Shown here piece by piece: positions 1 through 59,310 of a stretch of 59,310 bases of DNA. Under the pieces are notes generated by a model. The model did not search any database. It saw only the letters and a program-made list of their open reading frames with translations, and was not told the origin of the DNA. The translations under genes were made by a program, and so were the position numbers. The first letter of the stretch is position 1, and each line of letters begins with the position of its first letter. Source of the DNA: a virus; the IMG/VR virus record IMGVR_UViG_3300009161_000051, positions 1-59,310 of that record, one strand, 5' to 3'.

Positions 1-288
1 AATGCAATTACTTATAGCGTTGGCACAACGGATATCTTTGGTCTTCCCATCCTCTCTAATTTCTTCAGCGATGTAGCTATCAACTATAACGCTGCTGGAA
101 TTACAGCGAGTACGGGATATGTTGCGGCAGTGACTACAAGTCCTGCAACAACAACCACGGGTGATGTACGTGGTACGTATGCTGTACAGTCGGCAACGGA
201 TGCGTCAAAGCGACTTGCTATCCGGCAATTTGTTCTTCCAGCCAATATGGGTTCCACTACGGGCCTGTTTGGCGTCACACAAGCATAA
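1..288 (+). CDS. Decoration-like structural protein, C-terminal part (5' truncated)
   Basis: The reading frame is open from the first base and ends with TAA, giving 95 residues and no start. It is a close paralogue of the last 95 residues of the complete gene at 57932-59083: I count 82 of 95 identical residues, and both end in GVTQA. By position next to the capsid gene, the family is probably a head decoration or surface protein; this is inference. The following gene (300-581) also resembles the gene after the 57932 copy, so a two-gene module is duplicated. The missing N-terminus lies outside the window. Confidence 0.85.
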   Translation, partial: NAITYSVGTTDIFGLPILSNFFSDVAINYNAAGITASTGYVAAVTTSPATTTTGDVRGTYAVQSATDASKRLAIRQFVLPANMGSTTGLFGVTQA

Positions 289-299
289 TGAGGTTTATT

Positions 300-581
300 A
301 TGAAAGGTCGTCATCGTAAGGCCGCTGGTGGCATGGTTGAGAAGGGCGTTGTTGCAAATGACGCCTCCCCAACTGATGTTTACTCAGGTTCCGGCTCTAA
401 TGTTGTTAAGGCTGCTAAACAGCGTAAAGCTGGCGGTAAGGTTTCTGGTTTTATGGCTAAGATGCGGTCTGACCGCCCTGCCCGTAAATCTGGCGGTCGC
501 ACAGGTTCAAACATGAACCCGCTGTCGTCTGCTCATGCAGGAACGGAACCAACGGGCCATAAATCAATGGTCAATTGTTAG
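300..581 (+). CDS. Small Gly/Lys-rich GG-motif protein
   Basis: A basic 93-residue protein with GG motifs (AAGGMVEKG, AGGKVSG, KSGGRTG). An in-frame ATG at 288 exists, but the ATG at 300 matches the MKG start of its paralogue at 59093 and has an AGG upstream. Both paralogues share a block around VYxGxGSxVVK followed by a GGKV. I do not recognise a function. The GG motif recurs in at least seven other virion-type proteins here, so a structural or virion-associated role is likely. The upstream decoration-like gene ends 11 bases before. Confidence 0.75.
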   Translation: MKGRHRKAAGGMVEKGVVANDASPTDVYSGSGSNVVKAAKQRKAGGKVSGFMAKMRSDRPARKSGGRTGSNMNPLSSAHAGTEPTGHKSMVNC

Positions 582-615
582 TCTTTGATTTTCTTAAATC
601 ATGGAGTAAGATAGG

Positions 616-637
616 CGGGACTTAACAGTCCCGTCTT
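616..637 (+). terminator. Possible weak terminator or attenuator hairpin
   Basis: CGGGACT (616-622) pairs perfectly with AGTCCCG (627-633) across a TAAC loop, followed by TCTTT. It lies in the 73-base gap between two small genes. The T tract is short, so it may attenuate rather than terminate. Confidence 0.45.
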
Positions 638-654
638 TCATATGGGGGCTTCAA

Positions 655-903
655 ATGGCTACTACACCTGCTTGGCAACGCTCTGAAGGCAAATCTCCTT
701 CAGGCGGGTTAAATGAAAAAGGCAGAGCTTCTGCAAAAGCGGAAGGTCATAACCTTAAAGCCCCGACAAAGGATTCAGACAATCCTCGACATAAATCATT
801 TTGCGAGCGTATGACTGGTATGAAGCGTAAGCGCACGGGTGCTGCCGCTGCTGCTGATCCTGATAGCAGGATTAATAAGTCTCTCAGGAAGTGGGGTTGC
901 TAA
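655..903 (+). CDS. Small basic phage protein (GGLNxKGRAS family)
   Basis: An 82-residue basic protein with the segments SGGLNEKGRASAKAEG, LKAPTKDSDNPRHKSFC and RMTGMKRK. I recognise this pattern from many uncharacterised phage proteins found near head genes, but not a biochemical role. No membrane segment. The ATG follows GGGGGC. The next gene begins on the last base of the stop (TAATG). Confidence 0.75.
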   Translation: MATTPAWQRSEGKSPSGGLNEKGRASAKAEGHNLKAPTKDSDNPRHKSFCERMTGMKRKRTGAAAAADPDSRINKSLRKWGC

Positions 904-1067
904 TGTCAGACAAACCATTCTGGGAACAAAAATTACCCAAAGATCATCATACCAAGCACTTGTCCAACAAACAGGAACAAAGTGCTAAAGCTAGAGCAAG
1001 GGCGGCAGGTAGGCCATACCCAAACTTAGTTGACAATGCAGCGGCGTCCCGCAGGAAAGGCAAATAA
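903..1067 (+). CDS. Small basic phage protein (KARAxAAGRPYPNLVDN family)
   Basis: A 54-residue basic protein beginning MSDKPFWEQK and ending in ARARAAGRPYPNLVDN plus a basic tail. This C-terminal signature is one I associate with small uncharacterised proteins in phage structural regions. The ATG shares its A with the previous TAA stop and the TAA is one base before the next ATG, so it is translationally coupled on both sides, which supports it as a real gene. Confidence 0.7.
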   Translation: MSDKPFWEQKLPKDHHTKHLSNKQEQSAKARARAAGRPYPNLVDNAAASRRKGK

Positions 1068-1068
1068 A

Positions 1069-1749
1069 ATGCGAGCAGTAATCATCAATGTTGGGCCTTA
1101 TGCTGCCCCAAGCGCAACAAACATCCGCACGGCATCGTCGATTGCAGCGGCTGGAACAGTTACTCTGAATGGTTCTTTGGTCAGTAGCGGAACGGCTACA
1201 TTGGATCAGCCTCGGCGTGTATTGTTCACGTCTGTGGGGAACGATAGCGGGATTACGTTCACCGTCACTGGGACAGACTGGAATAATATGCCAGCGAGTG
1301 AAGTTGTAACTGGGGCAAATGCAACAACGACGTACACGGTTTATGATTTTAAAACGGTTACTTCAGTCGTTGCCTCTGGCGCGTCTGCTAATAGTGTTAG
1401 CATTGGCACAAACGCAATTGCATCTAGCCGTCCGGTATTTTTGGATTTGTATGCTGATAGCAGCACATATGTTCAAACAGACACGGGTGGTGCTTCTGGT
1501 GTTACTTATACAATTCAATATTCTGGCGATAATCCAAATAATTACCAGATTGGAATTGGTACTGAAACATACGTGAATTCTCGTTGGGTTAATTCTGGAA
1601 CAGCAGCATTGGTAAATGCAACGGGAGCAGTGAACGCTAACCAATCAGGTATCCCAACAATGGCTCGTGTTTACGTCAGCAATGCAGGATCAAATACATC
1701 TGGCACTGTTCATGTAAACTTCAATCAAGCTGGCATGATTTCTCAGTAA
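1069..1749 (+). CDS. Putative virion structural protein, beta-rich
   Basis: A 226-residue protein rich in Thr, Ser, Gly and Val with a low charge, as expected for beta-rich phage surface proteins. The N-terminus is MRAVIINVGPYAAPSATN. The composition resembles the decoration-like protein at 57932, including phrases like FTVTGTDWNNMPASEVVTG compared with FTVSGYDIYGVPMSEAITV there, so the two are probably distantly related. The start at 1069 was chosen because it abuts the previous stop; a longer in-frame start at 1030 would overlap that gene. Confidence 0.7.
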   Translation: MRAVIINVGPYAAPSATNIRTASSIAAAGTVTLNGSLVSSGTATLDQPRRVLFTSVGNDSGITFTVTGTDWNNMPASEVVTGANATTTYTVYDFKTVTSVVASGASANSVSIGTNAIASSRPVFLDLYADSSTYVQTDTGGASGVTYTIQYSGDNPNNYQIGIGTETYVNSRWVNSGTAALVNATGAVNANQSGIPTMARVYVSNAGSNTSGTVHVNFNQAGMISQ

Positions 1750-1768
1750 TTCAAAATAGGACTGTAAC

Positions 1769-2467
1769 ATGGTTGGCAATGTCACAATAACAGCACTACC
1801 TGCGGGTGGGACAGTAGGATCAACTGATCCTTTCCCATCCGTGCAGTCTACCAATACGGTAAAAATAACAGCTACACAGATGAGAACTTTTGTTCTTAAC
1901 AGTAGCGCAACTTTTGCTATTGGAACGGGTGCTGCTGCTACAACAATTGCTGGAACTGGTGCTTACAATTTAACGCTCACGACAAACAGCGGCGCATCTA
2001 ATCAAGGCACTATTACGATAGCAAATGGAGCCAACGGTAACATTACTATTGATCCTGATGGCACTGGCATAATTTCTTTAGCAGGTGTTACAACCGGAAC
2101 AGGTTCCATAACAAGTTCATCCAGTAGCGGTGGTATTGGTTATTCAACTGGTGCTGGTGGGACAGTTACTCAAGCCACAAGCAAAAGTACCACTGTAGCT
2201 CTAAATGCGGTTACTGGAACGATTGTGATGAATGGTGCTTCCCTTGCTGCGGCTACGGTTGTGGCGTTTACTTTTACAAATACGTCGATAGCCGCGACTG
2301 ACATGGTTGTTATAAATCACTCGTCAGTAGGAACACTGAGCGGGTATAGCTTTGCAGTAACACCGGGTGCTGGAACCTCAACAGTATCTGTTAGAAACAA
2401 CACTGCGGGTGCATTGGCTGAAGCTATTGTGTTACAGTTTGCTATTATTAAATCCGTCACTGGTTAA
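1769..2467 (+). CDS. Putative fibre or decoration structural protein
   Basis: A 232-residue Gly/Thr/Ala-rich protein. Its N-terminus (MVGNVTITALPAGGTVGSTD, then FPSVQSTNTVKITATQMRTF) resembles the start of the large fibre at 3904 (NITIPNLPAATSL, then FETVQSGTSNRTTTQQIADY). This looks like the attachment segment of phage fibres that reads as a Pxxt-D-xFxxVQ motif. A compact fibre or a decoration protein are both possible. Good upstream AGGA. Confidence 0.65.
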   Translation: MVGNVTITALPAGGTVGSTDPFPSVQSTNTVKITATQMRTFVLNSSATFAIGTGAAATTIAGTGAYNLTLTTNSGASNQGTITIANGANGNITIDPDGTGIISLAGVTTGTGSITSSSSSGGIGYSTGAGGTVTQATSKSTTVALNAVTGTIVMNGASLAAATVVAFTFTNTSIAATDMVVINHSSVGTLSGYSFAVTPGAGTSTVSVRNNTAGALAEAIVLQFAIIKSVTG

Positions 2468-2479
2468 TCGGAGCCAACT

Positions 2480-3175
2480 ATGACAACGAGTGGAACATAC
2501 GCTTTCAATCCAAGTCTTGGAGAGTTGACGCTGTATGCTTTCAACTTGTGCGGCATACGTAATACGTCTCTCCTTCAAGAGCATATGACTTCTGCCCGGA
2601 TGGCAACAAACTTGATGCTGTCCCGCTGGTCAAATATGGGCGTTAATCTTTGGAAAGTTGATCTGGTCACAGTACCTTTGGTGACGGGCGTCTCGACTTA
2701 TAATGTAGACCAAAACACGGTTATGGTACTTGATACATATGTTACAACGGCTCAAACTGGTCAGAACATTGACCGCATTATATTACCAATCAGTCGTACT
2801 GAGTATGCATCTTATCCAAATAAAGAGCAGGAGGGGTTCCCAACTGTCTATTGGTTTGATCGTCTTGTTAGCCCTACGCTCACTATATGGCCTGTTCCAA
2901 ACACTTCTAACGGGCCTACAACGCTTAGTTACTACCGTGTTACGCAAATTGAAGATGCTAATTTTAAAAGTGGTCAGACGGTAGACATCCCATATCGTTG
3001 GATGGAAGCATTTGCCAATGGTCTTGCTTACAATTTGGCTCGTGTGTGGAACCCGCAAATGGTTGTCCAACTAAAGCCTGAAGCAGATGAATCATATATG
3101 ATTGCGGCAGGTCAGGACGTTGAAGTTGTAAACATGTATATCAGCCCAATGGTTTCTGGTTATTGGAGGTCGTAA
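2480..3175 (+). CDS. Head-tail adaptor (gp4-like), copy 1
   Basis: 231 residues, resembling the short-tailed-phage adaptor or tail tubular A-like family. Visible family traits are the N-terminal helical segment (LGELTLYAFNLCGIR, then MTSARMATNLMLSRWSNMG), the central beta part including ILPISRTEYASYPNK and YWFDR, and the C-terminal helix RWMEAFANGLAYNLARVW. The known role of this family is to extend the portal ring and close the head after packaging. A second adaptor-like gene lies at 11833. Preceded by GGAG at good spacing. Confidence 0.65.
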   Translation: MTTSGTYAFNPSLGELTLYAFNLCGIRNTSLLQEHMTSARMATNLMLSRWSNMGVNLWKVDLVTVPLVTGVSTYNVDQNTVMVLDTYVTTAQTGQNIDRIILPISRTEYASYPNKEQEGFPTVYWFDRLVSPTLTIWPVPNTSNGPTTLSYYRVTQIEDANFKSGQTVDIPYRWMEAFANGLAYNLARVWNPQMVVQLKPEADESYMIAAGQDVEVVNMYISPMVSGYWRS

Positions 3176-3901
3176 ATGCGTCCTCACGGTCGTGCTAGAG
3201 TAAGCACTAGAAATCCACAGGCGTTTGGTATTTGCGACCGTTGTGGTTTTTTATACAACCATACTAATCTGATGTGGCAGTTTGATTGGGCTGGAGCAAG
3301 TCTGATCAATAAGCGCATCCTAGTATGCAAACCGTGCAATGACGTTCCTCAGAATCAGTTGAGAGCAATTGTTCTTCCGGCAGACCCTGTTCCAATTATG
3401 AACCCTCGCGTTGAAGCATATGCATCTGCTGAAACAGACACTCGCGTGATTATAGTTTCTTCAACCGTTGATCCGACAACTGGTTTGACAATCAACGTGT
3501 ATGCAACCCGTGTAACGCAAGACGATCAACCTCGTGTAGATCAACCTATTGGTGTTCCTACAGGCTTGGTTCAATCTGCTGTAATGCCTTTATATGCCAA
3601 CGTGACATACGGCGTAGAACTCTCTGTATTGTCAATCACGGCAAATGGCACGACCATTGTTACGGTGACGTGTTCAGACGTTCATGGGCTGACTACAAAC
3701 GATGTAGTTTCTATTGAAGGCACGTCTACTGCAAAAGCAGACGGGTTTTATAATGTCGTAGTAACTTCAGCTACAGCATTTACATATGAAACCAACAAAA
3801 CAATCACGGCTAGTAGCCTTCAAGAGGTTTCAACTCGCATAATAACTGCTATAGTGGGTACGCCTTATGGATTTGATCAGATACCAAAAACGGGAATTTA
3901 A
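3176..3901 (+). CDS. Virion protein with N-terminal four-Cys zinc-binding motif
   Basis: 241 residues. The first 60 contain ICDRCGFLYNH and later LVCKPCNDVPQNQLR, two CxxC pairs that would form a zinc site. The rest is a Thr/Val-rich, probably beta-structured segment (for example NDVVSIEGTS and YNVVVTSATAFTYET). I recognise the combination of this zinc head with LRAIVLPADPVPI from phage tail-region proteins of unknown exact role. It begins directly after the stop of the adaptor gene and ends just before the large fibre, so it probably links or accompanies tail fibres. Confidence 0.65.
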   Translation: MRPHGRARVSTRNPQAFGICDRCGFLYNHTNLMWQFDWAGASLINKRILVCKPCNDVPQNQLRAIVLPADPVPIMNPRVEAYASAETDTRVIIVSSTVDPTTGLTINVYATRVTQDDQPRVDQPIGVPTGLVQSAVMPLYANVTYGVELSVLSITANGTTIVTVTCSDVHGLTTNDVVSIEGTSTAKADGFYNVVVTSATAFTYETNKTITASSLQEVSTRIITAIVGTPYGFDQIPKTGI

Positions 3902-3903
3902 TT

Positions 3904-6828
3904 ATGGCTAACATTACCATTCCCAATCTTCCTGCCGCTACCTCTCTTAACGGGGACGAGCAGTTTGAAACGGTTCAGAGCGGAACATCAAATAGAACAA
4001 CTACTCAACAGATTGCAGATTATGTTGTTAGCGCAGGAATTTATGGGCCTATTGCTAATAGCACTGTAGTTTCAAACATATCTGGTGCAACGGCGGAACC
4101 AACTGCAAATTCATTAACGTCAATCATAGATTATTCTTTTGGCAGCACAATTGGTGATATCTTATATCGTAGCGGTGCAGGTTGGGCTGTGCTTGCGCCG
4201 GGAATTTCTGGTCAAGTTCTTTCAACCCAAGGGGTTAATTTTGACCCTATTTGGCGGTCTACACCCGGCACAGGCACGGTAACATCGATCACGGCGGGGA
4301 CAAACCTGTCTGCCACACCTGCAAATCCGATTACAGCATCCGGCACAATTAGCACAGTTGATAATCCTGTATTTGCCACATCAACCACAACTCCTGTTGT
4401 TTACGGTGGCACAGCGGCATCGTCCAATTTGACGCTTCAATCGACGAGCGGAGTAGGAACGACAGACAGCATATCCCTGAAGGTGGGGAATGCAGGTGCT
4501 ATTACAGCACTGGGGGTTGATACATCTGGTGTAGTGACACTGTCATCAGCTTTGCCTGCCACATCAGGCGGTACGGGCCAGACATCATACACAGTTGGCG
4601 ATTTGCTTTATGCGTCTTCCTCAACAGCCTTGTCAAAACTCGCGGACGTGGCGACTGGGTCTGTTCTGATCTCTGGCGGGGTTGGTGCCGCGCCTTCCTA
4701 TTCGGCTTCTCCAACGCTGACGACCTCGCTGACAACGCCGCTTCTTATTGGCGGCACGACGGCATCCTCGTCATTGACGCTTCAATCAACGTCCGGTGTT
4801 GGCACGACAGATAAAATTCTTTTTAAAGTTGGCAACAATGGTGCTGTTACGGGTGGGACAATCGGAACAACAGGAAATTGGGGATTTGGCGGAAATGCAA
4901 CTACATTCATTGGTCTTGCTGTTCCGTTAGTCATCACAGGCGCAACCTCTGCTTACGGTCAGCGCATTAATGGCAACGTCCAATCAGACGTGACTACTCT
5001 TGCGGCAGCTTATTTCTCAAATATTGCTCTTCAAAACGCTTCTTTTACAACGACAGACCTTGTCCATTTCCTCGCAAACCCGCCAACGGGCGGGGCGGGT
5101 TCTACGGCAACAAACCAATATGGTTTTAAGGCAAACAGCACACTTGGTTCAAATGGCGCGGCAACTGTTACAAACTCTTACGGGTTTTACAGCGACCTTG
5201 CTTCTGCTTCAAACAAATGGAATTTTTACGCTAACGGAACTGCGGATAATTATTTTGGTGGCAACGTAGGCATCGGATCGACGTCGCTAACAACTACAAA
5301 TCTACGGGTATCAAAAAGCATAACCGGAGGCACAATAGCACAAAGCATTAGGTCAGACGGAGCAATCCAGTCAGATGTAACAGGCAGTGGTGCTTATTAT
5401 GTATCGGCTGCTAGTATGGCGTCTGGGACGTTAGGTAATTTAAACCATTATCAAGCTAATCAAGCAACGGTTGCAGCGACTGTTACCAATCAAAGCGGAT
5501 TTACTTCAACCGCAACTTTAATTGGAGCCACCAACAACTACGCGTTTATTGCCGCCGACACCGCCGCAGTAACGGCTGGCAAGACTGCATACGGCTATTA
5601 CTCCGCAGTAAACACAGCCACAGGCGGCGGTACGACTTATCAGTTTTATGCAGCGGGAACTGCGCCAAGCGTAATCAATGGCACTGTCACGCTCGGCACA
5701 CCTTTGGCAGTCTCTTCCGGCGGCACAGGCGCAACGACATCAAACGCCGCTCTGACAAACCTGACGACGTTCACAAGCACCGCAACAGCGGGTGCAACGA
5801 CCACGCTGACCAACACAAGCACATACTTCCAGTTTTTTACTGGAGTGCTTACGCAAACGATCACGTTGCCTGTGACGAGCACTTTGGCTCAGGGCTGGAC
5901 GTTTCACATCGTCAACAACAGCACTGGAAATTTGACAGTCAATTCATCCGGCGCGAACTTTGTCATTACGGTTCTCCCCGGCACGACCGTAATGTGCACA
6001 TGCATTGGAACTGCATTAACAACTGCCGCTGATTGGGAAGCGGGTTACACGGACTTCTCAACCGCGACAGGCGCAGGCTCGGTTGTTCTTTCCGCAAGCC
6101 CGACGCTGACGGGAACGACAACTGCGACAACACTGACTGCGACAACCCTCACAGCAACTGCGGGTGCTGGGTTTCAGAACATGGTTGTTTTGACATCCGG
6201 TGCTTCTTATTCACTGCCAGCCGCTGTTCAGGTTACTGGTGCTAAGTTTAAAATCACTGTTATTGGTGGCGGTGGCGCAGGTGGCGGCAACCCAGCGACA
6301 GCGGCAACCGCAGGTGGCGGCGGTGGCGCAGGTGGTGTCGGTGTTGCAATTGTAACTTTTGTTACAGGACAAACATCAATTACAACGTCATTTGGAGCGG
6401 CAGGCGCGGCGTCCTCTGGTGCTGTAGGCGGTAACGGTGGCGCAACGACTGCAACGTATAATGCGTTGACGTATATTGGAACGGGCGGAGGCGGTGGCGC
6501 GTTAGGTGCGGCTACGTCTGCGGGTGGTGCTGGCGGTACAGGGACTACCGGAACCGGAACCGTGGTTCTTGCTCCAACTGGACAAGTTGGCGGTACTGGC
6601 GGCACAACAACAGCGGTTGCTGGTGTTACATACCTTAATAACTCAGGTGCTAATACAGCCCTTGGTTATGGCATGGGTGGCCTTATGCCGTTTGCTGGCG
6701 CAACTGGTTCTGCGGGTGTGGTTGCGTCTGGTTATGGTGCGGGTGGGTCTGGTTCTGTAGCGGGTTCAACGGCAACGGCTCGTGCTGGCGGAAACGGTAC
6801 GCTTGGTGCAATTATCATTGAATACTGA
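3904..6828 (+). CDS. Large tail fibre with glycine-rich tip
   Basis: 974 residues. N-terminus ITIPNLPAATSLNGDEQFET is typical of the virion-attachment end of fibres. The shaft contains Thr/Ser/Gly repeats, including SGGTGQTSYTVGDLLYAS and a duplicated 34-residue block (4405-4506 and 4750-4851). The last 200 residues are glycine-rich (ITVIGGGGAGGG onward), as in adhesin tips that form polyglycine-II bundles in other phages. Likely role: host recognition. No S74 chaperone domain is visible at its C-terminus, unlike many fibres. The gene lies two bases after the previous stop. Confidence 0.8.
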   Translation: MANITIPNLPAATSLNGDEQFETVQSGTSNRTTTQQIADYVVSAGIYGPIANSTVVSNISGATAEPTANSLTSIIDYSFGSTIGDILYRSGAGWAVLAPGISGQVLSTQGVNFDPIWRSTPGTGTVTSITAGTNLSATPANPITASGTISTVDNPVFATSTTTPVVYGGTAASSNLTLQSTSGVGTTDSISLKVGNAGAITALGVDTSGVVTLSSALPATSGGTGQTSYTVGDLLYASSSTALSKLADVATGSVLISGGVGAAPSYSASPTLTTSLTTPLLIGGTTASSSLTLQSTSGVGTTDKILFKVGNNGAVTGGTIGTTGNWGFGGNATTFIGLAVPLVITGATSAYGQRINGNVQSDVTTLAAAYFSNIALQNASFTTTDLVHFLANPPTGGAGSTATNQYGFKANSTLGSNGAATVTNSYGFYSDLASASNKWNFYANGTADNYFGGNVGIGSTSLTTTNLRVSKSITGGTIAQSIRSDGAIQSDVTGSGAYYVSAASMASGTLGNLNHYQANQATVAATVTNQSGFTSTATLIGATNNYAFIAADTAAVTAGKTAYGYYSAVNTATGGGTTYQFYAAGTAPSVINGTVTLGTPLAVSSGGTGATTSNAALTNLTTFTSTATAGATTTLTNTSTYFQFFTGVLTQTITLPVTSTLAQGWTFHIVNNSTGNLTVNSSGANFVITVLPGTTVMCTCIGTALTTAADWEAGYTDFSTATGAGSVVLSASPTLTGTTTATTLTATTLTATAGAGFQNMVVLTSGASYSLPAAVQVTGAKFKITVIGGGGAGGGNPATAATAGGGGGAGGVGVAIVTFVTGQTSITTSFGAAGAASSGAVGGNGGATTATYNALTYIGTGGGGGALGAATSAGGAGGTGTTGTGTVVLAPTGQVGGTGGTTTAVAGVTYLNNSGANTALGYGMGGLMPFAGATGSAGVVASGYGAGGSGSVAGSTATARAGGNGTLGAIIIEY
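4405..4506 (+). repeat. Fibre shaft repeat, copy 1
   Basis: Encodes 34 residues starting GGTAASSNLTLQSTSGVGTT and ending VGNAGAIT. It is an in-frame direct repeat of 4750-4851, with most differences at synonymous or conservative positions. Confidence 0.8.
4750..4851 (+). repeat. Fibre shaft repeat, copy 2
   Basis: Encodes 34 residues starting GGTTASSSLTLQSTSGVGTT and ending VGNNGAVT, matching copy 1. Such shaft duplication changes fibre length and offers a site for recombination. Confidence 0.8.
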
Positions 6829-6840
6829 TGGGAAGAAATC

Positions 6841-7647
6841 ATGCCAATAAAACTTAGAGGCTCGACATCTGGCGATATAACCCTAACAGCAGCGGCTGTA
6901 GCAGGGACTAATACGCTTACGCTTCCGGCTGTAACTGACACGCTTGTAGGTCTAGCGGCTACACAGACGCTTACTGGCAAGACGTTGACGGGTGCTACCT
7001 TATCAGCAGGAACAACAACAGTCGCTCCGTTAGATTTTACATCTGGAACAAATCTGACATCCGCCCTTGCTGGTGCAATAGAATATGATGGCAAGGTATT
7101 TTATGGAACCCCGCAAGGCACACAGCGCGGCGTAATTCCGGGGATGCAGTTCTTTCGGCTGAACGCTGATCTTGCAGGCGCAAACGTCAGCACGGTGCAA
7201 AGTGTGTTTGGTGTTAGCGTCACGTTGTCTGCCTCAACGGTGTATGCTTTTGAGGCCATATACTATTTTAACAAAACAGTAGGCGCAACAGCGCACACCG
7301 TTGGTATTGGGTTTGGTGGAACGGCAACACTTAACAGCGTTCTTTACGGCGGCATTGCTTTTGATGGGGTTACTCCGCTTCCAACAAGAGCAAGCTCAGG
7401 AACTTCACAAATAGCTTCTGCTTCTGCTGCAAATTTAACAATTACCGGACCAATAGCTAATGCTGCCTTAACAATTTTTTCAAGTATTAAAGGCATTGTC
7501 AGCATCAATGGCGGCGGTACATTCACGCCTCAGTACACGCTCTCTGCTGCTCCCGGCGGTGCGTACAGCACTATGGCAAATAGCTACTTCTTGATCTACC
7601 CAATCGGTGCATCTGGGGCTAACGTCAACGTAGGAACATGGGCATGA
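6841..7647 (+). CDS. Tail fibre or fibre tip protein
   Basis: 268 residues. The first 60 form a Thr-rich module (LRGSTSGDITLTAAAVAGTN followed by ATQTLTGKTLTGATL) that is shared with the protein at 8938. A compact, more varied C-terminal domain follows, with aromatic and beta-like segments (STVYAFEAIYYFNKTVG, GVTPLPTRASSGTSQ), which may be the receptor-binding head. It starts 13 bases after the large fibre and overlaps the next gene by 10 bases. Confidence 0.7.
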   Translation: MPIKLRGSTSGDITLTAAAVAGTNTLTLPAVTDTLVGLAATQTLTGKTLTGATLSAGTTTVAPLDFTSGTNLTSALAGAIEYDGKVFYGTPQGTQRGVIPGMQFFRLNADLAGANVSTVQSVFGVSVTLSASTVYAFEAIYYFNKTVGATAHTVGIGFGGTATLNSVLYGGIAFDGVTPLPTRASSGTSQIASASAANLTITGPIANAALTIFSSIKGIVSINGGGTFTPQYTLSAAPGGAYSTMANSYFLIYPIGASGANVNVGTWA

Positions 7648-8513
7648 CGGTAACAATTAACGGAACTACAGGTATAGCTGGTGTTGATGGCTCTGCTGCT
7701 ACTCCAGCAGTGCAGGGTGCTGATACCAACACGGGTATCTTCTTTCCTGCCGCTGATACGATTGCCTTCACTGAAGGCGGTGCGGAAGCGATGCGGATTA
7801 ACTCGTCTGGTCAGGTAGGGATTGGGACGACTACGCCAAACGCTAATCTTGAGGTGTCTGGGACGGCTACGGCGGTAAATATTACTAGATACTCAACAGA
7901 TACTGGTGTTTCAAGTTTAGTCTTTAGAAAATCTCGCGGGACTGAAGCGTCCCCAACAATAATTTCTTCTGGCGATAACATTGGTTCAATTTTGTTCCAA
8001 GGATATGACGGGAGTAGTTTTAGTAATGCGGCTCAAATATTGGTTCAATGTGCCGCAACCCCCGGAGCAACCGATATGCCGGGAAATATGTTATTCCGCG
8101 TATCGCCAGATGGATCAGCAACTGTTGTCAATCAAGCATCACTTAGTTCGGCAGGGCTATTCTCATTCAATTCCGGCTACGGCTCGGCAGCGGTGGCATA
8201 CGGCTGCCGTGCGTGGGTAAACTTTGATGGCACGGGAACACCTGCTATCCGTGCTAGTGGCAATGTTACAAGTATTACGGATGGTGGGACTGGAATATTT
8301 ACATTGAATTTTGCAACAGCACTAGTTGACACTAATTATGCTTTTGTATCGACAACTAGCGGTTCTGCAACTGGCAGTGCTAGTTTTAGATCAGCAGGCG
8401 GTAGCCAAGGAAGAGATTATGCTACTACGTCGGTTACATTACTTTGCTTTGCTATTGATAGTGCTAATAATGCTGATGATCCAGTTTTAGCCAATGTTGC
8501 AATATTTAGGTAA
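7638..8513 (+). CDS. Tail fibre protein with GIGTTTPNANLEVSG motif
   Basis: 291 residues. Typical fibre phrases are visible: GVDGSAATPAVQGADTNTGI, FFPAADTIAFTEGGAEAMRI and SSGQVGIGTTTPNANLEVSG, often seen in fibres that carry chaperone tips in other phages. Here the C-terminal part (from residue 180) has no S74 signature. The ATG at 7638 has AGGAAC upstream; an ATG two codons later is also possible. Confidence 0.7.
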   Translation: MGMTVTINGTTGIAGVDGSAATPAVQGADTNTGIFFPAADTIAFTEGGAEAMRINSSGQVGIGTTTPNANLEVSGTATAVNITRYSTDTGVSSLVFRKSRGTEASPTIISSGDNIGSILFQGYDGSSFSNAAQILVQCAATPGATDMPGNMLFRVSPDGSATVVNQASLSSAGLFSFNSGYGSAAVAYGCRAWVNFDGTGTPAIRASGNVTSITDGGTGIFTLNFATALVDTNYAFVSTTSGSATGSASFRSAGGSQGRDYATTSVTLLCFAIDSANNADDPVLANVAIFR

Positions 8514-8522
8514 GGGCGTCCA

Positions 8523-8717
8523 ATGAACCGCATCATATACCCAAACGACGACGGTGGAGTTTCCATCATCATCCCCGCTCCAGAGGCTCTTGAGACAATG
8601 ACCATTGAGGAAATCGCTGCCAAGGATGTACCTGCTGGTAAGCCATTCAAGATCGTGGACGTGTCCGACATTCCATCCGACCGCACGTTCCGCAATGCGT
8701 GGGAGTATTCTGAATGA
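8523..8717 (+). CDS. Small tail-region protein (MNRIIYPNDDGG family)
   Basis: 64 residues, acidic, starting MNRIIYPNDDGGVSIIIPAP. I have seen this start in small uncharacterised proteins encoded beside alphaproteobacterial phage fibre genes; some may be tail-assembly factors, but that is inference. Its stop overlaps the next start (ATGATCA). Confidence 0.65.
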   Translation: MNRIIYPNDDGGVSIIIPAPEALETMTIEEIAAKDVPAGKPFKIVDVSDIPSDRTFRNAWEYSE

Positions 8718-8941
8718 TCACGATCAACATCGACAAAGCCAAGGACATCACCAAGCAGCGTCTACGGGCAGAGCGTGAGCCACTACTCGCCGCGCAGGAC
8801 GTAGCGTTCCAACGTGCGCTAGAAAGCGGCGCAGACACCGCAGCCATCGTTGCAGAGAAGCAGCGTCTAAGGGATGTGACTGCATTGGTAGACACTTGCT
8901 CGACACTAGACGAGTTAAAAGCACTTGAGGTGACACCATGA
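8714..8941 (+). CDS. Small helical tail-region protein
   Basis: 75 residues, strongly helical and charged (DKAKDITKQRLRAEREPLLA, then AAIVAEKQRLRDV). It overlaps the gene before by four bases and the gene after by four, so all three are co-translated. Position among fibre genes suggests a tail-assembly chaperone or attachment factor; no specific function recognised. Confidence 0.65.
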   Translation: MITINIDKAKDITKQRLRAEREPLLAAQDVAFQRALESGADTAAIVAEKQRLRDVTALVDTCSTLDELKALEVTP

Positions 8942-9702
8942 GTACGATTAAAGTCACTAACATACAGAATGAATCGTCAGCTACAGTAAACATGAGTTTG
9001 GGAACGGCTGGTGAAGTTACACTAGCAAAAAGCCCAAAGTTAAATGGTTCTACGTCTGGGACACTCACAATTGCCGCTCCTGCTGTAGCGGGTACTAATA
9101 CAATTACATTCCCTGCTGCGACAGACACGGTTGCAACCCTTGCCGCTACCCAGACGCTTACTAATAAGACGTTAACTAGCCCGACGATTACGGGTGCTGT
9201 TGTATCCTCAATGGGCAGCAGCGTACTTACACGAGCAACCGCGCAAACACAACCAGCATCTCCTTCGGCGGTTGCTAATGTTGACTTTATAGGCATCCCG
9301 TCATGGGTAAAACGCGTCTCGGTTATGTTCTCTGAAGTAAGCACAAGCGGAACAAGCAATTATATTATCCAGCTTGGATACGGTGCAACACCAACATATG
9401 TGACAAGTGGATATTTAGGTTCAGTAGTAGCTGGAGGAGGAACAGCAACTTCTTTTAGTACTGGATTTATGCTTAATAATGGTAGCGCAGCAACAGATGC
9501 TTATAGCGGAATTGCAACCATAACAAATATAACAGGTAATGCTTGGACTATGACAAGCGTTTTAGGCATTACAACTAACAATGCCAACCGATATGCCGCT
9601 GGAAATGTCAGCACAGTTACTGTCTTGACTGCAATCCGTATTACCACCGTAACCGGCACAGACACTTTTGACGCTGGCACTATCAACATCATGTACGAGT
9701 AA
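8938..9702 (+). CDS. Tail fibre protein with shared Thr-rich module
   Basis: 254 residues. Residues 30-80 contain LNGSTSGTLTIAAPAVAGTN followed by ATQTLTNKTLTSPTITG, the same module as in the protein at 6841. The C-terminal half (from RVSVMFSEVSTSGTSNYIIQ) resembles compact phage tail tip domains with repeated beta strands and ends FDAGTINIMYE. Probably a second receptor-binding fibre attached through the common module. Confidence 0.7.
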   Translation: MSTIKVTNIQNESSATVNMSLGTAGEVTLAKSPKLNGSTSGTLTIAAPAVAGTNTITFPAATDTVATLAATQTLTNKTLTSPTITGAVVSSMGSSVLTRATAQTQPASPSAVANVDFIGIPSWVKRVSVMFSEVSTSGTSNYIIQLGYGATPTYVTSGYLGSVVAGGGTATSFSTGFMLNNGSAATDAYSGIATITNITGNAWTMTSVLGITTNNANRYAAGNVSTVTVLTAIRITTVTGTDTFDAGTINIMYE

Positions 9703-9706
9703 CATT

Positions 9707-9886
9707 ATGGACATCCAAGAAAGCAAACTTGCAATTGATTCAACCATAGCGACAGGTGCTATTACAATGCCGTTATGGGTTGCTCAATTGCAAGGTTGGA
9801 TTGGACTTGGTATTTCTGTTGGTGGTCTTATCTTGATTGTCATGCGTATTATTATTGCTTTTAGAGATTGGCAAAAAAGGCAATAA
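9707..9886 (+). CDS. Small single-TM protein, possible holin-class protein
   Basis: 59 residues with one clear membrane helix (WIGLGISVGGLILIVMRIII) and a basic end (FRDWQKRQ). It opens a run of four membrane or secreted genes before the endolysin, so a role in lysis is likely. An alternative upstream start at 9668 would overlap the fibre gene and lacks an evident ribosome site. Confidence 0.6.
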   Translation: MDIQESKLAIDSTIATGAITMPLWVAQLQGWIGLGISVGGLILIVMRIIIAFRDWQKRQ

Positions 9887-10357
9887 ATGGACCCGTTTAC
9901 GATCCTCGCTGGCGCACAGGCCATCTATAGCGGCATAAAGTCAATGACCGACAATGCCCACGACGCTATAGATGTTGCAGAGCGCGTAGGATCGTTATTT
10001 TCTCGTGTTGCTCAAATTGTGCAATTAACTTCTACAAACAGGAAAAAGACACTTTTCCAAAGCCAATCTGATTTTGAAGCTGAAGCAATCAAGATGTACA
10101 CGTTGCGGCAGAAAGCCCAACAACTACAACTTGACTGTAAAAACCTTTTTATTGGAACTTACGGGCCACAAGCGTGGGCAGGAATTCAAAAAGAGATAAT
10201 TGAAATGAAAAAGGAAGCGGTACGTCAAGCCGCTGCTGCTCAAAGAGAAGCAGAAGAACGCCGTGCAGAGCTTATCATGGGCGCGTGGATGTTCTTGGGC
10301 GTCATCGTTATGGCTCTTGGCCTTGCACTCTTTGTTTACTTCACGGCGCACAAATGA
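9887..10357 (+). CDS. C-terminally membrane-anchored lysis-region protein
   Basis: 156 residues: an N-terminal part with IYSGIKSMTDNAHDAIDVAE, a long coiled-coil-like centre (MKKEAVRQAAAAQREAEERR), and one C-terminal membrane helix (MGAWMFLGVIVMALGLALFV). It starts immediately after the previous stop and overlaps the lipoprotein gene by four bases. A helical stalk plus membrane anchor next to a lipoprotein suggests a spanin-like pair, although in classical i-spanins the anchor is N-terminal, so this is tentative. Confidence 0.6.
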   Translation: MDPFTILAGAQAIYSGIKSMTDNAHDAIDVAERVGSLFSRVAQIVQLTSTNRKKTLFQSQSDFEAEAIKMYTLRQKAQQLQLDCKNLFIGTYGPQAWAGIQKEIIEMKKEAVRQAAAAQREAEERRAELIMGAWMFLGVIVMALGLALFVYFTAHK

Positions 10358-10536
10358 AGTACCTGTTGGCGGTTGCATTTTTGGTCCTGTCAGGATGTGA
10401 GGACCGTTACCGTTACCCGTGCCAAGACCCTAAAAATTGGGATGCCGCTGAGTGTAACCCACCTATTTGCACCGCCTCTGGAACCTGTTCCGCAGACACC
10501 CTCAAGAGAAACCCGTGCGGGGCCGTGCCGAGATGA
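10354..10536 (+). CDS. Small Cys-rich lipoprotein (possible outer-membrane spanin)
   Basis: 60 residues with a lipoprotein signal, LLAVAFLVLSGC, giving a lipidated Cys15. The mature part is about 45 residues with six more Cys. It lies in a lysis cassette and overlaps a gene for a coiled-coil membrane protein, so an o-spanin-like role is plausible; o-spanins are usually Pro-rich rather than Cys-rich, which lowers the certainty. Starts within ATGA overlap of the preceding gene. Confidence 0.65.
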   Translation: MKYLLAVAFLVLSGCEDRYRYPCQDPKNWDAAECNPPICTASGTCSADTLKRNPCGAVPR

Positions 10537-10790
10537 GGATCAGAGAAGATGAACTTCACGCACTGCTTCAATTCATCATTGGCATCAGCCTGTGCTTGAC
10601 GCTTACGGGAACGGTGTTTGCCGTGCTGTACAGCCTGATATTTGTGGTGCAGCCGATAGATGGACAAGCACCAAACGACCAAGAATTTTTTAAGTTAATC
10701 GCGCCTATTGCTACGTTCCTGACGGGAACTCTTTCAGGAATTATGTTAGGATCAAAATCTACAGGAGGTAAAGACGATGGACCTACTTAA
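10533..10790 (+). CDS. Two-TM protein, candidate holin or antiholin
   Basis: 85 residues with two predicted membrane segments (LLQFIIGISLCLTLTGTVFA plus the next ten residues; and IAPIATFLTGTLSGIMLG) separated by a short polar loop. It overlaps the lipoprotein gene by four bases and runs 14 bases into the 10777 gene. Size and topology fit small holins. Confidence 0.6.
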   Translation: MRIREDELHALLQFIIGISLCLTLTGTVFAVLYSLIFVVQPIDGQAPNDQEFFKLIAPIATFLTGTLSGIMLGSKSTGGKDDGPT

Positions 10791-11304
10791 AAACTTTGGA
10801 AGTCTGATTGGGTCTGTTGCACCAACTTTGGCAACAGCCTTGGGCGGACCATTAGCTGGCATGGCAACAAAAGCATTGTCTCAGGCACTGTTGGGCAATG
10901 AGGACGGCTCTGACGATGATATTCAGGCCGCTCTACGCACTGCATCTCCTGAGCAACTTGCGTCTGTCAAAAAGATTGATGCTGATTTTAAAGTAAAAAT
11001 GAAGAGCCTCGATATTGATCTTGAACGCATTGCGGTGGACGACCGTAAGTCGGCTCGGTCGATGCAAACTGAAACCCGCGATTTTATCCCAAGGCTCTTG
11101 GCGGTATCAGTGACCGTTGGTTTCTTTGCCATCCTGATTTACATGCTTGTCTATGGCTTACCAACAACAGGAAACGAGGCATTGTTGCTTCTTCTTGGAG
11201 CATTGCAAACAGCGTGGGGCGGTATCATCGCTTTCTATTTTGGCTCGTCGTCTGGTTCTCAAAAGAAAGACCAGATGATTTACAATTCCACACCCAAGGA
11301 GTAA
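10777..11304 (+). CDS. Holin-like protein of the 3TM family
   Basis: 175 residues. N-terminal GSLIGSVAPTLATALGGPLA, an amphipathic middle (ASVKKIDADFKVKMKSLDID), then two C-terminal membrane helices (LAVSVTVGFFAILIYMLVYG and LLLLLGALQTAWGGIIAFYF). This order and the ending FYFGSSSGSQKKD match the phage holin family called 3TM holins (PF11351). It would form membrane lesions that release the endolysin encoded four bases downstream. AGGAGG ribosome site precedes the ATG. Confidence 0.8.
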   Translation: MDLLKNFGSLIGSVAPTLATALGGPLAGMATKALSQALLGNEDGSDDDIQAALRTASPEQLASVKKIDADFKVKMKSLDIDLERIAVDDRKSARSMQTETRDFIPRLLAVSVTVGFFAILIYMLVYGLPTTGNEALLLLLGALQTAWGGIIAFYFGSSSGSQKKDQMIYNSTPKE

Positions 11305-11307
11305 CCC

Positions 11308-11820
11308 ATGAAAGACAACTTTGAAGAGTGCCTAGCTCATATTTTGAAATCGGAGGGGGGATTTGTGAATCACCCTAAAGACCCCGGTGGAGCAACAAAT
11401 TTAGGAACCACCAAACGCACTTGGGAAGAGTGGGTAGGACACGAGGTAACAGTAGATGACATTAAAGCCCTCACAATTGCCGATGTCGCCCCGCTCTACA
11501 AAGCGCGGTACTGGGACAAGTGCCGCTGCGATGACCTCCCGCATGGGGTGGACCTTGCTGTTTTTGATCTGTCTATTAATTCTGGCCCTACTCGTGCCTC
11601 CAAGTTTCTTCAAAATGCTTGTAATGTGGTCGCTGATGGGGCTATCGGACCTGCTACACTTGCAGCGGTAGCACAGATGAACCCTCGTGAATTGGCAACT
11701 AAAATTTGCGATGCAAGACTGGCTTTCTTGCAAGCACTGCCAACATGGAGTACGTTTGGCAAAGGTTGGGGCCGTCGAGTAGCAGAAGTTGAAAAAACGG
11801 CTTTCAACATGGTTGGGTAA
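11308..11820 (+). CDS. Endolysin, glycoside hydrolase family 108
   Basis: 170 residues. The N-terminal signature ILKSEGGFVNHPKDPGGATN, with the catalytic Glu of SEGG (residue 16), and the later DLAVFDLSINSGPTRASKFL and VVADGAIGPATLAAV segments match GH108 lysozymes with the fused peptidoglycan-binding domain 3 (usual length 160-190). It cleaves peptidoglycan glycan strands in the periplasm. No signal peptide is visible, so it depends on the holin upstream. Confidence 0.9.
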   Translation: MKDNFEECLAHILKSEGGFVNHPKDPGGATNLGTTKRTWEEWVGHEVTVDDIKALTIADVAPLYKARYWDKCRCDDLPHGVDLAVFDLSINSGPTRASKFLQNACNVVADGAIGPATLAAVAQMNPRELATKICDARLAFLQALPTWSTFGKGWGRRVAEVEKTAFNMVG

Positions 11821-11832
11821 GAGGTCACCGTC

Positions 11833-12567
11833 ATGGATTATGATACTTATAAAAAGCAAATCTATGTCATGGCGGGTTACACAGTCGATCCAGTAACTGG
11901 GTTGATAACTGATTATGACCAAAACTATCTGACAATTTTGCCAGAGATGATTACGTATGCTGAATTGAGAATGCAGCGTGATCTGGATTTTTTGTCTACC
12001 CAAACGTCTACGACAGCATATAGCTTGACGGCAAACAATAATACTCTGTCGATACCAACAAGTGCTTTTGTAACGCTGCAAACAATTCAAGTTAATGATG
12101 CTTCTGGTCCAACGCCGCTTTTGCCAACAACAAAATCTTTTTTGCAGAATGTTTGGCCTAATGTTTCTGGCGCAGCAGTGCCTCAATATTTTGCTGTATA
12201 CGGTGGCGACAGTGCTACAGCAGGTCAAACATCTCAAAACATAATTTTTGGGCCTTGGCCTGACAGCAGTTACAATCTTACTCTGACGGGGACGATCCGT
12301 TCTGAAACTCTGTCAGACACAAATACGACGACCTTTATCAGTGTGTATTTGCCTGATTTGTTTATCATGGCGTCTATGATTTACATGAGTGGGTATCAGC
12401 GTAATTTTGGTCGAGCAAATGATGATCCGCAAATGGCGATCACATATGAAAGCCAATACAAGTCCTTGTTAATGTCAGCAACGGTTGAAGAATTCCGTAA
12501 GAAGTTTGAGGCCGCTGCGTGGTCTTCAATGTCACCTGCTCCTGTCGCATCACTCACAAGGGGATAA
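11833..12567 (+). CDS. Head-tail adaptor (gp4-like), copy 2
   Basis: 244 residues with the adaptor pattern: N-terminal helices (YLTILPEMITYAELRMQRDL, DFLSTQTSTTAYSLTANNNT), a beta middle (PQYFAVYGGDS, IIFGPWPDSSYNLTLTGTIR), and C-terminal helices (LPDLFIMASMIYMSGYQRNF). It resembles short-tailed phage tail tubular A or gp4-like proteins and lies directly before the gp10-like gene, the order seen in such phages. It is more canonical than the copy at 2480. Confidence 0.7.
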   Translation: MDYDTYKKQIYVMAGYTVDPVTGLITDYDQNYLTILPEMITYAELRMQRDLDFLSTQTSTTAYSLTANNNTLSIPTSAFVTLQTIQVNDASGPTPLLPTTKSFLQNVWPNVSGAAVPQYFAVYGGDSATAGQTSQNIIFGPWPDSSYNLTLTGTIRSETLSDTNTTTFISVYLPDLFIMASMIYMSGYQRNFGRANDDPQMAITYESQYKSLLMSATVEEFRKKFEAAAWSSMSPAPVASLTRG

Positions 12568-12570
12568 AAC

Positions 12571-14706
12571 ATGCCTCATGGCAGTGTAAAAATTATCCCC
12601 GGCGTTGATACGACAAGAACTCCTGCTTTAAATGAAGCTGCGATTTCTGAAACTAATTTGATTAGGTTTTTGCCGGATCGGAATGGTCTTGGATTGCCTC
12701 AAAAGTTAGGCGGCTGGGTAAGGTTTTTTAGTGGACAATTTGTTTCACCAATACGTGACCTTCACGCTTGGCAAGATTTGAATGAATTTAAATGGTTGGC
12801 GGTAGGTGCTGAATTAAGTCTAAGTGCTATTTATAATAGTACCCAAACAGTGATTACGCCAGAATTTTTATCCTCAGATGCGGCTCCTGATTTTTCAATT
12901 GGCGGTGGCCTTCTCTTAGGTGAAGGAACTAACGTCGATAATTTTATAATAACAGAAAGCACAACGCCAGCTTTGGATGGGCTTGAATTAAAAGTTGCTC
13001 AAGGCGGGAACATCGTAACAATCGTTGACGTTGGAAGCGATGTAGCTTTAACCGACATTGTCTATATTAAAACGCCTGTAGCAGTTGGTGGCGGCATTGT
13101 TTATGGAACATACGCAATTTATGCCAGAATTGATAATGATACATATCAAATTCAAGTTGCTTTTAATGCTACGGAGAATGTTGAAAATGGTGGCGCAGTA
13201 CCCCTATTCAACACAACATCTTCAAGTTCATTTGTCACAGTTACATTAGCTAACAATGGTCAATCAGAAGGTGACACCGTAGCATTTTTAGTACCCACAA
13301 CTGTTGGCGGAATTACAGTTTACGGGGAGTATCTTGTTTATAGCGTGATTGATGTAAACCAATTCACCATTGCCGCAACAAATGTGGCTACGTCTACAAC
13401 CAGTGGGTACATGAATGGTGGGGATGTAAGTTTCTATTATTTCCTAGACCTCGGTGCTGGTTCTGGATACGGTCGTGGTGGTTACGGGCAGGGCGGCTAC
13501 GGAACAGGTGGTTCTGCACGAGTCGGGACAAAAATTGAAACAACTGATTGGTATTTGGATAATTTTGGTCAAATATTAATTGCAAATCCGCATGGTGGCG
13601 CAATCTATTATTGGCAACCAAATGGACCATCTAGAACAGCTTTAGTGCTTAAAAATGCTCCCGTAGCTAATAACGGGGTATTTGTTGCAATGCCACAACG
13701 ACAAATTATAGCTTTTGGTTCAACATTTAACGGTTTGGTTGATCCTCTTTTGGTGCGTTGGTGCGATATAAACAATCCTGAAATTTGGAACGGTCAGGCA
13801 ATCAATCAAGCTGGCTCGTATGTAATACCTGAAGGAAGCAAAATTGTTTCAGCTATCCAAGCTCCACAACAGGCAATTTTGTGGACTGACCAGTCAGTAT
13901 GGTCGATGCAGTACATTGGTCCACCTCTTGTTTACGCATTTAACAAAATTGGTACGGGTGTTGGCTCTATATCGCCTAAAAGCGTTGGACTGATGAACAA
14001 TGTTGTTTATTGGATGTCGGAATCGCAATTCAATTTGCTTTCAAGCAATGGTGTTCAAACAATTGCGTGTCCTGTTTGGGACCAAGTATTTCAAAATTTG
14101 AATGAAAGCATTGACGAGTATGGTAACAAGTACACAGATCGGATCAGGTGCGCCACCAATAGTCAATTTGGTGAAGTAACTTGGTATTACCCTTCTGCAA
14201 ATTCCACTGAAAATGATTCATACGTAAAATATAATACGCAGCTTCAGCAGTGGGATTACGGAACTCTTTCAAGGACAGCTTGGGTGGATCAGTCCGTTCT
14301 TGGATCACCAATCGGATCAAGCTCGGATGGTTATCTGTACCAACATGAAATCGGGTACAATAATGGCGACACCGTTATGCTGTCGTCCTTCAAGACAGGT
14401 TATTTTGCTATATCAGAAGCTGATCAACTTTTGTTTGTTGACCAAATTTGGCCTGATATGAAGTGGGGTACTCTTGATAGCGCACAGACAGCAGAAGTGA
14501 ACATTACGTTTTACGGAACAAACTATCCGGGTGACACCCCTATCGTATACGGTCCGTTTACAATGACACAGGCAAAACAGTATATACAAACACGCATTAG
14601 GACACGCCTATTGGCAATTGAAATATCTTCAAATGCTGAACAGCTTGATTCCTTCTGGCGTATGGGTAACGTCAGATATCGTTTCCAACCTGATGGAAGG
14701 TTCTAA
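12571..14706 (+). CDS. Tail hub / packaged-DNA stabilisation protein (gp10-like)
   Basis: 711 residues, beta-rich. The start (GSVKIIPGVDTTRTPALNEA) and internal phrases (NLIRFLPDRNGLGLPQKLGG, ILWTDQSVWSMQYIGPPLVY, IRCATNSQFGEVTWYYPSAN) fit the large tail-hub family of short-tailed phages related to P22 gp10. The family forms the tube or nozzle below the adaptor ring. It follows the adaptor gene by three bases. A Gly/Tyr run (SGYGRGGYGQGGYGTGG) near residue 300 is likely a flexible loop. Confidence 0.7.
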   Translation: MPHGSVKIIPGVDTTRTPALNEAAISETNLIRFLPDRNGLGLPQKLGGWVRFFSGQFVSPIRDLHAWQDLNEFKWLAVGAELSLSAIYNSTQTVITPEFLSSDAAPDFSIGGGLLLGEGTNVDNFIITESTTPALDGLELKVAQGGNIVTIVDVGSDVALTDIVYIKTPVAVGGGIVYGTYAIYARIDNDTYQIQVAFNATENVENGGAVPLFNTTSSSSFVTVTLANNGQSEGDTVAFLVPTTVGGITVYGEYLVYSVIDVNQFTIAATNVATSTTSGYMNGGDVSFYYFLDLGAGSGYGRGGYGQGGYGTGGSARVGTKIETTDWYLDNFGQILIANPHGGAIYYWQPNGPSRTALVLKNAPVANNGVFVAMPQRQIIAFGSTFNGLVDPLLVRWCDINNPEIWNGQAINQAGSYVIPEGSKIVSAIQAPQQAILWTDQSVWSMQYIGPPLVYAFNKIGTGVGSISPKSVGLMNNVVYWMSESQFNLLSSNGVQTIACPVWDQVFQNLNESIDEYGNKYTDRIRCATNSQFGEVTWYYPSANSTENDSYVKYNTQLQQWDYGTLSRTAWVDQSVLGSPIGSSSDGYLYQHEIGYNNGDTVMLSSFKTGYFAISEADQLLFVDQIWPDMKWGTLDSAQTAEVNITFYGTNYPGDTPIVYGPFTMTQAKQYIQTRIRTRLLAIEISSNAEQLDSFWRMGNVRYRFQPDGRF

Positions 14707-14708
14707 CT

Positions 14709-15056
14709 TTGGCTAGTTTAGATGATATCCTGACAACACAGAAAAACGGCGTTCAAGGCATCAATAGCGTTGCTGACACGCAATTATTTCTGGCTGGGAA
14801 ACAAAGTTTTAAAGAAATAAACACATCAACTGTTGTGAAAACAACTGCTGGGTGGGTAGCTAGAGTTTATGTTTTTCAAGCTGGTGATGATGTTGGCACG
14901 ATCTATGACGCAGCATTAACAAGTACAGCAATAACTGGTGTGCGTGTTGCTTTGATTAACAATGTGGTTGGTCTTCAAGAAATATTTATGCCTACCGCAA
15001 CTGGTATTGTCGTAACGCCGAGTAACGGCATGATTGTAACAGTATCGTATAGTTAG
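14709..15056 (+). CDS. Small structural protein
   Basis: 115 residues. It begins with a TTG (MASLDDILTTQKNGVQGINS) two bases after the tail-hub stop; no ATG is available near this end, and the conserved-looking start supports TTG. The C-terminal half is beta-like (GWVARVYVFQAGDDVGTIYD, VTPSNGMIVTVSYS). Such proteins often accompany tail-hub genes in phages of this type; the exact role is unknown. Confidence 0.65.
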   Translation: MASLDDILTTQKNGVQGINSVADTQLFLAGKQSFKEINTSTVVKTTAGWVARVYVFQAGDDVGTIYDAALTSTAITGVRVALINNVVGLQEIFMPTATGIVVTPSNGMIVTVSYS

Positions 15057-15064
15057 GAAACATC

Positions 15065-15637
15065 ATGCCACTGGTTCAAGGTAAGTCCCAAAAATCAATA
15101 TCGTCAAACATCCGAGAGCTTTCTAACACGGGCCATCCGCGAGATCAGAGCATTGCTATTGCTTTGAATGTTGCACGATCATTGAACAAGCCAAAGCACA
15201 AGGCAGATGGCGGTTCTATGATGGGTGTTGGCTTTTTTGCTAAGGGTGGGGTTACAAACCAGAAAAAAGTTCACACTGGTGCTATTCAAAGCGCAGTGGC
15301 GGGTAGGACTGATCATCTACCAATGCATGTTCCTGAAGGTGCTTATGTCATCCCTGCCGACATTGTATCGGCGTTGGCTGAAGGTAACACCCAAGGTGGG
15401 TATAAAATTTTAGACAGGATGATTGAACAATTCCAAGATGATGGAGAATATTCTCGTGGTGGAGAAGTTCCAATCGTTGCGGCTGGTGGTGAATATGTAA
15501 TACCTACTCATGCAGTTGCAGGGTTTGGAAATGGAAATGTGGATCAAGGTCACAAAATCTTGGATGAGTTTGTGAAAAAAATACGCAAACAGACCATTAA
15601 AACTTTGCAAAAACTTCCCGGCCCAAAAAAGGATTGA
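15065..15637 (+). CDS. GG-motif virion protein with duplicated EGxYVIP domain
   Basis: 190 residues. The N-terminus (GKSQKSISSNIRELSNTGHP) is shared by many phage proteins. Two copies of a module are visible: HVPEGAYVIPADIVSALAEG...ILDRMIEQ and VAAGGEYVIPTHAVAGFGNG...ILDEFVKK. They are joined by GG motifs (ADGGSM, AKGGVTN, SRGGEVP). Function unknown; the position between tail hub and large internal proteins suggests a virion or assembly role. Confidence 0.75.
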   Translation: MPLVQGKSQKSISSNIRELSNTGHPRDQSIAIALNVARSLNKPKHKADGGSMMGVGFFAKGGVTNQKKVHTGAIQSAVAGRTDHLPMHVPEGAYVIPADIVSALAEGNTQGGYKILDRMIEQFQDDGEYSRGGEVPIVAAGGEYVIPTHAVAGFGNGNVDQGHKILDEFVKKIRKQTIKTLQKLPGPKKD

Positions 15638-15646
15638 GAATTTAGC

Positions 15647-16216
15647 ATGGAATTACTTATTAAAACTAAGCGTGTACGTCTTTCAAAGAGCAAGCGTATG
15701 CGTATGAATCAGCCTCCAAAAGTTACTACGGAAGCTGTTGTGCGTGTTGGTCAGCCAGAAGATGAAGATGGCGTCATGGTTTTGGCCCGTCTGATCCATA
15801 AAGAGATTGGAATGTTTAATATTGATGAGGACAAAGGATTAACTCAAATCCGTCCTGCATTGAGAAAAGAACATGGTATTGTAGGCGTGATCGGTAAGAA
15901 GGATAACCTTGAGGGTTTCATCCTGTTGCGTGTTTCAACCAATTGGTACAGCCCAAAGCCATTTTTAGAAGAAATGTGCGTGTTTGTGCATCCTGACTAT
16001 CGCAATGCGGTTGATTCAAGAGTTAGAAAGCTATTGGATTTTTCTAAAAAATGTTCTGACGAGTTGCAAATGCCACTGATGATTGGTGTTTTGTCAAATC
16101 AGCGGACTGATGCTAAAGTGAAATTCTACCAGCGTACTTTTGGCGACCCCGCAGGTGCATTTTTTATATATGGTGCAAAAACTGGTCAGTCTGAAGAACC
16201 TGATACTAGACATTAA
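15647..16216 (+). CDS. GNAT-family acetyltransferase-like protein
   Basis: 189 residues. After a basic head, residues 30-175 read as a GNAT fold: VVRVGQPEDEDGVMVLARL at the start, a central strand GFILLRVSTNWYS, then EEMCVFVHPDYRNAVDSRVR and KLLDFSKKCSDEL, and NQRTDAKVKFYQRTFGD at the end. GNAT enzymes transfer acetyl groups from acetyl-CoA. Such genes are frequent beside tail genes of phages, with unknown targets. The acetyl-CoA loop is poorly conserved (YRNAVDSR instead of RxxGxG/A), so activity is uncertain. Confidence 0.75.
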   Translation: MELLIKTKRVRLSKSKRMRMNQPPKVTTEAVVRVGQPEDEDGVMVLARLIHKEIGMFNIDEDKGLTQIRPALRKEHGIVGVIGKKDNLEGFILLRVSTNWYSPKPFLEEMCVFVHPDYRNAVDSRVRKLLDFSKKCSDELQMPLMIGVLSNQRTDAKVKFYQRTFGDPAGAFFIYGAKTGQSEEPDTRH

Positions 16217-16227
16217 GGAGACGGGCC

Positions 16228-19200
16228 GTGGGTAGCAAGGGTAGCCAAACATCAACCTCAACGTACAAGCCTCCAAAAGAGGTAATGGATAATTACAGGT
16301 ACGTTACAGACCTTGCTAAACAAGTGGCTGCAACTCCTTATGAAAGATATAAAGGTGAGCTTGTTGCCGGAATGACGCCAACCCAAATGGCTGGCATTCA
16401 GAACGTAAACCAAGCTCAGGGAATGGCTCTTCCGTATTATCAAGAAGCTACTTCACTCGCGTCAGATGCGGCTACTGCGGGTGATACAAGGAATTTCAAG
16501 CAAAGCGACATTGATACTTATATGTCTCCTTATTTGAATAATGTCGTTGGTAGCACGATGGCTAACCTTGAGGAGCAGAATAAGCGTCAACGGCAAGACC
16601 TTGTTGGGACAGCTATTTCTCGCGGGGCATTTGGGGGTGATCGGGGCAAAATTGCAGAAGCAGAGTTGAACCGTCAGCAGGGTCTATCTACTGGCAAGAC
16701 ACTGAGCGATCTTCTTCAAGGTGGTTATAGTCAGGCTTTGGGTCAATTTAATCAGGGCATCGCCAATAAGTTCACTGGTGCTGGTCAGATAGCTGGATAC
16801 GGCACAGGCGCACAACAGTCCGTCCTTCAAGGCGCACAGGCTCAGATGGCTGCTGGAGCGCAACAACAGGCTGTACGTCAAGCACAAGACACTGCTAATT
16901 ATCAGCAGTTTCAACAACAACAGGCTTATCCGTTCCAAACATCGCAATACTTGGCTAACATTACTCAGGGTATTGGCGCACAGTCCGGCGGCACAAGCAC
17001 TCAGACCCAACCCGGCCCAAGCATGGGTGGTCAGGTTCTTGGTTTTGCAACAGCAATGGCAGGTATGCCTTGGTCTGATATCCGTCTGAAAGAGAATGTC
17101 GGCGTTATCGGTAAGACCTTTGATGGTCAGCCTATCTACAAATACAACCTTAAAGGTCAAGAACAGACCCAAATTGGTTTGATGGCTCAGGACGTTGAAA
17201 AGCGTAACCCTGATGCTGTTCATCAATATAAAGGGTTCAAGAAGGTTGATTATGATGCAGCTACACATGATGCTGAAAAGCGCGGACACTTTGCGTTTGG
17301 TGGTGTAGTCCCTCGCTACGCTGATGGCGGCAGCATCAATGATATCATCCAGAGCCTTCAGGATTATCAAGAGCCGGGTGCTACACCTTTGCCATATGGG
17401 CAGTACGGTGCGCCTTACGGTTCTAATAAATCACCAATCTTTCCAAAAGAAGCACTCAAGGGATTGGGCGGGATGGGTCGTGGTCAAACACCTGCGGGAG
17501 CGGAGGAGAATTACATTCCTCGTGCGCCTAGGATTCAAGAACAGGAAAGTCCTGTCGATGCTTTGAAAAAAGGTCTACAGGCTATGTCTCCTGCCCAGAC
17601 AGCCAACCTTAAATCTAACATGGGTTCTCTTGGCCTTGGTAGTAAGGGTAAGACGCTGTACACGGCTCCTATTGGGCCAAGCTCTACTGGCGATCCCATG
17701 CAAGCAGGTCTTGTCTCTAAAAAAGACGAGAGCGTACTTGAGCATGGCTTGAACTATTTGTTTCCGTCATTGTTTAAAAATCATGGCGGCGGTGTTGTTG
17801 GTCGCAATCACTATGAAGATGGTGGCGCACCTACATACAAAGTACAACCGCAAAATGTTGAAGATATGCCTCAATATCAACAGGCATTACTACAAGCAAT
17901 TTACGGCCCTGAGAGCGGCGGCAGATACGACATTATGCAGGGCGGAAAAGAAACTTTTGATACTTCTGGGCCTCACCCTAATCGTGTAGCTCAAGGTGGA
18001 GAAAGCACTGCTGCTGGAGCAGGTCAGTTCATCAACAGCACTTGGAATGATGTTACTGGCGGTGCGCCAATGACAAAACCTTATCAAGATGCAGCAACAT
18101 TGGCATTAGCTAAACGCGATTTTAATAGGCGTACAGGACAAGATTTAGACACTGTGTTGCAAGAACAAGGCGTAACACCAGATGTTTTAAAAGCACTGTC
18201 TCCTACTTGGGTAGCACTTGCTAATAAACCTGCTTCAGGAGCGGTTGCAGCGGGTGATATGAGCCGTGGTCCGGGTCTTGTGCCTCCAGATGGAGAAGCA
18301 CAGCCCAGCAGCCTGTTGGAGCGCGTTACAGGCATGAAACTGTCTGAAGAGGCGCGTTCAGGTCTTCTGGCTGCTGGCCTTGGCATGATGGCGTCACGTT
18401 CACCGTTCATGGGCGTTGCTATTGGTGAAGGCGGTCTTGGTGGCTTGCAGACGTATTATAATGCGTTGGCTAACAAACGGGCTGGCGAGAAGCAACAAGC
18501 TGAAACTGAAGTTGCAAAACGCACAGTTGCAGTTTCTGAAGCTGGCGTTCCAATTGAACGGCAACGTGTTGATATTGATCAGAAAGCTAAAAATCTTGAA
18601 GCGTACAAGTTTTGGATTGCTTCATTTGTACCAGTGCCACAAAAAGATGGTAGCATATTATACCGTGATCAATCAGGCCAATTGATAGATGAAAAAACAT
18701 ACCGTGAAAGAATTTCTTCTGCTTTAAACTCATTGGGGTTGGCTCCCTTTGAAGTGAGCACACCAAAATCTAATACATCTACGACTGCCGCAGACTCAGC
18801 ACTGGGAGGTGTCAATAAACCAACTACTGAAGCTCCTACCGCAGGTGGCGTTGTTCCTTCTGCTGTTGAGCCTCCTAAAGAAGTTGTTCAATCTGCTCCT
18901 AAATTTGTCAGGGAAGAAGATTTATTAAATCCTCCGCTTGCGGCAGCTAAAGTTGGTACACAAACAGAAAACGTGCCTGTCAATACACCTAATGAAAAAA
19001 TGGTTATTGATGCGGACAACCCTACTATTCTTGACAGACTTGCTAATGAACAAATGAAAATTATGAAAACATATGAAGATCGTGGTTTAACTGCACCACC
19101 TTCTGCCAAAACTTTGTATGATTCATATGTTGCAAGAAGAACGGCAATTCTTGAAGGAAAACAACCTGTTGAATTTAAAGACGGTACGGCAGGAATATAT

Positions 19201-19941
19201 CCTGCTGTAAAAGAAGCTAAACTTGCTGAAACGGCAGAAACAGAAGCTGCTAAAGCTCTACGAGGTCAAGGAGATAAAATTTTAGCAGAAGCTAACGCAA
19301 GTCGCTCGGCAGCATATTCAATGCAAATGCGTTTGGATGGCATGAGAGAATCTATCAAACAACTTCCTGAAGAAGGATGGTTATCACTGGGATATATGGC
19401 TCCAGAAAGATTAGAAGTTGCTAAAGGGATAAATTTCTTTGGAGCATTTTTGAAAGATTTTACGGGGCGGGAAATTTATGCACCAATTGATCCTCAAGCA
19501 CTAGGTGCGGCTGAAGATGTATTCAAAAATACGTTTAAACTTGCTACTGATATGGCACAGCAATTGGGTCGCGAGCCGGGGTTCATTTTGGAGAGAATTC
19601 AACAAGCTAATCCGGGTATTGAAAATTCAAAAATGGGCTATGATCGCATTGCCGCAGGTATGCAAGCTACAGCTCAATACGCAATTGAAAAAGCTAATTT
19701 TCAAGAAAAATGGTATGACGACCATAAAGGTAACATGAGCGGTTCTGAAACGGCTTTTCACGAGGCCAACCCGCCTGAGAAATATATTAGACTTGCTATT
19801 GTATCGACGATTCCACCTGAAAAAGTAGAAAAATTTGTAAACTATGCTACAAAATTTAAAGGATATGATCTTTCTAAAGCTAAAACTATATTTGACAAAG
19901 AATATGGTAAAGGTGTTTCTGACATAGTATTGGGTAAATAA
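16228..19941 (+). CDS. Large virion protein with internal S74 self-cleavage-like domain and lysozyme-like domain
   Basis: 1237 residues, GTG start after AAGGAG. Order: N-terminal helical domain (TPTQMAGIQNVNQAQGMALP, Q/A-rich to residue 260); SDIRLKENVGVIGKTFDGQP at about 282-302 with later IGLMAQDVEKRNPDAV, the signature of the S74 intramolecular chaperone, expected to self-cleave before Ser283; two GG motifs (FGGVVPRYADGG, GGGVVGRNHYEDGG); a lysozyme-like domain at 550-690 with GPESGGRYDIMQGG (Glu562) and ESTAAGAGQFINSTW, resembling GH104 (lambda R type); a long coiled-coil C-terminus. Probably ejected with the DNA and able to open peptidoglycan. Confidence 0.75.
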   Translation: MGSKGSQTSTSTYKPPKEVMDNYRYVTDLAKQVAATPYERYKGELVAGMTPTQMAGIQNVNQAQGMALPYYQEATSLASDAATAGDTRNFKQSDIDTYMSPYLNNVVGSTMANLEEQNKRQRQDLVGTAISRGAFGGDRGKIAEAELNRQQGLSTGKTLSDLLQGGYSQALGQFNQGIANKFTGAGQIAGYGTGAQQSVLQGAQAQMAAGAQQQAVRQAQDTANYQQFQQQQAYPFQTSQYLANITQGIGAQSGGTSTQTQPGPSMGGQVLGFATAMAGMPWSDIRLKENVGVIGKTFDGQPIYKYNLKGQEQTQIGLMAQDVEKRNPDAVHQYKGFKKVDYDAATHDAEKRGHFAFGGVVPRYADGGSINDIIQSLQDYQEPGATPLPYGQYGAPYGSNKSPIFPKEALKGLGGMGRGQTPAGAEENYIPRAPRIQEQESPVDALKKGLQAMSPAQTANLKSNMGSLGLGSKGKTLYTAPIGPSSTGDPMQAGLVSKKDESVLEHGLNYLFPSLFKNHGGGVVGRNHYEDGGAPTYKVQPQNVEDMPQYQQALLQAIYGPESGGRYDIMQGGKETFDTSGPHPNRVAQGGESTAAGAGQFINSTWNDVTGGAPMTKPYQDAATLALAKRDFNRRTGQDLDTVLQEQGVTPDVLKALSPTWVALANKPASGAVAAGDMSRGPGLVPPDGEAQPSSLLERVTGMKLSEEARSGLLAAGLGMMASRSPFMGVAIGEGGLGGLQTYYNALANKRAGEKQQAETEVAKRTVAVSEAGVPIERQRVDIDQKAKNLEAYKFWIASFVPVPQKDGSILYRDQSGQLIDEKTYRERISSALNSLGLAPFEVSTPKSNTSTTAADSALGGVNKPTTEAPTAGGVVPSAVEPPKEVVQSAPKFVREEDLLNPPLAAAKVGTQTENVPVNTPNEKMVIDADNPTILDRLANEQMKIMKTYEDRGLTAPPSAKTLYDSYVARRTAILEGKQPVEFKDGTAGIYPAVKEAKLAETAETEAAKALRGQGDKILAEANASRSAAYSMQMRLDGMRESIKQLPEEGWLSLGYMAPERLEVAKGINFFGAFLKDFTGREIYAPIDPQALGAAEDVFKNTFKLATDMAQQLGREPGFILERIQQANPGIENSKMGYDRIAAGMQATAQYAIEKANFQEKWYDDHKGNMSGSETAFHEANPPEKYIRLAIVSTIPPEKVEKFVNYATKFKGYDLSKAKTIFDKEYGKGVSDIVLGK

Positions 19942-19942
19942 G

Positions 19943-22336
19943 ATGGTTGATCCTGTCCAATTGCAAGAACCAGATGAAGTTTTTTCTCTGTCTAGTCCTA
20001 AGCAGCAAACTGCTCCATCTCTTGCTATGCCAGATGAAGAATTTGTTTTGTCTCCCAGCAAAGCAGCACAGCCACAACCTCAAACCCAATTGTCACCTGC
20101 TGAAGCGGAACACGCTGCACGGGTTCAAGCTATGCGTTCAAAAGCAGCGGAACAGGTTGGTAAGGAAAGTTTTGTTCCGGCAATGACGCCTGACATATAT
20201 AACTTTCCTATCATTGGCGCACCGATTGAAAAAGGTCTGGCTTATGCGGGTGCTGCTCTTGGCGCGGGAGAAGGCGACACTGTAGAGGAAAGATACAGAA
20301 ACCAAATTGCTCTTGAAGAAGCCAAGAGAGCAGAAAGACAAAAACAAAGTCCGACCGCATCCAAATTTGCTACTGCTCAAGAAATTGCAACTGGCGTTGT
20401 TGCTCTTCCTGAAATTGGAATTGAAGCAGGGCTAGTAAAATTGGGATCGGCTTTTCCTAAGATTGCGACAATCTTTGGCAGAACAGCAGAGTCTTTAGTT
20501 TATGGTGGTGCTGATGCAGCCTCCAAAGCACCCCCCGGCGCAACAACTGAAGACATGGTGGCAAGAGCAAAAGAATCAGTTGTTCCATCCTTGATAGGCG
20601 TTGCAGCATCTCCTTTGGTTCAAAAAGGATTTAATATTGTAGCAAACAAATTTGGTCGTACTGCTGTTGATTCTGCTGGAAATTTAACGCCAAAAGCAAT
20701 TTTAGCTGCAAAAGAAGCGGGTTTGGATGACAATGCAATTGCTGACCTGAAGGATTTGCTTGTTGAGCAATTTACAAGCAAAGGCGTAACTCCAGCAGCA
20801 GCCAGAGAAGCGCAGTTTGCTGAATTTGGCGTCAAACCAACACTTGGGCAAGCGACACAAGATGTTGCCCAAATTGGCAAAGAATCTAAAATACCAATAG
20901 AAGATTTTAGAGCATCTCAAATTGATGCAGTCAGTGAAGCTGAAAAGAAATTGATTGGTTCACCATATGTAGGTGAGGCGGGTGAAATTCCAACACAGGC
21001 CGCTATCGATGCCCAAAAAGCATTAGCAGCAGGTGCTGGAAAAGCTAAGGGAGCCGCTGAAAAGAAATATGAAGAATTTGGTAAATCCAGTGGGCTTCTT
21101 GCTCCTCAAGGATTAGCTGATTTTTCATTTAAAGTTAAAGATGCAATTCCATTTGAATTGCGTCCCAGAAAAAATATGCATCCTATTTCTTCAGACGCTT
21201 TAAACATCATTTCTGATGAAATTGATGCTATTGGTGCAAAAGCATTGGCAATAGGCCCACAAATGCCAAATCCCATATCAACTTTGCAGCATTTAGAAAA
21301 CGTCAGGAAGCTCTTAAATCAAAATTACATAGCTGCTAAACAAAGTGGTGAGCTTGGTAATTATTCTGCTGTTATCAATTCATTTGATAATGAAGTTGAA
21401 AAATTGGTTAATAGTTTGCATTTCTCTGGCGATCCAGATGCACCAAAACTGATCAAAGAAGCTCGGCAGTTGTGGTCGCAATATAAAAAGACTTATGGCG
21501 TCCGTCATGGAAAAGATGACGCCGGAAAAATGATTGACAATCTAGTCAATGAAACAAAAAATCCTGCTGATTTGGTAAATGCGTTATTTAATATTTCTGC
21601 ATCTGGCGGTGCTAGGGGAAGCACGGAACGTCTTTATAACCGCATTCAGAACGCAATTGGTAAATCAAATCCTGAAGTTATTTCTGCAATCAATGCCGGA
21701 TTAAAGGCAAAACTTCTTGCCCCTAAAACTTCCGACAGAATTGCTTCTTTTAAAGAAGTAGCGGACAGAATTGAAAAAATGACACAAGGGCCGCAAAGCA
21801 TTTTGTTAAAAAAAATAATGTCTCCAGAGGAATTCCGCCAAATACAAAGGTATGGCAAAGTTTCTCGGATGCTATCAACAAAAGGCGTAGTTCCGTCAAA
21901 CGCTACTATAATGAGGACATTGACCAGTTATGGTTTGAAAGGTGCTGCAATTGCAATTGGAGCATTACATGGCCCAGTCTCGGCTCTTGTTGCTCCATTT
22001 GTTGAACATTTGGCTGAAAAAGGCGTATCAAATCTTTTACAGAAAAATGCAATTAAACAAGCAACTAAAGGTGCGCCGTACGTTAAAAATGTTGCACCGC
22101 CTAAAGCTGGCAGGGCAGGTTCAAAAATACCCGCTTTGTATGAAGAATCGGTAGACAGTCGAGAAGGTAGAGCTTCCGGCGGTCGCATTAGTATGGCTGC
22201 TGATCGTTTGGTGCGTGAAGCTATGAAAAACCAAAGGATGATTGGTAACCATACCGAACAGATGCTATCCATGCCAGATGATGCTATTGTCAGCGCACTT
22301 GATGTTGCTAAGAAGACCCTCGGAGGAGCCATATAA
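19943..22336 (+). CDS. Large internal virion or ejection-type protein
   Basis: 797 residues, Ala/Lys-rich and helical, following the 1237-aa gene by one base. Features: acidic head with two repeats (PDEVFSLSS and PDEEFVLSP), hydrophobic stretches around IATGVVALPEIGIEAGLVKL and LVYGGADAASKAPPG, long helical region, and a C-terminal tail ASGGRISMAADRLVREAMKN. No enzymatic motif recognised. Size, composition and position match internal proteins injected into the cell by short-tailed phages. The last codon overlaps the next start. Confidence 0.7.
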   Translation: MVDPVQLQEPDEVFSLSSPKQQTAPSLAMPDEEFVLSPSKAAQPQPQTQLSPAEAEHAARVQAMRSKAAEQVGKESFVPAMTPDIYNFPIIGAPIEKGLAYAGAALGAGEGDTVEERYRNQIALEEAKRAERQKQSPTASKFATAQEIATGVVALPEIGIEAGLVKLGSAFPKIATIFGRTAESLVYGGADAASKAPPGATTEDMVARAKESVVPSLIGVAASPLVQKGFNIVANKFGRTAVDSAGNLTPKAILAAKEAGLDDNAIADLKDLLVEQFTSKGVTPAAAREAQFAEFGVKPTLGQATQDVAQIGKESKIPIEDFRASQIDAVSEAEKKLIGSPYVGEAGEIPTQAAIDAQKALAAGAGKAKGAAEKKYEEFGKSSGLLAPQGLADFSFKVKDAIPFELRPRKNMHPISSDALNIISDEIDAIGAKALAIGPQMPNPISTLQHLENVRKLLNQNYIAAKQSGELGNYSAVINSFDNEVEKLVNSLHFSGDPDAPKLIKEARQLWSQYKKTYGVRHGKDDAGKMIDNLVNETKNPADLVNALFNISASGGARGSTERLYNRIQNAIGKSNPEVISAINAGLKAKLLAPKTSDRIASFKEVADRIEKMTQGPQSILLKKIMSPEEFRQIQRYGKVSRMLSTKGVVPSNATIMRTLTSYGLKGAAIAIGALHGPVSALVAPFVEHLAEKGVSNLLQKNAIKQATKGAPYVKNVAPPKAGRAGSKIPALYEESVDSREGRASGGRISMAADRLVREAMKNQRMIGNHTEQMLSMPDDAIVSALDVAKKTLGGAI

Positions 22337-22947
22337 TGACCACCTATACCGTCAACAAATACATCGCAAAGCCAGCAAATGGTGGTTTTCCAAATGCTTG
22401 GGATGTTCCTGTAAACAGCGACTGGGACATTATTGACAAAGCTTTTGGTTCTGAAGTTACAAAAGCACTTGTTGGCAACACAGCTACTGTAACTCTTACT
22501 CAAGCACAAAACCAACGCATCCTACTGACGGGCGTTCTTACTGCGGCAGGAACCGTCACAATCCCGTATCAAGACGGAAGTGTTATAACGGCTGTCGGCG
22601 GTATGTGGGTTGTGAACAATGAAACTACTGGCGTTGATGGCTCTGGTGCGGCATGGCCTGTGACCGTCAAAACGGTAGTTGCGGGTAGCGTTGGTGTTGT
22701 TGTAGAACGTGACAAGCGGTCGCTTGTTTACTCTGATGGGACAGATGTGTTGTTTGCCGATGACCGTGCTGGCGGCGGCGGTGCAACTGGCGGCGGCGAC
22801 GATGCGATCTTCTATGAGAACGATCTTGTTGTCACAGTGGACTATTCAATTCCCGCCACAAAGAACGCAATGACAGCAGGGCCGATTAGCGTAGACCCCG
22901 GCATCACTGTAACAATCCCTGCTACATCAACGTGGACAATTGTCTAA
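22336..22947 (+). CDS. Structural protein, possibly fibre or tail appendage
   Basis: 203 residues. The first 40 (NKYIAKPANGGFPNAWDVPV, then NSDWDIIDKAFG) resemble the N-termini of phage appendage proteins, followed by beta segments (NQRILLTGVLTAAGTVTIPY) and a Gly-rich linker (GGGGATGGGDD). It ends in VTIPATSTWTIV. It is the last gene of the rightward structural run and meets the leftward operon tail to tail with three bases between. Confidence 0.65.
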   Translation: MTTYTVNKYIAKPANGGFPNAWDVPVNSDWDIIDKAFGSEVTKALVGNTATVTLTQAQNQRILLTGVLTAAGTVTIPYQDGSVITAVGGMWVVNNETTGVDGSGAAWPVTVKTVVAGSVGVVVERDKRSLVYSDGTDVLFADDRAGGGGATGGGDDAIFYENDLVVTVDYSIPATKNAMTAGPISVDPGITVTIPATSTWTIV

Positions 22948-22950
22948 CAC

Positions 22951-23307
22951 CTAACGCAACACGACCGTCCCATCCATTTTCTTTTTCCAACGAGATTTTT
23001 TACCACATGGGAGCGGTGATTTTGATTGCTTCAAGCCAAGACTGGATGCCTTAACCCGTTTGGCTTTAGCAGCCATAGAGTGGTCCTGTTTTGTTTTCTC
23101 TCCTGCACAACCTTTGCAGGTGAGACGTATATTATCATCATTATCGGTTCCGCCTAACTCTAAAGCGCGGACATGTTCAAAAATGAATCCACCCGTAAAT
23201 AGCTTCATGGAACAGATCATGCATTTGCCTTGCTCACGTTCCCAGATTGATAATTTGCGCCGAACGGAAAGGTTCCCGCGCTTTGTTGTTCCCATATCCT
23301 CAATCAT
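22951..23307 (-). CDS. HNH endonuclease
   Basis: 118 residues. Pattern CMICSMKLFTGGFIFEHVRA then LELGGTDNDDNIRLTCKGCA shows an HNH core: two CxxC zinc pairs (CMIC and CKGC), a central His in FEHVRAL, and Asn in DNIRL. A basic tail follows. HNH nucleases near packaging genes can cut DNA at packaging; here it ends the leftward recombination operon, so either a DNA-metabolism role or a homing-type nuclease is possible. Overlaps its upstream neighbour by four bases. Confidence 0.85.
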   Translation of the reverse strand: MIEDMGTTKRGNLSVRRKLSIWEREQGKCMICSMKLFTGGFIFEHVRALELGGTDNDDNIRLTCKGCAGEKTKQDHSMAAKAKRVKASSLGLKQSKSPLPCGKKSRWKKKMDGTVVLR

Positions 23308-23783
23308 GCCGTGCCTTTTGATTTAGGGAAAATGACATGTTCAAGAGGACACAGATACATCTCTTCAAAGTTCCCTGTGTTTGGCATTAACAAATTCTCA
23401 ACAAACCAATGCGGTTTGGTATCCCAATAAATTATTCCTATGTGTGTCATTACACTATTAACAAAAATGTATGCCAAAGGTGTTGGAGAAGCTCTATCTA
23501 TTGATTTTTTACTGGCTACGATTGCTCTTTTGAAGGGAAAATCCTCGCGACAGGTAAACATATTTTTCTTCATATGTTTGACCTCAACACGACCGTTATT
23601 TCTGCCTTCAATAATAATGTCTCCGTTGTCTACATAAGACATATGCTCTGATGCCGTAGGAGCGTATTTGTATGCAGGTATGGAAACTGAATAACCGTTC
23701 CGATGAAGATATTCCGCAACCTTAAACACAGCGGGTCGAGAGCCATCAACTCGTTTCAGAAAACTTTGGTGTTGTTCACTCAT
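23304..23783 (-). CDS. PD-(D/E)XK-like nuclease
   Basis: 159 residues. The central pattern NGDIIIEGRNNGRVEVKHMK places an Asp on a strand, then a Glu-x-Lys on the next, as in the PD-(D/E)XK nuclease fold. The N-terminal AVFKVAEYLHRNGYSVSIPA is the usual first helix and strand. Located in a recombination operon, it may be a nuclease acting with Erf, or a Holliday-junction-like enzyme. Overlaps both neighbours by four bases, indicating translational coupling. Confidence 0.65.
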   Translation of the reverse strand: MSEQHQSFLKRVDGSRPAVFKVAEYLHRNGYSVSIPAYKYAPTASEHMSYVDNGDIIIEGRNNGRVEVKHMKKNMFTCREDFPFKRAIVASKKSIDRASPTPLAYIFVNSVMTHIGIIYWDTKPHWFVENLLMPNTGNFEEMYLCPLEHVIFPKSKGTA

Positions 23784-24118
23784 CTAAAGCTGTTACCTGC
23801 TCTTTGATTAGCTTGTTCAGAACGCCACGCCTCTATGACGGCATCGCACCGATTGCGTTCAGCACGTTCATATTCATCCTGCCTGATGGCGTCTACTTCT
23901 ACATCGACAGCATTGGCGTATAGCTGATGAGCTTCTGCCCATGCCTCTCGCAGGGTGGCAGATTTCTCGTCAGATTGGAGGATCAGGTTTGCCCTGATCC
24001 TCTTGCGCTGATGTTCAGCCCTGACGCGCATAGCTCTAGCTTCTGAAAGCGTTGCTGATGATGTAGCAAGATGGTTCAAAGCACCTTCCATCATGTCGTC
24101 AGTAATGAACTTAGTCAT
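23780..24118 (-). CDS. Unknown helical protein in recombination operon
   Basis: 112 residues from the ATG at 24118 (MTKFITDDMMEGALNHLATS), which has GGAG nine bases before it and overlaps the upstream stop. Longer in-frame starts exist but lie too close to the ribosome site. The protein is Arg/Glu/Ala-rich and helical (EARAMRVRAEHQRKRIRANL), with no motif I recognise. Possibly an accessory factor for the annealing or nuclease proteins on either side. Confidence 0.6.
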   Translation of the reverse strand: MTKFITDDMMEGALNHLATSSATLSEARAMRVRAEHQRKRIRANLILQSDEKSATLREAWAEAHQLYANAVDVEVDAIRQDEYERAERNRCDAVIEAWRSEQANQRAGNSFR

Positions 24119-24326
24119 CTTCATAAGCTCCAAAATTAGGATCAAACGGGGCAAGTGTTACCCAACATTCTCCCTGTGAATTTACCAGTGGCAGTGCCTC
24201 AAAACAAACATTGATGACTTCATTCTTACGCAAGAACGCTTTGCCAATTTTTGTTTTTCTAGTGCTACCATGCTTATCCATCCGATAGGTCAAAGCTACC
24301 CACTCTGTGACATTTTCATTTTTCAT
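24111..24326 (-). CDS. Small unknown protein in recombination operon
   Basis: 71 residues (MKNENVTEWVALTYRMDKHG, then KTKIGKAFLRKNEV). Beta-like, with a possible small barrel (INVCFEALPLV, GECWVTLAPFD). No family recognised. The ATG at 24326 overlaps the upstream TGA (TGATG), and the end overlaps the next gene by eight bases. Confidence 0.65.
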   Translation of the reverse strand: MKNENVTEWVALTYRMDKHGSTRKTKIGKAFLRKNEVINVCFEALPLVNSQGECWVTLAPFDPNFGAYEDD

Positions 24327-24613
24327 CAAAATGGAATTTCATCATCAGTAAAAGGTAGAGCGACAGGTGCAGATTTTGCTCTGCTGAGTGAAGACGTTCC
24401 TAAAGAAACAGGTTCAGATGTAGATTGCCGAGCTTCTTTTGCTTTTAAAGTTACATTCCAAAATTCACCGTTTGAACCATTTTTTGTAAAAACATTTATC
24501 CAATATTCTACACCTGAAACCTTAACGGTTCCTGTATAATCAGCATGATTTGGCATAGTCTTTTTTTGATTAACATTAAAAGAACCGCCATCGCCTTGTT
24601 GCTCGTAAGCCAT
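24326..24613 (-). CDS. Putative single-strand DNA-binding protein with SSB-type tip
   Basis: 95 residues. The first 60 are compact and beta-like (HADYTGTVKVSGVEYWINVF, then GEFWNVTLKAKE), as in small phage proteins thought to bind single-stranded DNA. A disordered Ser-rich linker follows and the C-terminus is FTDDEIPF, which matches the acidic tip of bacterial SSB proteins that recruits repair and replication partners. Directly downstream of Erf. SSB-like function is inferred from the tip and context. Confidence 0.65.
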   Translation of the reverse strand: MAYEQQGDGGSFNVNQKKTMPNHADYTGTVKVSGVEYWINVFTKNGSNGEFWNVTLKAKEARQSTSEPVSLGTSSLSRAKSAPVALPFTDDEIPF

Positions 24614-25287
24614 TATTTTTGATCCTTGCTTAATGCTGAAACACGGGTTTCACACATTCCCTTGATATTATCATAACTGCTAGTTCCGGGAGTTATACCA
24701 TATGTAACACGGTTTGTAGCTTCCTGTTTCCAAAACTCGCGCACCTGTTCAGCCGTTTCAGCCATCCCGATAGCTGTAGTTTGAATCTGAACATAAAGAG
24801 CAAGGTCTTCATCCGTAATCTTGAACTCGCTCTTTGTAACAATTGGCTTAACCTTCTGCACCTCAACCAATGGTTGCGCCTCAGTGGCCTCTGGATCGTC
24901 TCCAGTCTCAATCTGGAACAGTTTAAACAGCAGGTATTTATTGGCCCCTGTAATGGCTTTATAAAGCCCCTTGTCGCCAATACCGTTCTTGTTGCGGTCA
25001 TTGCCACAACCTGCCGCCATAATCTTGTCAGGCCACGTCTCTCCGCTTTCATGGACAAGTGTGTATGCAATCATAACGGTCGTGTTGCCATGATCGTCAA
25101 TCTTGCCAACATCCATGACTGAAGGAATCAACATCAATCCTTCCTCAATCATTGCAGGTCGCAGTTTGTCCAACAATGCGGCTTCACTTGCGTATTTGTA
25201 ACCGTGAAACTTGTTCTCACTGCTCTTTTGAACGTAACCAACTTTAGTCATTACGTTATGCAGTGCCTTTGCTATCTTCATGCTCAT
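24613..25287 (-). CDS. erf: ERF-family single-strand annealing protein
   Basis: 224 residues. The segment KSSENKFHGYKYASEAALLD, then LRPAMIEEGLMLIPSVMD and GDKGLYKAITGANKYLLFKL, is the ERF superfamily core (first seen in phage P22). These proteins anneal complementary single strands during phage recombination and genome circularisation. The C-terminal third (ITDEDLALYVQIQTTAIG) is the usual variable domain. It lies between the Gp157-like gene and the SSB-like gene, a common arrangement. Confidence 0.9.
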   Translation of the reverse strand: MSMKIAKALHNVMTKVGYVQKSSENKFHGYKYASEAALLDKLRPAMIEEGLMLIPSVMDVGKIDDHGNTTVMIAYTLVHESGETWPDKIMAAGCGNDRNKNGIGDKGLYKAITGANKYLLFKLFQIETGDDPEATEAQPLVEVQKVKPIVTKSEFKITDEDLALYVQIQTTAIGMAETAEQVREFWKQEATNRVTYGITPGTSSYDNIKGMCETRVSALSKDQK

Positions 25288-25288
25288 T

Positions 25289-25774
25289 TTATTGCCTTAT
25301 CATTAATGATGTGCCGCCATTGGACATGACACATCCTGCTACATCCATTTTTTGAAGCATTTCTTTTATCAGTGTTTTGTTTGGCTCCTTTTTAATTTTC
25401 ATAAAATCATCTGGGATGACTGATTCATCCAAAATCACAACTGAAGGCGGCTTATTGATTACAGAAACGGTTCCTGTCGCAAACTCCATCTTCTTAACGT
25501 CTGCAATCTCCATGAGCTTCTTAATTAACTCACGACCAAACTCAACACGCTTGTCAAACCTGCTTTTACGTTCTCGGATGCCGCGCAACTTCAATTCTGC
25601 AACTTCTGACAATGCGGATGCATCTTGAATCTTCAACAACATTGATTCAATCACTTCATTAAACTTTGTCGATCCTTCCAACATGTCTTTGCGGAGGTCT
25701 TCATCGTCTTTTAATTCTGGGTACGATTCCAAGAGATTGTTAATCGTCTGTTCCAAAACCATAACATTAAACAT
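25289..25774 (-). CDS. Siphovirus Gp157-like protein
   Basis: 161 residues with the Gp157 pattern: N-terminal helix (LEQTINNLLESYPELKDDED), long central helix (EVAELKLRGIRERKSRFDKR), then FATGTVSVINKPPSVVILDE followed by VIPDDFMKIKKEPNKTLIKE. This family (PF05565) is named for a Streptococcus phage protein once linked to phage resistance and is typically encoded beside ERF or SSB genes; the role is not established. Start at 25774 has AAGGA eight bases before. Confidence 0.8.
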   Translation of the reverse strand: MFNVMVLEQTINNLLESYPELKDDEDLRKDMLEGSTKFNEVIESMLLKIQDASALSEVAELKLRGIRERKSRFDKRVEFGRELIKKLMEIADVKKMEFATGTVSVINKPPSVVILDESVIPDDFMKIKKEPNKTLIKEMLQKMDVAGCVMSNGGTSLMIRQ

Positions 25775-25967
25775 TCAATTTTTCCTTTTCTATTTTTGCC
25801 CACATTACTAACGTCTTTACAGTTTGTCTCGTTTTGTAGCGATCTAGTTTGTATTTTTGACCGTTCTCAGGGTCTAAAAAAGATAAAACTAAAGATGATC
25901 TGTGAGCAAATCTATGCCATTTCAGAGCTTCAATACATGCAGATAATAGGTGTGTAGTCCGTTGCAT
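25767..25967 (-). CDS. Small unknown protein opening the leftward operon
   Basis: 66 residues, starting MQRTTHLLSACIEALKWHRF. I chose the ATG at 25967 because AAGGAG lies nine bases before it; the ATG ten codons upstream lies inside the predicted promoter -10 region. The protein is basic with Trp and Tyr; no family recognised. First gene of the operon, so possibly a DNA-binding or host-takeover protein. Confidence 0.6.
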   Translation of the reverse strand: MQRTTHLLSACIEALKWHRFAHRSSLVLSFLDPENGQKYKLDRYKTRQTVKTLVMWAKIEKEKLNV

Positions 25968-25987
25968 TTGTTGTTCTCCTTGATCTG

Positions 25988-26016
25988 GTTCTTGCATGAC
26001 GTGAAAATCGTGTCAA
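25988..26016 (-). promoter_or_regulatory. Leftward early promoter
   Basis: On the minus strand: TTGACA at 26016-26011, a 17-base spacer ending in CATGC, and AAGAAC at 25993-25988. The same layout and AAGAAC appear in the promoter at 27082. It would drive the 25967-22951 operon. It faces the rightward promoter at 26056, with the two -35 boxes forming an inverted repeat (CGTGTCAA and TTGACACG). Confidence 0.6.
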
Positions 26017-26055
26017 GCAATTAAATTTTTCTGGGGTAGGACTTCCATGATCACG

Positions 26056-26084
26056 TTGACACGGAAGGGTTAAGGAAACATTTA
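26056..26084 (+). promoter_or_regulatory. Rightward promoter, probably leaderless transcript
   Basis: TTGACA (26056-26061), 17-base spacer, CATTTA (26079-26084). The start of the HTH gene at 26091 falls about seven bases after the -10, so transcription may begin at or very near the ATG. The spacer lacks the conserved block of the other promoters, suggesting separate control. Confidence 0.5.
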
Positions 26085-26090
26085 CAACAT

Positions 26091-26294
26091 ATGGAAAAAC
26101 ACCCTCTCCGCGCTTGGCGGCACAAAAATAATGTATTGCTACACGACATGGCTTTGTCGTCGGGCATTTCTATTGCGTCTATATCTAGGGTCGAGAGGTG
26201 GAAACAGCCACCAACACACAGGATGATAGCCGCTATTATGAGAGCGACAGACGGCATGGTCCGGCCTGAAGATTTCTTTGGTGACATCAAGTGA
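26091..26294 (+). CDS. Cro/CI-like helix-turn-helix regulator
   Basis: 67 residues forming one compact HTH: PLRAWRHKNNVLLHDMALSS, GISIASISRVERWKQPPTHR, then IAAIMRATDGMVRPEDFFG. This is the XRE/Cro family layout without a C-terminal dimer or cleavage domain, so Cro-like. It sits at the head of the rightward early genes and beside the divergent promoters, the place of an early switch regulator. The conserved operator-like block in the promoter family may be its target; untested. No strong ribosome site. Confidence 0.8.
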   Translation: MEKHPLRAWRHKNNVLLHDMALSSGISIASISRVERWKQPPTHRMIAAIMRATDGMVRPEDFFGDIK

Positions 26295-26677
26295 TCCGAG
26301 TAGAAGTCCCCCTAGCTCCAAGCGTTAATCGCCTGTGGAGAGCTACAAAAGGCGGCAAGGTCTATCGGTCGAGCGAGTACACAAACTGGCTGACCGAGGC
26401 CAGTTGGATGATCAAGAGCCAGACCAAAGACAAAATCATTGGGCAATACATTTTGCACATAGCCGCAGTCAAACCTGACAAGAGGCACAGGGATTTGGAC
26501 AATCTCCTGAAGGCAACCTGCGACCTGCTTGTCAAAACAAACATTGTTGAGAGTGATTCTATGTGCCGCGCTCTAGCCGCTGAGTGGGTAGAATTTGGCG
26601 CACCTATGACACTGACCGTATACGGTCTTGAAGAGGAAATTGAAGAATGGAAAATCCCAAAACATATGGTGAATTGA
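26291..26677 (+). CDS. rusA: RusA-like Holliday junction resolvase
   Basis: 128 residues with GTG start overlapping the HTH stop. The motif DKRHRDLDNLLKATCDLL (Asp63, Asp68, Asp70) is the RusA active site; the N-terminal PLAPSVNRLWRATKGGKVYR and SSEYTNWLTEASWM are also family features. RusA homodimers resolve branched recombination intermediates. Usual length about 120-130. It is the rightward partner of the leftward Erf operon. Confidence 0.9.
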   Translation: MIRVEVPLAPSVNRLWRATKGGKVYRSSEYTNWLTEASWMIKSQTKDKIIGQYILHIAAVKPDKRHRDLDNLLKATCDLLVKTNIVESDSMCRALAAEWVEFGAPMTLTVYGLEEEIEEWKIPKHMVN

Positions 26678-27078
26678 AGGCTCACTATCTAGCCGTCAGT
26701 AAACGCCTAAACGGGGTTACAGGTGGCACGGGTGTTGTTCCTATTGAGCGGGTGTATCGACAATCTGAACAGGCTGATCATCACGTTGCCAGTACGACCT
26801 TTGCCCTTGAGACAGAGATGCCTCATTACAAGTTTATCCGTATGCTCCGGCAGGTAGCGGCAAACCACAATATTGATCCGGCTTTGGTGATGTCCAACTC
26901 AATGGCAAAGAATGTCCTATCTGTAAGGCGTGAAGTCCAATGGAAAGCACGGACAGAACTGAAAATGTCTTACGCCAAGATTGGTCGCATAATGAAACGG
27001 GACCATACGTCTGTTTTGTCCGCAGTAAAAAAGTGGCAAGAGATGCATCCACAAGTCTGTCACGCATCAACTCCATAA
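26647..27078 (+). CDS. DnaA domain IV-like DNA-binding protein
   Basis: 143 residues. The C-terminal part has RMLRQVAANHNIDPALVMS, then VQWKARTELKMSYAKIGRIM and KRDHTSVLSAVKKW, matching the DnaA C-terminal domain signature (RDHTTV helix-turn-helix) that binds DnaA boxes. There is no AAA+ domain, and the first 60 residues are unrelated. It could recognise the phage origin, compete with host DnaA, or act as a regulator. Its start lies inside the rusA end, 31 bases before that stop. Confidence 0.75.
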   Translation: MENPKTYGELKAHYLAVSKRLNGVTGGTGVVPIERVYRQSEQADHHVASTTFALETEMPHYKFIRMLRQVAANHNIDPALVMSNSMAKNVLSVRREVQWKARTELKMSYAKIGRIMKRDHTSVLSAVKKWQEMHPQVCHASTP

Positions 27079-27081
27079 CAG

Positions 27082-27110
27082 TTGACAGCTATCTAGAACT
27101 GTGCAAGAAC
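27082..27110 (+). promoter_or_regulatory. Family promoter (27 kb, first copy)
   Basis: TTGACA (27082-27087), 17-base spacer with CTATCTAGAACTGTGC, AAGAAC (27105-27110). The spacer fits the family consensus ATCT-N4-CT(A/G)TGC. A leader hairpin GAGC-TACG-GCTC follows before the AAGGAG of the gene at 27153. Confidence 0.65.
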
Positions 27111-27152
27111 ACTTGGGCAAACAGAGCTACGGCTCAACTCAAGGAGACTAAA

Positions 27153-27368
27153 ATGAGCGTTTCAGATACGATGAGAGATTTGGAGAACTTTGCTAAGGAA
27201 AGTGCCAAGCGTTGTGGAAGCCCAACTTCTGCTTCACAACATAGTTACGCCTACGGTTATATGGTCGGGTTCTTGGAAAATTTTATTCGGGATCAGAGTG
27301 TAGAAGTTCAGAAGAACTTTGAAAATGAAGTTGAAGCTAGAAAAAAATTATATAGTGAGGACGCTTGA
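27153..27368 (+). CDS. Small unknown protein
   Basis: 71 residues. The ATG at 27153 has AAGGAG at eight bases; longer frames upstream overlap the DnaA-like gene and lack a ribosome site. Sequence MSVSDTMRDLENFAKESAKR, with a helical C-terminus (NFENEVEARKKLYSEDA). No recognised family. Controlled by the promoter at 27082. Confidence 0.65.
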   Translation: MSVSDTMRDLENFAKESAKRCGSPTSASQHSYAYGYMVGFLENFIRDQSVEVQKNFENEVEARKKLYSEDA

Positions 27369-27393
27369 CAGCAATGCCAAGCTCAAGTACTGT
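27365..27393 (+). promoter_or_regulatory. Family-like promoter (27 kb, second copy)
   Basis: TTGACA (27365-27370) overlaps the previous stop; 17-base spacer containing CCAAGCTCAAG; TACTGT (27388-27393). The spacer holds AAGCTCAAG, the reverse complement of the CTTGAGCT core in other copies. A leader hairpin GCCC-AA-GGGC follows. Confidence 0.5.
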
Positions 27394-27440
27394 CACTTTA
27401 TCGACAACAGCCCAAGGGCAACAAAACAAGGACAACGACC

Positions 27441-27764
27441 ATGACTTTCATTCCTTCCCCCGACCTTTTTGCTCTTTCAATAGAAGACCTGATTGACGAG
27501 GCAGGTAAACTTGATTCTCACGTCAAGGCTCTGACAAAAAATCTCGACCATGCAAAAGCAATTATCAAAGCAAAAATTGGTGAAGAAGCCTTTGGCAACT
27601 CGTACAGGGTGCAGATCACATCATCCCATCGTTGGACGTTGGACCAGACCGCTCTCAAGGAAGAGTTTGGCGAGGATTGGTTTACCTCACGGTCAAAGAT
27701 CACAACCGTCAAAACACTTTTGATCAAGCCGTATGTATCGCTTGGTGAGATCAAGGCAGCATGA
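27441..27764 (+). CDS. Unknown phage protein, helical
   Basis: 107 residues. Helical start (ALSIEDLIDEAGKLDSHVKA) then basic and beta-like (SYRVQITSSHRWTLDQTALK, FTSRSKITTVKTLLIKPYVS). No family I can name; the end resembles proteins seen near phage nucleases or recombinases. Preceded by AAGGACAACGACC, the same leader style as the small genes at 32-34 kb. A strong terminator hairpin follows at 27792. Confidence 0.65.
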   Translation: MTFIPSPDLFALSIEDLIDEAGKLDSHVKALTKNLDHAKAIIKAKIGEEAFGNSYRVQITSSHRWTLDQTALKEEFGEDWFTSRSKITTVKTLLIKPYVSLGEIKAA

Positions 27765-27791
27765 TCCATTATTTTAAAAACAAATTCAAAG

Positions 27792-27816
27792 ACAGGCGGC
27801 TTAAATTGCCGCCTGT
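27792..27816 (+). terminator. Hairpin terminator
   Basis: ACAGGCGGC (27792-27800) pairs perfectly with GCCGCCTGT (27808-27816) over a TTAAATT loop. Followed by TAGAATTTGG, so only a modest T tract. Confidence 0.6.
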
Positions 27817-27888
27817 TAGAATTTGGATCATTATGAAAAATCCACCAATTATGTCATCGCCAAAAATATTAACCATCGTGAGGATAAA

Positions 27889-28188
27889 ATGATCACTGCA
27901 AAAGCAATCCCAAAACCTACCAAAAAAAAGAAGAAGTTACGGGATGAGAACGCACCCAAGAAATTGCGCGGGTTTGCGGCTATGTCTGCTGAAAGAAGGA
28001 AACAGGTTGCTACGTTGGGCGGTTTGTCTGTCCCAAAAGAGAAGCGCACCTTCAGCAACAAAGCTATAGCCATCAAGGCGGGTAAGATCGGCGGCAAGAA
28101 CGTGCCAGATGAGAAGCGGTCGTTCTCGGTGGATCGGGAGCTTGCAAGTCGTGCAGGAACAGCGGCGAGGAGTAAGGTCGATGGCTAA
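27889..28188 (+). CDS. KGG-repeat basic protein
   Basis: 99 residues, very basic. After a Lys run, it has repeats of the KGG (stress-induced acidophilic repeat) type: KLRGFAAMSAERRKQVATLG, RTFSNKAIAIKAGKIGGKNV and KRSFSVDRELASRAGTAARS. These repeats are predicted to form small helices that may bind nucleic acid. ATG at 27889 chosen because GTGAGG lies before it. It overlaps the GcrA-like gene by eight bases, suggesting joint expression. Confidence 0.7.
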   Translation: MITAKAIPKPTKKKKKLRDENAPKKLRGFAAMSAERRKQVATLGGLSVPKEKRTFSNKAIAIKAGKIGGKNVPDEKRSFSVDRELASRAGTAARSKVDG

Positions 28189-28651
28189 TTACTGGACGAT
28201 GGACGAGAAGGCACTTGCTATTGAATTGTTAAACAAAAATTACTCGGCTCGACAGATTGCGGCTAAATTGAATGGGCGCACCAAGAACAGCGTGATTGGC
28301 GTGTTGAACCGGATGGGGTTACACTGGCCTAGTGCTAAACCAAAATCAAAACGTGAGTCAAAAGATAAGCCAAGGAAGCTCACGCATACGCCTCAGAATG
28401 TGAAGGTCAATATTGAATACAAGAGCATGGTTGATACTGTCTCAAGACCAAGCGGCGGTGTTCCGTATTTTTCTATCAGGAACTTTGAATGCCGTTACAT
28501 CACGTTTCAGGGTGAGAGAATTGAACACACCTTGTTCTGTGGCGATCCGACAAAAGGTATGACAAGTTGGTGTATTAAGCACCATGCAATTGTGTTCAGA
28601 CCAAAGGATACGCCGAGGGGAGCCTACATTGGGAAAGCGGTCGGATTTTGA
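28181..28651 (+). CDS. gcrA: GcrA-like cell-cycle regulator
   Basis: 156 residues. The N-terminus YWTMDEKALAIELLNKNYSA, RQIAAKLNGRTKNSVIGVLN matches GcrA, an alphaproteobacterial factor that works with sigma-70 at promoters with methylated GANTC. The C-terminal Cys/His cluster (NFECRYITFQG, LFCGDPTKG, SWCIKHHAIVF) also fits the family. Phage versions may redirect host transcription. It overlaps the KGG gene and the methyltransferase gene; the latter combination echoes the CcrM-GcrA circuit. Strong evidence for an alphaproteobacterial host. Confidence 0.85.
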   Translation: MANYWTMDEKALAIELLNKNYSARQIAAKLNGRTKNSVIGVLNRMGLHWPSAKPKSKRESKDKPRKLTHTPQNVKVNIEYKSMVDTVSRPSGGVPYFSIRNFECRYITFQGERIEHTLFCGDPTKGMTSWCIKHHAIVFRPKDTPRGAYIGKAVGF

Positions 28652-29159
28652 ACGGATAGGGTTGGACTTTTATCCGTCACCTTGGTCTGTGATGCCGCCC
28701 CTGATCCCACATTTGACTACAGGTTTTACGTTCTGTGAACCCTGTGCAGGTGCGGGTCACATGATTGATCATCTGGAAAAGATTGGTCTAAAGTGTGTTA
28801 GTCGTTTTGATGTCAACCCACAGCGGAGTGACATTAAAGTGTCAGATGCATCGTTCATAGATGAACAAGACCTCAATAATGCTGATATGATAATAACAAA
28901 TCCACCTTGGGACAGGCCAGTGCTACATCAAATCATAGAGCGATGCAGTCTGCTCAGACCTACGTGGCTGTTGTTTGATGCCGACTGGGCGCACACTAAA
29001 CAGGCTAAAACGCACTTAGAAATCTGCCGGAAGATAATTGCTGTCGGTCGGGTAAAATGGATTGAGGACAGCGCGATGGCAGGTAAAGACAATTGTTGTT
29101 GGCATTTGTTTGATGCCAAAAATAACGGGCCAACTATTTTTTACGGGAGATCACAGTGA
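28629..29159 (+). CDS. DNA N6-adenine methyltransferase-like protein
   Basis: 176 residues from the TTG at 28629, preceded by AGGGGAG; an ATG at 28584 is possible but overlaps gcrA more deeply. Motifs: DFYPSPWSVMPPLIPHL at the start, FCEPCAGAGHMIDHLEKIGL (motif I, AdoMet), then MIITNPPWDRPVL (NPPW catalytic motif). This is the class I adenine methyltransferase pattern. It may modify phage DNA against restriction, or be linked to GcrA. Target sequence cannot be read from the gene. Confidence 0.85.
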   Translation: MGKRSDFERIGLDFYPSPWSVMPPLIPHLTTGFTFCEPCAGAGHMIDHLEKIGLKCVSRFDVNPQRSDIKVSDASFIDEQDLNNADMIITNPPWDRPVLHQIIERCSLLRPTWLLFDADWAHTKQAKTHLEICRKIIAVGRVKWIEDSAMAGKDNCCWHLFDAKNNGPTIFYGRSQ

Positions 29160-29347
29160 CAGCGGAAGAATGGACAGCTTTTGTGAAGTTTGCCAAAAAA
29201 GAATATGGGGTGACCAACAGCACATTGGCAAAAGTGTTGGGAATACACAGGGTTTCCGTCAAGACATGGCAGAAGACTGGGACGCCGGACTCCATAGGTT
29301 TGGCGGTGGCGGCAGTTGTTGCCGGATTAGACCCGTGGAAGCCTTGA
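29156..29347 (+). CDS. Small helix-turn-helix protein
   Basis: 63 residues starting with GTG overlapping the previous TGA. KKEYGVTNSTLAKVLGIHRV then SVKTWQKTGTPDSIGLAVAA reads as a single HTH. A Cro-like DNA-binding protein or a regulator of the downstream genes. No other domain. Confidence 0.7.
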   Translation: MTAEEWTAFVKFAKKEYGVTNSTLAKVLGIHRVSVKTWQKTGTPDSIGLAVAAVVAGLDPWKP

Positions 29348-29382
29348 CGCCGTGACGATAAAATGACAAATTGAAATAAGTA

Positions 29383-29438
29383 AGGGCCACCAGTTTGCAT
29401 CTGATGGCCCTGAAGAGCGGAACAATTGCCCTGTTCCG
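29383..29438 (+). other. Tandem hairpins in the 29.35-29.50 kb gap
   Basis: Hairpin 1: AGGGCCACCAG (29383-29393) with CTGATGGCCCT (29401-29411), ten pairs with one mismatch, loop TTTGCAT. Hairpin 2: CGGAACA (29418-29424) with TGTTCCG (29432-29438). No T tract follows, so neither is a canonical terminator. Could be a regulatory leader for the DUF1376 gene. Confidence 0.5.
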
Positions 29439-29501
29439 ATGGTATTACATTAGCCATTATACGGCTCTGTAGCTGTCGGATCAACCCTTTGGAGTGATGC
29501 G

Positions 29502-29813
29502 ATGGGACTTTTTTATATGCCTTTTTCATGGGGCGACTATTGGCGTGATACGGGTCACCTGTCAGATAGTGAACACGTTAGCTATCTAAAACTGATTAGC
29601 TATTACTGGCACAACAAATCTTTGCCGTCTGATGATGAAAGACTGGCGAGAATTGTAGGCCGCTCATTGTTTGAATGGATGGCAATGAAACCGACACTTC
29701 AGAGCTTCTTTTCTGAAGGTTGGACGCATCAAAGAATTGAGCGAGATTTGGTAAAACAAAACAATCTTGTGATACGTGGAAAGAAGGGTGCTGATGCTCG
29801 GTGGAATGCTTAA
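29502..29813 (+). CDS. DUF1376 protein, probably truncated by tandem stops
   Basis: 103 residues. FYMPFSWGDYWRDTGHLSDS, then SYLKLISYYWHNKSLPSDDE is the DUF1376 N-terminal pattern (PF07120), a family often located before phage helicase or primase genes. The frame ends RGKKGADARWNA then TAA TAG. In the same frame after these stops the reading continues as MLVGCLWDACCNACCNACGM and on to a third stop near 29943, which resembles the low-complexity tail typical of longer family members. So the coding part is probably a shortened gene. Confidence 0.8.
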   Translation: MGLFYMPFSWGDYWRDTGHLSDSEHVSYLKLISYYWHNKSLPSDDERLARIVGRSLFEWMAMKPTLQSFFSEGWTHQRIERDLVKQNNLVIRGKKGADARWNA

Positions 29814-29901
29814 TAGATGCTTGTGGGATGCTTGTGGGATGCTTGTTGCAATGCTTGTTGCAATGCTTGTGGGATGCTTAAGCATATGCTTGTGGGATGC
29901 C
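29795..29901 (+). repeat. Short imperfect tandem repeat (GATGCTTGTGG type)
   Basis: About eight partial copies of a 10-12 base unit with the core ATGCTTGT (variants ATGCTTGTGGG and ATGCTTGTTGCA). It starts at the 3' end of the DUF1376 gene, where the tail of family members is commonly repetitive. Copies are imperfect. Confidence 0.75.
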
Positions 29902-29939
29902 ATATAAAGATAAGTAAGAGTCCTTCAGTAAGTAAGATA

Positions 29940-29971
<32 letters not shown>

Positions 29972-29985
29972 GTAGGAAAAACAAC

Positions 29986-31479
29986 ATGGCACAGTTTAAG
30001 TTGCGGGATTACCAGACCGATATCATCACAGCGATCAGAACATCGTTGTCGAGTGGCAAGAAAAGACCCTGCGTACAAGCACCAACTGGATCGGGCAAAA
30101 CGGTCATCGCGGCATCAATCGTGAACATGGCAATGGACAAGGGCAAGAAGGTTCTGTTCTGCGTACCATCCATCAGCCTGATCGATCAGACGGTAAAGCG
30201 TTTTGAGGAAAATGGCATTTGGGACGTTGGGGTCATCCAAGCATTTCACGAGCGGACTGACTACAGGATGCCTGTACAGGTATGCTCGGTGCAGACGCTT
30301 GCCAGAAGGTCTATCCCTGAATGCGACCTTGTGATCATCGACGAGGCTCACGTCATGTTTAAATTTTATCAGGACACATTTGCAAACCAGTGGAGCAAAG
30401 TGCCAGTGATTGGCTTGACTGCAACACCTTGGCAAAAGGGCATGGGCAAACTCTACGATGATTTGATTATCGGGCAGACAACGCAGGGTCTGATTGATTT
30501 GGGCCATCTGTCGGACTTCAAAGTGTTTGCGCCGTCCCATCCTGATCTGGACGGGGTCAAGACCATTGCAGGTGATTATGACCTGAAGGGGCTTGGTGAG
30601 GCGATGGACAAGGCTCCATTGGTTGCGGATATCGTATCGACGTGGATGGAGCGGGGTGAGAACCGCCAGACGCTGTGCTTTGCCGTGAACCGCGCCCATG
30701 CCAAAAACATTCAGACGCAATTTGAAAAAGCAGGTGTTAAGACCGCCTACATGGATGCCTTTACTGATCTGGCAGAGCGGCAGGAGATTGCTGACCAGTT
30801 TGCAAACGGCGATATCCAGATCGTCTGCAACGTGGGCGTCCTGACGACTGGTGTTGATTGGGACGTGAGATGCATCATTCTCGCGAGGCCGACAAAGAGC
30901 GAGATTCTGTATACGCAAATCATTGGTCGGGGATTGCGGACAGCAGACGGCAAAGACCACTGCCTGATCCTCGACCACAGCGATACGACATTGCGCTTAG
31001 GTTTTGTTACGAGCATCCATCACGATACTTTGGATGATGGCAAGACCAAGAAAAAGGCCGAGGTCAAGAAGCGGGAATACCTGCCCAAGGAATGCGCTAA
31101 GTGCAATTTCTTGAAGCCACCCAAAACCCGCAAGTGTCCTGTATGCGGATTTGAGGCTGTCGCTGTGTCAGACGTGGATCACATCGACGGGGAGCTTGCA
31201 GAGCTTGGTCGGGATGGGTCGCAGAAACTGATCAGCTACACGCAAGAACAGAAACAGCAATTTTACAGCGAGCTGATCTCGTATGCGAGAGCCAAGGGCT
31301 TCAAGAGTGGATGGGCATATTGGACATACAAAGATAAATTCAAAGTTGGGCCTTCTAATAAATTTCACGATAGGCCATTGACGCCATCATCATCCACGAT
31401 GGCTTGGATCACGCACAGAAACATAGCCAGAGCAAAGCAAAGGTCAAAAGATGAAAACAGAAGCGCAAGCTATCGCTGA
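29986..31479 (+). CDS. DEAD/DEAH-box helicase with zinc finger
   Basis: 497 residues, superfamily 2. Q-like LRDYQTDII at the start, motif I APTGSGKT (32-39), motif II IIDEAH (around 118-123), motif III GLTATP, and motif VI QIIGRGLRT (near 313). A C-terminal zinc site follows (CAKCNFLKPP, RKCPVCGFE at about 370-390). It unwinds DNA in replication or recombination; family members are frequent in phages with no encoded polymerase. Its end overlaps the primase by 29 bases. Confidence 0.9.
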   Translation: MAQFKLRDYQTDIITAIRTSLSSGKKRPCVQAPTGSGKTVIAASIVNMAMDKGKKVLFCVPSISLIDQTVKRFEENGIWDVGVIQAFHERTDYRMPVQVCSVQTLARRSIPECDLVIIDEAHVMFKFYQDTFANQWSKVPVIGLTATPWQKGMGKLYDDLIIGQTTQGLIDLGHLSDFKVFAPSHPDLDGVKTIAGDYDLKGLGEAMDKAPLVADIVSTWMERGENRQTLCFAVNRAHAKNIQTQFEKAGVKTAYMDAFTDLAERQEIADQFANGDIQIVCNVGVLTTGVDWDVRCIILARPTKSEILYTQIIGRGLRTADGKDHCLILDHSDTTLRLGFVTSIHHDTLDDGKTKKKAEVKKREYLPKECAKCNFLKPPKTRKCPVCGFEAVAVSDVDHIDGELAELGRDGSQKLISYTQEQKQQFYSELISYARAKGFKSGWAYWTYKDKFKVGPSNKFHDRPLTPSSSTMAWITHRNIARAKQRSKDENRSASYR

Positions 31480-32374
31480 AGGCAGGTGGCACTCGATTCT
31501 CACGCAGTTTGGGATTGATACTAAGTTTTTGGTCAACAGGCACGGGCCATGTCCCATCTGTGGTGGCAAAGATCGGTTCCGGTTCAGCGATCAAAACATT
31601 GGGCGGTTTATTTGCAATCACTGCGGGAGCGGTGACGGGTACAAACTGATTGAGAGAATCACGGGTGAACCATTCAAAGACGTTGTACGGAAAGTGAAAG
31701 ACATGGTCGATACGATAAAGCCGCAGATCAGGGCAGAGGCGACAGATGAAGCTCGGCAGAAGCGGGAGATGCAAAATTTATGGGATCGGGGCATCTGGCC
31801 TACTGAAGGCGGAATCGTATCCAAGTACGTCAACAGCCGGATCGGGCAGTGGTGGTCAGGGCAATACCTGCGGGAGGTGGATCAGGTCCGGCATCCATAC
31901 ACGTCAGGTGATTTTACCTGCATGATGACCAAAATCACCGACCCAAGTGGTAAGCCGTGCAACATCCACCTCACCTACCTCAATGAACAGGGCCGTAAAG
32001 CCGCTGTAGAGCCTCCTAAGCTGGTTCTAGCAGGAAAGTTGACCGAGGGTAGCGCAATCCGCTTATCGCCGTCTGGAGCCACGCTAGGGCTTTCTGAGGG
32101 CATAGAGACTGCGATGGCGGCATCACTGATGTTTGACGTACCATGTTGGGCGGCAATCAGTGGCACGATGATGGCTAAATGGATTCCGCCGGAAGAGGTC
32201 AAGCGGGTGATCATCTTTGCGGATAACGATGGCAATTACACGGGACAGGCTAAGGCATATGCACTGGCAAATCGTTTAGTCGTACAGAGTAAATTGCTTG
32301 TTGAAGTAAGGGTTCCAGAGCTTGTCGGGGATGACTGGGCAGACGTGTATGAAAAAAAATTGAAAAATATTTAA
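31451..32374 (+). CDS. Toprim primase with zinc-binding domain
   Basis: 307 residues. N-terminal zinc-binding part PCPICGGKDRFRF and ICNHCGSGDGYKLIERITG, as in phage P4-type primases, followed by a linker and a Toprim domain: LSEGIETAMAASLMFDVPCW and VIIFADNDGNYTGQAKAYAL (acidic cluster about residue 255-260). No fused helicase domain; the separate SF2 helicase is adjacent. It would make RNA primers for host-supplied polymerase. Confidence 0.85.
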   Translation: MKTEAQAIAEGRWHSILTQFGIDTKFLVNRHGPCPICGGKDRFRFSDQNIGRFICNHCGSGDGYKLIERITGEPFKDVVRKVKDMVDTIKPQIRAEATDEARQKREMQNLWDRGIWPTEGGIVSKYVNSRIGQWWSGQYLREVDQVRHPYTSGDFTCMMTKITDPSGKPCNIHLTYLNEQGRKAAVEPPKLVLAGKLTEGSAIRLSPSGATLGLSEGIETAMAASLMFDVPCWAAISGTMMAKWIPPEEVKRVIIFADNDGNYTGQAKAYALANRLVVQSKLLVEVRVPELVGDDWADVYEKKLKNI

Positions 32375-32382
32375 ATAGGGTG

Positions 32383-32411
32383 TTGACGCATATCTTCAGC
32401 TATGCCACAAG
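32383..32411 (+). promoter_or_regulatory. Family promoter (32.4 kb)
   Basis: TTGACG (32383-32388), 17-base spacer CATATCTTCAGCTATGC, CACAAG (32406-32411). Preceded by TTTAAATAGGG-TG as in the other copies. GCATA and TATGC form an inverted repeat inside the spacer. A leader hairpin (GGGCC-GAG-GGCCC) follows. Confidence 0.7.
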
Positions 32412-32457
32412 AGGGTATCAACAACGGGCCGAGGCCCACCCAACAAGGAGAACGACA

Positions 32458-32847
32458 ATGACAACGATCAACAAAGAAGCCGCTTTCCAGAACTTGTTCA
32501 CGGAGGCTTATATCGCAGGTCAGGAAGCAGGAACCCGCCAGATTCCCCGCCCAATGCAGGTTGTAGAGGCGGACGTGTTTGGTAAGCCGTTGGCAAACGC
32601 AACAGTTTGGGACGAGCCAGAAGGCATGTGCGGTTTTGCTTGGGTCGTCATCCGCCCTGCAACATCATCCTTTGCCAGATGGTTGCTGAAGAACAAACTT
32701 GCACGGACCGGATACACAGGCGGTCTACATATCTGGATCAGTGACCACAATCAGTCGTACGAGCGCAAGTTGGCCCACGCCAGAGCAATGGCTAAGGTGA
32801 TTAGTGATGCAGGTTTTGAAGCCTACGCTGACAGCCGTTTGGACTGA
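32458..32847 (+). CDS. Unknown phage protein (CGFAWV family)
   Basis: 129 residues. Pattern AYIAGQEAGTRQIPRPMQVV, EGMCGFAWVVIRPATSSFAR, GGLHIWISDHNQSYERKLAH resembles uncharacterised phage proteins that I have seen in accessory regions. No catalytic motif. ATG chosen at 32458 with AAGGAGAACGACA leader. Driven by the promoter at 32383 and closed by the hairpin at 32856. Confidence 0.7.
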   Translation: MTTINKEAAFQNLFTEAYIAGQEAGTRQIPRPMQVVEADVFGKPLANATVWDEPEGMCGFAWVVIRPATSSFARWLLKNKLARTGYTGGLHIWISDHNQSYERKLAHARAMAKVISDAGFEAYADSRLD

Positions 32848-32855
32848 TCGGGATC

Positions 32856-32878
32856 GGGGGAGGGTCATGCTCTCCCCC
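32856..32878 (+). terminator. Hairpin terminator
   Basis: GGGGGAG (32856-32862) pairs with CTCCCCC (32872-32878). The T tract is replaced by an A-rich run, so termination may rely on another factor. Confidence 0.55.
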
Positions 32879-32904
32879 ACCACAAAAATAATTTAAATAG
32901 GGTG

Positions 32905-32933
32905 TTGACCTCTATCTTGGACTATGCCACAAG
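32905..32933 (+). promoter_or_regulatory. Family promoter (32.9 kb)
   Basis: TTGACC (32905-32910), spacer TCTATCTTGGACTATGC, CACAAG (32928-32933). Preceded by TTTAAATAGGGTG. Leader hairpin GGGC-AACC-GCCC follows. Confidence 0.7.
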
Positions 32934-32977
32934 AGGTTATCGCAACGGGCAACCCGCCCAAACTTTGGAGTTTTACT

Positions 32978-33280
32978 ATGGCCCTCGCACCACACTACAA
33001 TTTTGAAGGTTCCACCCTCCCGCTGATCGTTGGTGAGTTTAAGTCGGAATCAGGAGCGTTGTTTGAATACGCTGTCCGTCCAGATGCTGACAAGGCGATC
33101 CACGATCCTGAGTTCTCGCACATTGTGTATGTCGGGTCGCATGGAATTGGTGGCGACTGCGGATACCGTGCCGCTAAGGTTCTGGGTACGGTCGCTTACA
33201 TCGCGGTAGATGAAGATGACAACGGCACTGTGATTGAGAAGTGGGCGATCAAGAGCCACCGCACATACGGGAGGAAGTGA
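32978..33280 (+). CDS. Unknown small phage protein
   Basis: 100 residues, beta-like (TLPLIVGEFKSESGALFEYA, VYVGSHGIGGDCGYRAAKVL, YIAVDEDDNGTVIEKWAIKS). No family recognised. ATG at 32978 with GGAG upstream; the stop overlaps the next start. Under the promoter at 32905. Confidence 0.65.
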   Translation: MALAPHYNFEGSTLPLIVGEFKSESGALFEYAVRPDADKAIHDPEFSHIVYVGSHGIGGDCGYRAAKVLGTVAYIAVDEDDNGTVIEKWAIKSHRTYGRK

Positions 33281-33471
33281 TGGGAACGGAATATTATGTC
33301 GAGGTGTTTACCTTTGAAGAACAAGAAATTGATTTTGAATTGACCGACAATTTTGAGGATGCCTGTATTGCGTTTGATGTTTTAGTAACACGCAACCCAA
33401 CCTTGTCAGTCCGTTTTGTCAATTTAACGACAGGATACCTTATTGATCAGCATAATTGGGTGGAGAGATGA
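33280..33471 (+). CDS. Small acidic unknown protein
   Basis: 63 residues, acidic (EVFTFEEQEIDFELTDNFED), with one mixed fold implied by NPTLSVRFVNLTTGYLIDQH. Begins on the A of the previous TGA and overlaps the next start by four bases. No known family; small acidic early proteins sometimes mimic DNA, but there is no direct evidence here. Confidence 0.6.
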   Translation: MGTEYYVEVFTFEEQEIDFELTDNFEDACIAFDVLVTRNPTLSVRFVNLTTGYLIDQHNWVER

Positions 33472-33566
33472 TGCAGGAAATAATCAGCGCGGTGGCAGAG
33501 GCTGTGTTTATTTCAACTCTGCCGATTGTGGCGATTGCAATTACTTTGATGATGGGTAAAAAATAA
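33468..33566 (+). CDS. Single-TM micro-protein
   Basis: 32 residues (MMQEIISAVAEAVFISTLPI then VAIAITLMMGKK), a short acidic head and one membrane helix ending in KK. It overlaps the previous stop by four bases, supporting translation. Function unknown. Confidence 0.55.
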   Translation: MMQEIISAVAEAVFISTLPIVAIAITLMMGKK

Positions 33567-33578
33567 TTCAAAATGCTA

Positions 33579-33607
33579 TTGACCTACATCTAGAGCTATG
33601 CCACAAA
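33579..33607 (+). promoter_or_regulatory. Family promoter (33.6 kb)
   Basis: TTGACC (33579-33584), spacer TACATCTAGAGCTATGC, CACAAA (33602-33607). Leader hairpin GGGCC-AC-GGCCC follows, then the GGAGAACCACA leader. Confidence 0.65.
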
Positions 33608-33653
33608 AGGCTATCAACAACAGGGCCACGGCCCAAACCAACGGAGAACCACA

Positions 33654-33896
33654 ATGTCTGCACCAATGAAACTGTCATTTTATAAAACTAATGACCATAA
33701 TAGCTACAAATCAGCTCTGGAAGCAAAAGCGGTTTATTCCGTTTTGCTAGAGTATGGCGAGGCGCATAAAGGTTTTGAACAAGGCGCAGTTTATGACGCG
33801 ATTGAGTTAATAAACGAGACTAAGCGGTGCTTTGGCATTGAAGAGCCATTGAAGTACGTGCTTATCGATGGCGACAAAATTATAGATTTTGATTGA
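33654..33896 (+). CDS. Unknown small phage protein
   Basis: 80 residues, helical (HNSYKSALEAKAVYSVLLEY, then GAVYDAIELINETKRCFG) with a C-terminal KYVLIDGDKIIDFD. No family recognised. Leader GGAGAACCACA is shared with the genes at 33927 and 34097. First of the 33.6-34.9 kb operon. Confidence 0.65.
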   Translation: MSAPMKLSFYKTNDHNSYKSALEAKAVYSVLLEYGEAHKGFEQGAVYDAIELINETKRCFGIEEPLKYVLIDGDKIIDFD

Positions 33897-33926
33897 ACGC
33901 AACAACAAATCAAACGGAGAACCACA

Positions 33927-34082
33927 ATGACACTAACGATCCGCATCACAACCGACAAAAATGGTAAGCGCATTGCCCACTATTATGGATCGGCACTCCG
34001 TTTGCATCGCATCTCAGTGGCAGAAGCTGAATTGGCTATTGCCACAGGCCGTTTGTTTAATCGTCCCGCAGTCTCTGCATAA
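33927..34082 (+). CDS. Small unknown protein
   Basis: 51 residues (MTLTIRITTDKNGKRIAHYY, then RISVAEAELAIATGRLFN). Beta hairpin followed by a helix; the pattern resembles small phage proteins with two or three strands and a helix. Preceded by GGAGAACCACA, the common leader here. Function unknown. Confidence 0.6.
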   Translation: MTLTIRITTDKNGKRIAHYYGSALRLHRISVAEAELAIATGRLFNRPAVSA

Positions 34083-34096
34083 TCAGGAGAATCACA

Positions 34097-34339
34097 ATGA
34101 CACAGTACAACACCCCATCAGTCCCCGCCCAGTGGTCGGACAGCCGGAACACGCACCCCGCAGTCGCGATGGCGATCCACGCGATTGCTGATAGCTCCCG
34201 CCCCGCAGATGATATCTGGGAGGAGCCGACAATCGCAGAGTTTGACCACGTCATCATGGCTGTCGGGCATTACGTGGATCGGGGCATCTTTAACCAGATG
34301 AACCAATTCTGGTGGGGCGACCTTCAAGTTAAAATTTAA
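34097..34339 (+). CDS. Small unknown protein
   Basis: 80 residues, with Trp-rich end (DRGIFNQMNQFWWGDLQVKI) and central helix (AVAMAIHAIADSSRPADDIW). No family recognised. Same operon and leader style as its neighbours (AGGAGAATCACA). Confidence 0.6.
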   Translation: MTQYNTPSVPAQWSDSRNTHPAVAMAIHAIADSSRPADDIWEEPTIAEFDHVIMAVGHYVDRGIFNQMNQFWWGDLQVKI

Positions 34340-34364
34340 CAATTAAATCAAAGGAAACAAAACA

Positions 34365-34622
34365 ATGACATATGATCCATTTTTATCGCACTCACTGTCC
34401 TCAATCGATCCTGATCAGTTGGACGCCATTGCATCCTACGTGTTGAACAATCACTCCGGCCTGATGGATGAGGATGCGGTTGACTTGACCAATTTTGACC
34501 GCAGTCTGGAACTGCTTGATGAGCCGACAGACCTTCAATGGCTGTTGAAATACATGGAGCATCATTACAACCAGTTTGGCTCACACTTTGAATGGCAACC
34601 CGCACGATCCACAGGAGCATAA
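34365..34622 (+). CDS. Small acidic unknown protein
   Basis: 85 residues, acidic and helical (SSIDPDQLDAIASYVLNNHS, LTNFDRSLELLDEPTDLQWL). No family recognised. One base before the next gene. Acidic early proteins with a compact helical core can be inhibitors of host enzymes, but this is only a guess. Confidence 0.6.
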   Translation: MTYDPFLSHSLSSIDPDQLDAIASYVLNNHSGLMDEDAVDLTNFDRSLELLDEPTDLQWLLKYMEHHYNQFGSHFEWQPARSTGA

Positions 34623-34623
34623 A

Positions 34624-34890
34624 ATGTTTTTAGTTACCGACATATCAAATCTCTACGCACCCCGTGTTCTGGGCTTCATTGAGGCCGTGGAGGACATTGT
34701 AGATGTTCTGCCGGAGAACTTGTTCTGCATAGAGGAAGACGGGGATCACCCGCGCCATTGGGACGCCATCACGGAATCGGGTCGGCTGATCACGATAGAG
34801 CCGAACGGGGAGGGCGAGACACAGACAGCACTTGATGCTCAGATTGATGCCGAGGCATTGGCGCATGAAGCGGCAACCAATTGCTACTGA
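34624..34890 (+). CDS. Small acidic unknown protein
   Basis: 88 residues, strongly acidic (FCIEEDGDHPRHWDAITESG, then IEPNGEGETQTALDAQIDAE). No family recognised. Ends the operon, followed by the C(UACG)G hairpin at 34899. Confidence 0.6.
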   Translation: MFLVTDISNLYAPRVLGFIEAVEDIVDVLPENLFCIEEDGDHPRHWDAITESGRLITIEPNGEGETQTALDAQIDAEALAHEAATNCY

Positions 34891-34898
34891 TCAAGAGC

Positions 34899-34925
34899 GG
34901 GGGCTACGGCCCCCACTTATTTTTA
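34899..34925 (+). terminator. C(UACG)G hairpin terminator
   Basis: GGGGGC-TACG-GCCCCC (34899-34914) followed by ACTTATTTTT. The loop is a UNCG-type tetraloop closed by C-G, an exceptionally stable type. Two further copies occur at 35685 and 36057. Confidence 0.8.
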
Positions 34926-34934
34926 AATAGGGTG

Positions 34935-34963
34935 TTGACGTGCATCTTGGGCTGTGCCATTAA
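34935..34963 (+). promoter_or_regulatory. Family promoter (34.9 kb)
   Basis: TTGACG (34935-34940), spacer TGCATCTTGGGCTGTGC, CATTAA (34958-34963). Preceded by TTTTTAAATAGGGTG. Leader hairpin CGGGGC-TTT-GGCCCG follows. Confidence 0.7.
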
Positions 34964-35007
34964 AGGTCATCAGCAACGGGGCTTTGGCCCGACCTAAGGA
35001 GCTTAAA

Positions 35008-35667
35008 ATGACTTTTATTGAAAACGAGAGTGCTTACGAGGCAGGTAAACAACGGAATATCCAGTTCAACCGTATCAAGGGCAACAAAAATCGTTGGCTT
35101 CAAGAGAGCGGTCAAGAGATTGTGAATCGTGTTGAAAATTTCTTGTTTCAGTCTGGTGAATTTGCCCCTGCCGAGATCGTTGACCGTCAAGGATATCACG
35201 AGCTTCAAACGCACCCAGTCGTGAAGGCATCCTTTGGTGATTTCCGCGCAAAAATGGTTGATTCCTTAATGCGGTGGGGTCGCCTGTCACCTGCTCAGGA
35301 AAAGGCCGTGCTTGGCATGATTGAGAAGGGTCAGAGCCGCATTGCAGAGCGTGAGGCCGCCAAGGCTGTCAAGGCCACAACAGCCAAGCACGTAGGCACG
35401 GTTGGCGAGCGGCGCGACTTTGAGGTCACCGTTCAGTTCAAGACCTCGTTTGAAACGCAGTTTGGTTGGACAGCCGTGTATGTCTGCGAGGACGATGATG
35501 GCAACGTAATCGTCTATAAAGGTTCAAGCGTCCTGTACGGCGCACCAGACAACTGCGGTGCGGCGGCGGCGATCAAGGGTGAGCGGATCAAGTTCAAGGC
35601 CACGATCAAAGAGCATGGTGTACGGGATGGCATTGCCCAGACCATTGTTGCCCGTCCAAAGCAGTGA
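35008..35667 (+). CDS. Unknown protein with probable C-terminal OB-like domain
   Basis: 219 residues. N-terminal helical part (KGNKNRWLQESGQEIVNRVE, DFRAKMVDSLMRWGRLSPAQ), Ala/Lys helix (EREAAKAVKATTAKHVG), then a beta domain (RRDFEVTVQFKTSFETQFGW, VYVCEDDDGNVIVYKGSSVL, RIKFKATIKEHGVRDGIAQT) that looks like an OB fold. Probably nucleic-acid-binding; a role in replication or in modulating host transcription is possible. Driven by the promoter at 34935. Confidence 0.65.
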   Translation: MTFIENESAYEAGKQRNIQFNRIKGNKNRWLQESGQEIVNRVENFLFQSGEFAPAEIVDRQGYHELQTHPVVKASFGDFRAKMVDSLMRWGRLSPAQEKAVLGMIEKGQSRIAEREAAKAVKATTAKHVGTVGERRDFEVTVQFKTSFETQFGWTAVYVCEDDDGNVIVYKGSSVLYGAPDNCGAAAAIKGERIKFKATIKEHGVRDGIAQTIVARPKQ

Positions 35668-35684
35668 AGTGACAGGGGATCAGC

Positions 35685-35716
35685 AGAGGGGGCTACGGCC
35701 CTCTCAAATTATTTTT
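35685..35716 (+). terminator. C(UACG)G hairpin terminator
   Basis: AGAGGG-x-GC TACG GCCCTCT (35685-35704), followed by CAAATTATTTTT. Same tetraloop type as at 34899. Confidence 0.7.
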
Positions 35717-35726
35717 AAATAGGGTG

Positions 35727-35755
35727 TTGACGCATATCTTGAGCTGTGCCATAAA
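35727..35755 (+). promoter_or_regulatory. Family promoter (35.7 kb)
   Basis: TTGACG (35727-35732), spacer CATATCTTGAGCTGTGC, CATAAA (35750-35755). Preceded by TTTTTAAATAGGGTG. This copy is closest to a full consensus. Confidence 0.7.
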
Positions 35756-35796
35756 GATCAGGCGGGGCGCGGAGTCCCTTTAAATTGGAGATAAAA

Positions 35797-36048
35797 ATGA
35801 CAAAGATTGTAGCGGCAGATGCCTTTGAAATTGAAGCCAACATTTTTGCGGTTGTTGCCTACCTTGGCAACGGTCATAGCGTTTATCATAATGGCCCAAA
35901 GGGTTTTGCCTATTTCACCAAGGATCAAGCGGAGCGTCTCGCAAATCGTATTAATGCTGATCGTTCCATTGATTTGGCTCATTGGGACGCAGGTAAGTAT
36001 CAGCGTGATGAGTATGCGCTCATTGAGGCGGAATATTACGAGGGCTGA
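35797..36048 (+). CDS. Unknown small phage protein
   Basis: 83 residues, mixed (DAFEIEANIFAVVAYLGNGH, then GFAYFTKDQAERLANRINAD, HWDAGKYQRDEYALIEAEYY). No family recognised. ATG at 35797 is preceded by GGAG. Single-gene unit between its promoter and the hairpin at 36057. Confidence 0.65.
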   Translation: MTKIVAADAFEIEANIFAVVAYLGNGHSVYHNGPKGFAYFTKDQAERLANRINADRSIDLAHWDAGKYQRDEYALIEAEYYEG

Positions 36049-36056
36049 TCTAAAAC

Positions 36057-36072
36057 GGGGGCTACGGCCCCC
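36057..36072 (+). terminator. C(UACG)G hairpin terminator
   Basis: GGGGGC-TACG-GCCCCC at 36057-36072, then ACTTTCC. Stem and loop match 34899 exactly. Confidence 0.75.
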
Positions 36073-36159
36073 ACTTTCCTGTGTAAGTCGTTTGCAATGC
36101 CGCCCTTGAGGCGGTATATTTGTATGGAAATACAGGGATTCCAAGCAGGGGAGAATGCA

Positions 36160-36582
36160 ATGGAAGAAGGCGAGAGAATTAGCAGTTTGGTCAATGATCA
36201 ATCGATCTTTGTCGTTCACATGGATGAAGCGGGATTGATGACGATAACAACACGGGGCGATCCTGCGGGGTGGCCTGATGGGCTTACAAAGGCACTGGGG
36301 ACGTTGCTGAAGGCGGCAGGGCATAGTTTGTGTGTAATGGTAGAAACGCTTCCTCAGGCCGTGCTAGAGCCTACAGATGCACAAATATTAGATCAGCAGA
36401 TCAGTGATATAATCCGTGATGCAGAACAGTCTGAAATTGAAGACATTATGGCATCACATGAAGCAATAGCAGATCACCGAGCTAGCATTAATACACGGGA
36501 GACGTTTGCAGATGTTGTAGAGGCTGAGGAAGACGATGAGATCAGGCGCGAGATCGATGCTGAAGAGGCAGGTGAGCGGTGA
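36160..36582 (+). CDS. Unknown acidic protein before terminase
   Basis: 140 residues from the ATG at 36160 (CAGGGGAG before it); earlier ATGs at 36097 and 36124 have no ribosome site. Acidic; start FVVHMDEAGLMTITTRGDPA, end rich in Glu/Asp (VVEAEEDDEIRREIDAEEAG). Located directly before, and overlapping, the small terminase gene. No family recognised. Confidence 0.6.
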   Translation: MEEGERISSLVNDQSIFVVHMDEAGLMTITTRGDPAGWPDGLTKALGTLLKAAGHSLCVMVETLPQAVLEPTDAQILDQQISDIIRDAEQSEIEDIMASHEAIADHRASINTRETFADVVEAEEDDEIRREIDAEEAGER

Positions 36583-37151
36583 GTGATCCAGACGTTAAGC
36601 CACTGAAGGCCAAAGACGCACCAAAGCAGAAGCTCACCAAAGCGCAAACAAGGTGGCAGAAAGGTGTGCCTAATCCAATAGGTGGAAAGAGAACAAACGA
36701 GTACACACAGATCATAGGTGATCATATATGTGAGAGACTAGCATCAGGTGAGAGTCTCAGGTCAATATGTCGTGATGAGAACATGCCAGCGTTGGCAACA
36801 GTATTGCGATGGGTTGCGGCGGTTCCTCTCTTTTGTACGCAATACTCACGCGCCCGTGAGGAACAGGCTGAAGCAATGGTTGATGAAATGCTTGAACTAG
36901 CCAATGCGCCCAAGGATGATTCATCCGAGGCCATCAATCGCGCACGGTTGCAGATCGATACCCGCAAATGGGTTGCGTCCAAGCTACGCCCCAAAAAATA
37001 CGGTGATAAGTCTAATGTTGAACTCACTGGCGCAGGTGGTGGAGCCATTACTGTGCAACGGGTTGACACTACGATGTTGGACGATGACCAGAAGCTCGCG
37101 CTTGAGAACATGCTCAGGACCATCACGTTGACGCCTGAAGACGATGATTGA
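36579..37151 (+). CDS. terS: Terminase small subunit
   Basis: 190 residues with GTG start. IIGDHICERLASGESLRSIC, then RDENMPALATVLRWVAAVPL and FCTQYSRAREEQAEAMVDEM match the small terminase family with N-terminal HTH (as in Sf6 gp1-type proteins). C-terminal segment with KWVASKLRPKKYGDKSNVEL is also typical. It recognises the packaging site and forms a ring with the large subunit. Adjacent to the large subunit (gap includes two small frames). Confidence 0.85.
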   Translation: MSDPDVKPLKAKDAPKQKLTKAQTRWQKGVPNPIGGKRTNEYTQIIGDHICERLASGESLRSICRDENMPALATVLRWVAAVPLFCTQYSRAREEQAEAMVDEMLELANAPKDDSSEAINRARLQIDTRKWVASKLRPKKYGDKSNVELTGAGGGAITVQRVDTTMLDDDQKLALENMLRTITLTPEDDD

Positions 37152-37290
37152 TAGCCATGCCCTAGAAGCCACAGGGAAGCCCGTACAGCCGTTTGGTGGT
37201 CTATCCGGTGTATTGGTATCAGAATTTTGTTTTTGCCAATCTACTGGACATACCGTGAACAACTTGAACTATGGCACAGATCATGCATAA
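37144..37290 (+). CDS. Small possible gene between terminase subunits
   Basis: 48 residues starting MIDSHALEATGKPVQPFGGL, overlapping the small terminase end by eight bases. No recognised domain; it may be translated by coupling, or be a chance frame. Confidence 0.35.
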   Translation: MIDSHALEATGKPVQPFGGLSGVLVSEFCFCQSTGHTVNNLNYGTDHA

Positions 37291-37404
37291 AAATGCGGTT
37301 TGGACCCTTAGGCCGATACAAGCAATTTCCTCAGTTTTGCTACAGCTTGGCAACAAAATGCGGCACAGCCCAAGCTATATGGGCGCAATGGCTGAGTTCA
37401 AGTA

Positions 37405-37533
37405 ATGGCGTGGATCGATGCATGGATGGCGGCGTGGGCGGTGCAGAAGGCGATCCTGCATTGGTGGTTTGGAATCGGGTGGGTGACTATCAGCATAGCC
37501 GTCCTGAAGGTATTGAGGTGGCGTGATGTTTGA
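37405..37533 (+). CDS. Trp-rich single-TM micro-protein
   Basis: 42 residues (MAWIDAWMAAWAVQKAILHW then WFGIGWVTISIAVLKVLRWR), with seven Trp and one long membrane helix ending in basic residues. It overlaps the large terminase start by eight bases. A holin-like or membrane-disrupting peptide is possible. Confidence 0.45.
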   Translation: MAWIDAWMAAWAVQKAILHWWFGIGWVTISIAVLKVLRWRDV

Positions 37534-39205
37534 CCCGTCTGCGCTGTCAGTGGACGCGATGAAGGCTGTCGTCCTTAATCTGGAGAAGGAGCGACTGGAG
37601 AAGAGCTTGTATGACTTCACGGTGGCGGCATGGAGGCACGTTGACAGCGCACCCTTTGCTCACGGTGGCTTTGCTCTACAGGCTGTGTGCGAGCATCTGG
37701 AGGCTTGTGTGGATGGGCATATCCGCAACCTGATCATCAACATCCCGCCGAGGTTTAGTAAATCTACCATCACAGGCACGATGCTTCCGGCGTGGACGTG
37801 GGCGCAGAGGCTCGACAGCCCGACATCCGGCGCAGGTGTCCAGTTCTTACACAGTGGGTATGCTCTCAACCTGTCACTGCAAGACAGCGTCAAGTGTCGT
37901 CGGCTGATGACATCAAGGTGGTATCAGCGCAGGTGGGGCGACCGCTTCAAGCTACTGGGTGACCAGAACACCAAGACCCGCTTTGAGAACGACCGCAACG
38001 GTATCCGCAACACCGTATCGGTTGGATCGGCGACCACAGGTCTGGGCGGTGCGTTCTTGATTGCGGACGATCCTAACAATGCGCAGGAGGCCAACAGCGA
38101 GGCGATCATCACGTCAACCAATGAATGGTGGGACATGGCGTGGAGTACTCGCCTGAATGACCCTAAAACGGGGTGCAGGATCGTCGTACAGCAGAGGCTT
38201 TCAGAGCAGGATATCACGGGGCATATCCTGTCCAAGGATGTTGGTGAGTGGACGCACCTGATGTTGCCTATGCGGTTTGAACCGGAGCGGCGCATCTACA
38301 CGGTATTAGTTCCTGCTGATATGACGGATGACGGTGAGGCGGTTGTGTGGACTGATCCCCGTGAGACAGCGGGGGAGCTACTGTGGCCTGAGCGGTTTGG
38401 CGAGAGCGAGATCGACCTGTTGGAGCGGACACTTGGACCGTATGCGGCGGCGGGGCAATTGCAACAGCGTCCTGAACCTGCGGGTGGCGGCATCATCAAG
38501 CGTGTGTGGTGGGAGCCGTGGGAGACGGAGCAGTTTCCCGACATGGAGTTTATCGTTGCGAGTGTTGATACGGCTTACGGGGCCAAGGAGCATGAGGGTG
38601 ACTTCAGCGCGATGACGGTATGGGGCGTGTGGCGTGACAGCGGTGAGACGACAGCGGTTGCGTCGAGGAACGGTGCGTATGCCAGTGTGACGAGCCGCAT
38701 TGAGAAGGCTAATGTGGAGGCTGACGTTCCCAAAGTGATGCTGATGTTTGCATGGCAACAGAGGTTAGAACTGCATGAGCTTGTGACCAAGATTGGGGAC
38801 ACGTGTAGGAAGCTCAAGGTTGATCTGTTGTTGGTTGAGAACAAGGCATCTGGGATTAGTGTTGCGCAGGAGATCAGGCGCATCTTTGGTGCTGAGACAT
38901 TTGGCGTGAGATTGATTGACCCCAAGGGGATCGACAAGGTCAGCCGTACGTATGCGATCCAGCATTTGTTTAGTGAAGGACTGATTCATGCACCTGTGGA
39001 TCGTGTTTGGTGCGATATGGTTATTACGCAGTCTGCGCAGTTTCCCAAGGCAAAGCATGATGACTTGCATGACACGGCGACACAGGCTCTTTCATGGTTG
39101 CGTCAGAGCGGGATGATACAGCGTGGTGCTGAACGGACTGCTGAGTTGGCTGACAGTAAATTGTTTAGGGGCAACACTAACGATTTGCCATTGTACCCTG
39201 TTTAA
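37526..39205 (+). CDS. terL: Terminase large subunit
   Basis: 559 residues from the ATG at 37526 (a GTG three bases earlier is possible). ATPase: Walker A-like INIPPRFSKST (about 72-82), Walker B-like FLIADDP (177-183). Nuclease: ASVDTAYG (Asp348), LLVENKASG (Glu438), and KHDDLHDTATQA (Asp512-513). This is the Terminase_6-type motor that packages and cuts phage DNA. It follows the small subunit gene. Confidence 0.95.
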   Translation: MFDPSALSVDAMKAVVLNLEKERLEKSLYDFTVAAWRHVDSAPFAHGGFALQAVCEHLEACVDGHIRNLIINIPPRFSKSTITGTMLPAWTWAQRLDSPTSGAGVQFLHSGYALNLSLQDSVKCRRLMTSRWYQRRWGDRFKLLGDQNTKTRFENDRNGIRNTVSVGSATTGLGGAFLIADDPNNAQEANSEAIITSTNEWWDMAWSTRLNDPKTGCRIVVQQRLSEQDITGHILSKDVGEWTHLMLPMRFEPERRIYTVLVPADMTDDGEAVVWTDPRETAGELLWPERFGESEIDLLERTLGPYAAAGQLQQRPEPAGGGIIKRVWWEPWETEQFPDMEFIVASVDTAYGAKEHEGDFSAMTVWGVWRDSGETTAVASRNGAYASVTSRIEKANVEADVPKVMLMFAWQQRLELHELVTKIGDTCRKLKVDLLLVENKASGISVAQEIRRIFGAETFGVRLIDPKGIDKVSRTYAIQHLFSEGLIHAPVDRVWCDMVITQSAQFPKAKHDDLHDTATQALSWLRQSGMIQRGAERTAELADSKLFRGNTNDLPLYPV

Positions 39206-39243
39206 TTGCATGGTATGTAAACACCTCAATTGGGAGGTTGTTT

Positions 39244-39513
39244 ATGGAAGACATTGTCAGCAGATTACGCACTTTGAATTTTATGGGGCCGTGGGCAGAG
39301 GCAGCGGATGAGATTGAGCGGTTGCGGGAAGCGTTGGAAACCTTTGCTAATAATGTAAAAGAAACAAACGAGGGGATTGATGAAAATTGGTCCAAGACAA
39401 TCTATCCATTAAAAGCAGAGAACCAAAGGTTGCGGGAAGAGATTGCGCTTCTTAATTCAATGATACAAACAGAACATACAATTATCCGTGCCGCATTGAA
39501 GGAGGTTAAGTGA
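39244..39513 (+). CDS. MDIVxRLR paralogue 1
   Basis: 89 residues, helical and acidic (MEDIVSRLRTLNFMGPWAEA, ADEIERLREALETF). First of five adjacent genes sharing the pattern MxDIVxxL(R) at the start, AADEIERLRE in the middle and A-L-K at the end. It probably forms coiled coils. GGGAGG lies before the start inside a small hairpin (CACCTC pairs with GAGG), which could mask the ribosome site. Confidence 0.7.
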   Translation: MEDIVSRLRTLNFMGPWAEAADEIERLREALETFANNVKETNEGIDENWSKTIYPLKAENQRLREEIALLNSMIQTEHTIIRAALKEVK

Positions 39514-39761
39514 TGGATATTGTTGAACGATTGCTTTTGTTGGCGGATGAAAAAAATTCCAACAAAGTATTGAGATTGGTTGATGAAGTTGCAGTTAAGG
39601 CCGCTGAAGAAATTATAGGGCTGCGAGATACTTTGGAGAACATTTTAAAAATCCCCAACAGTGAAGCGGCTCAAGGAATTATAAAAGTATTAGCTCGTGC
39701 AGCACTTGGGTTTGATGACCGCCGTCGTGATGATCGCGGTGATAACTTGGATGGGAACTGA
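39513..39761 (+). CDS. MDIVxRLR paralogue 2
   Basis: 82 residues (MDIVERLLLLADEKNSNKVL; then VKAAEEIIGLRDTLENIL). The ATG shares its first base with the previous stop (TGATGG). C-terminus is different from the others (DRRRDDRGDNLDGN). Same helical architecture. Confidence 0.65.
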   Translation: MDIVERLLLLADEKNSNKVLRLVDEVAVKAAEEIIGLRDTLENILKIPNSEAAQGIIKVLARAALGFDDRRRDDRGDNLDGN

Positions 39762-39764
39762 GTG

Positions 39765-40001
39765 ATGACTGACATTGTAGACAGATTGAGAACCGTTGAC
39801 ATCAGTTGGAGTCAAGAAGCTGAGTGGTGTGCCGAGGCAGCCGACGAGATCATCAAGCTACGGGAAGACAAACAACTAGCATTTGAATTGATGGACGTGT
39901 TTATTAAAGAAACCAATCGAGTAAAGAAAGTGCTTCACCGGATTGCTAAGATGCAGTCAGCACAGAAAATAGCACAAGACGCACTGAAGGAGAAAGAGTG
40001 A
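39765..40001 (+). CDS. MDIVxRLR paralogue 3
   Basis: 78 residues (MTDIVDRLRTVDISWSQEAE; then AADEIIKLREDKQLAFELMD). The end DALKEKE is encoded by GCACTGAAGGAGAAAGAG, which also contains the AAGGAG ribosome site for the next gene. Confidence 0.7.
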   Translation: MTDIVDRLRTVDISWSQEAEWCAEAADEIIKLREDKQLAFELMDVFIKETNRVKKVLHRIAKMQSAQKIAQDALKEKE

Positions 40002-40204
40002 TGGATATTGTTGAAGAACTTAGGATAATGGCTCCATATTATCCAACTCAAGGGATAGCCGCTGACGAGATTGAGCGGTTGCGGGAAGTATTAGGAATGT
40101 GGTTGCGCTATAGCAAATCTGATTATGATGACCACGCACAGATGATTATTGATTGGTCTGAAGCAGAGGCCGCCACAAAGGCCGCACTAAAGGAGAAAGA
40201 GTGA
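40001..40204 (+). CDS. MDIVxRLR paralogue 4
   Basis: 67 residues (MDIVEELRIMAPYYPTQGIA; then ADEIERLREVLGMWLRYSKS). It ends AALKEKE with the same embedded ribosome site, and overlaps the neighbouring genes by one base each (TGATG). Confidence 0.7.
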   Translation: MDIVEELRIMAPYYPTQGIAADEIERLREVLGMWLRYSKSDYDDHAQMIIDWSEAEAATKAALKEKE

Positions 40205-40533
40205 TGTTTGGAATGCCATCAACCAAACGTGAAGGACAAACCATGCTGAATATGTGCATGGAACAATGTGAAGGCGTCTACTTAATGGATGAGATTGAAC
40301 GGTTGCGGTTAGCTAACTCAGACCTTCAGATGCACTATGATTATGCCAAGGATGAGGTTTTAAAACTTGAGGCAGAAGTTAATCGTATGCGCTACGCATT
40401 GGATAAATACGATTGCCTTCACAGATGTACCGAGCCATGCGCTTTATATGCAATGGAAAAAGAACGCGAGAATGATTTCCCGCATATGATTTGCGGGTGG
40501 TGGGCATCTTCTGCGTTAAAGGAGAAAGAGTGA
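40204..40533 (+). CDS. MDIVxRLR-related paralogue 5, longer
   Basis: 109 residues. The start differs (MFGMPSTKREGQTMLNMCME) but MDEIERLRLANSDLQMHYDY and the end SALKEKE match the family. It includes Cys-containing DCLHRCTEPCALYAM. A mosaic of the array with a new head. Confidence 0.65.
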   Translation: MFGMPSTKREGQTMLNMCMEQCEGVYLMDEIERLRLANSDLQMHYDYAKDEVLKLEAEVNRMRYALDKYDCLHRCTEPCALYAMEKERENDFPHMICGWWASSALKEKE

Positions 40534-40769
40534 TGAGTGAAAGAAATCCAAATTATGTTACGCCGGAAGAGGCATTCAAAAAAATATGCCCGTTAAAAGC
40601 AACATCGGACATTGATGACGTTAGCGGTCAGTGCGTCTCGCATGAGTGCATGGCATGGCGGTGGCATACTTACCAAGTTCAGATAATAGGGAAAGAGCGC
40701 ACTGGGCCTAACATTTGGGAAAAAGAGACAAGCAAGACCTACGGGCGATGCGGGATGGTTTCGGAATGA
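40533..40769 (+). CDS. Small Cys-containing protein after the array
   Basis: 78 residues. Contains KKICPLKATSDIDDVSGQCV, then SHECMAWRWHTYQ and RCGMVSE: Cys residues spaced as in a possible metal site (similar short phage proteins have a CPxxx...C...C pattern). Start follows the array's AAGGAG. No firm family. Confidence 0.65.
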   Translation: MSERNPNYVTPEEAFKKICPLKATSDIDDVSGQCVSHECMAWRWHTYQVQIIGKERTGPNIWEKETSKTYGRCGMVSE

Positions 40770-40858
40770 TGGATTTGTTGTTTTATATTGGAACAGCAGT
40801 AATTTGCATCTCGCCTCTACTACTTGGAATCATGATAACTCCTAAGGAGAAAAAATAA
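40766..40858 (+). CDS. Single-TM micro-protein
   Basis: 30 residues (MMDLLFYIGTAVICISPLLL then GIMITPKEKK), one membrane helix. Overlaps the gene before by four bases and shares one base with the next start (TAATG). Its last codons (CCTAAGGAGAAAAAA) contain the ribosome site of the next gene. Confidence 0.55.
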   Translation: MMDLLFYIGTAVICISPLLLGIMITPKEKK

Positions 40859-41013
40859 TGGCGACAAAAAAGAAAGGCATTCTCACATCAGCACCGCAGT
40901 GGTGGGATCATCTGAAGGACTGGAAGAAAGTATTTTGGAGCGCAGAACGCAATGCCGTTAAAAGAGAAATTGAAAAAGAACTTAGAAACTCAAGAAATAA
41001 GGGAGACTACTGA
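40858..41013 (+). CDS. Small basic protein
   Basis: 51 residues (MATKKKGILTSAPQWWDHLK, then VFWSAERNAVKREIEKELRN). Basic, helical. One-base overlap with both neighbours. Similar short TSAPQWWKHLK proteins occur in phages, role unknown. Confidence 0.6.
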   Translation: MATKKKGILTSAPQWWDHLKDWKKVFWSAERNAVKREIEKELRNSRNKGDY

Positions 41014-41645
41014 TGAATGTGGAAGATATTTTAATTGAAGACCTAGAACTTAGCACAAGACTGCACAATTGTCTCTTGAATGACAATCTTAAAACAATTG
41101 GAGACGTTCTTAAAATATCGCAAGAAAAAATGTTAAGATCACCTAATTTTGGAAGAAGATGTTTAAATGAACTTAAACAAGTATTGTTTGAACATAAAGT
41201 TCTATGGCCCAGTACTAAAAGCGGTGAAGAAATTCAGCTAACAAAAGAAGAACGTAGCATTGAAACTAGGAGACGGTGGAAAAAAGCTTACGTTTTGCAT
41301 CAGGCGGGATGGGACTGGAGTTCAATTGGCAAAGAATTAGAAGTTTCAAAACTTTCAGCAAAATCAATGGCTAAGAAATATCGTAAAGAACATGATATTC
41401 CAATTATTCCTGTTCCTATATGTTGGAAACCAATATCAACAGCACCAAGAAATGGAACAGCTTTTTTAGGAGCAAAATACTTTGGCTACACGATTGGTTG
41501 GCAACGGTACATATGCGTGTGGCATAACCCAACATCACAATTTGCAGCGTGTTTTAGTATTGCTGAAGGAGGTGAATTGTATCCTTTAAATGAAAAAAGT
41601 TTTCCAAGCCATTGGATGGCATTACCGGAGCCACCAAATGTCTGA
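41013..41645 (+). CDS. RNA polymerase alpha C-terminal-domain-like protein fused to HTH and DUF551-like domain
   Basis: 210 residues. Residues 5-60 (EDLELSTRLHNCLLNDNLKT, GDVLKISQEKM, SPNFGRRCLNELKQVL) match the alpha-CTD of bacterial RNA polymerase, retaining the equivalents of DNA-contacting Arg265 and Asn268 and a basic pair at 298. A middle HTH-like part (GWDWSSIGKELEVSKLSAKS) follows, then WKPISTAPRNGTAFLGAK...HWMALPEPP, similar to DUF551. A free alpha-CTD could compete with the host subunit at UP elements or sites of activators. Confidence 0.7.
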   Translation: MNVEDILIEDLELSTRLHNCLLNDNLKTIGDVLKISQEKMLRSPNFGRRCLNELKQVLFEHKVLWPSTKSGEEIQLTKEERSIETRRRWKKAYVLHQAGWDWSSIGKELEVSKLSAKSMAKKYRKEHDIPIIPVPICWKPISTAPRNGTAFLGAKYFGYTIGWQRYICVWHNPTSQFAACFSIAEGGELYPLNEKSFPSHWMALPEPPNV

Positions 41646-41874
41646 TGAAGCATTATTAGCTGACGGGTTTGAAGAAGCCTTGATCGGTATGGGGCGGCAA
41701 TTCAACCAAGACCTTGCCGTATATGATTTTGACAAGTGCGTTGAAATCTTGATGAAGCGTGATGGCATGGATTATCACGATGCCTGTGAGTTTATGGAAT
41801 ACAATGTGGTTGGTGCATGGGTTGGACCTGCAACACCTGTGTTTGTAGAGATAGGTAAGGAGCCTTCAGAATGA
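41638..41874 (+). CDS. Unknown small phage protein
   Basis: 78 residues (ADGFEEALIGMGRQFNQDLA, then VYDFDKCVEILMKRDGMDYH). This resembles small phage proteins with DxxEExxGxxxxF and FDxxxC patterns, role unknown. Overlaps the alpha-CTD-like gene by eight bases. Confidence 0.7.
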   Translation: MSDEALLADGFEEALIGMGRQFNQDLAVYDFDKCVEILMKRDGMDYHDACEFMEYNVVGAWVGPATPVFVEIGKEPSE

Positions 41875-42017
41875 AAGAACCAAAGAACCTAAAACAAGAA
41901 CGCAATGATCAGATTAAAAAAGACCGTGGTGATGGCATGACGTTTGCTGAACTTGCTGCAAAGTATGGCATATCTAAAACTAGGGCGAGAAATATATGTG
42001 TGCCAAGTTATTATTGA
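41871..42017 (+). CDS. Small HTH protein
   Basis: 48 residues. RNDQIKKDRGDGMTFAELAA, KYGISKTRARNICVPSYY reads as one HTH of the sigma-70 region 4 or Mor type. Overlaps the previous stop by four bases. Last gene before the structured gap. Confidence 0.65.
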   Translation: MKEPKNLKQERNDQIKKDRGDGMTFAELAAKYGISKTRARNICVPSYY

Positions 42018-42063
42018 AAATAATGGTTTTCATCTCGCGTAAATAATGGTATTGAATATTTAC

Positions 42064-42219
42064 GTCACGTATAAGGGAAACACCCCTGCATCCGCGACGG
42101 CAACGGGCAAGTGAGAGGCAATTTTAGGGGTTTACTCATGCACCTGAGATGCTGTGGCACTACAAGACAAAGTTCTGGCCTAATACGTGACAAACAACTG
42201 CATACCAGTGAAACTTTGT
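42064..42219 (+). ncRNA. Candidate structured RNA with interleaved (pseudoknot) pairings
   Basis: In the 233-base gap 42018-42250: GTCACGTAT (42064-42072) pairs perfectly with ATACGTGAC (42183-42191); ACAAAGTT (42167-42174) with AACTTTGT (42212-42219). The second helix encloses the 3' strand of the first, giving a pseudoknot. Inside are ACCCCT/AGGGGT (42082-42087/42126-42131), CCG-CGA-CGG and CTCA-N6-TGAG, plus ACTG-CATAC-CAGT (42197-42209). GTCAC at 42225-42229 can pair with GTGAC (42187-42191) instead. No good frame in the gap. Not assigned to a known family. Confidence 0.65.
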
Positions 42220-42250
42220 AAGCCGTCACTAACTTAAACAAGGAAACAAA

Positions 42251-42625
42251 ATGAGCAATTTATTAGACAGACGACATGAAACACACGGCAATTTCCACGA
42301 GGTTGCAAAAATTTCAATGGGGATTAAAAAGTTAATTGAATTAAGCCCTAACGCAAAAAAGTTGACTGATTCTCAATTAGAATCGTTAAGTATGATTTCA
42401 AGCAAAATTGCTAGGATTTTGTGTGGCAATTCAAGTTACCGTGATCATTGGGATGACATTGCAGGTTACGCTGAACTTGGTGCGTCAGGGACTGTTAGCG
42501 TTCCTGATCAGATAGAACGCGACATTGCCGCTGTAGTTAATCATCTACAGGAAACAAGCGATGAAAAATTCCCGGACATTGTTACTAAACGCCGTGGATA
42601 TTTTAAATCTGGTGAAGAAAAATGA
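42251..42625 (+). CDS. DUF6378-like phage protein
   Basis: 124 residues. Pattern LDRRHETHGNFHEVAKISMG, then LTDSQLESLSMISSKIARIL and YRDHWDDIAGYAELGASG fits a phage family that I associate with DUF6378, often encoded near dNTP or replication genes. His/Asp residues suggest a metal-dependent, HD- or MazG-like helical fold, but function is unknown. AAGGAAAC precedes the start, just after the structured RNA. Confidence 0.7.
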   Translation: MSNLLDRRHETHGNFHEVAKISMGIKKLIELSPNAKKLTDSQLESLSMISSKIARILCGNSSYRDHWDDIAGYAELGASGTVSVPDQIERDIAAVVNHLQETSDEKFPDIVTKRRGYFKSGEEK

Positions 42626-43026
42626 ACAAGCAAGACAAATTCTACATAGAAATGGAAATAACTATTAATGAATATGTCCGGTACGCTGGTGAATTAACAA
42701 ACAATTCAGAATCGGGATTGTTGTTTGAAAAAGAGTACCAGAAGGCATTAATGAATGCTTCCGTGCTTGGTGAGCTTGATTACGCCACTGTAAAGTCAGC
42801 AATTTACAAAATTTGCAGGGTAATTAAGGATTTAGAAGAAAATATTGTGTCAAATGTTGATGAACCGCGCTCAATACGCAAGAACTTGGAAGAGTTAAGT
42901 TCAATTTTGCATATTTCACGGTCACATATTGACAATGCTATCAAAAGAACCCTTGAATTGCGCCCGTCAGGTAAAAAGGTTACACGTAAACCAACAATTT
43001 CTACGGGGCCATCACGATATGCCTAA
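42622..43026 (+). CDS. Unknown helical protein
   Basis: 134 residues, helical throughout (KEYQKALMNASVLGELDYAT, KNLEELSSILHISRSHIDNA) with a basic C-terminus. No family recognised. Overlaps the neighbouring genes by four and eight bases. Confidence 0.6.
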   Translation: MNKQDKFYIEMEITINEYVRYAGELTNNSESGLLFEKEYQKALMNASVLGELDYATVKSAIYKICRVIKDLEENIVSNVDEPRSIRKNLEELSSILHISRSHIDNAIKRTLELRPSGKKVTRKPTISTGPSRYA

Positions 43027-43231
43027 TTATGTACAGTTGCTAAGGGACATGGCTACAAACAAGCCAACAGATATTGATCCTGAAGAATTAGCAGACTACG
43101 TTGAAATGCTTGAAAAAGCTGTTTTGCACGTAAACACCAACCTTTATCAAAATGATTTCAATGAATGGTGTTTTTTTGAACCATTTAAAGAAAATTTGTT
43201 TAAAAAGGCAGTTGATACGCTTACAAAATAA
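43019..43231 (+). CDS. Small unknown protein before portal
   Basis: 70 residues (MPNYVQLLRDMATNKPTDID, then LADYVEMLEKAVLHVNTNLY). Helical; no family recognised. Last gene of the accessory block; overlaps the previous gene by eight bases. Confidence 0.6.
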   Translation: MPNYVQLLRDMATNKPTDIDPEELADYVEMLEKAVLHVNTNLYQNDFNEWCFFEPFKENLFKKAVDTLTK

Positions 43232-43268
43232 CAGCAACGTCATAAGATGGGTAAGTCCAACCATGTGT

Positions 43269-43297
43269 TTGCGTGATTCCTTGAATTCTCGTATAGT
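43269..43297 (+). promoter_or_regulatory. Promoter for the structural genes
   Basis: TTGCGT (43269-43274), 17-base spacer, TATAGT (43292-43297), 27 bases before the portal ATG. The -10 is closer to the sigma-70 consensus than in the early family and the spacer lacks the ATCT-N4-CTATGC block, so it is probably a separately controlled structural promoter. Confidence 0.6.
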
Positions 43298-43324
43298 GTT
43301 GCTTCCATTAAAAGGATGTAGCAC

Positions 43325-45604
43325 ATGGCTGGACTTGTCCCTAATATCCGCCTCGTAGAAGACGCCCCCCAAGACGTTCCTACTGAAGGAATGGACGTTG
43401 TTGTAGTTGAAAACTCTGATCCAGAGGGCGATAACCTACAATACGATGAAAACGGTAATGTTTTGCGGATTGAACACGATGATGGATCAATCAGCGTGTC
43501 ATTGGACGGGCGTCCTATTAAATCCAACGATAAAGACACGCCGGAAAACTGGTTTGACAATCTTGCCGACGATATGAGCGAGATGGAACTCAGCAGGATT
43601 ACTGAAGACCTTTTGCGAGGCATTGGAGAAGACATAGAGAGCCGCAAGGACTGGATTGAGGACAGAGCGCAGGGATTGCGCCTTCTTGGTCTCAAAATTG
43701 AACTGCCGGGCCTACAGGGTTCCGCAGACGGCGCACCAATTGAAGGCATGAGCAAGATCAGGCATCCGTTGCTTTTAGAAGCCGTGCTGCGTTTTCAAGC
43801 TAATGCGCGTTCTGAGTTACTGCCTACTGACGGGCCTGTTAAAATCAGGAACGACGACACAAACGGTTCACCTGAAGAAGACAAACAAGCTGAAGACTTA
43901 GAAAAAGATTTCAATCATTATCTGACGGTTACGGCTAAAGAGTATTACCCAGATACGGACAAAATGTTGTTTATGCTTGGCTTTGGCGGATCAGCGTTCA
44001 AGAAAGTTTATTTCTGTCCGTTAAGAAATCGTCCTGTATCTGAAACTGTTGATGCGGATGATCTGATTGTAAACAATCAAGCTACTGATCTTGGAAATGC
44101 TCGCCGTATTACGCACAGGATTATGATGCGCCCGTCCGTTGTAAAGCGGATGCAGATCATTGGCGCATATCGTGATTGCGATCTTGGTCAGGCTGTTGCA
44201 AAGACGCCTAATGCAATTCAACAGGAAAAGAACGCACAGCAGGGCATTCAGCAAGATGTAAAATCTTCTGAAGATCGTGATCGTGAGATTTATGAGTGCT
44301 ACTGTGAACTTGATATCCAAGGCTACGAGCATACCATTGATGGTGAGCCTTCAGGTCTTGAAGTCCCATACCGTGTGACGGTTGACGTATCTTCCAAAAA
44401 GATTTTAAGCGTTGTCCGCAATTACGATGAGGATGAAGAACTTCCAGAAGCCAAGACAACATTTGTAAAGTGGGATTTTATCCCCGGTCTAGGTTTCTAC
44501 GGTATTGGTTTGCTTCACATTCTTGGCAATACGACAAATGCCCTGACAGCTACATGGCGTGAGCTTCTTGACGCAGGTATGTACGCAAATTTCCCCGGCT
44601 TCTTGTATGCAAAGGCGAGTGGTCGGCAGAACACAAACATTTTCCGTGTTCCTCCCGGTGGCGGCGCACAGATTGATACGTCAGGTATGCCGATACAACA
44701 GGCTGTCATGCCTTTGCCGTACAAAGAGCCTTCAGGCGCACTGATGCAGTTGTCTGAAAACATGAGCCAATACGGTCAACGTGTTGGTGGTACTGCCGAG
44801 ATGAATGTTGGAGAAGGTCGTCAAGATGCACCTGTTGGAACAACGCTTGCGATCATTGAACAAGCGCAAAAGGTTCTCAACAGCGTTCATAAGCGGATGC
44901 ATTCAGCACAGGCGGATGAGTTTCAACTTCTTGCACAGTGCTTTAGGGAGAACCCAACATCGTTTTGGGAACGCAACAAGCGTCCTGCAAAGAAATGGGA
45001 TGAACAGCAGTTTATAGCTGCTCTTGATAACTATTTGCTTGTTCCACAGGCTGATCCAAATACCGCATCGCACATCCAGCGCGTTATGAAGGTTACTGCT
45101 TTGATACAGTTGGCAAAAGAAGCACCACAGCTTTACAACATTGAAGCTGTCAATAAAGAAGCCTTGATTGCCCTTGGCTGGTCTAATCCTACAAGCCTGT
45201 TGCGTGATCAAGCAGAGCAGACTCCTCCTCCTCCAGAGGAAATGGCAAAGATGGCGGAAGCTCAAGCTAAAATGATTACGGCTCAAGCCAAGATTGCTGA
45301 AGTTCAAAGCGGCGGCGTTGGTGTACCAATGGACCCGGCAAAGGTGCAGATGGAACAGGCTGCAAATGAAGTAAAGCTGGCTGAGATCAAACAGCGTTCT
45401 ATTGATGCACAGTTGGACGCCATGAACCGTAAGCGCGACAGGGAAAGCCGTGAGAGAATCGCTACAGTGAAACTAGCTGAAACTATTGCAGAAAAACCTG
45501 AATCGATGGGCATCATGGACGGGATCATTAAACCTGATATGCTTACTCGTCTTGAAGGAAATGAAGAACCGTTTACACCAAATCCAGATGGCATTGTTAA
45601 GTAA
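43325..45604 (+). CDS. Portal protein
   Basis: 759 residues, the size of P22-type portals. Acidic head, then TEDLLRGIGEDIESRKDWIE, GLKIELPGLQGSADGAPIEG, MSKIRHPLLLEAVLRFQANA and LPTDGPVKIRNDDT; later KWDFIPGLGFYGIGLLHILG and EMNVGEGRQDAPVGTTLAII, characteristic of portal proteins of marine and alphaproteobacterial short-tailed phages. A coiled-coil C-terminus (EVKLAEIKQRSIDAQLDAMN) likely forms the barrel. It is the head entry ring for DNA packaging. First gene of the late block. Confidence 0.9.
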   Translation: MAGLVPNIRLVEDAPQDVPTEGMDVVVVENSDPEGDNLQYDENGNVLRIEHDDGSISVSLDGRPIKSNDKDTPENWFDNLADDMSEMELSRITEDLLRGIGEDIESRKDWIEDRAQGLRLLGLKIELPGLQGSADGAPIEGMSKIRHPLLLEAVLRFQANARSELLPTDGPVKIRNDDTNGSPEEDKQAEDLEKDFNHYLTVTAKEYYPDTDKMLFMLGFGGSAFKKVYFCPLRNRPVSETVDADDLIVNNQATDLGNARRITHRIMMRPSVVKRMQIIGAYRDCDLGQAVAKTPNAIQQEKNAQQGIQQDVKSSEDRDREIYECYCELDIQGYEHTIDGEPSGLEVPYRVTVDVSSKKILSVVRNYDEDEELPEAKTTFVKWDFIPGLGFYGIGLLHILGNTTNALTATWRELLDAGMYANFPGFLYAKASGRQNTNIFRVPPGGGAQIDTSGMPIQQAVMPLPYKEPSGALMQLSENMSQYGQRVGGTAEMNVGEGRQDAPVGTTLAIIEQAQKVLNSVHKRMHSAQADEFQLLAQCFRENPTSFWERNKRPAKKWDEQQFIAALDNYLLVPQADPNTASHIQRVMKVTALIQLAKEAPQLYNIEAVNKEALIALGWSNPTSLLRDQAEQTPPPPEEMAKMAEAQAKMITAQAKIAEVQSGGVGVPMDPAKVQMEQAANEVKLAEIKQRSIDAQLDAMNRKRDRESRERIATVKLAETIAEKPESMGIMDGIIKPDMLTRLEGNEEPFTPNPDGIVK

Positions 45605-45613
45605 GAGGTTGCT

Positions 45614-48600
45614 ATGGAAGATTATGATCAGGATATTGCAAATGCCCTGCGTTTAGCACAACCATCAGAAGCAGCTAGAGAAGCACAACGCATACAAGCA
45701 TTCCGAGATCAACAGGCAGCAGACGAGCGTAGGTTTGCTCCTACGATTAACATAAGCAATCAAGGCCAAGTGATGAATGAGGCGCAACGGTATAGACCGA
45801 TGCCTTCAGCCACTGGTGAACCCGTCCAACCTGTCCAACCCGTCCAACCGGGCATGATGGGTCGTGCTTATTCTACAGCAACAGGTGGCAGAAACGCTCA
45901 GGCCGATATGAGCAGTGCTTTAGAAAATTTGCCTCAACCAATGGAATATTTTGATGACGTTGCAAAAGCAGCACGAGAATCAAGTGCATATGCAAAGCAA
46001 GGCATTAATAAAATGGGGGAATCTGGTAACCCTTTCAATCAAGTTGTAGGTGGTGGTGAGTATGCTCTTGGTTCTCTTGGGTATCTAGTTTCCCCTTTTA
46101 CAGGCGCAGTTACAAATTTAGTAACTAATCCGGCTAAAAAAGTTTTTGGTGAACCATTTGCCCAAAGAGCAGACATAGTTGCTAATTTAATAGACCCGTT
46201 TTCTCCAACGGCTTATGTGAAGGCGGGGCTTGCGGCAGCTATCCCTACATTAGCAATGGCTACTATTCCGGCTAAATCTAAAGCGATAGAAACTGCTTTG
46301 CAGGTAGCAAATCAAGCGTCTGATTTAAAAACCCCAGAACAGTTAGCTTTAGAAACAGCGCAAAAAACTGCACCTTTGCCTACACCTGCTTACAATCAGC
46401 CAATAGGCCCATTGTCTCCTCCAGTTGTTCCAAAAGGTTCTTCAGCATCGCAAGCAGTAGATTTGTTAGCTGAGACGCCTAAAGCAGATGCTGATGCTAT
46501 TAGGGCAAATAATCAGGGAACCGGGTTGGTTTACCCTGAAGATGAAGCACTTGAACGGTTAAGACTTAAATTATCACGTAAAGAACCAGCACTTGCTTTG
46601 GGAGAAAAAGCTCAAACCAGTTCTGTTGGCGATCCTTTGAATGAAAGAAGAATTATCCGCGCTCCAAGAGATGCGGAAGGCAACCCAATTGCAGGAAAGC
46701 CTGATTTCACGGTGGGCAAAATTACACCACAAGATTGGGTAAATCGTGCTGAAAGCATGATGAATGATAATGAAATTCAAGAAGCGTCAACGTGGTATGG
46801 AAAAATAAGAAGTATCTTTAACAATTACACAGGTGGTGATTCTGAAAAAACAAATAAATATATGAAGGCTTGGCTTGTAGGGCAGCAAAATGTTGATGTT
46901 GCTGGTTCATTAAAAAATGTGTTTTTACAAGCTGAACAATTTGCTAGAAAAATACCAGAAGCAGAAATGACTGGTGGAGGTATGCCTAACCCAACATATG
47001 CTATCCGTCAGGTTCTTAAAGATGAACCTATTGAATACGGCGTTGGGCAAAAAATTTCTGATTTTGTTGATTCTGCGGAAAATAAACCCGTCAGATCATG
47101 GATGGCAAATCATCCTGATGGCGGGTCGCCTTTTGTCGTTGATGTTCACACTGCAAGAGACACAGGATTGGTTGATCAAAAATTAATCAACCATTTAACT
47201 AAATTAGGATACAACACGGAAGATTTGAAAAATTTAAAACTTGATTTTAGTGATGCAATTTCACCTCAAAAATATGAAAATCGTTCAGAATTTGGGCATG
47301 AAATAACAAATTATTTAAATTCTATTACTTGGAAAGGCAGAAATGATTGGACGCCATTAGAAGTTCAGGCTGTTGGCTGGATGGGGATGACACGTTTAAC
47401 AGCGGATAAAGCAGAAGATGTTGTAAGCGGGTTTGAAAGAAACCTCCGTAGAATTTCTATGGAAGCTGCGCCCGGAGAGGGGTCGCCTATTCATACTTTA
47501 TATAACAACAGATTTAGTGTTTTGTCTTTGCCAGAAAAAGAAACAATTACTCAAAACATTACCAATAAAGCTCTGGAGGATGTGTCAAACCTCGTTGGTA
47601 TTGATTTAAGGTCTATCGCTCATGGATCGGGCGGTTGGAATATGGATATTAACCCATCCAGCGTTGGGCAGGTTTATGCAACTCCACAAGCTGCTCAAAT
47701 GGGTGCAAATATCCTTGGGCATATTTTGCAACAGTCTGAAGTTTGGTCAAATTCAGTAAAACCTTTAACACAAAACCCAAGCAGTTTTGCTATTGATTTT
47801 CTTGAAAATGGCACAACAAATCTACGCGATAATACGCAGCTTGCTGATTTTTGGAGCCGCATTCAAAAAGCAGACCCCGATAAAAAGAAACCTCTTTTTG
47901 TTGGATATCAGCCAATTTCTACACCAGATGGAAGAATTGGTATCCGTGTTTTAATTGATCGTGGTGGAGCAAAATTAGCAGAAACATTGACTTCCGCAAT
48001 TGAAGGGCCGATACAAAAAGAATTAAACAATATAGGATATGATGTTTCTGCTCAGGTGCATGAGGCAGAAATTTACAAAGCACAACATGATTGGAAAGGT
48101 GACCCCAGTGGGCAAAGTTACATTACTGCCGCCAGCAACCTCCTTGGACGAGATTCCACAAGCGATCTCAATAATTTACGGGAAAAATATCAGGAGCAAT
48201 TCCGACAGGAACTTGAGTCCGCAGAAGACAGAACCAAGCGACAAGGAACTTCAACAATTGATCAACAAGGACTACAAGGATCACCAGAAGAGGTATCGCG
48301 CCAAATTGACCAACGTGCCACCGCGCAAAATTACATTGAAGGAAATGCGGGAGCTTTTGAACAAAATTCATCCGATGTTCTGACAAAAGATGTTGGTTCA
48401 GGGCGGAACTTTACCGGGTTTTTTGCAAATATTACTTCTGGACTTACTGGCAAACCAACAACAATGGTTGGTTATAAACCTGCGTTTGATATTTCAAAAA
48501 TCAAACCGTTTTCAGAAGAGTATTTAAAACACATTGGAAATTTTGATGACCATATTGGTTCATCAATTCCCGCTTTTAGAGAAATACAACAGTCCGTTGG

Positions 48601-50806
48601 AAATTCAATTGTAAAAACTTTTGGGGAAGGTGCTAATATGCTTGATATTGGCGCGTCTGAAGGAGCTTTGGCAAAGACAATTACCCAATTAAGCAACGGA
48701 AAAATTAAAACAGTTGCATTAGACCCTAACCCGTCAATGCAAGCGTCATTTAACAATATTTCTCAAGTTCCCGGTTCAGAATACTACCTTGGTGCTTATG
48801 GTCATGCTGATGATGAAGGTAAAGTAGCTTGGACAGAAGACGCTATTCTTAAAGACAAAAACGGTGTTGATAGGGATAATCCACACGCAAATATAGACAT
48901 TCCTTATTACGCCCCTGATAGAAAATTTAATGTTGTCCATGAAGCAATGGTTTTTCAATTTATGAACAACAATCGTTCTGCTCAAATACAACGCGCAAAA
49001 GAACTTATGGAACCTAATGGTATTTTAATTTTAGAAGAAAAATTTATTCACGGCGACGGCTTAAATTTAGAAGAATTTTTGGCAAATGAAGTTAAAAAAG
49101 ATGCTTACAAAGAGCAATTTTTTACCCGTGAAGATATTGAAAGAAAACGCCAAGCTATTCTAAGCGGGAAAGAAGATGAATTTGTTGAAGGAGAAAAAGC
49201 AAAAGAAGCAGCCGTTGTTGGAATGCATGATTTGCAAGTTTCTCCCGGACATATTGAAAATGAATTAAAAAAGAATTTTAAAGTTGTTACACAATTTTGG
49301 GATAGTGGAAATTTCAAAGGCTATGTAGCATCAGATGATCCTGCTACATTGTCTCGTTTTTTAGCTAATATGCCATCTACAAACAGTGAATATTCTACAA
49401 TTCAAACACCAAGAATGGTTACGTCTCAAAGTAAAACACTTAATTCTCGTATTGATATGCCTCACAAAGATATTATGGCTCGCGATAAAGTTTTAGAAGA
49501 TAACGTATTAAAATTAACAAATAACGAGATTACCCCTGAGCAATGGGATGCGTTAGTTAATGAAAGAAAACCTGTTGAGCCATACTCAATGGATAGAATT
49601 CCTGTACCTGCAACACCAGAACAGGCTATCAATGCTTTAAACAAAGACAAAAAAGAAAAATATGGTTTAACGGATCAATATTACAAAGAAGGTGACCCCG
49701 TTAAACTACGATTGGATATTCCTGCTTATGAATATTATAGCACATGGGTTAATGCTATCCATGATGGAAGGTCTGGCGACGGGAAAAACCCTACTACCTA
49801 TAGCAGCGTAAGCGCGGCAACTAATGTTGAATTTGATGTATCCAAAACAGGATCAATGAAAACAGCAAAAGGAGGCAGCAAAGCCCCATATGCAACTATG
49901 AGCGGCAAATACAAGTCTGTAACGCCTGAAGAAGCATATGCTAAAGCTCAACAGTACTTTAATGATCCGCAATGGGTTCAAATTGGTATGGACCCAACAC
50001 GGCATTCTTTCTTTTATACCCGTGAAGGCATGAAGCCTGTTACAAGTGCGGAAGAAGTCCTTCAGATAGGCCCATTGGTTTTTGCAAAAAATCCAACTTA
50101 CGGCAACAGGGCTAATTATAAATTTAACCAAGGCGGTCGTGTAGGGTATGATAACGGCGGTGGAACTGGGCAAGGAATAGCCGCAGATTACATAAGCAAA
50201 GCACTTATGGCTGCTCTTCAAGGAACACAAGATGCTCCCGGCATAGCTGCGACACACGCTGGAGATTATGCAACAGAAGTTGCGGCTCAACATTTGGGTG
50301 CATTGCCTGAAGTCGCGCATGGCGTATTTGCAAATTTGCCTGAAGCTGCTAAAGGAGAACTTCTTTCAAGACCAACATTAGGCATTGATTGGTGGAATGA
50401 ATTTTTTAAAGAACAAGGTTTGCAAAGCCACCAAGTAGACCCAATGGTGCATGATTTAGCATTAGCTACAGCAATTCTTTCTCCAATTTCCGATACATTA
50501 AAATTAGGAACTAAAGCAGCGGAAATTGGCATTGAATCTGTTCCAGTTGTACAAAAACTTATAGCTCCCGCTAAAGAAATTAAACATTTTCCAATAGGAA
50601 CAAGCCATCCTAAAGTTGAAACAATAGCTCATGGTCTTGCAAAAACGGAAAAAGCGGGAACTAAAGTTGGTTATGGTTTAACAGCAAATGCTGAATTAAA
50701 TCCACAATCATACGGCCCACCTGAAGGCCAAGTTAGTGCAACCCATCATGCCCGTGGTGGTTCAGTTGACCATGCGCTACAGTTAGCGCATTATTACAGT
50801 AATTGA
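45614..50806 (+). CDS. Giant polyvalent-type virion protein with methyltransferase-like domain
   Basis: 1730 residues. Rough order: disordered head with PVQPVQPVQPG; hydrophobic segment near 140-220; a domain near 365-690 with TPQDWVNRAESMMNDNEIQE and TARDTGLVDQKLIN, seen in uncharacterised phage proteins; a methyltransferase-like domain at about 985-1260 (ANMLDIGASEGALAKTI as motif I, TVALDPNPSMQASF as the acidic strand, MEPNGILILEEKF); a beta domain near 1380-1510 (DPVKLRLDIPAYEYYSTWVN, RHSFFYTREGMKPVTSAEEV); a C-terminus with two GG motifs ending ARGGSVDHALQLAHYY. Likely an internal protein delivered with DNA. Confidence 0.75.
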   Translation: MEDYDQDIANALRLAQPSEAAREAQRIQAFRDQQAADERRFAPTINISNQGQVMNEAQRYRPMPSATGEPVQPVQPVQPGMMGRAYSTATGGRNAQADMSSALENLPQPMEYFDDVAKAARESSAYAKQGINKMGESGNPFNQVVGGGEYALGSLGYLVSPFTGAVTNLVTNPAKKVFGEPFAQRADIVANLIDPFSPTAYVKAGLAAAIPTLAMATIPAKSKAIETALQVANQASDLKTPEQLALETAQKTAPLPTPAYNQPIGPLSPPVVPKGSSASQAVDLLAETPKADADAIRANNQGTGLVYPEDEALERLRLKLSRKEPALALGEKAQTSSVGDPLNERRIIRAPRDAEGNPIAGKPDFTVGKITPQDWVNRAESMMNDNEIQEASTWYGKIRSIFNNYTGGDSEKTNKYMKAWLVGQQNVDVAGSLKNVFLQAEQFARKIPEAEMTGGGMPNPTYAIRQVLKDEPIEYGVGQKISDFVDSAENKPVRSWMANHPDGGSPFVVDVHTARDTGLVDQKLINHLTKLGYNTEDLKNLKLDFSDAISPQKYENRSEFGHEITNYLNSITWKGRNDWTPLEVQAVGWMGMTRLTADKAEDVVSGFERNLRRISMEAAPGEGSPIHTLYNNRFSVLSLPEKETITQNITNKALEDVSNLVGIDLRSIAHGSGGWNMDINPSSVGQVYATPQAAQMGANILGHILQQSEVWSNSVKPLTQNPSSFAIDFLENGTTNLRDNTQLADFWSRIQKADPDKKKPLFVGYQPISTPDGRIGIRVLIDRGGAKLAETLTSAIEGPIQKELNNIGYDVSAQVHEAEIYKAQHDWKGDPSGQSYITAASNLLGRDSTSDLNNLREKYQEQFRQELESAEDRTKRQGTSTIDQQGLQGSPEEVSRQIDQRATAQNYIEGNAGAFEQNSSDVLTKDVGSGRNFTGFFANITSGLTGKPTTMVGYKPAFDISKIKPFSEEYLKHIGNFDDHIGSSIPAFREIQQSVGNSIVKTFGEGANMLDIGASEGALAKTITQLSNGKIKTVALDPNPSMQASFNNISQVPGSEYYLGAYGHADDEGKVAWTEDAILKDKNGVDRDNPHANIDIPYYAPDRKFNVVHEAMVFQFMNNNRSAQIQRAKELMEPNGILILEEKFIHGDGLNLEEFLANEVKKDAYKEQFFTREDIERKRQAILSGKEDEFVEGEKAKEAAVVGMHDLQVSPGHIENELKKNFKVVTQFWDSGNFKGYVASDDPATLSRFLANMPSTNSEYSTIQTPRMVTSQSKTLNSRIDMPHKDIMARDKVLEDNVLKLTNNEITPEQWDALVNERKPVEPYSMDRIPVPATPEQAINALNKDKKEKYGLTDQYYKEGDPVKLRLDIPAYEYYSTWVNAIHDGRSGDGKNPTTYSSVSAATNVEFDVSKTGSMKTAKGGSKAPYATMSGKYKSVTPEEAYAKAQQYFNDPQWVQIGMDPTRHSFFYTREGMKPVTSAEEVLQIGPLVFAKNPTYGNRANYKFNQGGRVGYDNGGGTGQGIAADYISKALMAALQGTQDAPGIAATHAGDYATEVAAQHLGALPEVAHGVFANLPEAAKGELLSRPTLGIDWWNEFFKEQGLQSHQVDPMVHDLALATAILSPISDTLKLGTKAAEIGIESVPVVQKLIAPAKEIKHFPIGTSHPKVETIAHGLAKTEKAGTKVGYGLTANAELNPQSYGPPEGQVSATHHARGGSVDHALQLAHYYSN

Positions 50807-50819
50807 TTAGGAGAGCGGT

Positions 50820-51335
50820 ATGGGTTTGTTTGATTCAATGTTTGGCGGCGGCGGCGGAGATAATGCAAATTATATCGGCGGCTCAGACATGGGTGGCTAT
50901 ACGGGTTCAGGTAATAACCAAAACACATACGGCCCCGGCGGCAACTTGAGCAAAGAAGATTATAAAGAGCAATATGGCGGCAATGATAACAAAAATAACA
51001 ATAATCAAAACAATAACCAAAACAACAACAAACCAGCAGAACCAGTAGCTGATCCATATGTTGCCCCAGTATATGTCCCTCAAGAGGCATACACGCCGCC
51101 GCCACAGGCTGAATATGAATCACTTGGTGCAGTTCCTGCCGGGAACGCAAAGATGTCCTATCAGTCTTCTCCGGGGGTTGTATCAAAAAAATCTCTTGAA
51201 ATGGCCCGTGGAGGACAAGTTCATGGCAATGATGTTTCTGATATAGCCATAAGATTGGCAAAATTAATAATGGAAGAAATGAAATCTGATCCATTGTTTG
51301 AACGGAAGATTCAGAGTATCTTATCAAAAATGTAA
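50820..51335 (+). CDS. Gly/Asn-rich GG-motif protein
   Basis: 171 residues. Gly-rich head (DSMFGGGGGDNANYIGGSDM), Asn/Gln linker, Pro/Tyr-rich middle (YVAPVYVPQEAYTPPPQAEY), and a C-terminal helix after a GG motif (LEMARGGQVHGNDVSDIAIR, LAKLIMEEMKSDPLFERKIQ). The end resembles the C-terminus of the 1730-aa protein. Unknown virion or assembly role. Confidence 0.7.
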   Translation: MGLFDSMFGGGGGDNANYIGGSDMGGYTGSGNNQNTYGPGGNLSKEDYKEQYGGNDNKNNNNQNNNQNNNKPAEPVADPYVAPVYVPQEAYTPPPQAEYESLGAVPAGNAKMSYQSSPGVVSKKSLEMARGGQVHGNDVSDIAIRLAKLIMEEMKSDPLFERKIQSILSKM

Positions 51336-51364
51336 CTGCAATATTGCAGCTAAGGAGCAGGTCT

Positions 51365-53791
51365 ATGCATGAATATCTTAAAGCGGCTCGTTCCGGTGCT
51401 GCAAAACGTCTAAAAACAATTGCGACTGAAAAATCTCAAAAAGTTGACTCTTCTACATGGTCTCCAGCACCTGAATTGGAAGCTGGCAAGAAAACAGGTA
51501 TGCGACCCATCAGCAAACGGGCTTTTAAGTCTGGTGGCAAGGTAGTTGGCAAGATTGCTAAAGTACGTGCAGATCGTGTTGCACGGAAGAGCGGCGGCAA
51601 AGTTACATCAGAGCAGCCTCCTGTAGATCGGTACATCAACCGCGATCTTAAAAAGGCAAATGATTATCGTGAAGGCGGTGACAGCCACGTTGGTGCTTTA
51701 AAGAGCGGTGGCAGAACAAAGAAAGATATTGGCGGCGGGATGCCGTTTGAAGGTGCTAATACTGGTATTCCAGTTGGGCGCGGTAATGCCAAATTTCTTA
51801 ATACAGGCTTGAAGCGTGGTGGAGCAGCTAAAAAGAATGCAGGTGGACCACTTTTGGCTGGACCAGCATCACCAGAGATGATGGCTAAAAGATACGCCAC
51901 AGGCCCATCAGCGGTAGTTGCTCCTAATGCTCCACCTCGTAAGTTGGGCGGTCGTGCAAATAAAGCAAACGGTGGCTCAACTGATGAATTCATTAATCGT
52001 CAGGTAAAAAGATCAGAAGACGAGGAAGTGAAATTCCCTAAGAATGTTCCTTTGCCTCGTCCTCGTCCAAAGTCTTTGGATGCTTCCGAGTATCGTTACA
52101 AAGGTCCAAAGCGTGATCTTCCTAAGCCCGGTCTGCCCGGATACAAGAAGGGTGGCAAAGCTAATTGGGAAGGTTCTGCAAAGGATGAAGCGCAGGACAA
52201 GAAACTTGCAGCCAAGCGCGGCATTTCCATGAAGCAATGGGAAGCGTCCAAGGCTGACGACAAGCATGATTCTCAACAGTCCATGAAGGGGTTGAAGAAG
52301 GGTGGTCGCATTGATAAAGAAGATGGTGGGCCAATTCATCATTTTAGATTAAACTTGCAAAATGGTAAAGATAAAAGGACTCAAAATCTTTCATTTGGTG
52401 GAGAATCTCCAGCAGATGCGCTTATTAATAGAATTAAATTTGCAAATGCAGGTGGTTGGGACGTTACTGGAGCAAAACATACGGGGAGCTATGTTGGGGA
52501 TAAAAAATCAGCGGGGAGTAGTGCTGGTTTAATGAAGAAGGGCGGTCGCGCTCACAAAGCTGGCGGTGGAATGAATGAGCAAGCAAAGATGGCTATGATC
52601 ATTGCAAATGACCCCCATAGCAAACGGGATAAAATTGCGGGTTTCTTGCCACCTTCTACAAGAACATCTCTTAGCCTCCCTAGTTTGGAAAGCGGTGCTT
52701 CTAAAATGTCTGTTAAAAAAGCTCATGGCGGTCGCGCTCACAAGGCAAGTGGCGGTCTTAGTGAATTTGGTCAGGCCTTTAAGGAGGGTCGTGCCGCAAT
52801 GCTTGCAGGTGGCCCAAAGACGTTTGAGTACAATGGCAAGATGTATAATACAAACCTTGCCAAGCCATCTGAGGCGGGTAATCCACCTCGTCGCGGCGTT
52901 CCAAATCCACCTTCTGCAACAGAACGCTCGTACCGTGATCTTGAAAATACAACGGCAAAGAACAAAGCAAATTTTGAATATTCTAAACGAGTGGATGAAG
53001 TTGCCAAGGGTGTAGATGAGGCAGCAAAAAAAAGAAATGAAGAATCTGTAGCTCAAAATTACAGAAATAATTTAGCAGCAGCGGGTAAAACTGCTATAGA
53101 AAAACAAAGGGATCGTAGCAGTCAGGCAGATACTTCTTCTCCTCTGGCTCCTGCCACAGGATCAATGACTGGCCAAGTTGCTGATCCAACGACCATCCGT
53201 CGTCAATCAGGTCAACGGTCTTACATTCCGGGTATCCGTATGGGCGATCCTCGTCTTGGTGAACCAGCAATGGTCTTTGGGGGTGAGAAGCGTGGTGGAC
53301 GTATTGAAAAACGTGCAAAGCGCAAAGATGGCGGCAAAGTTTTCACTGGTGGTTCATACCCTAACAAGATTCCCGGCGTTGTTCCCGGCGGTCGCGTCAC
53401 TCGTGCTGAAGGCGGCGCAGTTGGCAAGAAGGGTGGCACCAACATAAACATCATCATCTCGCCTAAGTCTCCAGATCAGGGTCTTGGCGGAATGCCTCCT
53501 ATGCCTATGGATGCTGGCCCACCTCCTATGCCTCCTATGATGCCTCCAGAGGCTGGTCCGCCTCCAATGGGCGGTGGCATTGATCCTAACGTGTTGGCGA
53601 TGTTGGCTGCTAAGGGTGGCGGCGGTGGCCCTCCTCCAATGGGTGGCCCAATGATGCCTCCTCCCGGCGCACCTCCTATGATGCGTAAATCGGGTGGTCG
53701 CACTACATATCCAATCACAACAGCTTCTGGTGGTGGCAACGCTAGGCTTGAAAAAGTTCCTGCGTATGGGCTGAAACAGCCGACGTTCTAA
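51365..53791 (+). CDS. Long Lys/Gly-rich GG-repeat protein
   Basis: 808 residues, strongly basic and low complexity, with over a dozen GG motifs of the form (K/R)xGG(R/K)x(x)K(A)xGG, for example LKSGGRTKKDIGGG, KKGGRIDKEDGG, KKGGRAHKAGGG and HGGRAHKASGG. Between them are short distinct segments. The end contains a Pro/Met/Gly run (PPPMPPMMPPEAGPPPMGGG). It starts at 51365 after AAGGAG. Related to the small proteins at 300 and 59093. Possibly an internal DNA-binding or tape-like virion protein; unknown. Confidence 0.75.
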   Translation: MHEYLKAARSGAAKRLKTIATEKSQKVDSSTWSPAPELEAGKKTGMRPISKRAFKSGGKVVGKIAKVRADRVARKSGGKVTSEQPPVDRYINRDLKKANDYREGGDSHVGALKSGGRTKKDIGGGMPFEGANTGIPVGRGNAKFLNTGLKRGGAAKKNAGGPLLAGPASPEMMAKRYATGPSAVVAPNAPPRKLGGRANKANGGSTDEFINRQVKRSEDEEVKFPKNVPLPRPRPKSLDASEYRYKGPKRDLPKPGLPGYKKGGKANWEGSAKDEAQDKKLAAKRGISMKQWEASKADDKHDSQQSMKGLKKGGRIDKEDGGPIHHFRLNLQNGKDKRTQNLSFGGESPADALINRIKFANAGGWDVTGAKHTGSYVGDKKSAGSSAGLMKKGGRAHKAGGGMNEQAKMAMIIANDPHSKRDKIAGFLPPSTRTSLSLPSLESGASKMSVKKAHGGRAHKASGGLSEFGQAFKEGRAAMLAGGPKTFEYNGKMYNTNLAKPSEAGNPPRRGVPNPPSATERSYRDLENTTAKNKANFEYSKRVDEVAKGVDEAAKKRNEESVAQNYRNNLAAAGKTAIEKQRDRSSQADTSSPLAPATGSMTGQVADPTTIRRQSGQRSYIPGIRMGDPRLGEPAMVFGGEKRGGRIEKRAKRKDGGKVFTGGSYPNKIPGVVPGGRVTRAEGGAVGKKGGTNINIIISPKSPDQGLGGMPPMPMDAGPPPMPPMMPPEAGPPPMGGGIDPNVLAMLAAKGGGGGPPPMGGPMMPPPGAPPMMRKSGGRTTYPITTASGGGNARLEKVPAYGLKQPTF

Positions 53792-53816
53792 AGAACGTAC
53801 ATAGCCAGTTAAGAAA

Positions 53817-53847
53817 GGCCGCAGACCCTCCCTCTGCGGCCTTTTTT
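53817..53847. terminator. Bidirectional hairpin terminator
   Basis: GGCCGCAGA (53817-53825) pairs with TCTGCGGCC (53833-53841) over a CCCTCCC loop, followed by TTTTTTATTTT; the other strand has only a weaker T run. It separates the GG-repeat gene from the convergent gene at 53851. Confidence 0.85.
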
Positions 53848-53850
53848 ATT

Positions 53851-54072
53851 TTAAAATGGTTGGAATGATGGGGTCATAACTTCTACTTCAACCATCTCAA
53901 CGCCAGATTTAGCAAAAACAAATTTGGCATCTTTTTTGGCAAGTTCTTTTTTCTCGTGTCGTTTATAAATGTAACCTGTTGCCGCAATTTTTGCGGAAGT
54001 TTCTCTTTTTTGTTCCCGTGTAAAATCATAATAACCTTTTGGTGTAATAGTCCAAAGCCACTTATTTTTCAT
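53851..54072 (-). CDS. Reverse-strand accessory gene inside the head cluster (moron-like)
   Basis: 73 residues, basic and helical (MKNKWLWTITPKGYYDFTRE, then TGYIYKRHEKKELAKKDAKF). No family recognised. It is the only minus-strand gene between portal and capsid genes, with its own family promoter at 54118-54146 and a shared terminator at 53817. This single-gene unit layout is typical of morons (independently expressed accessory genes). GGAGAAAC before the start. Confidence 0.65.
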   Translation of the reverse strand: MKNKWLWTITPKGYYDFTREQKRETSAKIAATGYIYKRHEKKELAKKDAKFVFAKSGVEMVEVEVMTPSFQPF

Positions 54073-54117
54073 TTTGTTTCTCCGTTGAAGCGTTAGTCAG
54101 TTTGGCCTGACATACAT

Positions 54118-54146
54118 TATATAGCATAGCTTGAGATGCAGGTCAA
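54118..54146 (-). promoter_or_regulatory. Family promoter driving the reverse gene
   Basis: Minus strand: TTGACC (54146-54141), 17-base spacer TGCATCTCAAGCTATGC, TATATA (54123-54118). Preceded by TTTTAAATAGGTG, as in copies at 32-36 kb. It has the best -10 of the family; GCAT and ATGC form an inverted repeat in the spacer. Confidence 0.75.
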
Positions 54147-54224
54147 CACCTATTTAAAATTATTTTGGTGGGACTTACAGAAGATCACTAGAGCCGTTGG
54201 TTTGGCTCCCTGTATTTTGTCCAT

Positions 54225-54434
54225 ATGCAACAGACATATAGCAGCCGTTTAGAATACGAGGTTGGTCGTCTCATTGATGAGGCGATTGCCGATGAAACGT
54301 CTGTTTTGGTTGCCGGGTCTATTGAGGACATCAAAGACTACAAAATGCGCGTTGGCATGATCCGGGGCTTGTACAAGGCAAAGGAACTTATCAGCGAGGC
54401 AGACACCATTATTCAATCAGGGGAGAGAAGTTAA
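54225..54434 (+). CDS. Small helical head-region protein
   Basis: 69 residues (QTYSSRLEYEVGRLIDEAIA, then IKDYKMRVGMIRGLYKAKEL). Resembles small phage proteins encoded before scaffold and capsid genes; possibly a scaffold assistant. One base separates it from the GroES-like gene. Confidence 0.7.
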   Translation: MQQTYSSRLEYEVGRLIDEAIADETSVLVAGSIEDIKDYKMRVGMIRGLYKAKELISEADTIIQSGERS

Positions 54435-54435
54435 T

Positions 54436-54828
54436 ATGCCGTACATGAGAATGCATCATGCGGAAGACCCAAAGCAGATGATCATGAAAGAATTCAGCGA
54501 TATCAACAATATTGAGGTTTTCAACACAAGCATCATTGTAGCGATCTATGTCCGCCCGGATACGACCAAGAGCGGGATCGTTCTGCCCGGTCAGACACGG
54601 GATGAGGACAAATATCAAGGAAAAGTCGGTCTTGTTGTCAAAAAAGGCAACTTGGCTTTTGTCGATGACAACGAGACTTGGTTCAAAGATGTTTCAGTTG
54701 ATGTTGGGGATTGGGTTTATTTCCGTCCTTCTGAAGGCTGGGCAATGACAATTCATGGCGTTCTTTGCCGTGTGTTGAGAGACGTAGACGTGCGTGGAAA
54801 GATTTCAGCACCAGATGAGGTTTGGTAA
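54436..54828 (+). CDS. GroES (Cpn10)-like protein
   Basis: 130 residues. After an N-terminal extension, IIVAIYVRPDTTKSGIVLPG, GKVGLVVKKGNLAF, VSVDVGDWVYFRPSEGWAMT and LCRVLRDVDVRGKI follow the co-chaperonin fold, with the loop KSGIVLPGQTRDEDKYQGKV in the place of the mobile GroEL-binding loop. Known phage GroES-like proteins (as in T4) help fold the capsid. It directly precedes the scaffold and capsid genes. Confidence 0.75.
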   Translation: MPYMRMHHAEDPKQMIMKEFSDINNIEVFNTSIIVAIYVRPDTTKSGIVLPGQTRDEDKYQGKVGLVVKKGNLAFVDDNETWFKDVSVDVGDWVYFRPSEGWAMTIHGVLCRVLRDVDVRGKISAPDEVW

Positions 54829-54829
54829 C

Positions 54830-55726
54830 ATGGCTAAGGAAGATGACATTCAAGTTGAGTTGCCATTTGACGATAGTGCCGGAGTGGCAGAGGTTGCAAA
54901 GCCAGTCAAAGAAGCAAAAGTAGCCGCTAATGATGAGCAAACACCTGAAGAAGGTATTGCTGAACTGCGGGAGCGGCTAGAGCAAGAGAAGAAAGCTCGT
55001 ATTGAAGCAGAAACTCGTGCAAATCAGGCACAGCAGTCTGCACACAAGGCTTCTCAGGACGTTCAAGATAGCAATTTGCAGTTAATCACAGGTGCAATTG
55101 ATAAAATTAAACGTGAGACAGGCTATAACAAAGCTGAATACCGCGATGCTTTAGCCTCTGGAGACTATGACAAGGCAGCAGACATTCAAGAAATGATGTC
55201 TCTGAACTCAGCAAAGCTCCTTCAACTTGAGAACGGTCGGGTATCTTTAGAGAATAAACTTGCACAGCCTCAGAAGGTTGAACCGCATTATTCTAATCCT
55301 GTTGAAGAAATTGCACAGACGCTTTCTCCAAGGTCTGCTGCTTGGGTTAGGTCGCATCCTGAGTGCATTACAAACCCACGCCTGTATAAAAATATGGTGG
55401 ACGCGCACAATGATGCTCTGCGTGACGGCTATATACCTGATTCAGAAGCATATTTTGACATGATTGAAACCCAACTGGGGTTTAAAAATCGTAGGCCACG
55501 CGATGATGGTGAAGATATAGTTCTTTCTGCTGCTTCAGCACCAGCACATAGGAGAGGCGCACCACCTGCCGCGCCTACTACCCGTACAGCATCAGGTACA
55601 GGCAACCGTACAACAACGGTCAGGCTCGACGCGAATCAGCGAGAGATGGCGTCGATGATGGGCATGACGCCTGAAGAATATGCCACAAACATGGTTGCGC
55701 TACGCAAAGAAGGCAAACTTAATTGA
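54830..55726 (+). CDS. Scaffold-like protein
   Basis: 298 residues. Acidic head (IQVELPFDDSAGVAEVAKPV), long charged coiled coil (EEGIAELRERLEQEKKARIE, DKIKRETGYNKAEYRDALAS), and a C-terminal TTVRLDANQREMASMMGMTP EEYA segment, similar to scaffold-type proteins before capsid genes. These guide capsid assembly and are later lost. Two bases after the GroES-like gene. Confidence 0.75.
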   Translation: MAKEDDIQVELPFDDSAGVAEVAKPVKEAKVAANDEQTPEEGIAELRERLEQEKKARIEAETRANQAQQSAHKASQDVQDSNLQLITGAIDKIKRETGYNKAEYRDALASGDYDKAADIQEMMSLNSAKLLQLENGRVSLENKLAQPQKVEPHYSNPVEEIAQTLSPRSAAWVRSHPECITNPRLYKNMVDAHNDALRDGYIPDSEAYFDMIETQLGFKNRRPRDDGEDIVLSAASAPAHRRGAPPAAPTTRTASGTGNRTTTVRLDANQREMASMMGMTPEEYATNMVALRKEGKLN

Positions 55727-55737
55727 AGGAGATTGTT

Positions 55738-56292
55738 ATGGAAGAAGAGACTGGAAAGTTGCCAAAGTTGGCTTCTGCATCATCTGTTAGGGGTGAAGTA
55801 CGTGAGACGTTGCGGACTGAGACATCGCGTGATTTGGCAAAAATACGTGCTGATGAAATTAGGAAGCATCGTGCCGGAACTGAAATAGATGTCATGGATA
55901 GGTATTATATTGACCCAGAAATCATCCCTGATGGGTGGTCTTATGAATATAAACGCAAATCTGTTCATGGATTGGAAGATGCTGCCTATGAAGTCAATCT
56001 TGCTAGGGGTGGTTGGACTGCTGTGCCAGTTGATAGAAACGCAAGACATCGCGCTTTAATGCCACGAGGAAACTATTCTACTGTTGAAATTGACGGCATG
56101 ATTTTAATGGAACGACCTTTGGAGTTGACAGAAGAAGCGCGTGATGTAGAATTGCGCCGAGCTAGAGGTCAAGTACGTGCTAAGGAGCAACAACTTGCAT
56201 CTACGCCAGACGGAACGATGACTCGTGAACATGAACGTGTGCGACCATCAATTAAAAAGGGTTACGAGCCAATGCCAGTCCCAAAGGACTGA
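55738..56292 (+). CDS. Unknown head-region protein
   Basis: 184 residues, Arg/Glu-rich (TETSRDLAKIRADEIRKHRA, YYIDPEIIPDGWSYEYKRKS, then EVNLARGGWTAVPVDRNARH). This DPxxIPxGWxYxWK and GWxPVPxxRH pattern recurs in phage proteins encoded between scaffold and capsid. Possibly a minor head component. AAGGAG before the start. Followed by a 96-base gap containing a small hairpin (GCCCTC/GGAGGC type). Confidence 0.7.
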   Translation: MEEETGKLPKLASASSVRGEVRETLRTETSRDLAKIRADEIRKHRAGTEIDVMDRYYIDPEIIPDGWSYEYKRKSVHGLEDAAYEVNLARGGWTAVPVDRNARHRALMPRGNYSTVEIDGMILMERPLELTEEARDVELRRARGQVRAKEQQLASTPDGTMTREHERVRPSIKKGYEPMPVPKD

Positions 56293-56388
56293 GGCCGTAG
56301 TCCGACCCGCCCTCTGGGAGGCAGGTAAAATTTGTCGTGGTTGGCAGTGCTAGGCGCATAGCAACCTCTTCATCAAGGAACATCAATT

Positions 56389-56985
56389 ATGGCAAACACT
56401 TCTGCGCCATTTGGATTCCGTCAGTATGGTGGAACAGGCTCTGCTCCTACGTATGAGCAAGTTCCAGCACTGATATCATCCTCATACTCGACCGCAATCT
56501 TTTTTGGCGATCCTGTATACCCGCTAACCACTGGCTATATTGCTGGCTCGTCTGAAACTCCCGGCACAGTTCAAATTGCTGGCGTGTTTGTTGGGGCACA
56601 GTATCTCTCAACCTCCCAAAAGCGTACAGTTTGGAGTAACTATTGGCCCGGTTCTGACGCAACTGGCGACGTTACAGCTTACATTATTAACGATCCAAAC
56701 GCTCGTTTCTTGGCACAAGTTGGCGGTTCCACAACCACAGGACTTACAAATGCTGATATCGCAGCAAACGTACAGTTTGCTTACGGTACTGGAACCACTG
56801 CAAACGGAATTTCAGGCGCATATGTTGTCTATAATTCTGCCACAACTACCAATACGCTTCCATTCCGGGTAGTAAACCTTGTCACAACACCTCCGGGTGC
56901 TGAAGGTACTGCTTCCGGTGCTTACAATCTTGTTGTTGTCGCGTTTAATAACGTGTCCACCAAGCAACTCTTATCAGTCGGCTAA
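56389..56985 (+). CDS. Head decoration-like protein
   Basis: 198 residues, beta-rich: NTSAPFGFRQYGGTGSAPTY, FFGDPVYPLTTGYIAGSSET, GVFVGAQYLSTSQKRTVWSN. The phrase IAGVFxGxxY plus FxGDPV is one I recognise from small capsid-associated phage proteins. It lies just before the capsid gene. Probably a surface decoration or cement protein. Confidence 0.75.
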   Translation: MANTSAPFGFRQYGGTGSAPTYEQVPALISSSYSTAIFFGDPVYPLTTGYIAGSSETPGTVQIAGVFVGAQYLSTSQKRTVWSNYWPGSDATGDVTAYIINDPNARFLAQVGGSTTTGLTNADIAANVQFAYGTGTTANGISGAYVVYNSATTTNTLPFRVVNLVTTPPGAEGTASGAYNLVVVAFNNVSTKQLLSVG

Positions 56986-56998
56986 GGAGTAAGGTATC

Positions 56999-57913
56999 AT
57001 GGCTGTTAATCTCTCAGCAATTAAAGACCTTTTGCTCCCCGGTCTACGTGGAGTTGAAGGCAAGTACGAGATGATCCCATCTCAGTACGACAAGATGTTC
57101 ACCAAGCATGAGTCAAAGATGGCTCTTGAGCGTACTGCTGAAATGCGGTTCCTCGGCTTGGCACAGTTGAAAACAGAAGGCGGTCAGACCGCTTTTGATA
57201 ACAGTGCTGGTGAGCGGTACATCTACAATCAGGAGCATACTGAAATTGCTCTCGGTTACGCGATTACCCGCAAAGCCATCGACGATAATCTGTATAAGAC
57301 ACAGTTTATGCCGTCCAACCTCGGCCTGATTGAATCCTTTCAGCAAACCAAGGAAATTTACGGTGCAAACATTCTTAATACAGCTACGACGTATAATTCC
57401 TCAATTGGCGGTGACGGTGTTGCACTTTGCTCCACGGCGCATCCTATTGACGGAAGTACAGTTGCTAATACACCAAGCGTTCAACTTGATCTCAATGAAG
57501 CATCGCTCCTTAACAGTATGATAGGTGTGCGGACAAACTTCAAAGATCAGGCTGGCCTGAAGGTATTTGCCCGTGCGCGTAAGCTCATTGTCCCGCCACA
57601 GCTTGAACCAGTTGCTATCCGTCTTACAAAGACAGAACTGCGTCCGGGTACAGCAGATAATGATGTTAATGCCATAATGATGTCTTCCGGCGGTCTGCCA
57701 GAAGGTTACATGGTTAATGACTTCTTGACCTCTGCGTATGCTTGGTTCTTGCTGACCAACATCGACGGTCTGTCGTATATGGAACGTGTGGCCTTTGAAA
57801 CCGACATGCAGGTCGATTTTGTTACAGATAACCTTCTTGTCAAGGGCTATGAGCGTTACTCGTTTGGTTACTATAACTGGCGTTCAATCTTTGGCTCGTT
57901 CCCAACATCGTAA
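56999..57913 (+). CDS. Major capsid protein
   Basis: 304 residues. Sequence includes ALERTAEMRFLGLAQLKTEG, GERYIYNQEHTEIALGYAIT, and TRKAIDDNLYKTQFMPSNLG, as in gpT-like HK97-fold capsid proteins; later LIVPPQLEPVAIRLTKTELR and SYMERVAFETDMQVDFVTDN (capsid core strands). Gene order (portal, scaffold-like, decoration, this gene) supports the call. No obvious N-terminal delta domain. Confidence 0.85.
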   Translation: MAVNLSAIKDLLLPGLRGVEGKYEMIPSQYDKMFTKHESKMALERTAEMRFLGLAQLKTEGGQTAFDNSAGERYIYNQEHTEIALGYAITRKAIDDNLYKTQFMPSNLGLIESFQQTKEIYGANILNTATTYNSSIGGDGVALCSTAHPIDGSTVANTPSVQLDLNEASLLNSMIGVRTNFKDQAGLKVFARARKLIVPPQLEPVAIRLTKTELRPGTADNDVNAIMMSSGGLPEGYMVNDFLTSAYAWFLLTNIDGLSYMERVAFETDMQVDFVTDNLLVKGYERYSFGYYNWRSIFGSFPTS

Positions 57914-57931
57914 TCCAAAGGAGAAGGTAAC

Positions 57932-59083
57932 ATGGCTATTTCAGCATTCTCCGGTCCCGTAATTTCTTTTGGTCAGAACACCATTGGAACTACAACGGAT
58001 TACAATCCACAATTAGGCCCGTCGCTCTTCTGGGGCGGCGTTGGTCGCCTTGATCCTCGTCCTAATTTTGCTTACATCCCCGGTCAGAACTACGGTGCAT
58101 TTACCGCTGGTTTTGCAACGTCGGATACTCAGACCATCAGTGCTACTCCTTATGCGCTTGGTTCTGCTGCAATCGCAGCAGCCGCAGCAACTACGGCTAG
58201 CACAGCTATGACGCTTGTTTCAACAAACTCAACGTCAACAGGTGTCTCAATTAGCGCATCGTGCATCAACTATAATACTGGTGCAACGGTGACTGGCCTT
58301 TTGCTTCTTGATGGTTTTGCATCCTTCACGGGTGTGGTAGCAAGCAGCATCTTGACCGTATCGTCCCTGACTGGGGTTATTACGATTGGGATGACCTTGA
58401 CTGGCACTGGCGTTAATTCTGGTACTACTGTTGTAAATCAGCTTACTGGGCCTCCCGGTGGTGCTGGAACTTATACGGTACAAGGTGACGATACTGTTGG
58501 TTCCACGACTATAACGGGACAAGCAGCTTTAGGGCCAACCGCATTTGGGCAGCCTTTCAGCGATACTAATTCCGTTTATCTCTGGAACCCACAGGCTCTT
58601 GTTTCTCGCGCAGTGAGTATTGTTCCGGTTTCTGGTACATCAACGGCGGCAGTTATCTTTACTGTTTCTGGTTACGACATTTATGGCGTACCAATGAGTG
58701 AAGCAATTACTGTTCCAACAAGCACGACGACAGCTACTACTACCAAGGGCGCAAAAGCGTTTAAGTATATTGCTTCTGTAACACCTAGTGTTACAAATGC
58801 AATTACTTATAGCGTTGGTACAACCGACATCTATGGTCTTCCAATTCGTTCTGATAACTTTGGCGATTTAGCGATCAACTACAACGCCACAGGTATTACG
58901 GCGAGTACGGGGTACGTCGCGGCAGTGACCACAAGTCCTGCAACGACGACTACAGGTGACGTTCGTGGAACGTATGCATTACAATCGGCGGCAGACGCTT
59001 CCAAGCGGCTTGTTGTTCGTCAATTTGTAACCCCAGCCAATATGGGTTCCATCACGGGCCTGTTCGGTGTAACCCAAGCATAG
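57932..59083 (+). CDS. Decoration-like structural protein, complete copy
   Basis: 383 residues, beta-rich: AISAFSGPVISFGQNTIGTT, then NPQLGPSLFWGGVGRLDPRP, a Thr/Ser/Ala middle with GTGVNSGTTVVNQLTGPPGG, FTVSGYDIYGVPMSEAITVP, and an end shared with the partial gene at 1-288. Following the capsid gene, it is probably a surface or decoration protein. The 58200-58540 part (IGMTLTGTGVNSGTTVVNQL) resembles an inserted Ig-like or fibre-like domain. Confidence 0.8.
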   Translation: MAISAFSGPVISFGQNTIGTTTDYNPQLGPSLFWGGVGRLDPRPNFAYIPGQNYGAFTAGFATSDTQTISATPYALGSAAIAAAAATTASTAMTLVSTNSTSTGVSISASCINYNTGATVTGLLLLDGFASFTGVVASSILTVSSLTGVITIGMTLTGTGVNSGTTVVNQLTGPPGGAGTYTVQGDDTVGSTTITGQAALGPTAFGQPFSDTNSVYLWNPQALVSRAVSIVPVSGTSTAAVIFTVSGYDIYGVPMSEAITVPTSTTTATTTKGAKAFKYIASVTPSVTNAITYSVGTTDIYGLPIRSDNFGDLAINYNATGITASTGYVAAVTTSPATTTTGDVRGTYALQSAADASKRLVVRQFVTPANMGSITGLFGVTQA

Positions 59084-59092
59084 GAGTAAGCC

Positions 59093-59310
59093 ATGAAGGG
59101 CCATAAGCACAACTACGGAACCGCTGTTCATCACGAACATCCACGGGCCGAACATAAGAAGGGTGGCAAGGTTAATTCTGAGCATCCTATGGAAGGCCAT
59201 TTTGACAACGACGAAGCACCTAAAGAAGTTTATGCGGGTGCTGGTTCTAAAGTTGTAAAAGAAGCTGAAGAGAAAAAGCACGGCGGCAAGGTCCATAAGG
59301 CCCGTGCCAA
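59093..59310 (+). CDS. GG-motif protein, N-terminal part (3' truncated)
   Basis: 72 codons to the window edge. MKGHKHNYGTAVHHEHPRAE, then HKKGGKVNSEHPMEGHFDND and VYAGAGSKVVKEAEEKKHGG. It is a paralogue of the protein at 300-581 (VYSGSGSNVVK, AGGKVSG). It is cut by the window end. Confidence 0.7.
   Translation, partial: MKGHKHNYGTAVHHEHPRAEHKKGGKVNSEHPMEGHFDNDEAPKEVYAGAGSKVVKEAEEKKHGGKVHKARA

Follow-up and report, generated by a model that had tools for sequence, protein, structure and literature searches.

The gap and its genomic setting

The window, the whole stretch of DNA that was analysed, comprises the 59,310 bases of virus record IMGVR_UViG_3300009161_000051. It encodes an uncultivated, freshwater tailed phage, with genes for the terminase large subunit (37523-39205), the portal (43325-45604) and others. 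The ORF list shows the interval between terminase and portal to be an array of short, tightly packed genes, and this interval is a variable accessory-gene region in which genes are turning over. Within it, on the plus strand, lies a gene-free gap of 233 nt (42018-42250). Its extent was as given in the initial annotation, and it holds no recognisable gene by the ORF list. An intact conserved reading frame running through it, which would speak against a non-coding role, was not seen, and domain scans in six frames found no protein domain.

The gap is flanked upstream by a gene for a 48-aa HTH protein (41871-42017), which ends right at the gap and shows weak matches to sigma-70 region 4 and to late activators, all family matches being partial. 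Downstream lies a 124-aa gene (42251-42625), DUF6378-like on a sub-threshold match, whose ribosome site and start are formed by AAGGAAACAAAATG (42240-42253, plus strand). ORFs on both sides of the gap are complete and none looks split, though for the 48-aa HTH protein this is judged on partial family matches.

Other parts of the window carry features of their own. In a 210-aa protein (41013-41645), Pfam identifies the C-terminal domain of RNA polymerase alpha (PF03118, E 5e-17), with a weak DUF551 match at the protein's end; this phage-encoded alpha-CTD could affect host transcription. The small genes at 39238-40533 have a DEIERLRE-type motif in common as well as similar start and end sequences, and are apparently duplicated; pieces like this array recur in the terminase-portal region of relatives. 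Two intergenic stretches (27360-27440 and 33577-33653) have the same layout of TTGAC..., ATC(G/A)ACAACAG, a small GC hairpin (GCCCAAGGGC / GGGCCACGGCCC) and, last, a ribosome site; they are apparently copies of one promoter-plus-leader hairpin that is repeated in this phage.

The composition of the gap is uneven. The first 46 nt (42018-42063, plus strand) are AT-rich, with a GC content of 26% that falls in the lowest 1.5% of 46-nt windows, and may represent a promoter or operator. In this segment the direct repeat AAATAATGGTWTT occurs twice at a spacing of 23 nt, and positions 42038-42045 and 42057-42064 form an inverted repeat of 8 bp. The core that follows (42064-42191, 128 nt) has 51.6% GC compared to 37-39% in the flanking genes, although 11% of local 166-nt windows are equally GC-rich. 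A GC-rich core within AT-rich surroundings can mark a structured RNA. Here the contrast is a mild hint of an RNA, or just of foreign or decayed sequence.

Base pairing within the gap

The pairings described in the initial annotation are present to the letter. In the longest helix, GTCACGTAT (42064-42072) pairs with ATACGTGAC (42183-42191) at 9 of 9 positions. Past one A.A mismatch the helix extends by AGG (42074-42076) with CCT (42179-42181), giving 12 of 13 pairs between the strands GTCACGTATAAGG (42064-42076) and CCTAATACGTGAC (42179-42191), both read on the plus strand. The second helix interleaves with the first and is an uninterrupted A-T-rich duplex, in which the plus-strand segments ACAAAGTT (42167-42174) and AACTTTGT (42212-42219) pair at 8 of 8 positions. 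For the 6-bp G/C-rich helix there are two candidates. ACCCCT (42082-42087) pairs with AGGGGT (42126-42131) inside the 9-bp helix, while GACGGC (42096-42101) pairs with GCCGTC (42222-42227), both on the plus strand, so as to enclose the 8-bp helix and interleave with the 9-bp helix; by stacking energy, the latter candidate and the 9-bp helix form the most stable interleaved pair in the gap. A small plus-strand hairpin, ACTG-CATAC-CAGT (42197-42209), sits between the two 3' strands, and GTCAC, the strand proposed as an alternative pairing partner, is found at 42225-42229.

Comparison with shuffled and genomic controls

Dinucleotide shuffling of the gap gave a perfect Watson-Crick 9-bp helix interleaved with a perfect 8-bp helix in 0.4% of cases. 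Among 233-nt windows of this genome the frequency was 0.76%, at which about two such helix pairs are expected in 59 kb. Stacking energy gave a different picture. Interleaved pairs that equalled or exceeded the described one in stability were found in 44% of the shuffles and in 62% of genome windows of the same length, and the best interleaved pair in the gap was matched or exceeded in 14% and 27%, respectively. Folding energy was ordinary, both for the gap and for the interval to which the initial annotation had assigned the RNA (z -1.07 and -0.77 compared to shuffles). In this test for a structured RNA, neither folding energy nor knot energy went beyond that of shuffled controls.

The helix pair is unusual by its uninterrupted Watson-Crick length only. 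The pattern is real but not clearly above chance, and the pairings are weak evidence of a functional RNA. Long perfect helices picked out by eye in a single sequence should be read with caution, as a couple of them are expected in a genome this large.

Search for homologues and known RNA families

At gathering thresholds, no Rfam family matched anywhere in the whole 59,310-nt window. At E<=10, no group I intron matched and the sole weak match of the gap was to the DUF2815 RNA (RF03084); it is located over the ribosome site and, with 15.9 bits against a gathering threshold of 41.2 and an E-value of 2.2, was attributed to chance. The Rfam search that the initial annotation had called for thus yielded no credible family.

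The only other contigs that contain the gap are two from IMG/VR (L001 and L085), which are identical in it. These copies offer no sequence differences from which covariation in the helices could be read, and no diverged homologue was found in the collections searched. No homologous gap was present in the viral contigs examined among portal relatives, including those at 73% identity and below; in bacterial genome contigs, portal relatives were found at six loci, which belong to metagenome-assembled genomes of various taxa. An apparent gap at the right place in L003 proved to be a reading frame, and several further apparent gaps in portal relatives were likewise coding. Relatives of the downstream protein had no homologous gap upstream of them, and relatives of the proteins at 42251, 42622 and 41013 led to no diverged copy; the contig with a 90% relative of the 41013 protein (L127) ends before the gap.

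Nucleotide searches were similarly unproductive. BLAST against phages, both near and distant, and against plasmids gave nothing meaningful, and within the whole virus records of relatives it gave short matches, the best one lying in a coding region. A DNA-pattern scan of the viral collection with both 9-bp arms recovered the identical copy L085; three other both-arm matches (L082-L084) were rejected as chance, as were two matches (L128, L129) to a pattern of the first arm plus GGG/CCCC. A covariance model built from the single sequence and run over 96 loci found itself and one weak match, L053 (18.6 bits, E 0.03), which is ascribed to chance because it sits inside an 871-aa reading frame. In the collections searched, nothing is homologous to the gap beyond the identical copies.

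Alternative folds

The initial annotation had also proposed a switch-like alternative pairing. Over 42018-42262, a fold with the 9-bp helix (-54.6 kcal/mol) and a fold with the 8-bp and GACGGC/GCCGTC helices (-54.8 kcal/mol) are nearly equal in computed energy. The outcome depends on the assumed transcript ends: for transcripts starting at 42046, 42055 and 42064, the 9-bp helix pairs with a probability of 0.99, 0.53 and 0.90. Accessibility of the ribosome site tracked the folds inconsistently across the assumed ends. The strands are therefore present and both folds can be drawn, but a switch is not supported, since the winning fold is not robust to the choice of ends and the ribosome site does not follow it. 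Cis-acting phage leader RNAs and riboswitch-like 5' UTRs are the general kind of element suited for comparison. The gap resembles them in its position just upstream of a ribosome site and in its two competing folds; it differs in that it is without conserved sequence or homologues and in that ribosome-site accessibility does not consistently track the folds.

A covarying RNA in related phages

The terminase-portal region of several phages with related portals contains a GC-rich non-coding element of ∼300 nt (L037:6640-6955, L041:1705-2015, L030:1442-1750, L026:2883-3188, L035:6187-6500, L029:2602-2913, L067:4810-5105, plus copies). RNAalifold predicts 55 pairs for it, and 20 of the 55 show changes on both sides that keep the pairing. 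The copy in L037 gave one chance match and nothing else against Rfam at E up to 5, and the element had no match in the phage record collection. To all appearances, this covarying element is a structured RNA that has not been described.

Its 175-nt core served to build a covariance model (R2), which has matches in 7 of 78 portal-relative loci and in additional IMG/VR contigs. In the window, R2 gave nothing at E<=10 with filters, and with filters off its best score was 9.2 bits, outside the gap. Thus, while the gap lies in the same terminase-portal region, it matches the ∼300-nt RNA neither in sequence nor by covariance model and is not a member of it.

A conserved hairpin module is located a few hundred nt upstream of the element (L029:2370-2470, L037:6410-6504, L035:5966-6057 and others) and consists of GATGCCCC...GGGGC, then CTGAACC...GGTTCAG. 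In L029 it starts right after TTGACA-16-TATTAT, which suggests that the RNA may be a gene of ∼500 nt with its own promoter. On the minus strand of L206, Rfam finds a CyVA-1 RNA (RF02965, 47.3 bits) at 7602-7679, ∼300 nt upstream of an R2 match (7129-7303) on the same strand, possibly as part of one transcript. L040, from a related phage, has a tRNA gene (1866-1937, 67.5 bits) just upstream of the portal.

Interpretation of the gap

The best explanation, which we hold at about an even chance, is that the gap is a non-coding leader or promoter segment whose knot is mostly coincidence. It would be the upstream region of the DUF6378-like gene and of those that follow as far as the portal. Its AT-rich first 46 nt would carry transcription or operator signals, with an untranslated leader making up the remainder; the position of the ribosome site AAGGAAAC is what suggests that the leader ends there. 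The long perfect helices would then mostly be coincidental pairings available to such a stretch. This reading draws on the ordinary folding energy, the commonness of equally stable helices, the lack of an Rfam family or homologous gap, the AT-rich start with its direct repeat, and a fold outcome that varies with the assumed transcript ends. Counting against it are the GC-rich core, the 0.4% rarity of the helix lengths and the structured RNAs that relatives keep in the same region, as well as a scan that revealed no sigma-70 consensus, and hence no recognisable promoter, on the plus strand of the gap. Overall, the sigma-70 scan gave fewer sites than expected by chance.

A possible but tentative alternative is a structured RNA specific to this lineage, which might be a small RNA or act in cis as a leader. 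The 12-pair helix would close a junction holding a long imperfect hairpin (∼42097-42155), the loop strand 42167-42174 would form a pseudoknot with the tail 42212-42219, and the RNA would regulate the genes downstream or be expressed along with them. The exact helices agree with this proposal, as does the GC-richer core after an AT-rich start, and modelling predicts a plausible junction fold once the 9-bp helix forms. We retain the proposal at this level because the RNA of the relatives raises the prior that the region hosts RNAs; other structured RNAs and a tRNA occur there. However, stability is no higher than in controls, the only homologues are identical copies and hence offer no covariation, and Rfam has no match. 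In its specific form, an orphan pseudoknotted phage RNA of no described family that regulates or accompanies the portal-side genes, with the 12-pair closing helix and the loop-tail knot, we regard the idea as rather doubtful.

It is unlikely that the gap is a decayed or truncated small gene, left over from the turnover of small genes and with pairings that arose by chance. The gap is surrounded by an array of short genes that are turning over, the GC content of the gap differs from that of its neighbours, and some frames have stop-free pieces of ∼20-48 codons. On the other hand, with stops masked, no frame on either strand scored above chance against PHROGs or Pfam. Very improbable is a role as DNA operators, in which GTCACGTAT and its inverted copy 119 bp downstream might bind a phage regulator such as the adjacent 48-aa HTH protein; the arms can be read as operator half-sites and the sigma-70 region-4-like gene ends right at the gap, but the window shows no enrichment of the 9-mer, as 9 matches with at most one mismatch compare to 8.3 expected.

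Group I introns have a P7 helix with a guanosine-binding site, and their P3 and P7 strands are nearly adjacent. A P3-P8-P7 strand order with a small hairpin at the P8 position can be drawn in the gap, as the initial annotation had remarked while itself seeing no split gene and no clear guanosine-binding P7, but a degenerate form of this catalytic core (RF00028) can practically be dismissed, as 8 nt separate the P7-like and P3-like strands (42174 to 42183), the P7-like helix is a plain 8-bp duplex without the expected features, neither a P4-P6 pattern nor an exon junction in a split gene was found, and no covariance-model match appeared at E up to 10.

Returning to the leader or promoter reading, we infer the role of the segment from its position and composition, and the knot and the switch within it are neither shown nor disproved. 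If the RNA proposal were true, the gap would join the orphan structured RNAs of uncultivated freshwater phages, and its interest would lie mainly in a broader tendency: phages of this group seem to keep structured RNAs between terminase and portal. The covarying RNA of the relatives is the firmer lead there.
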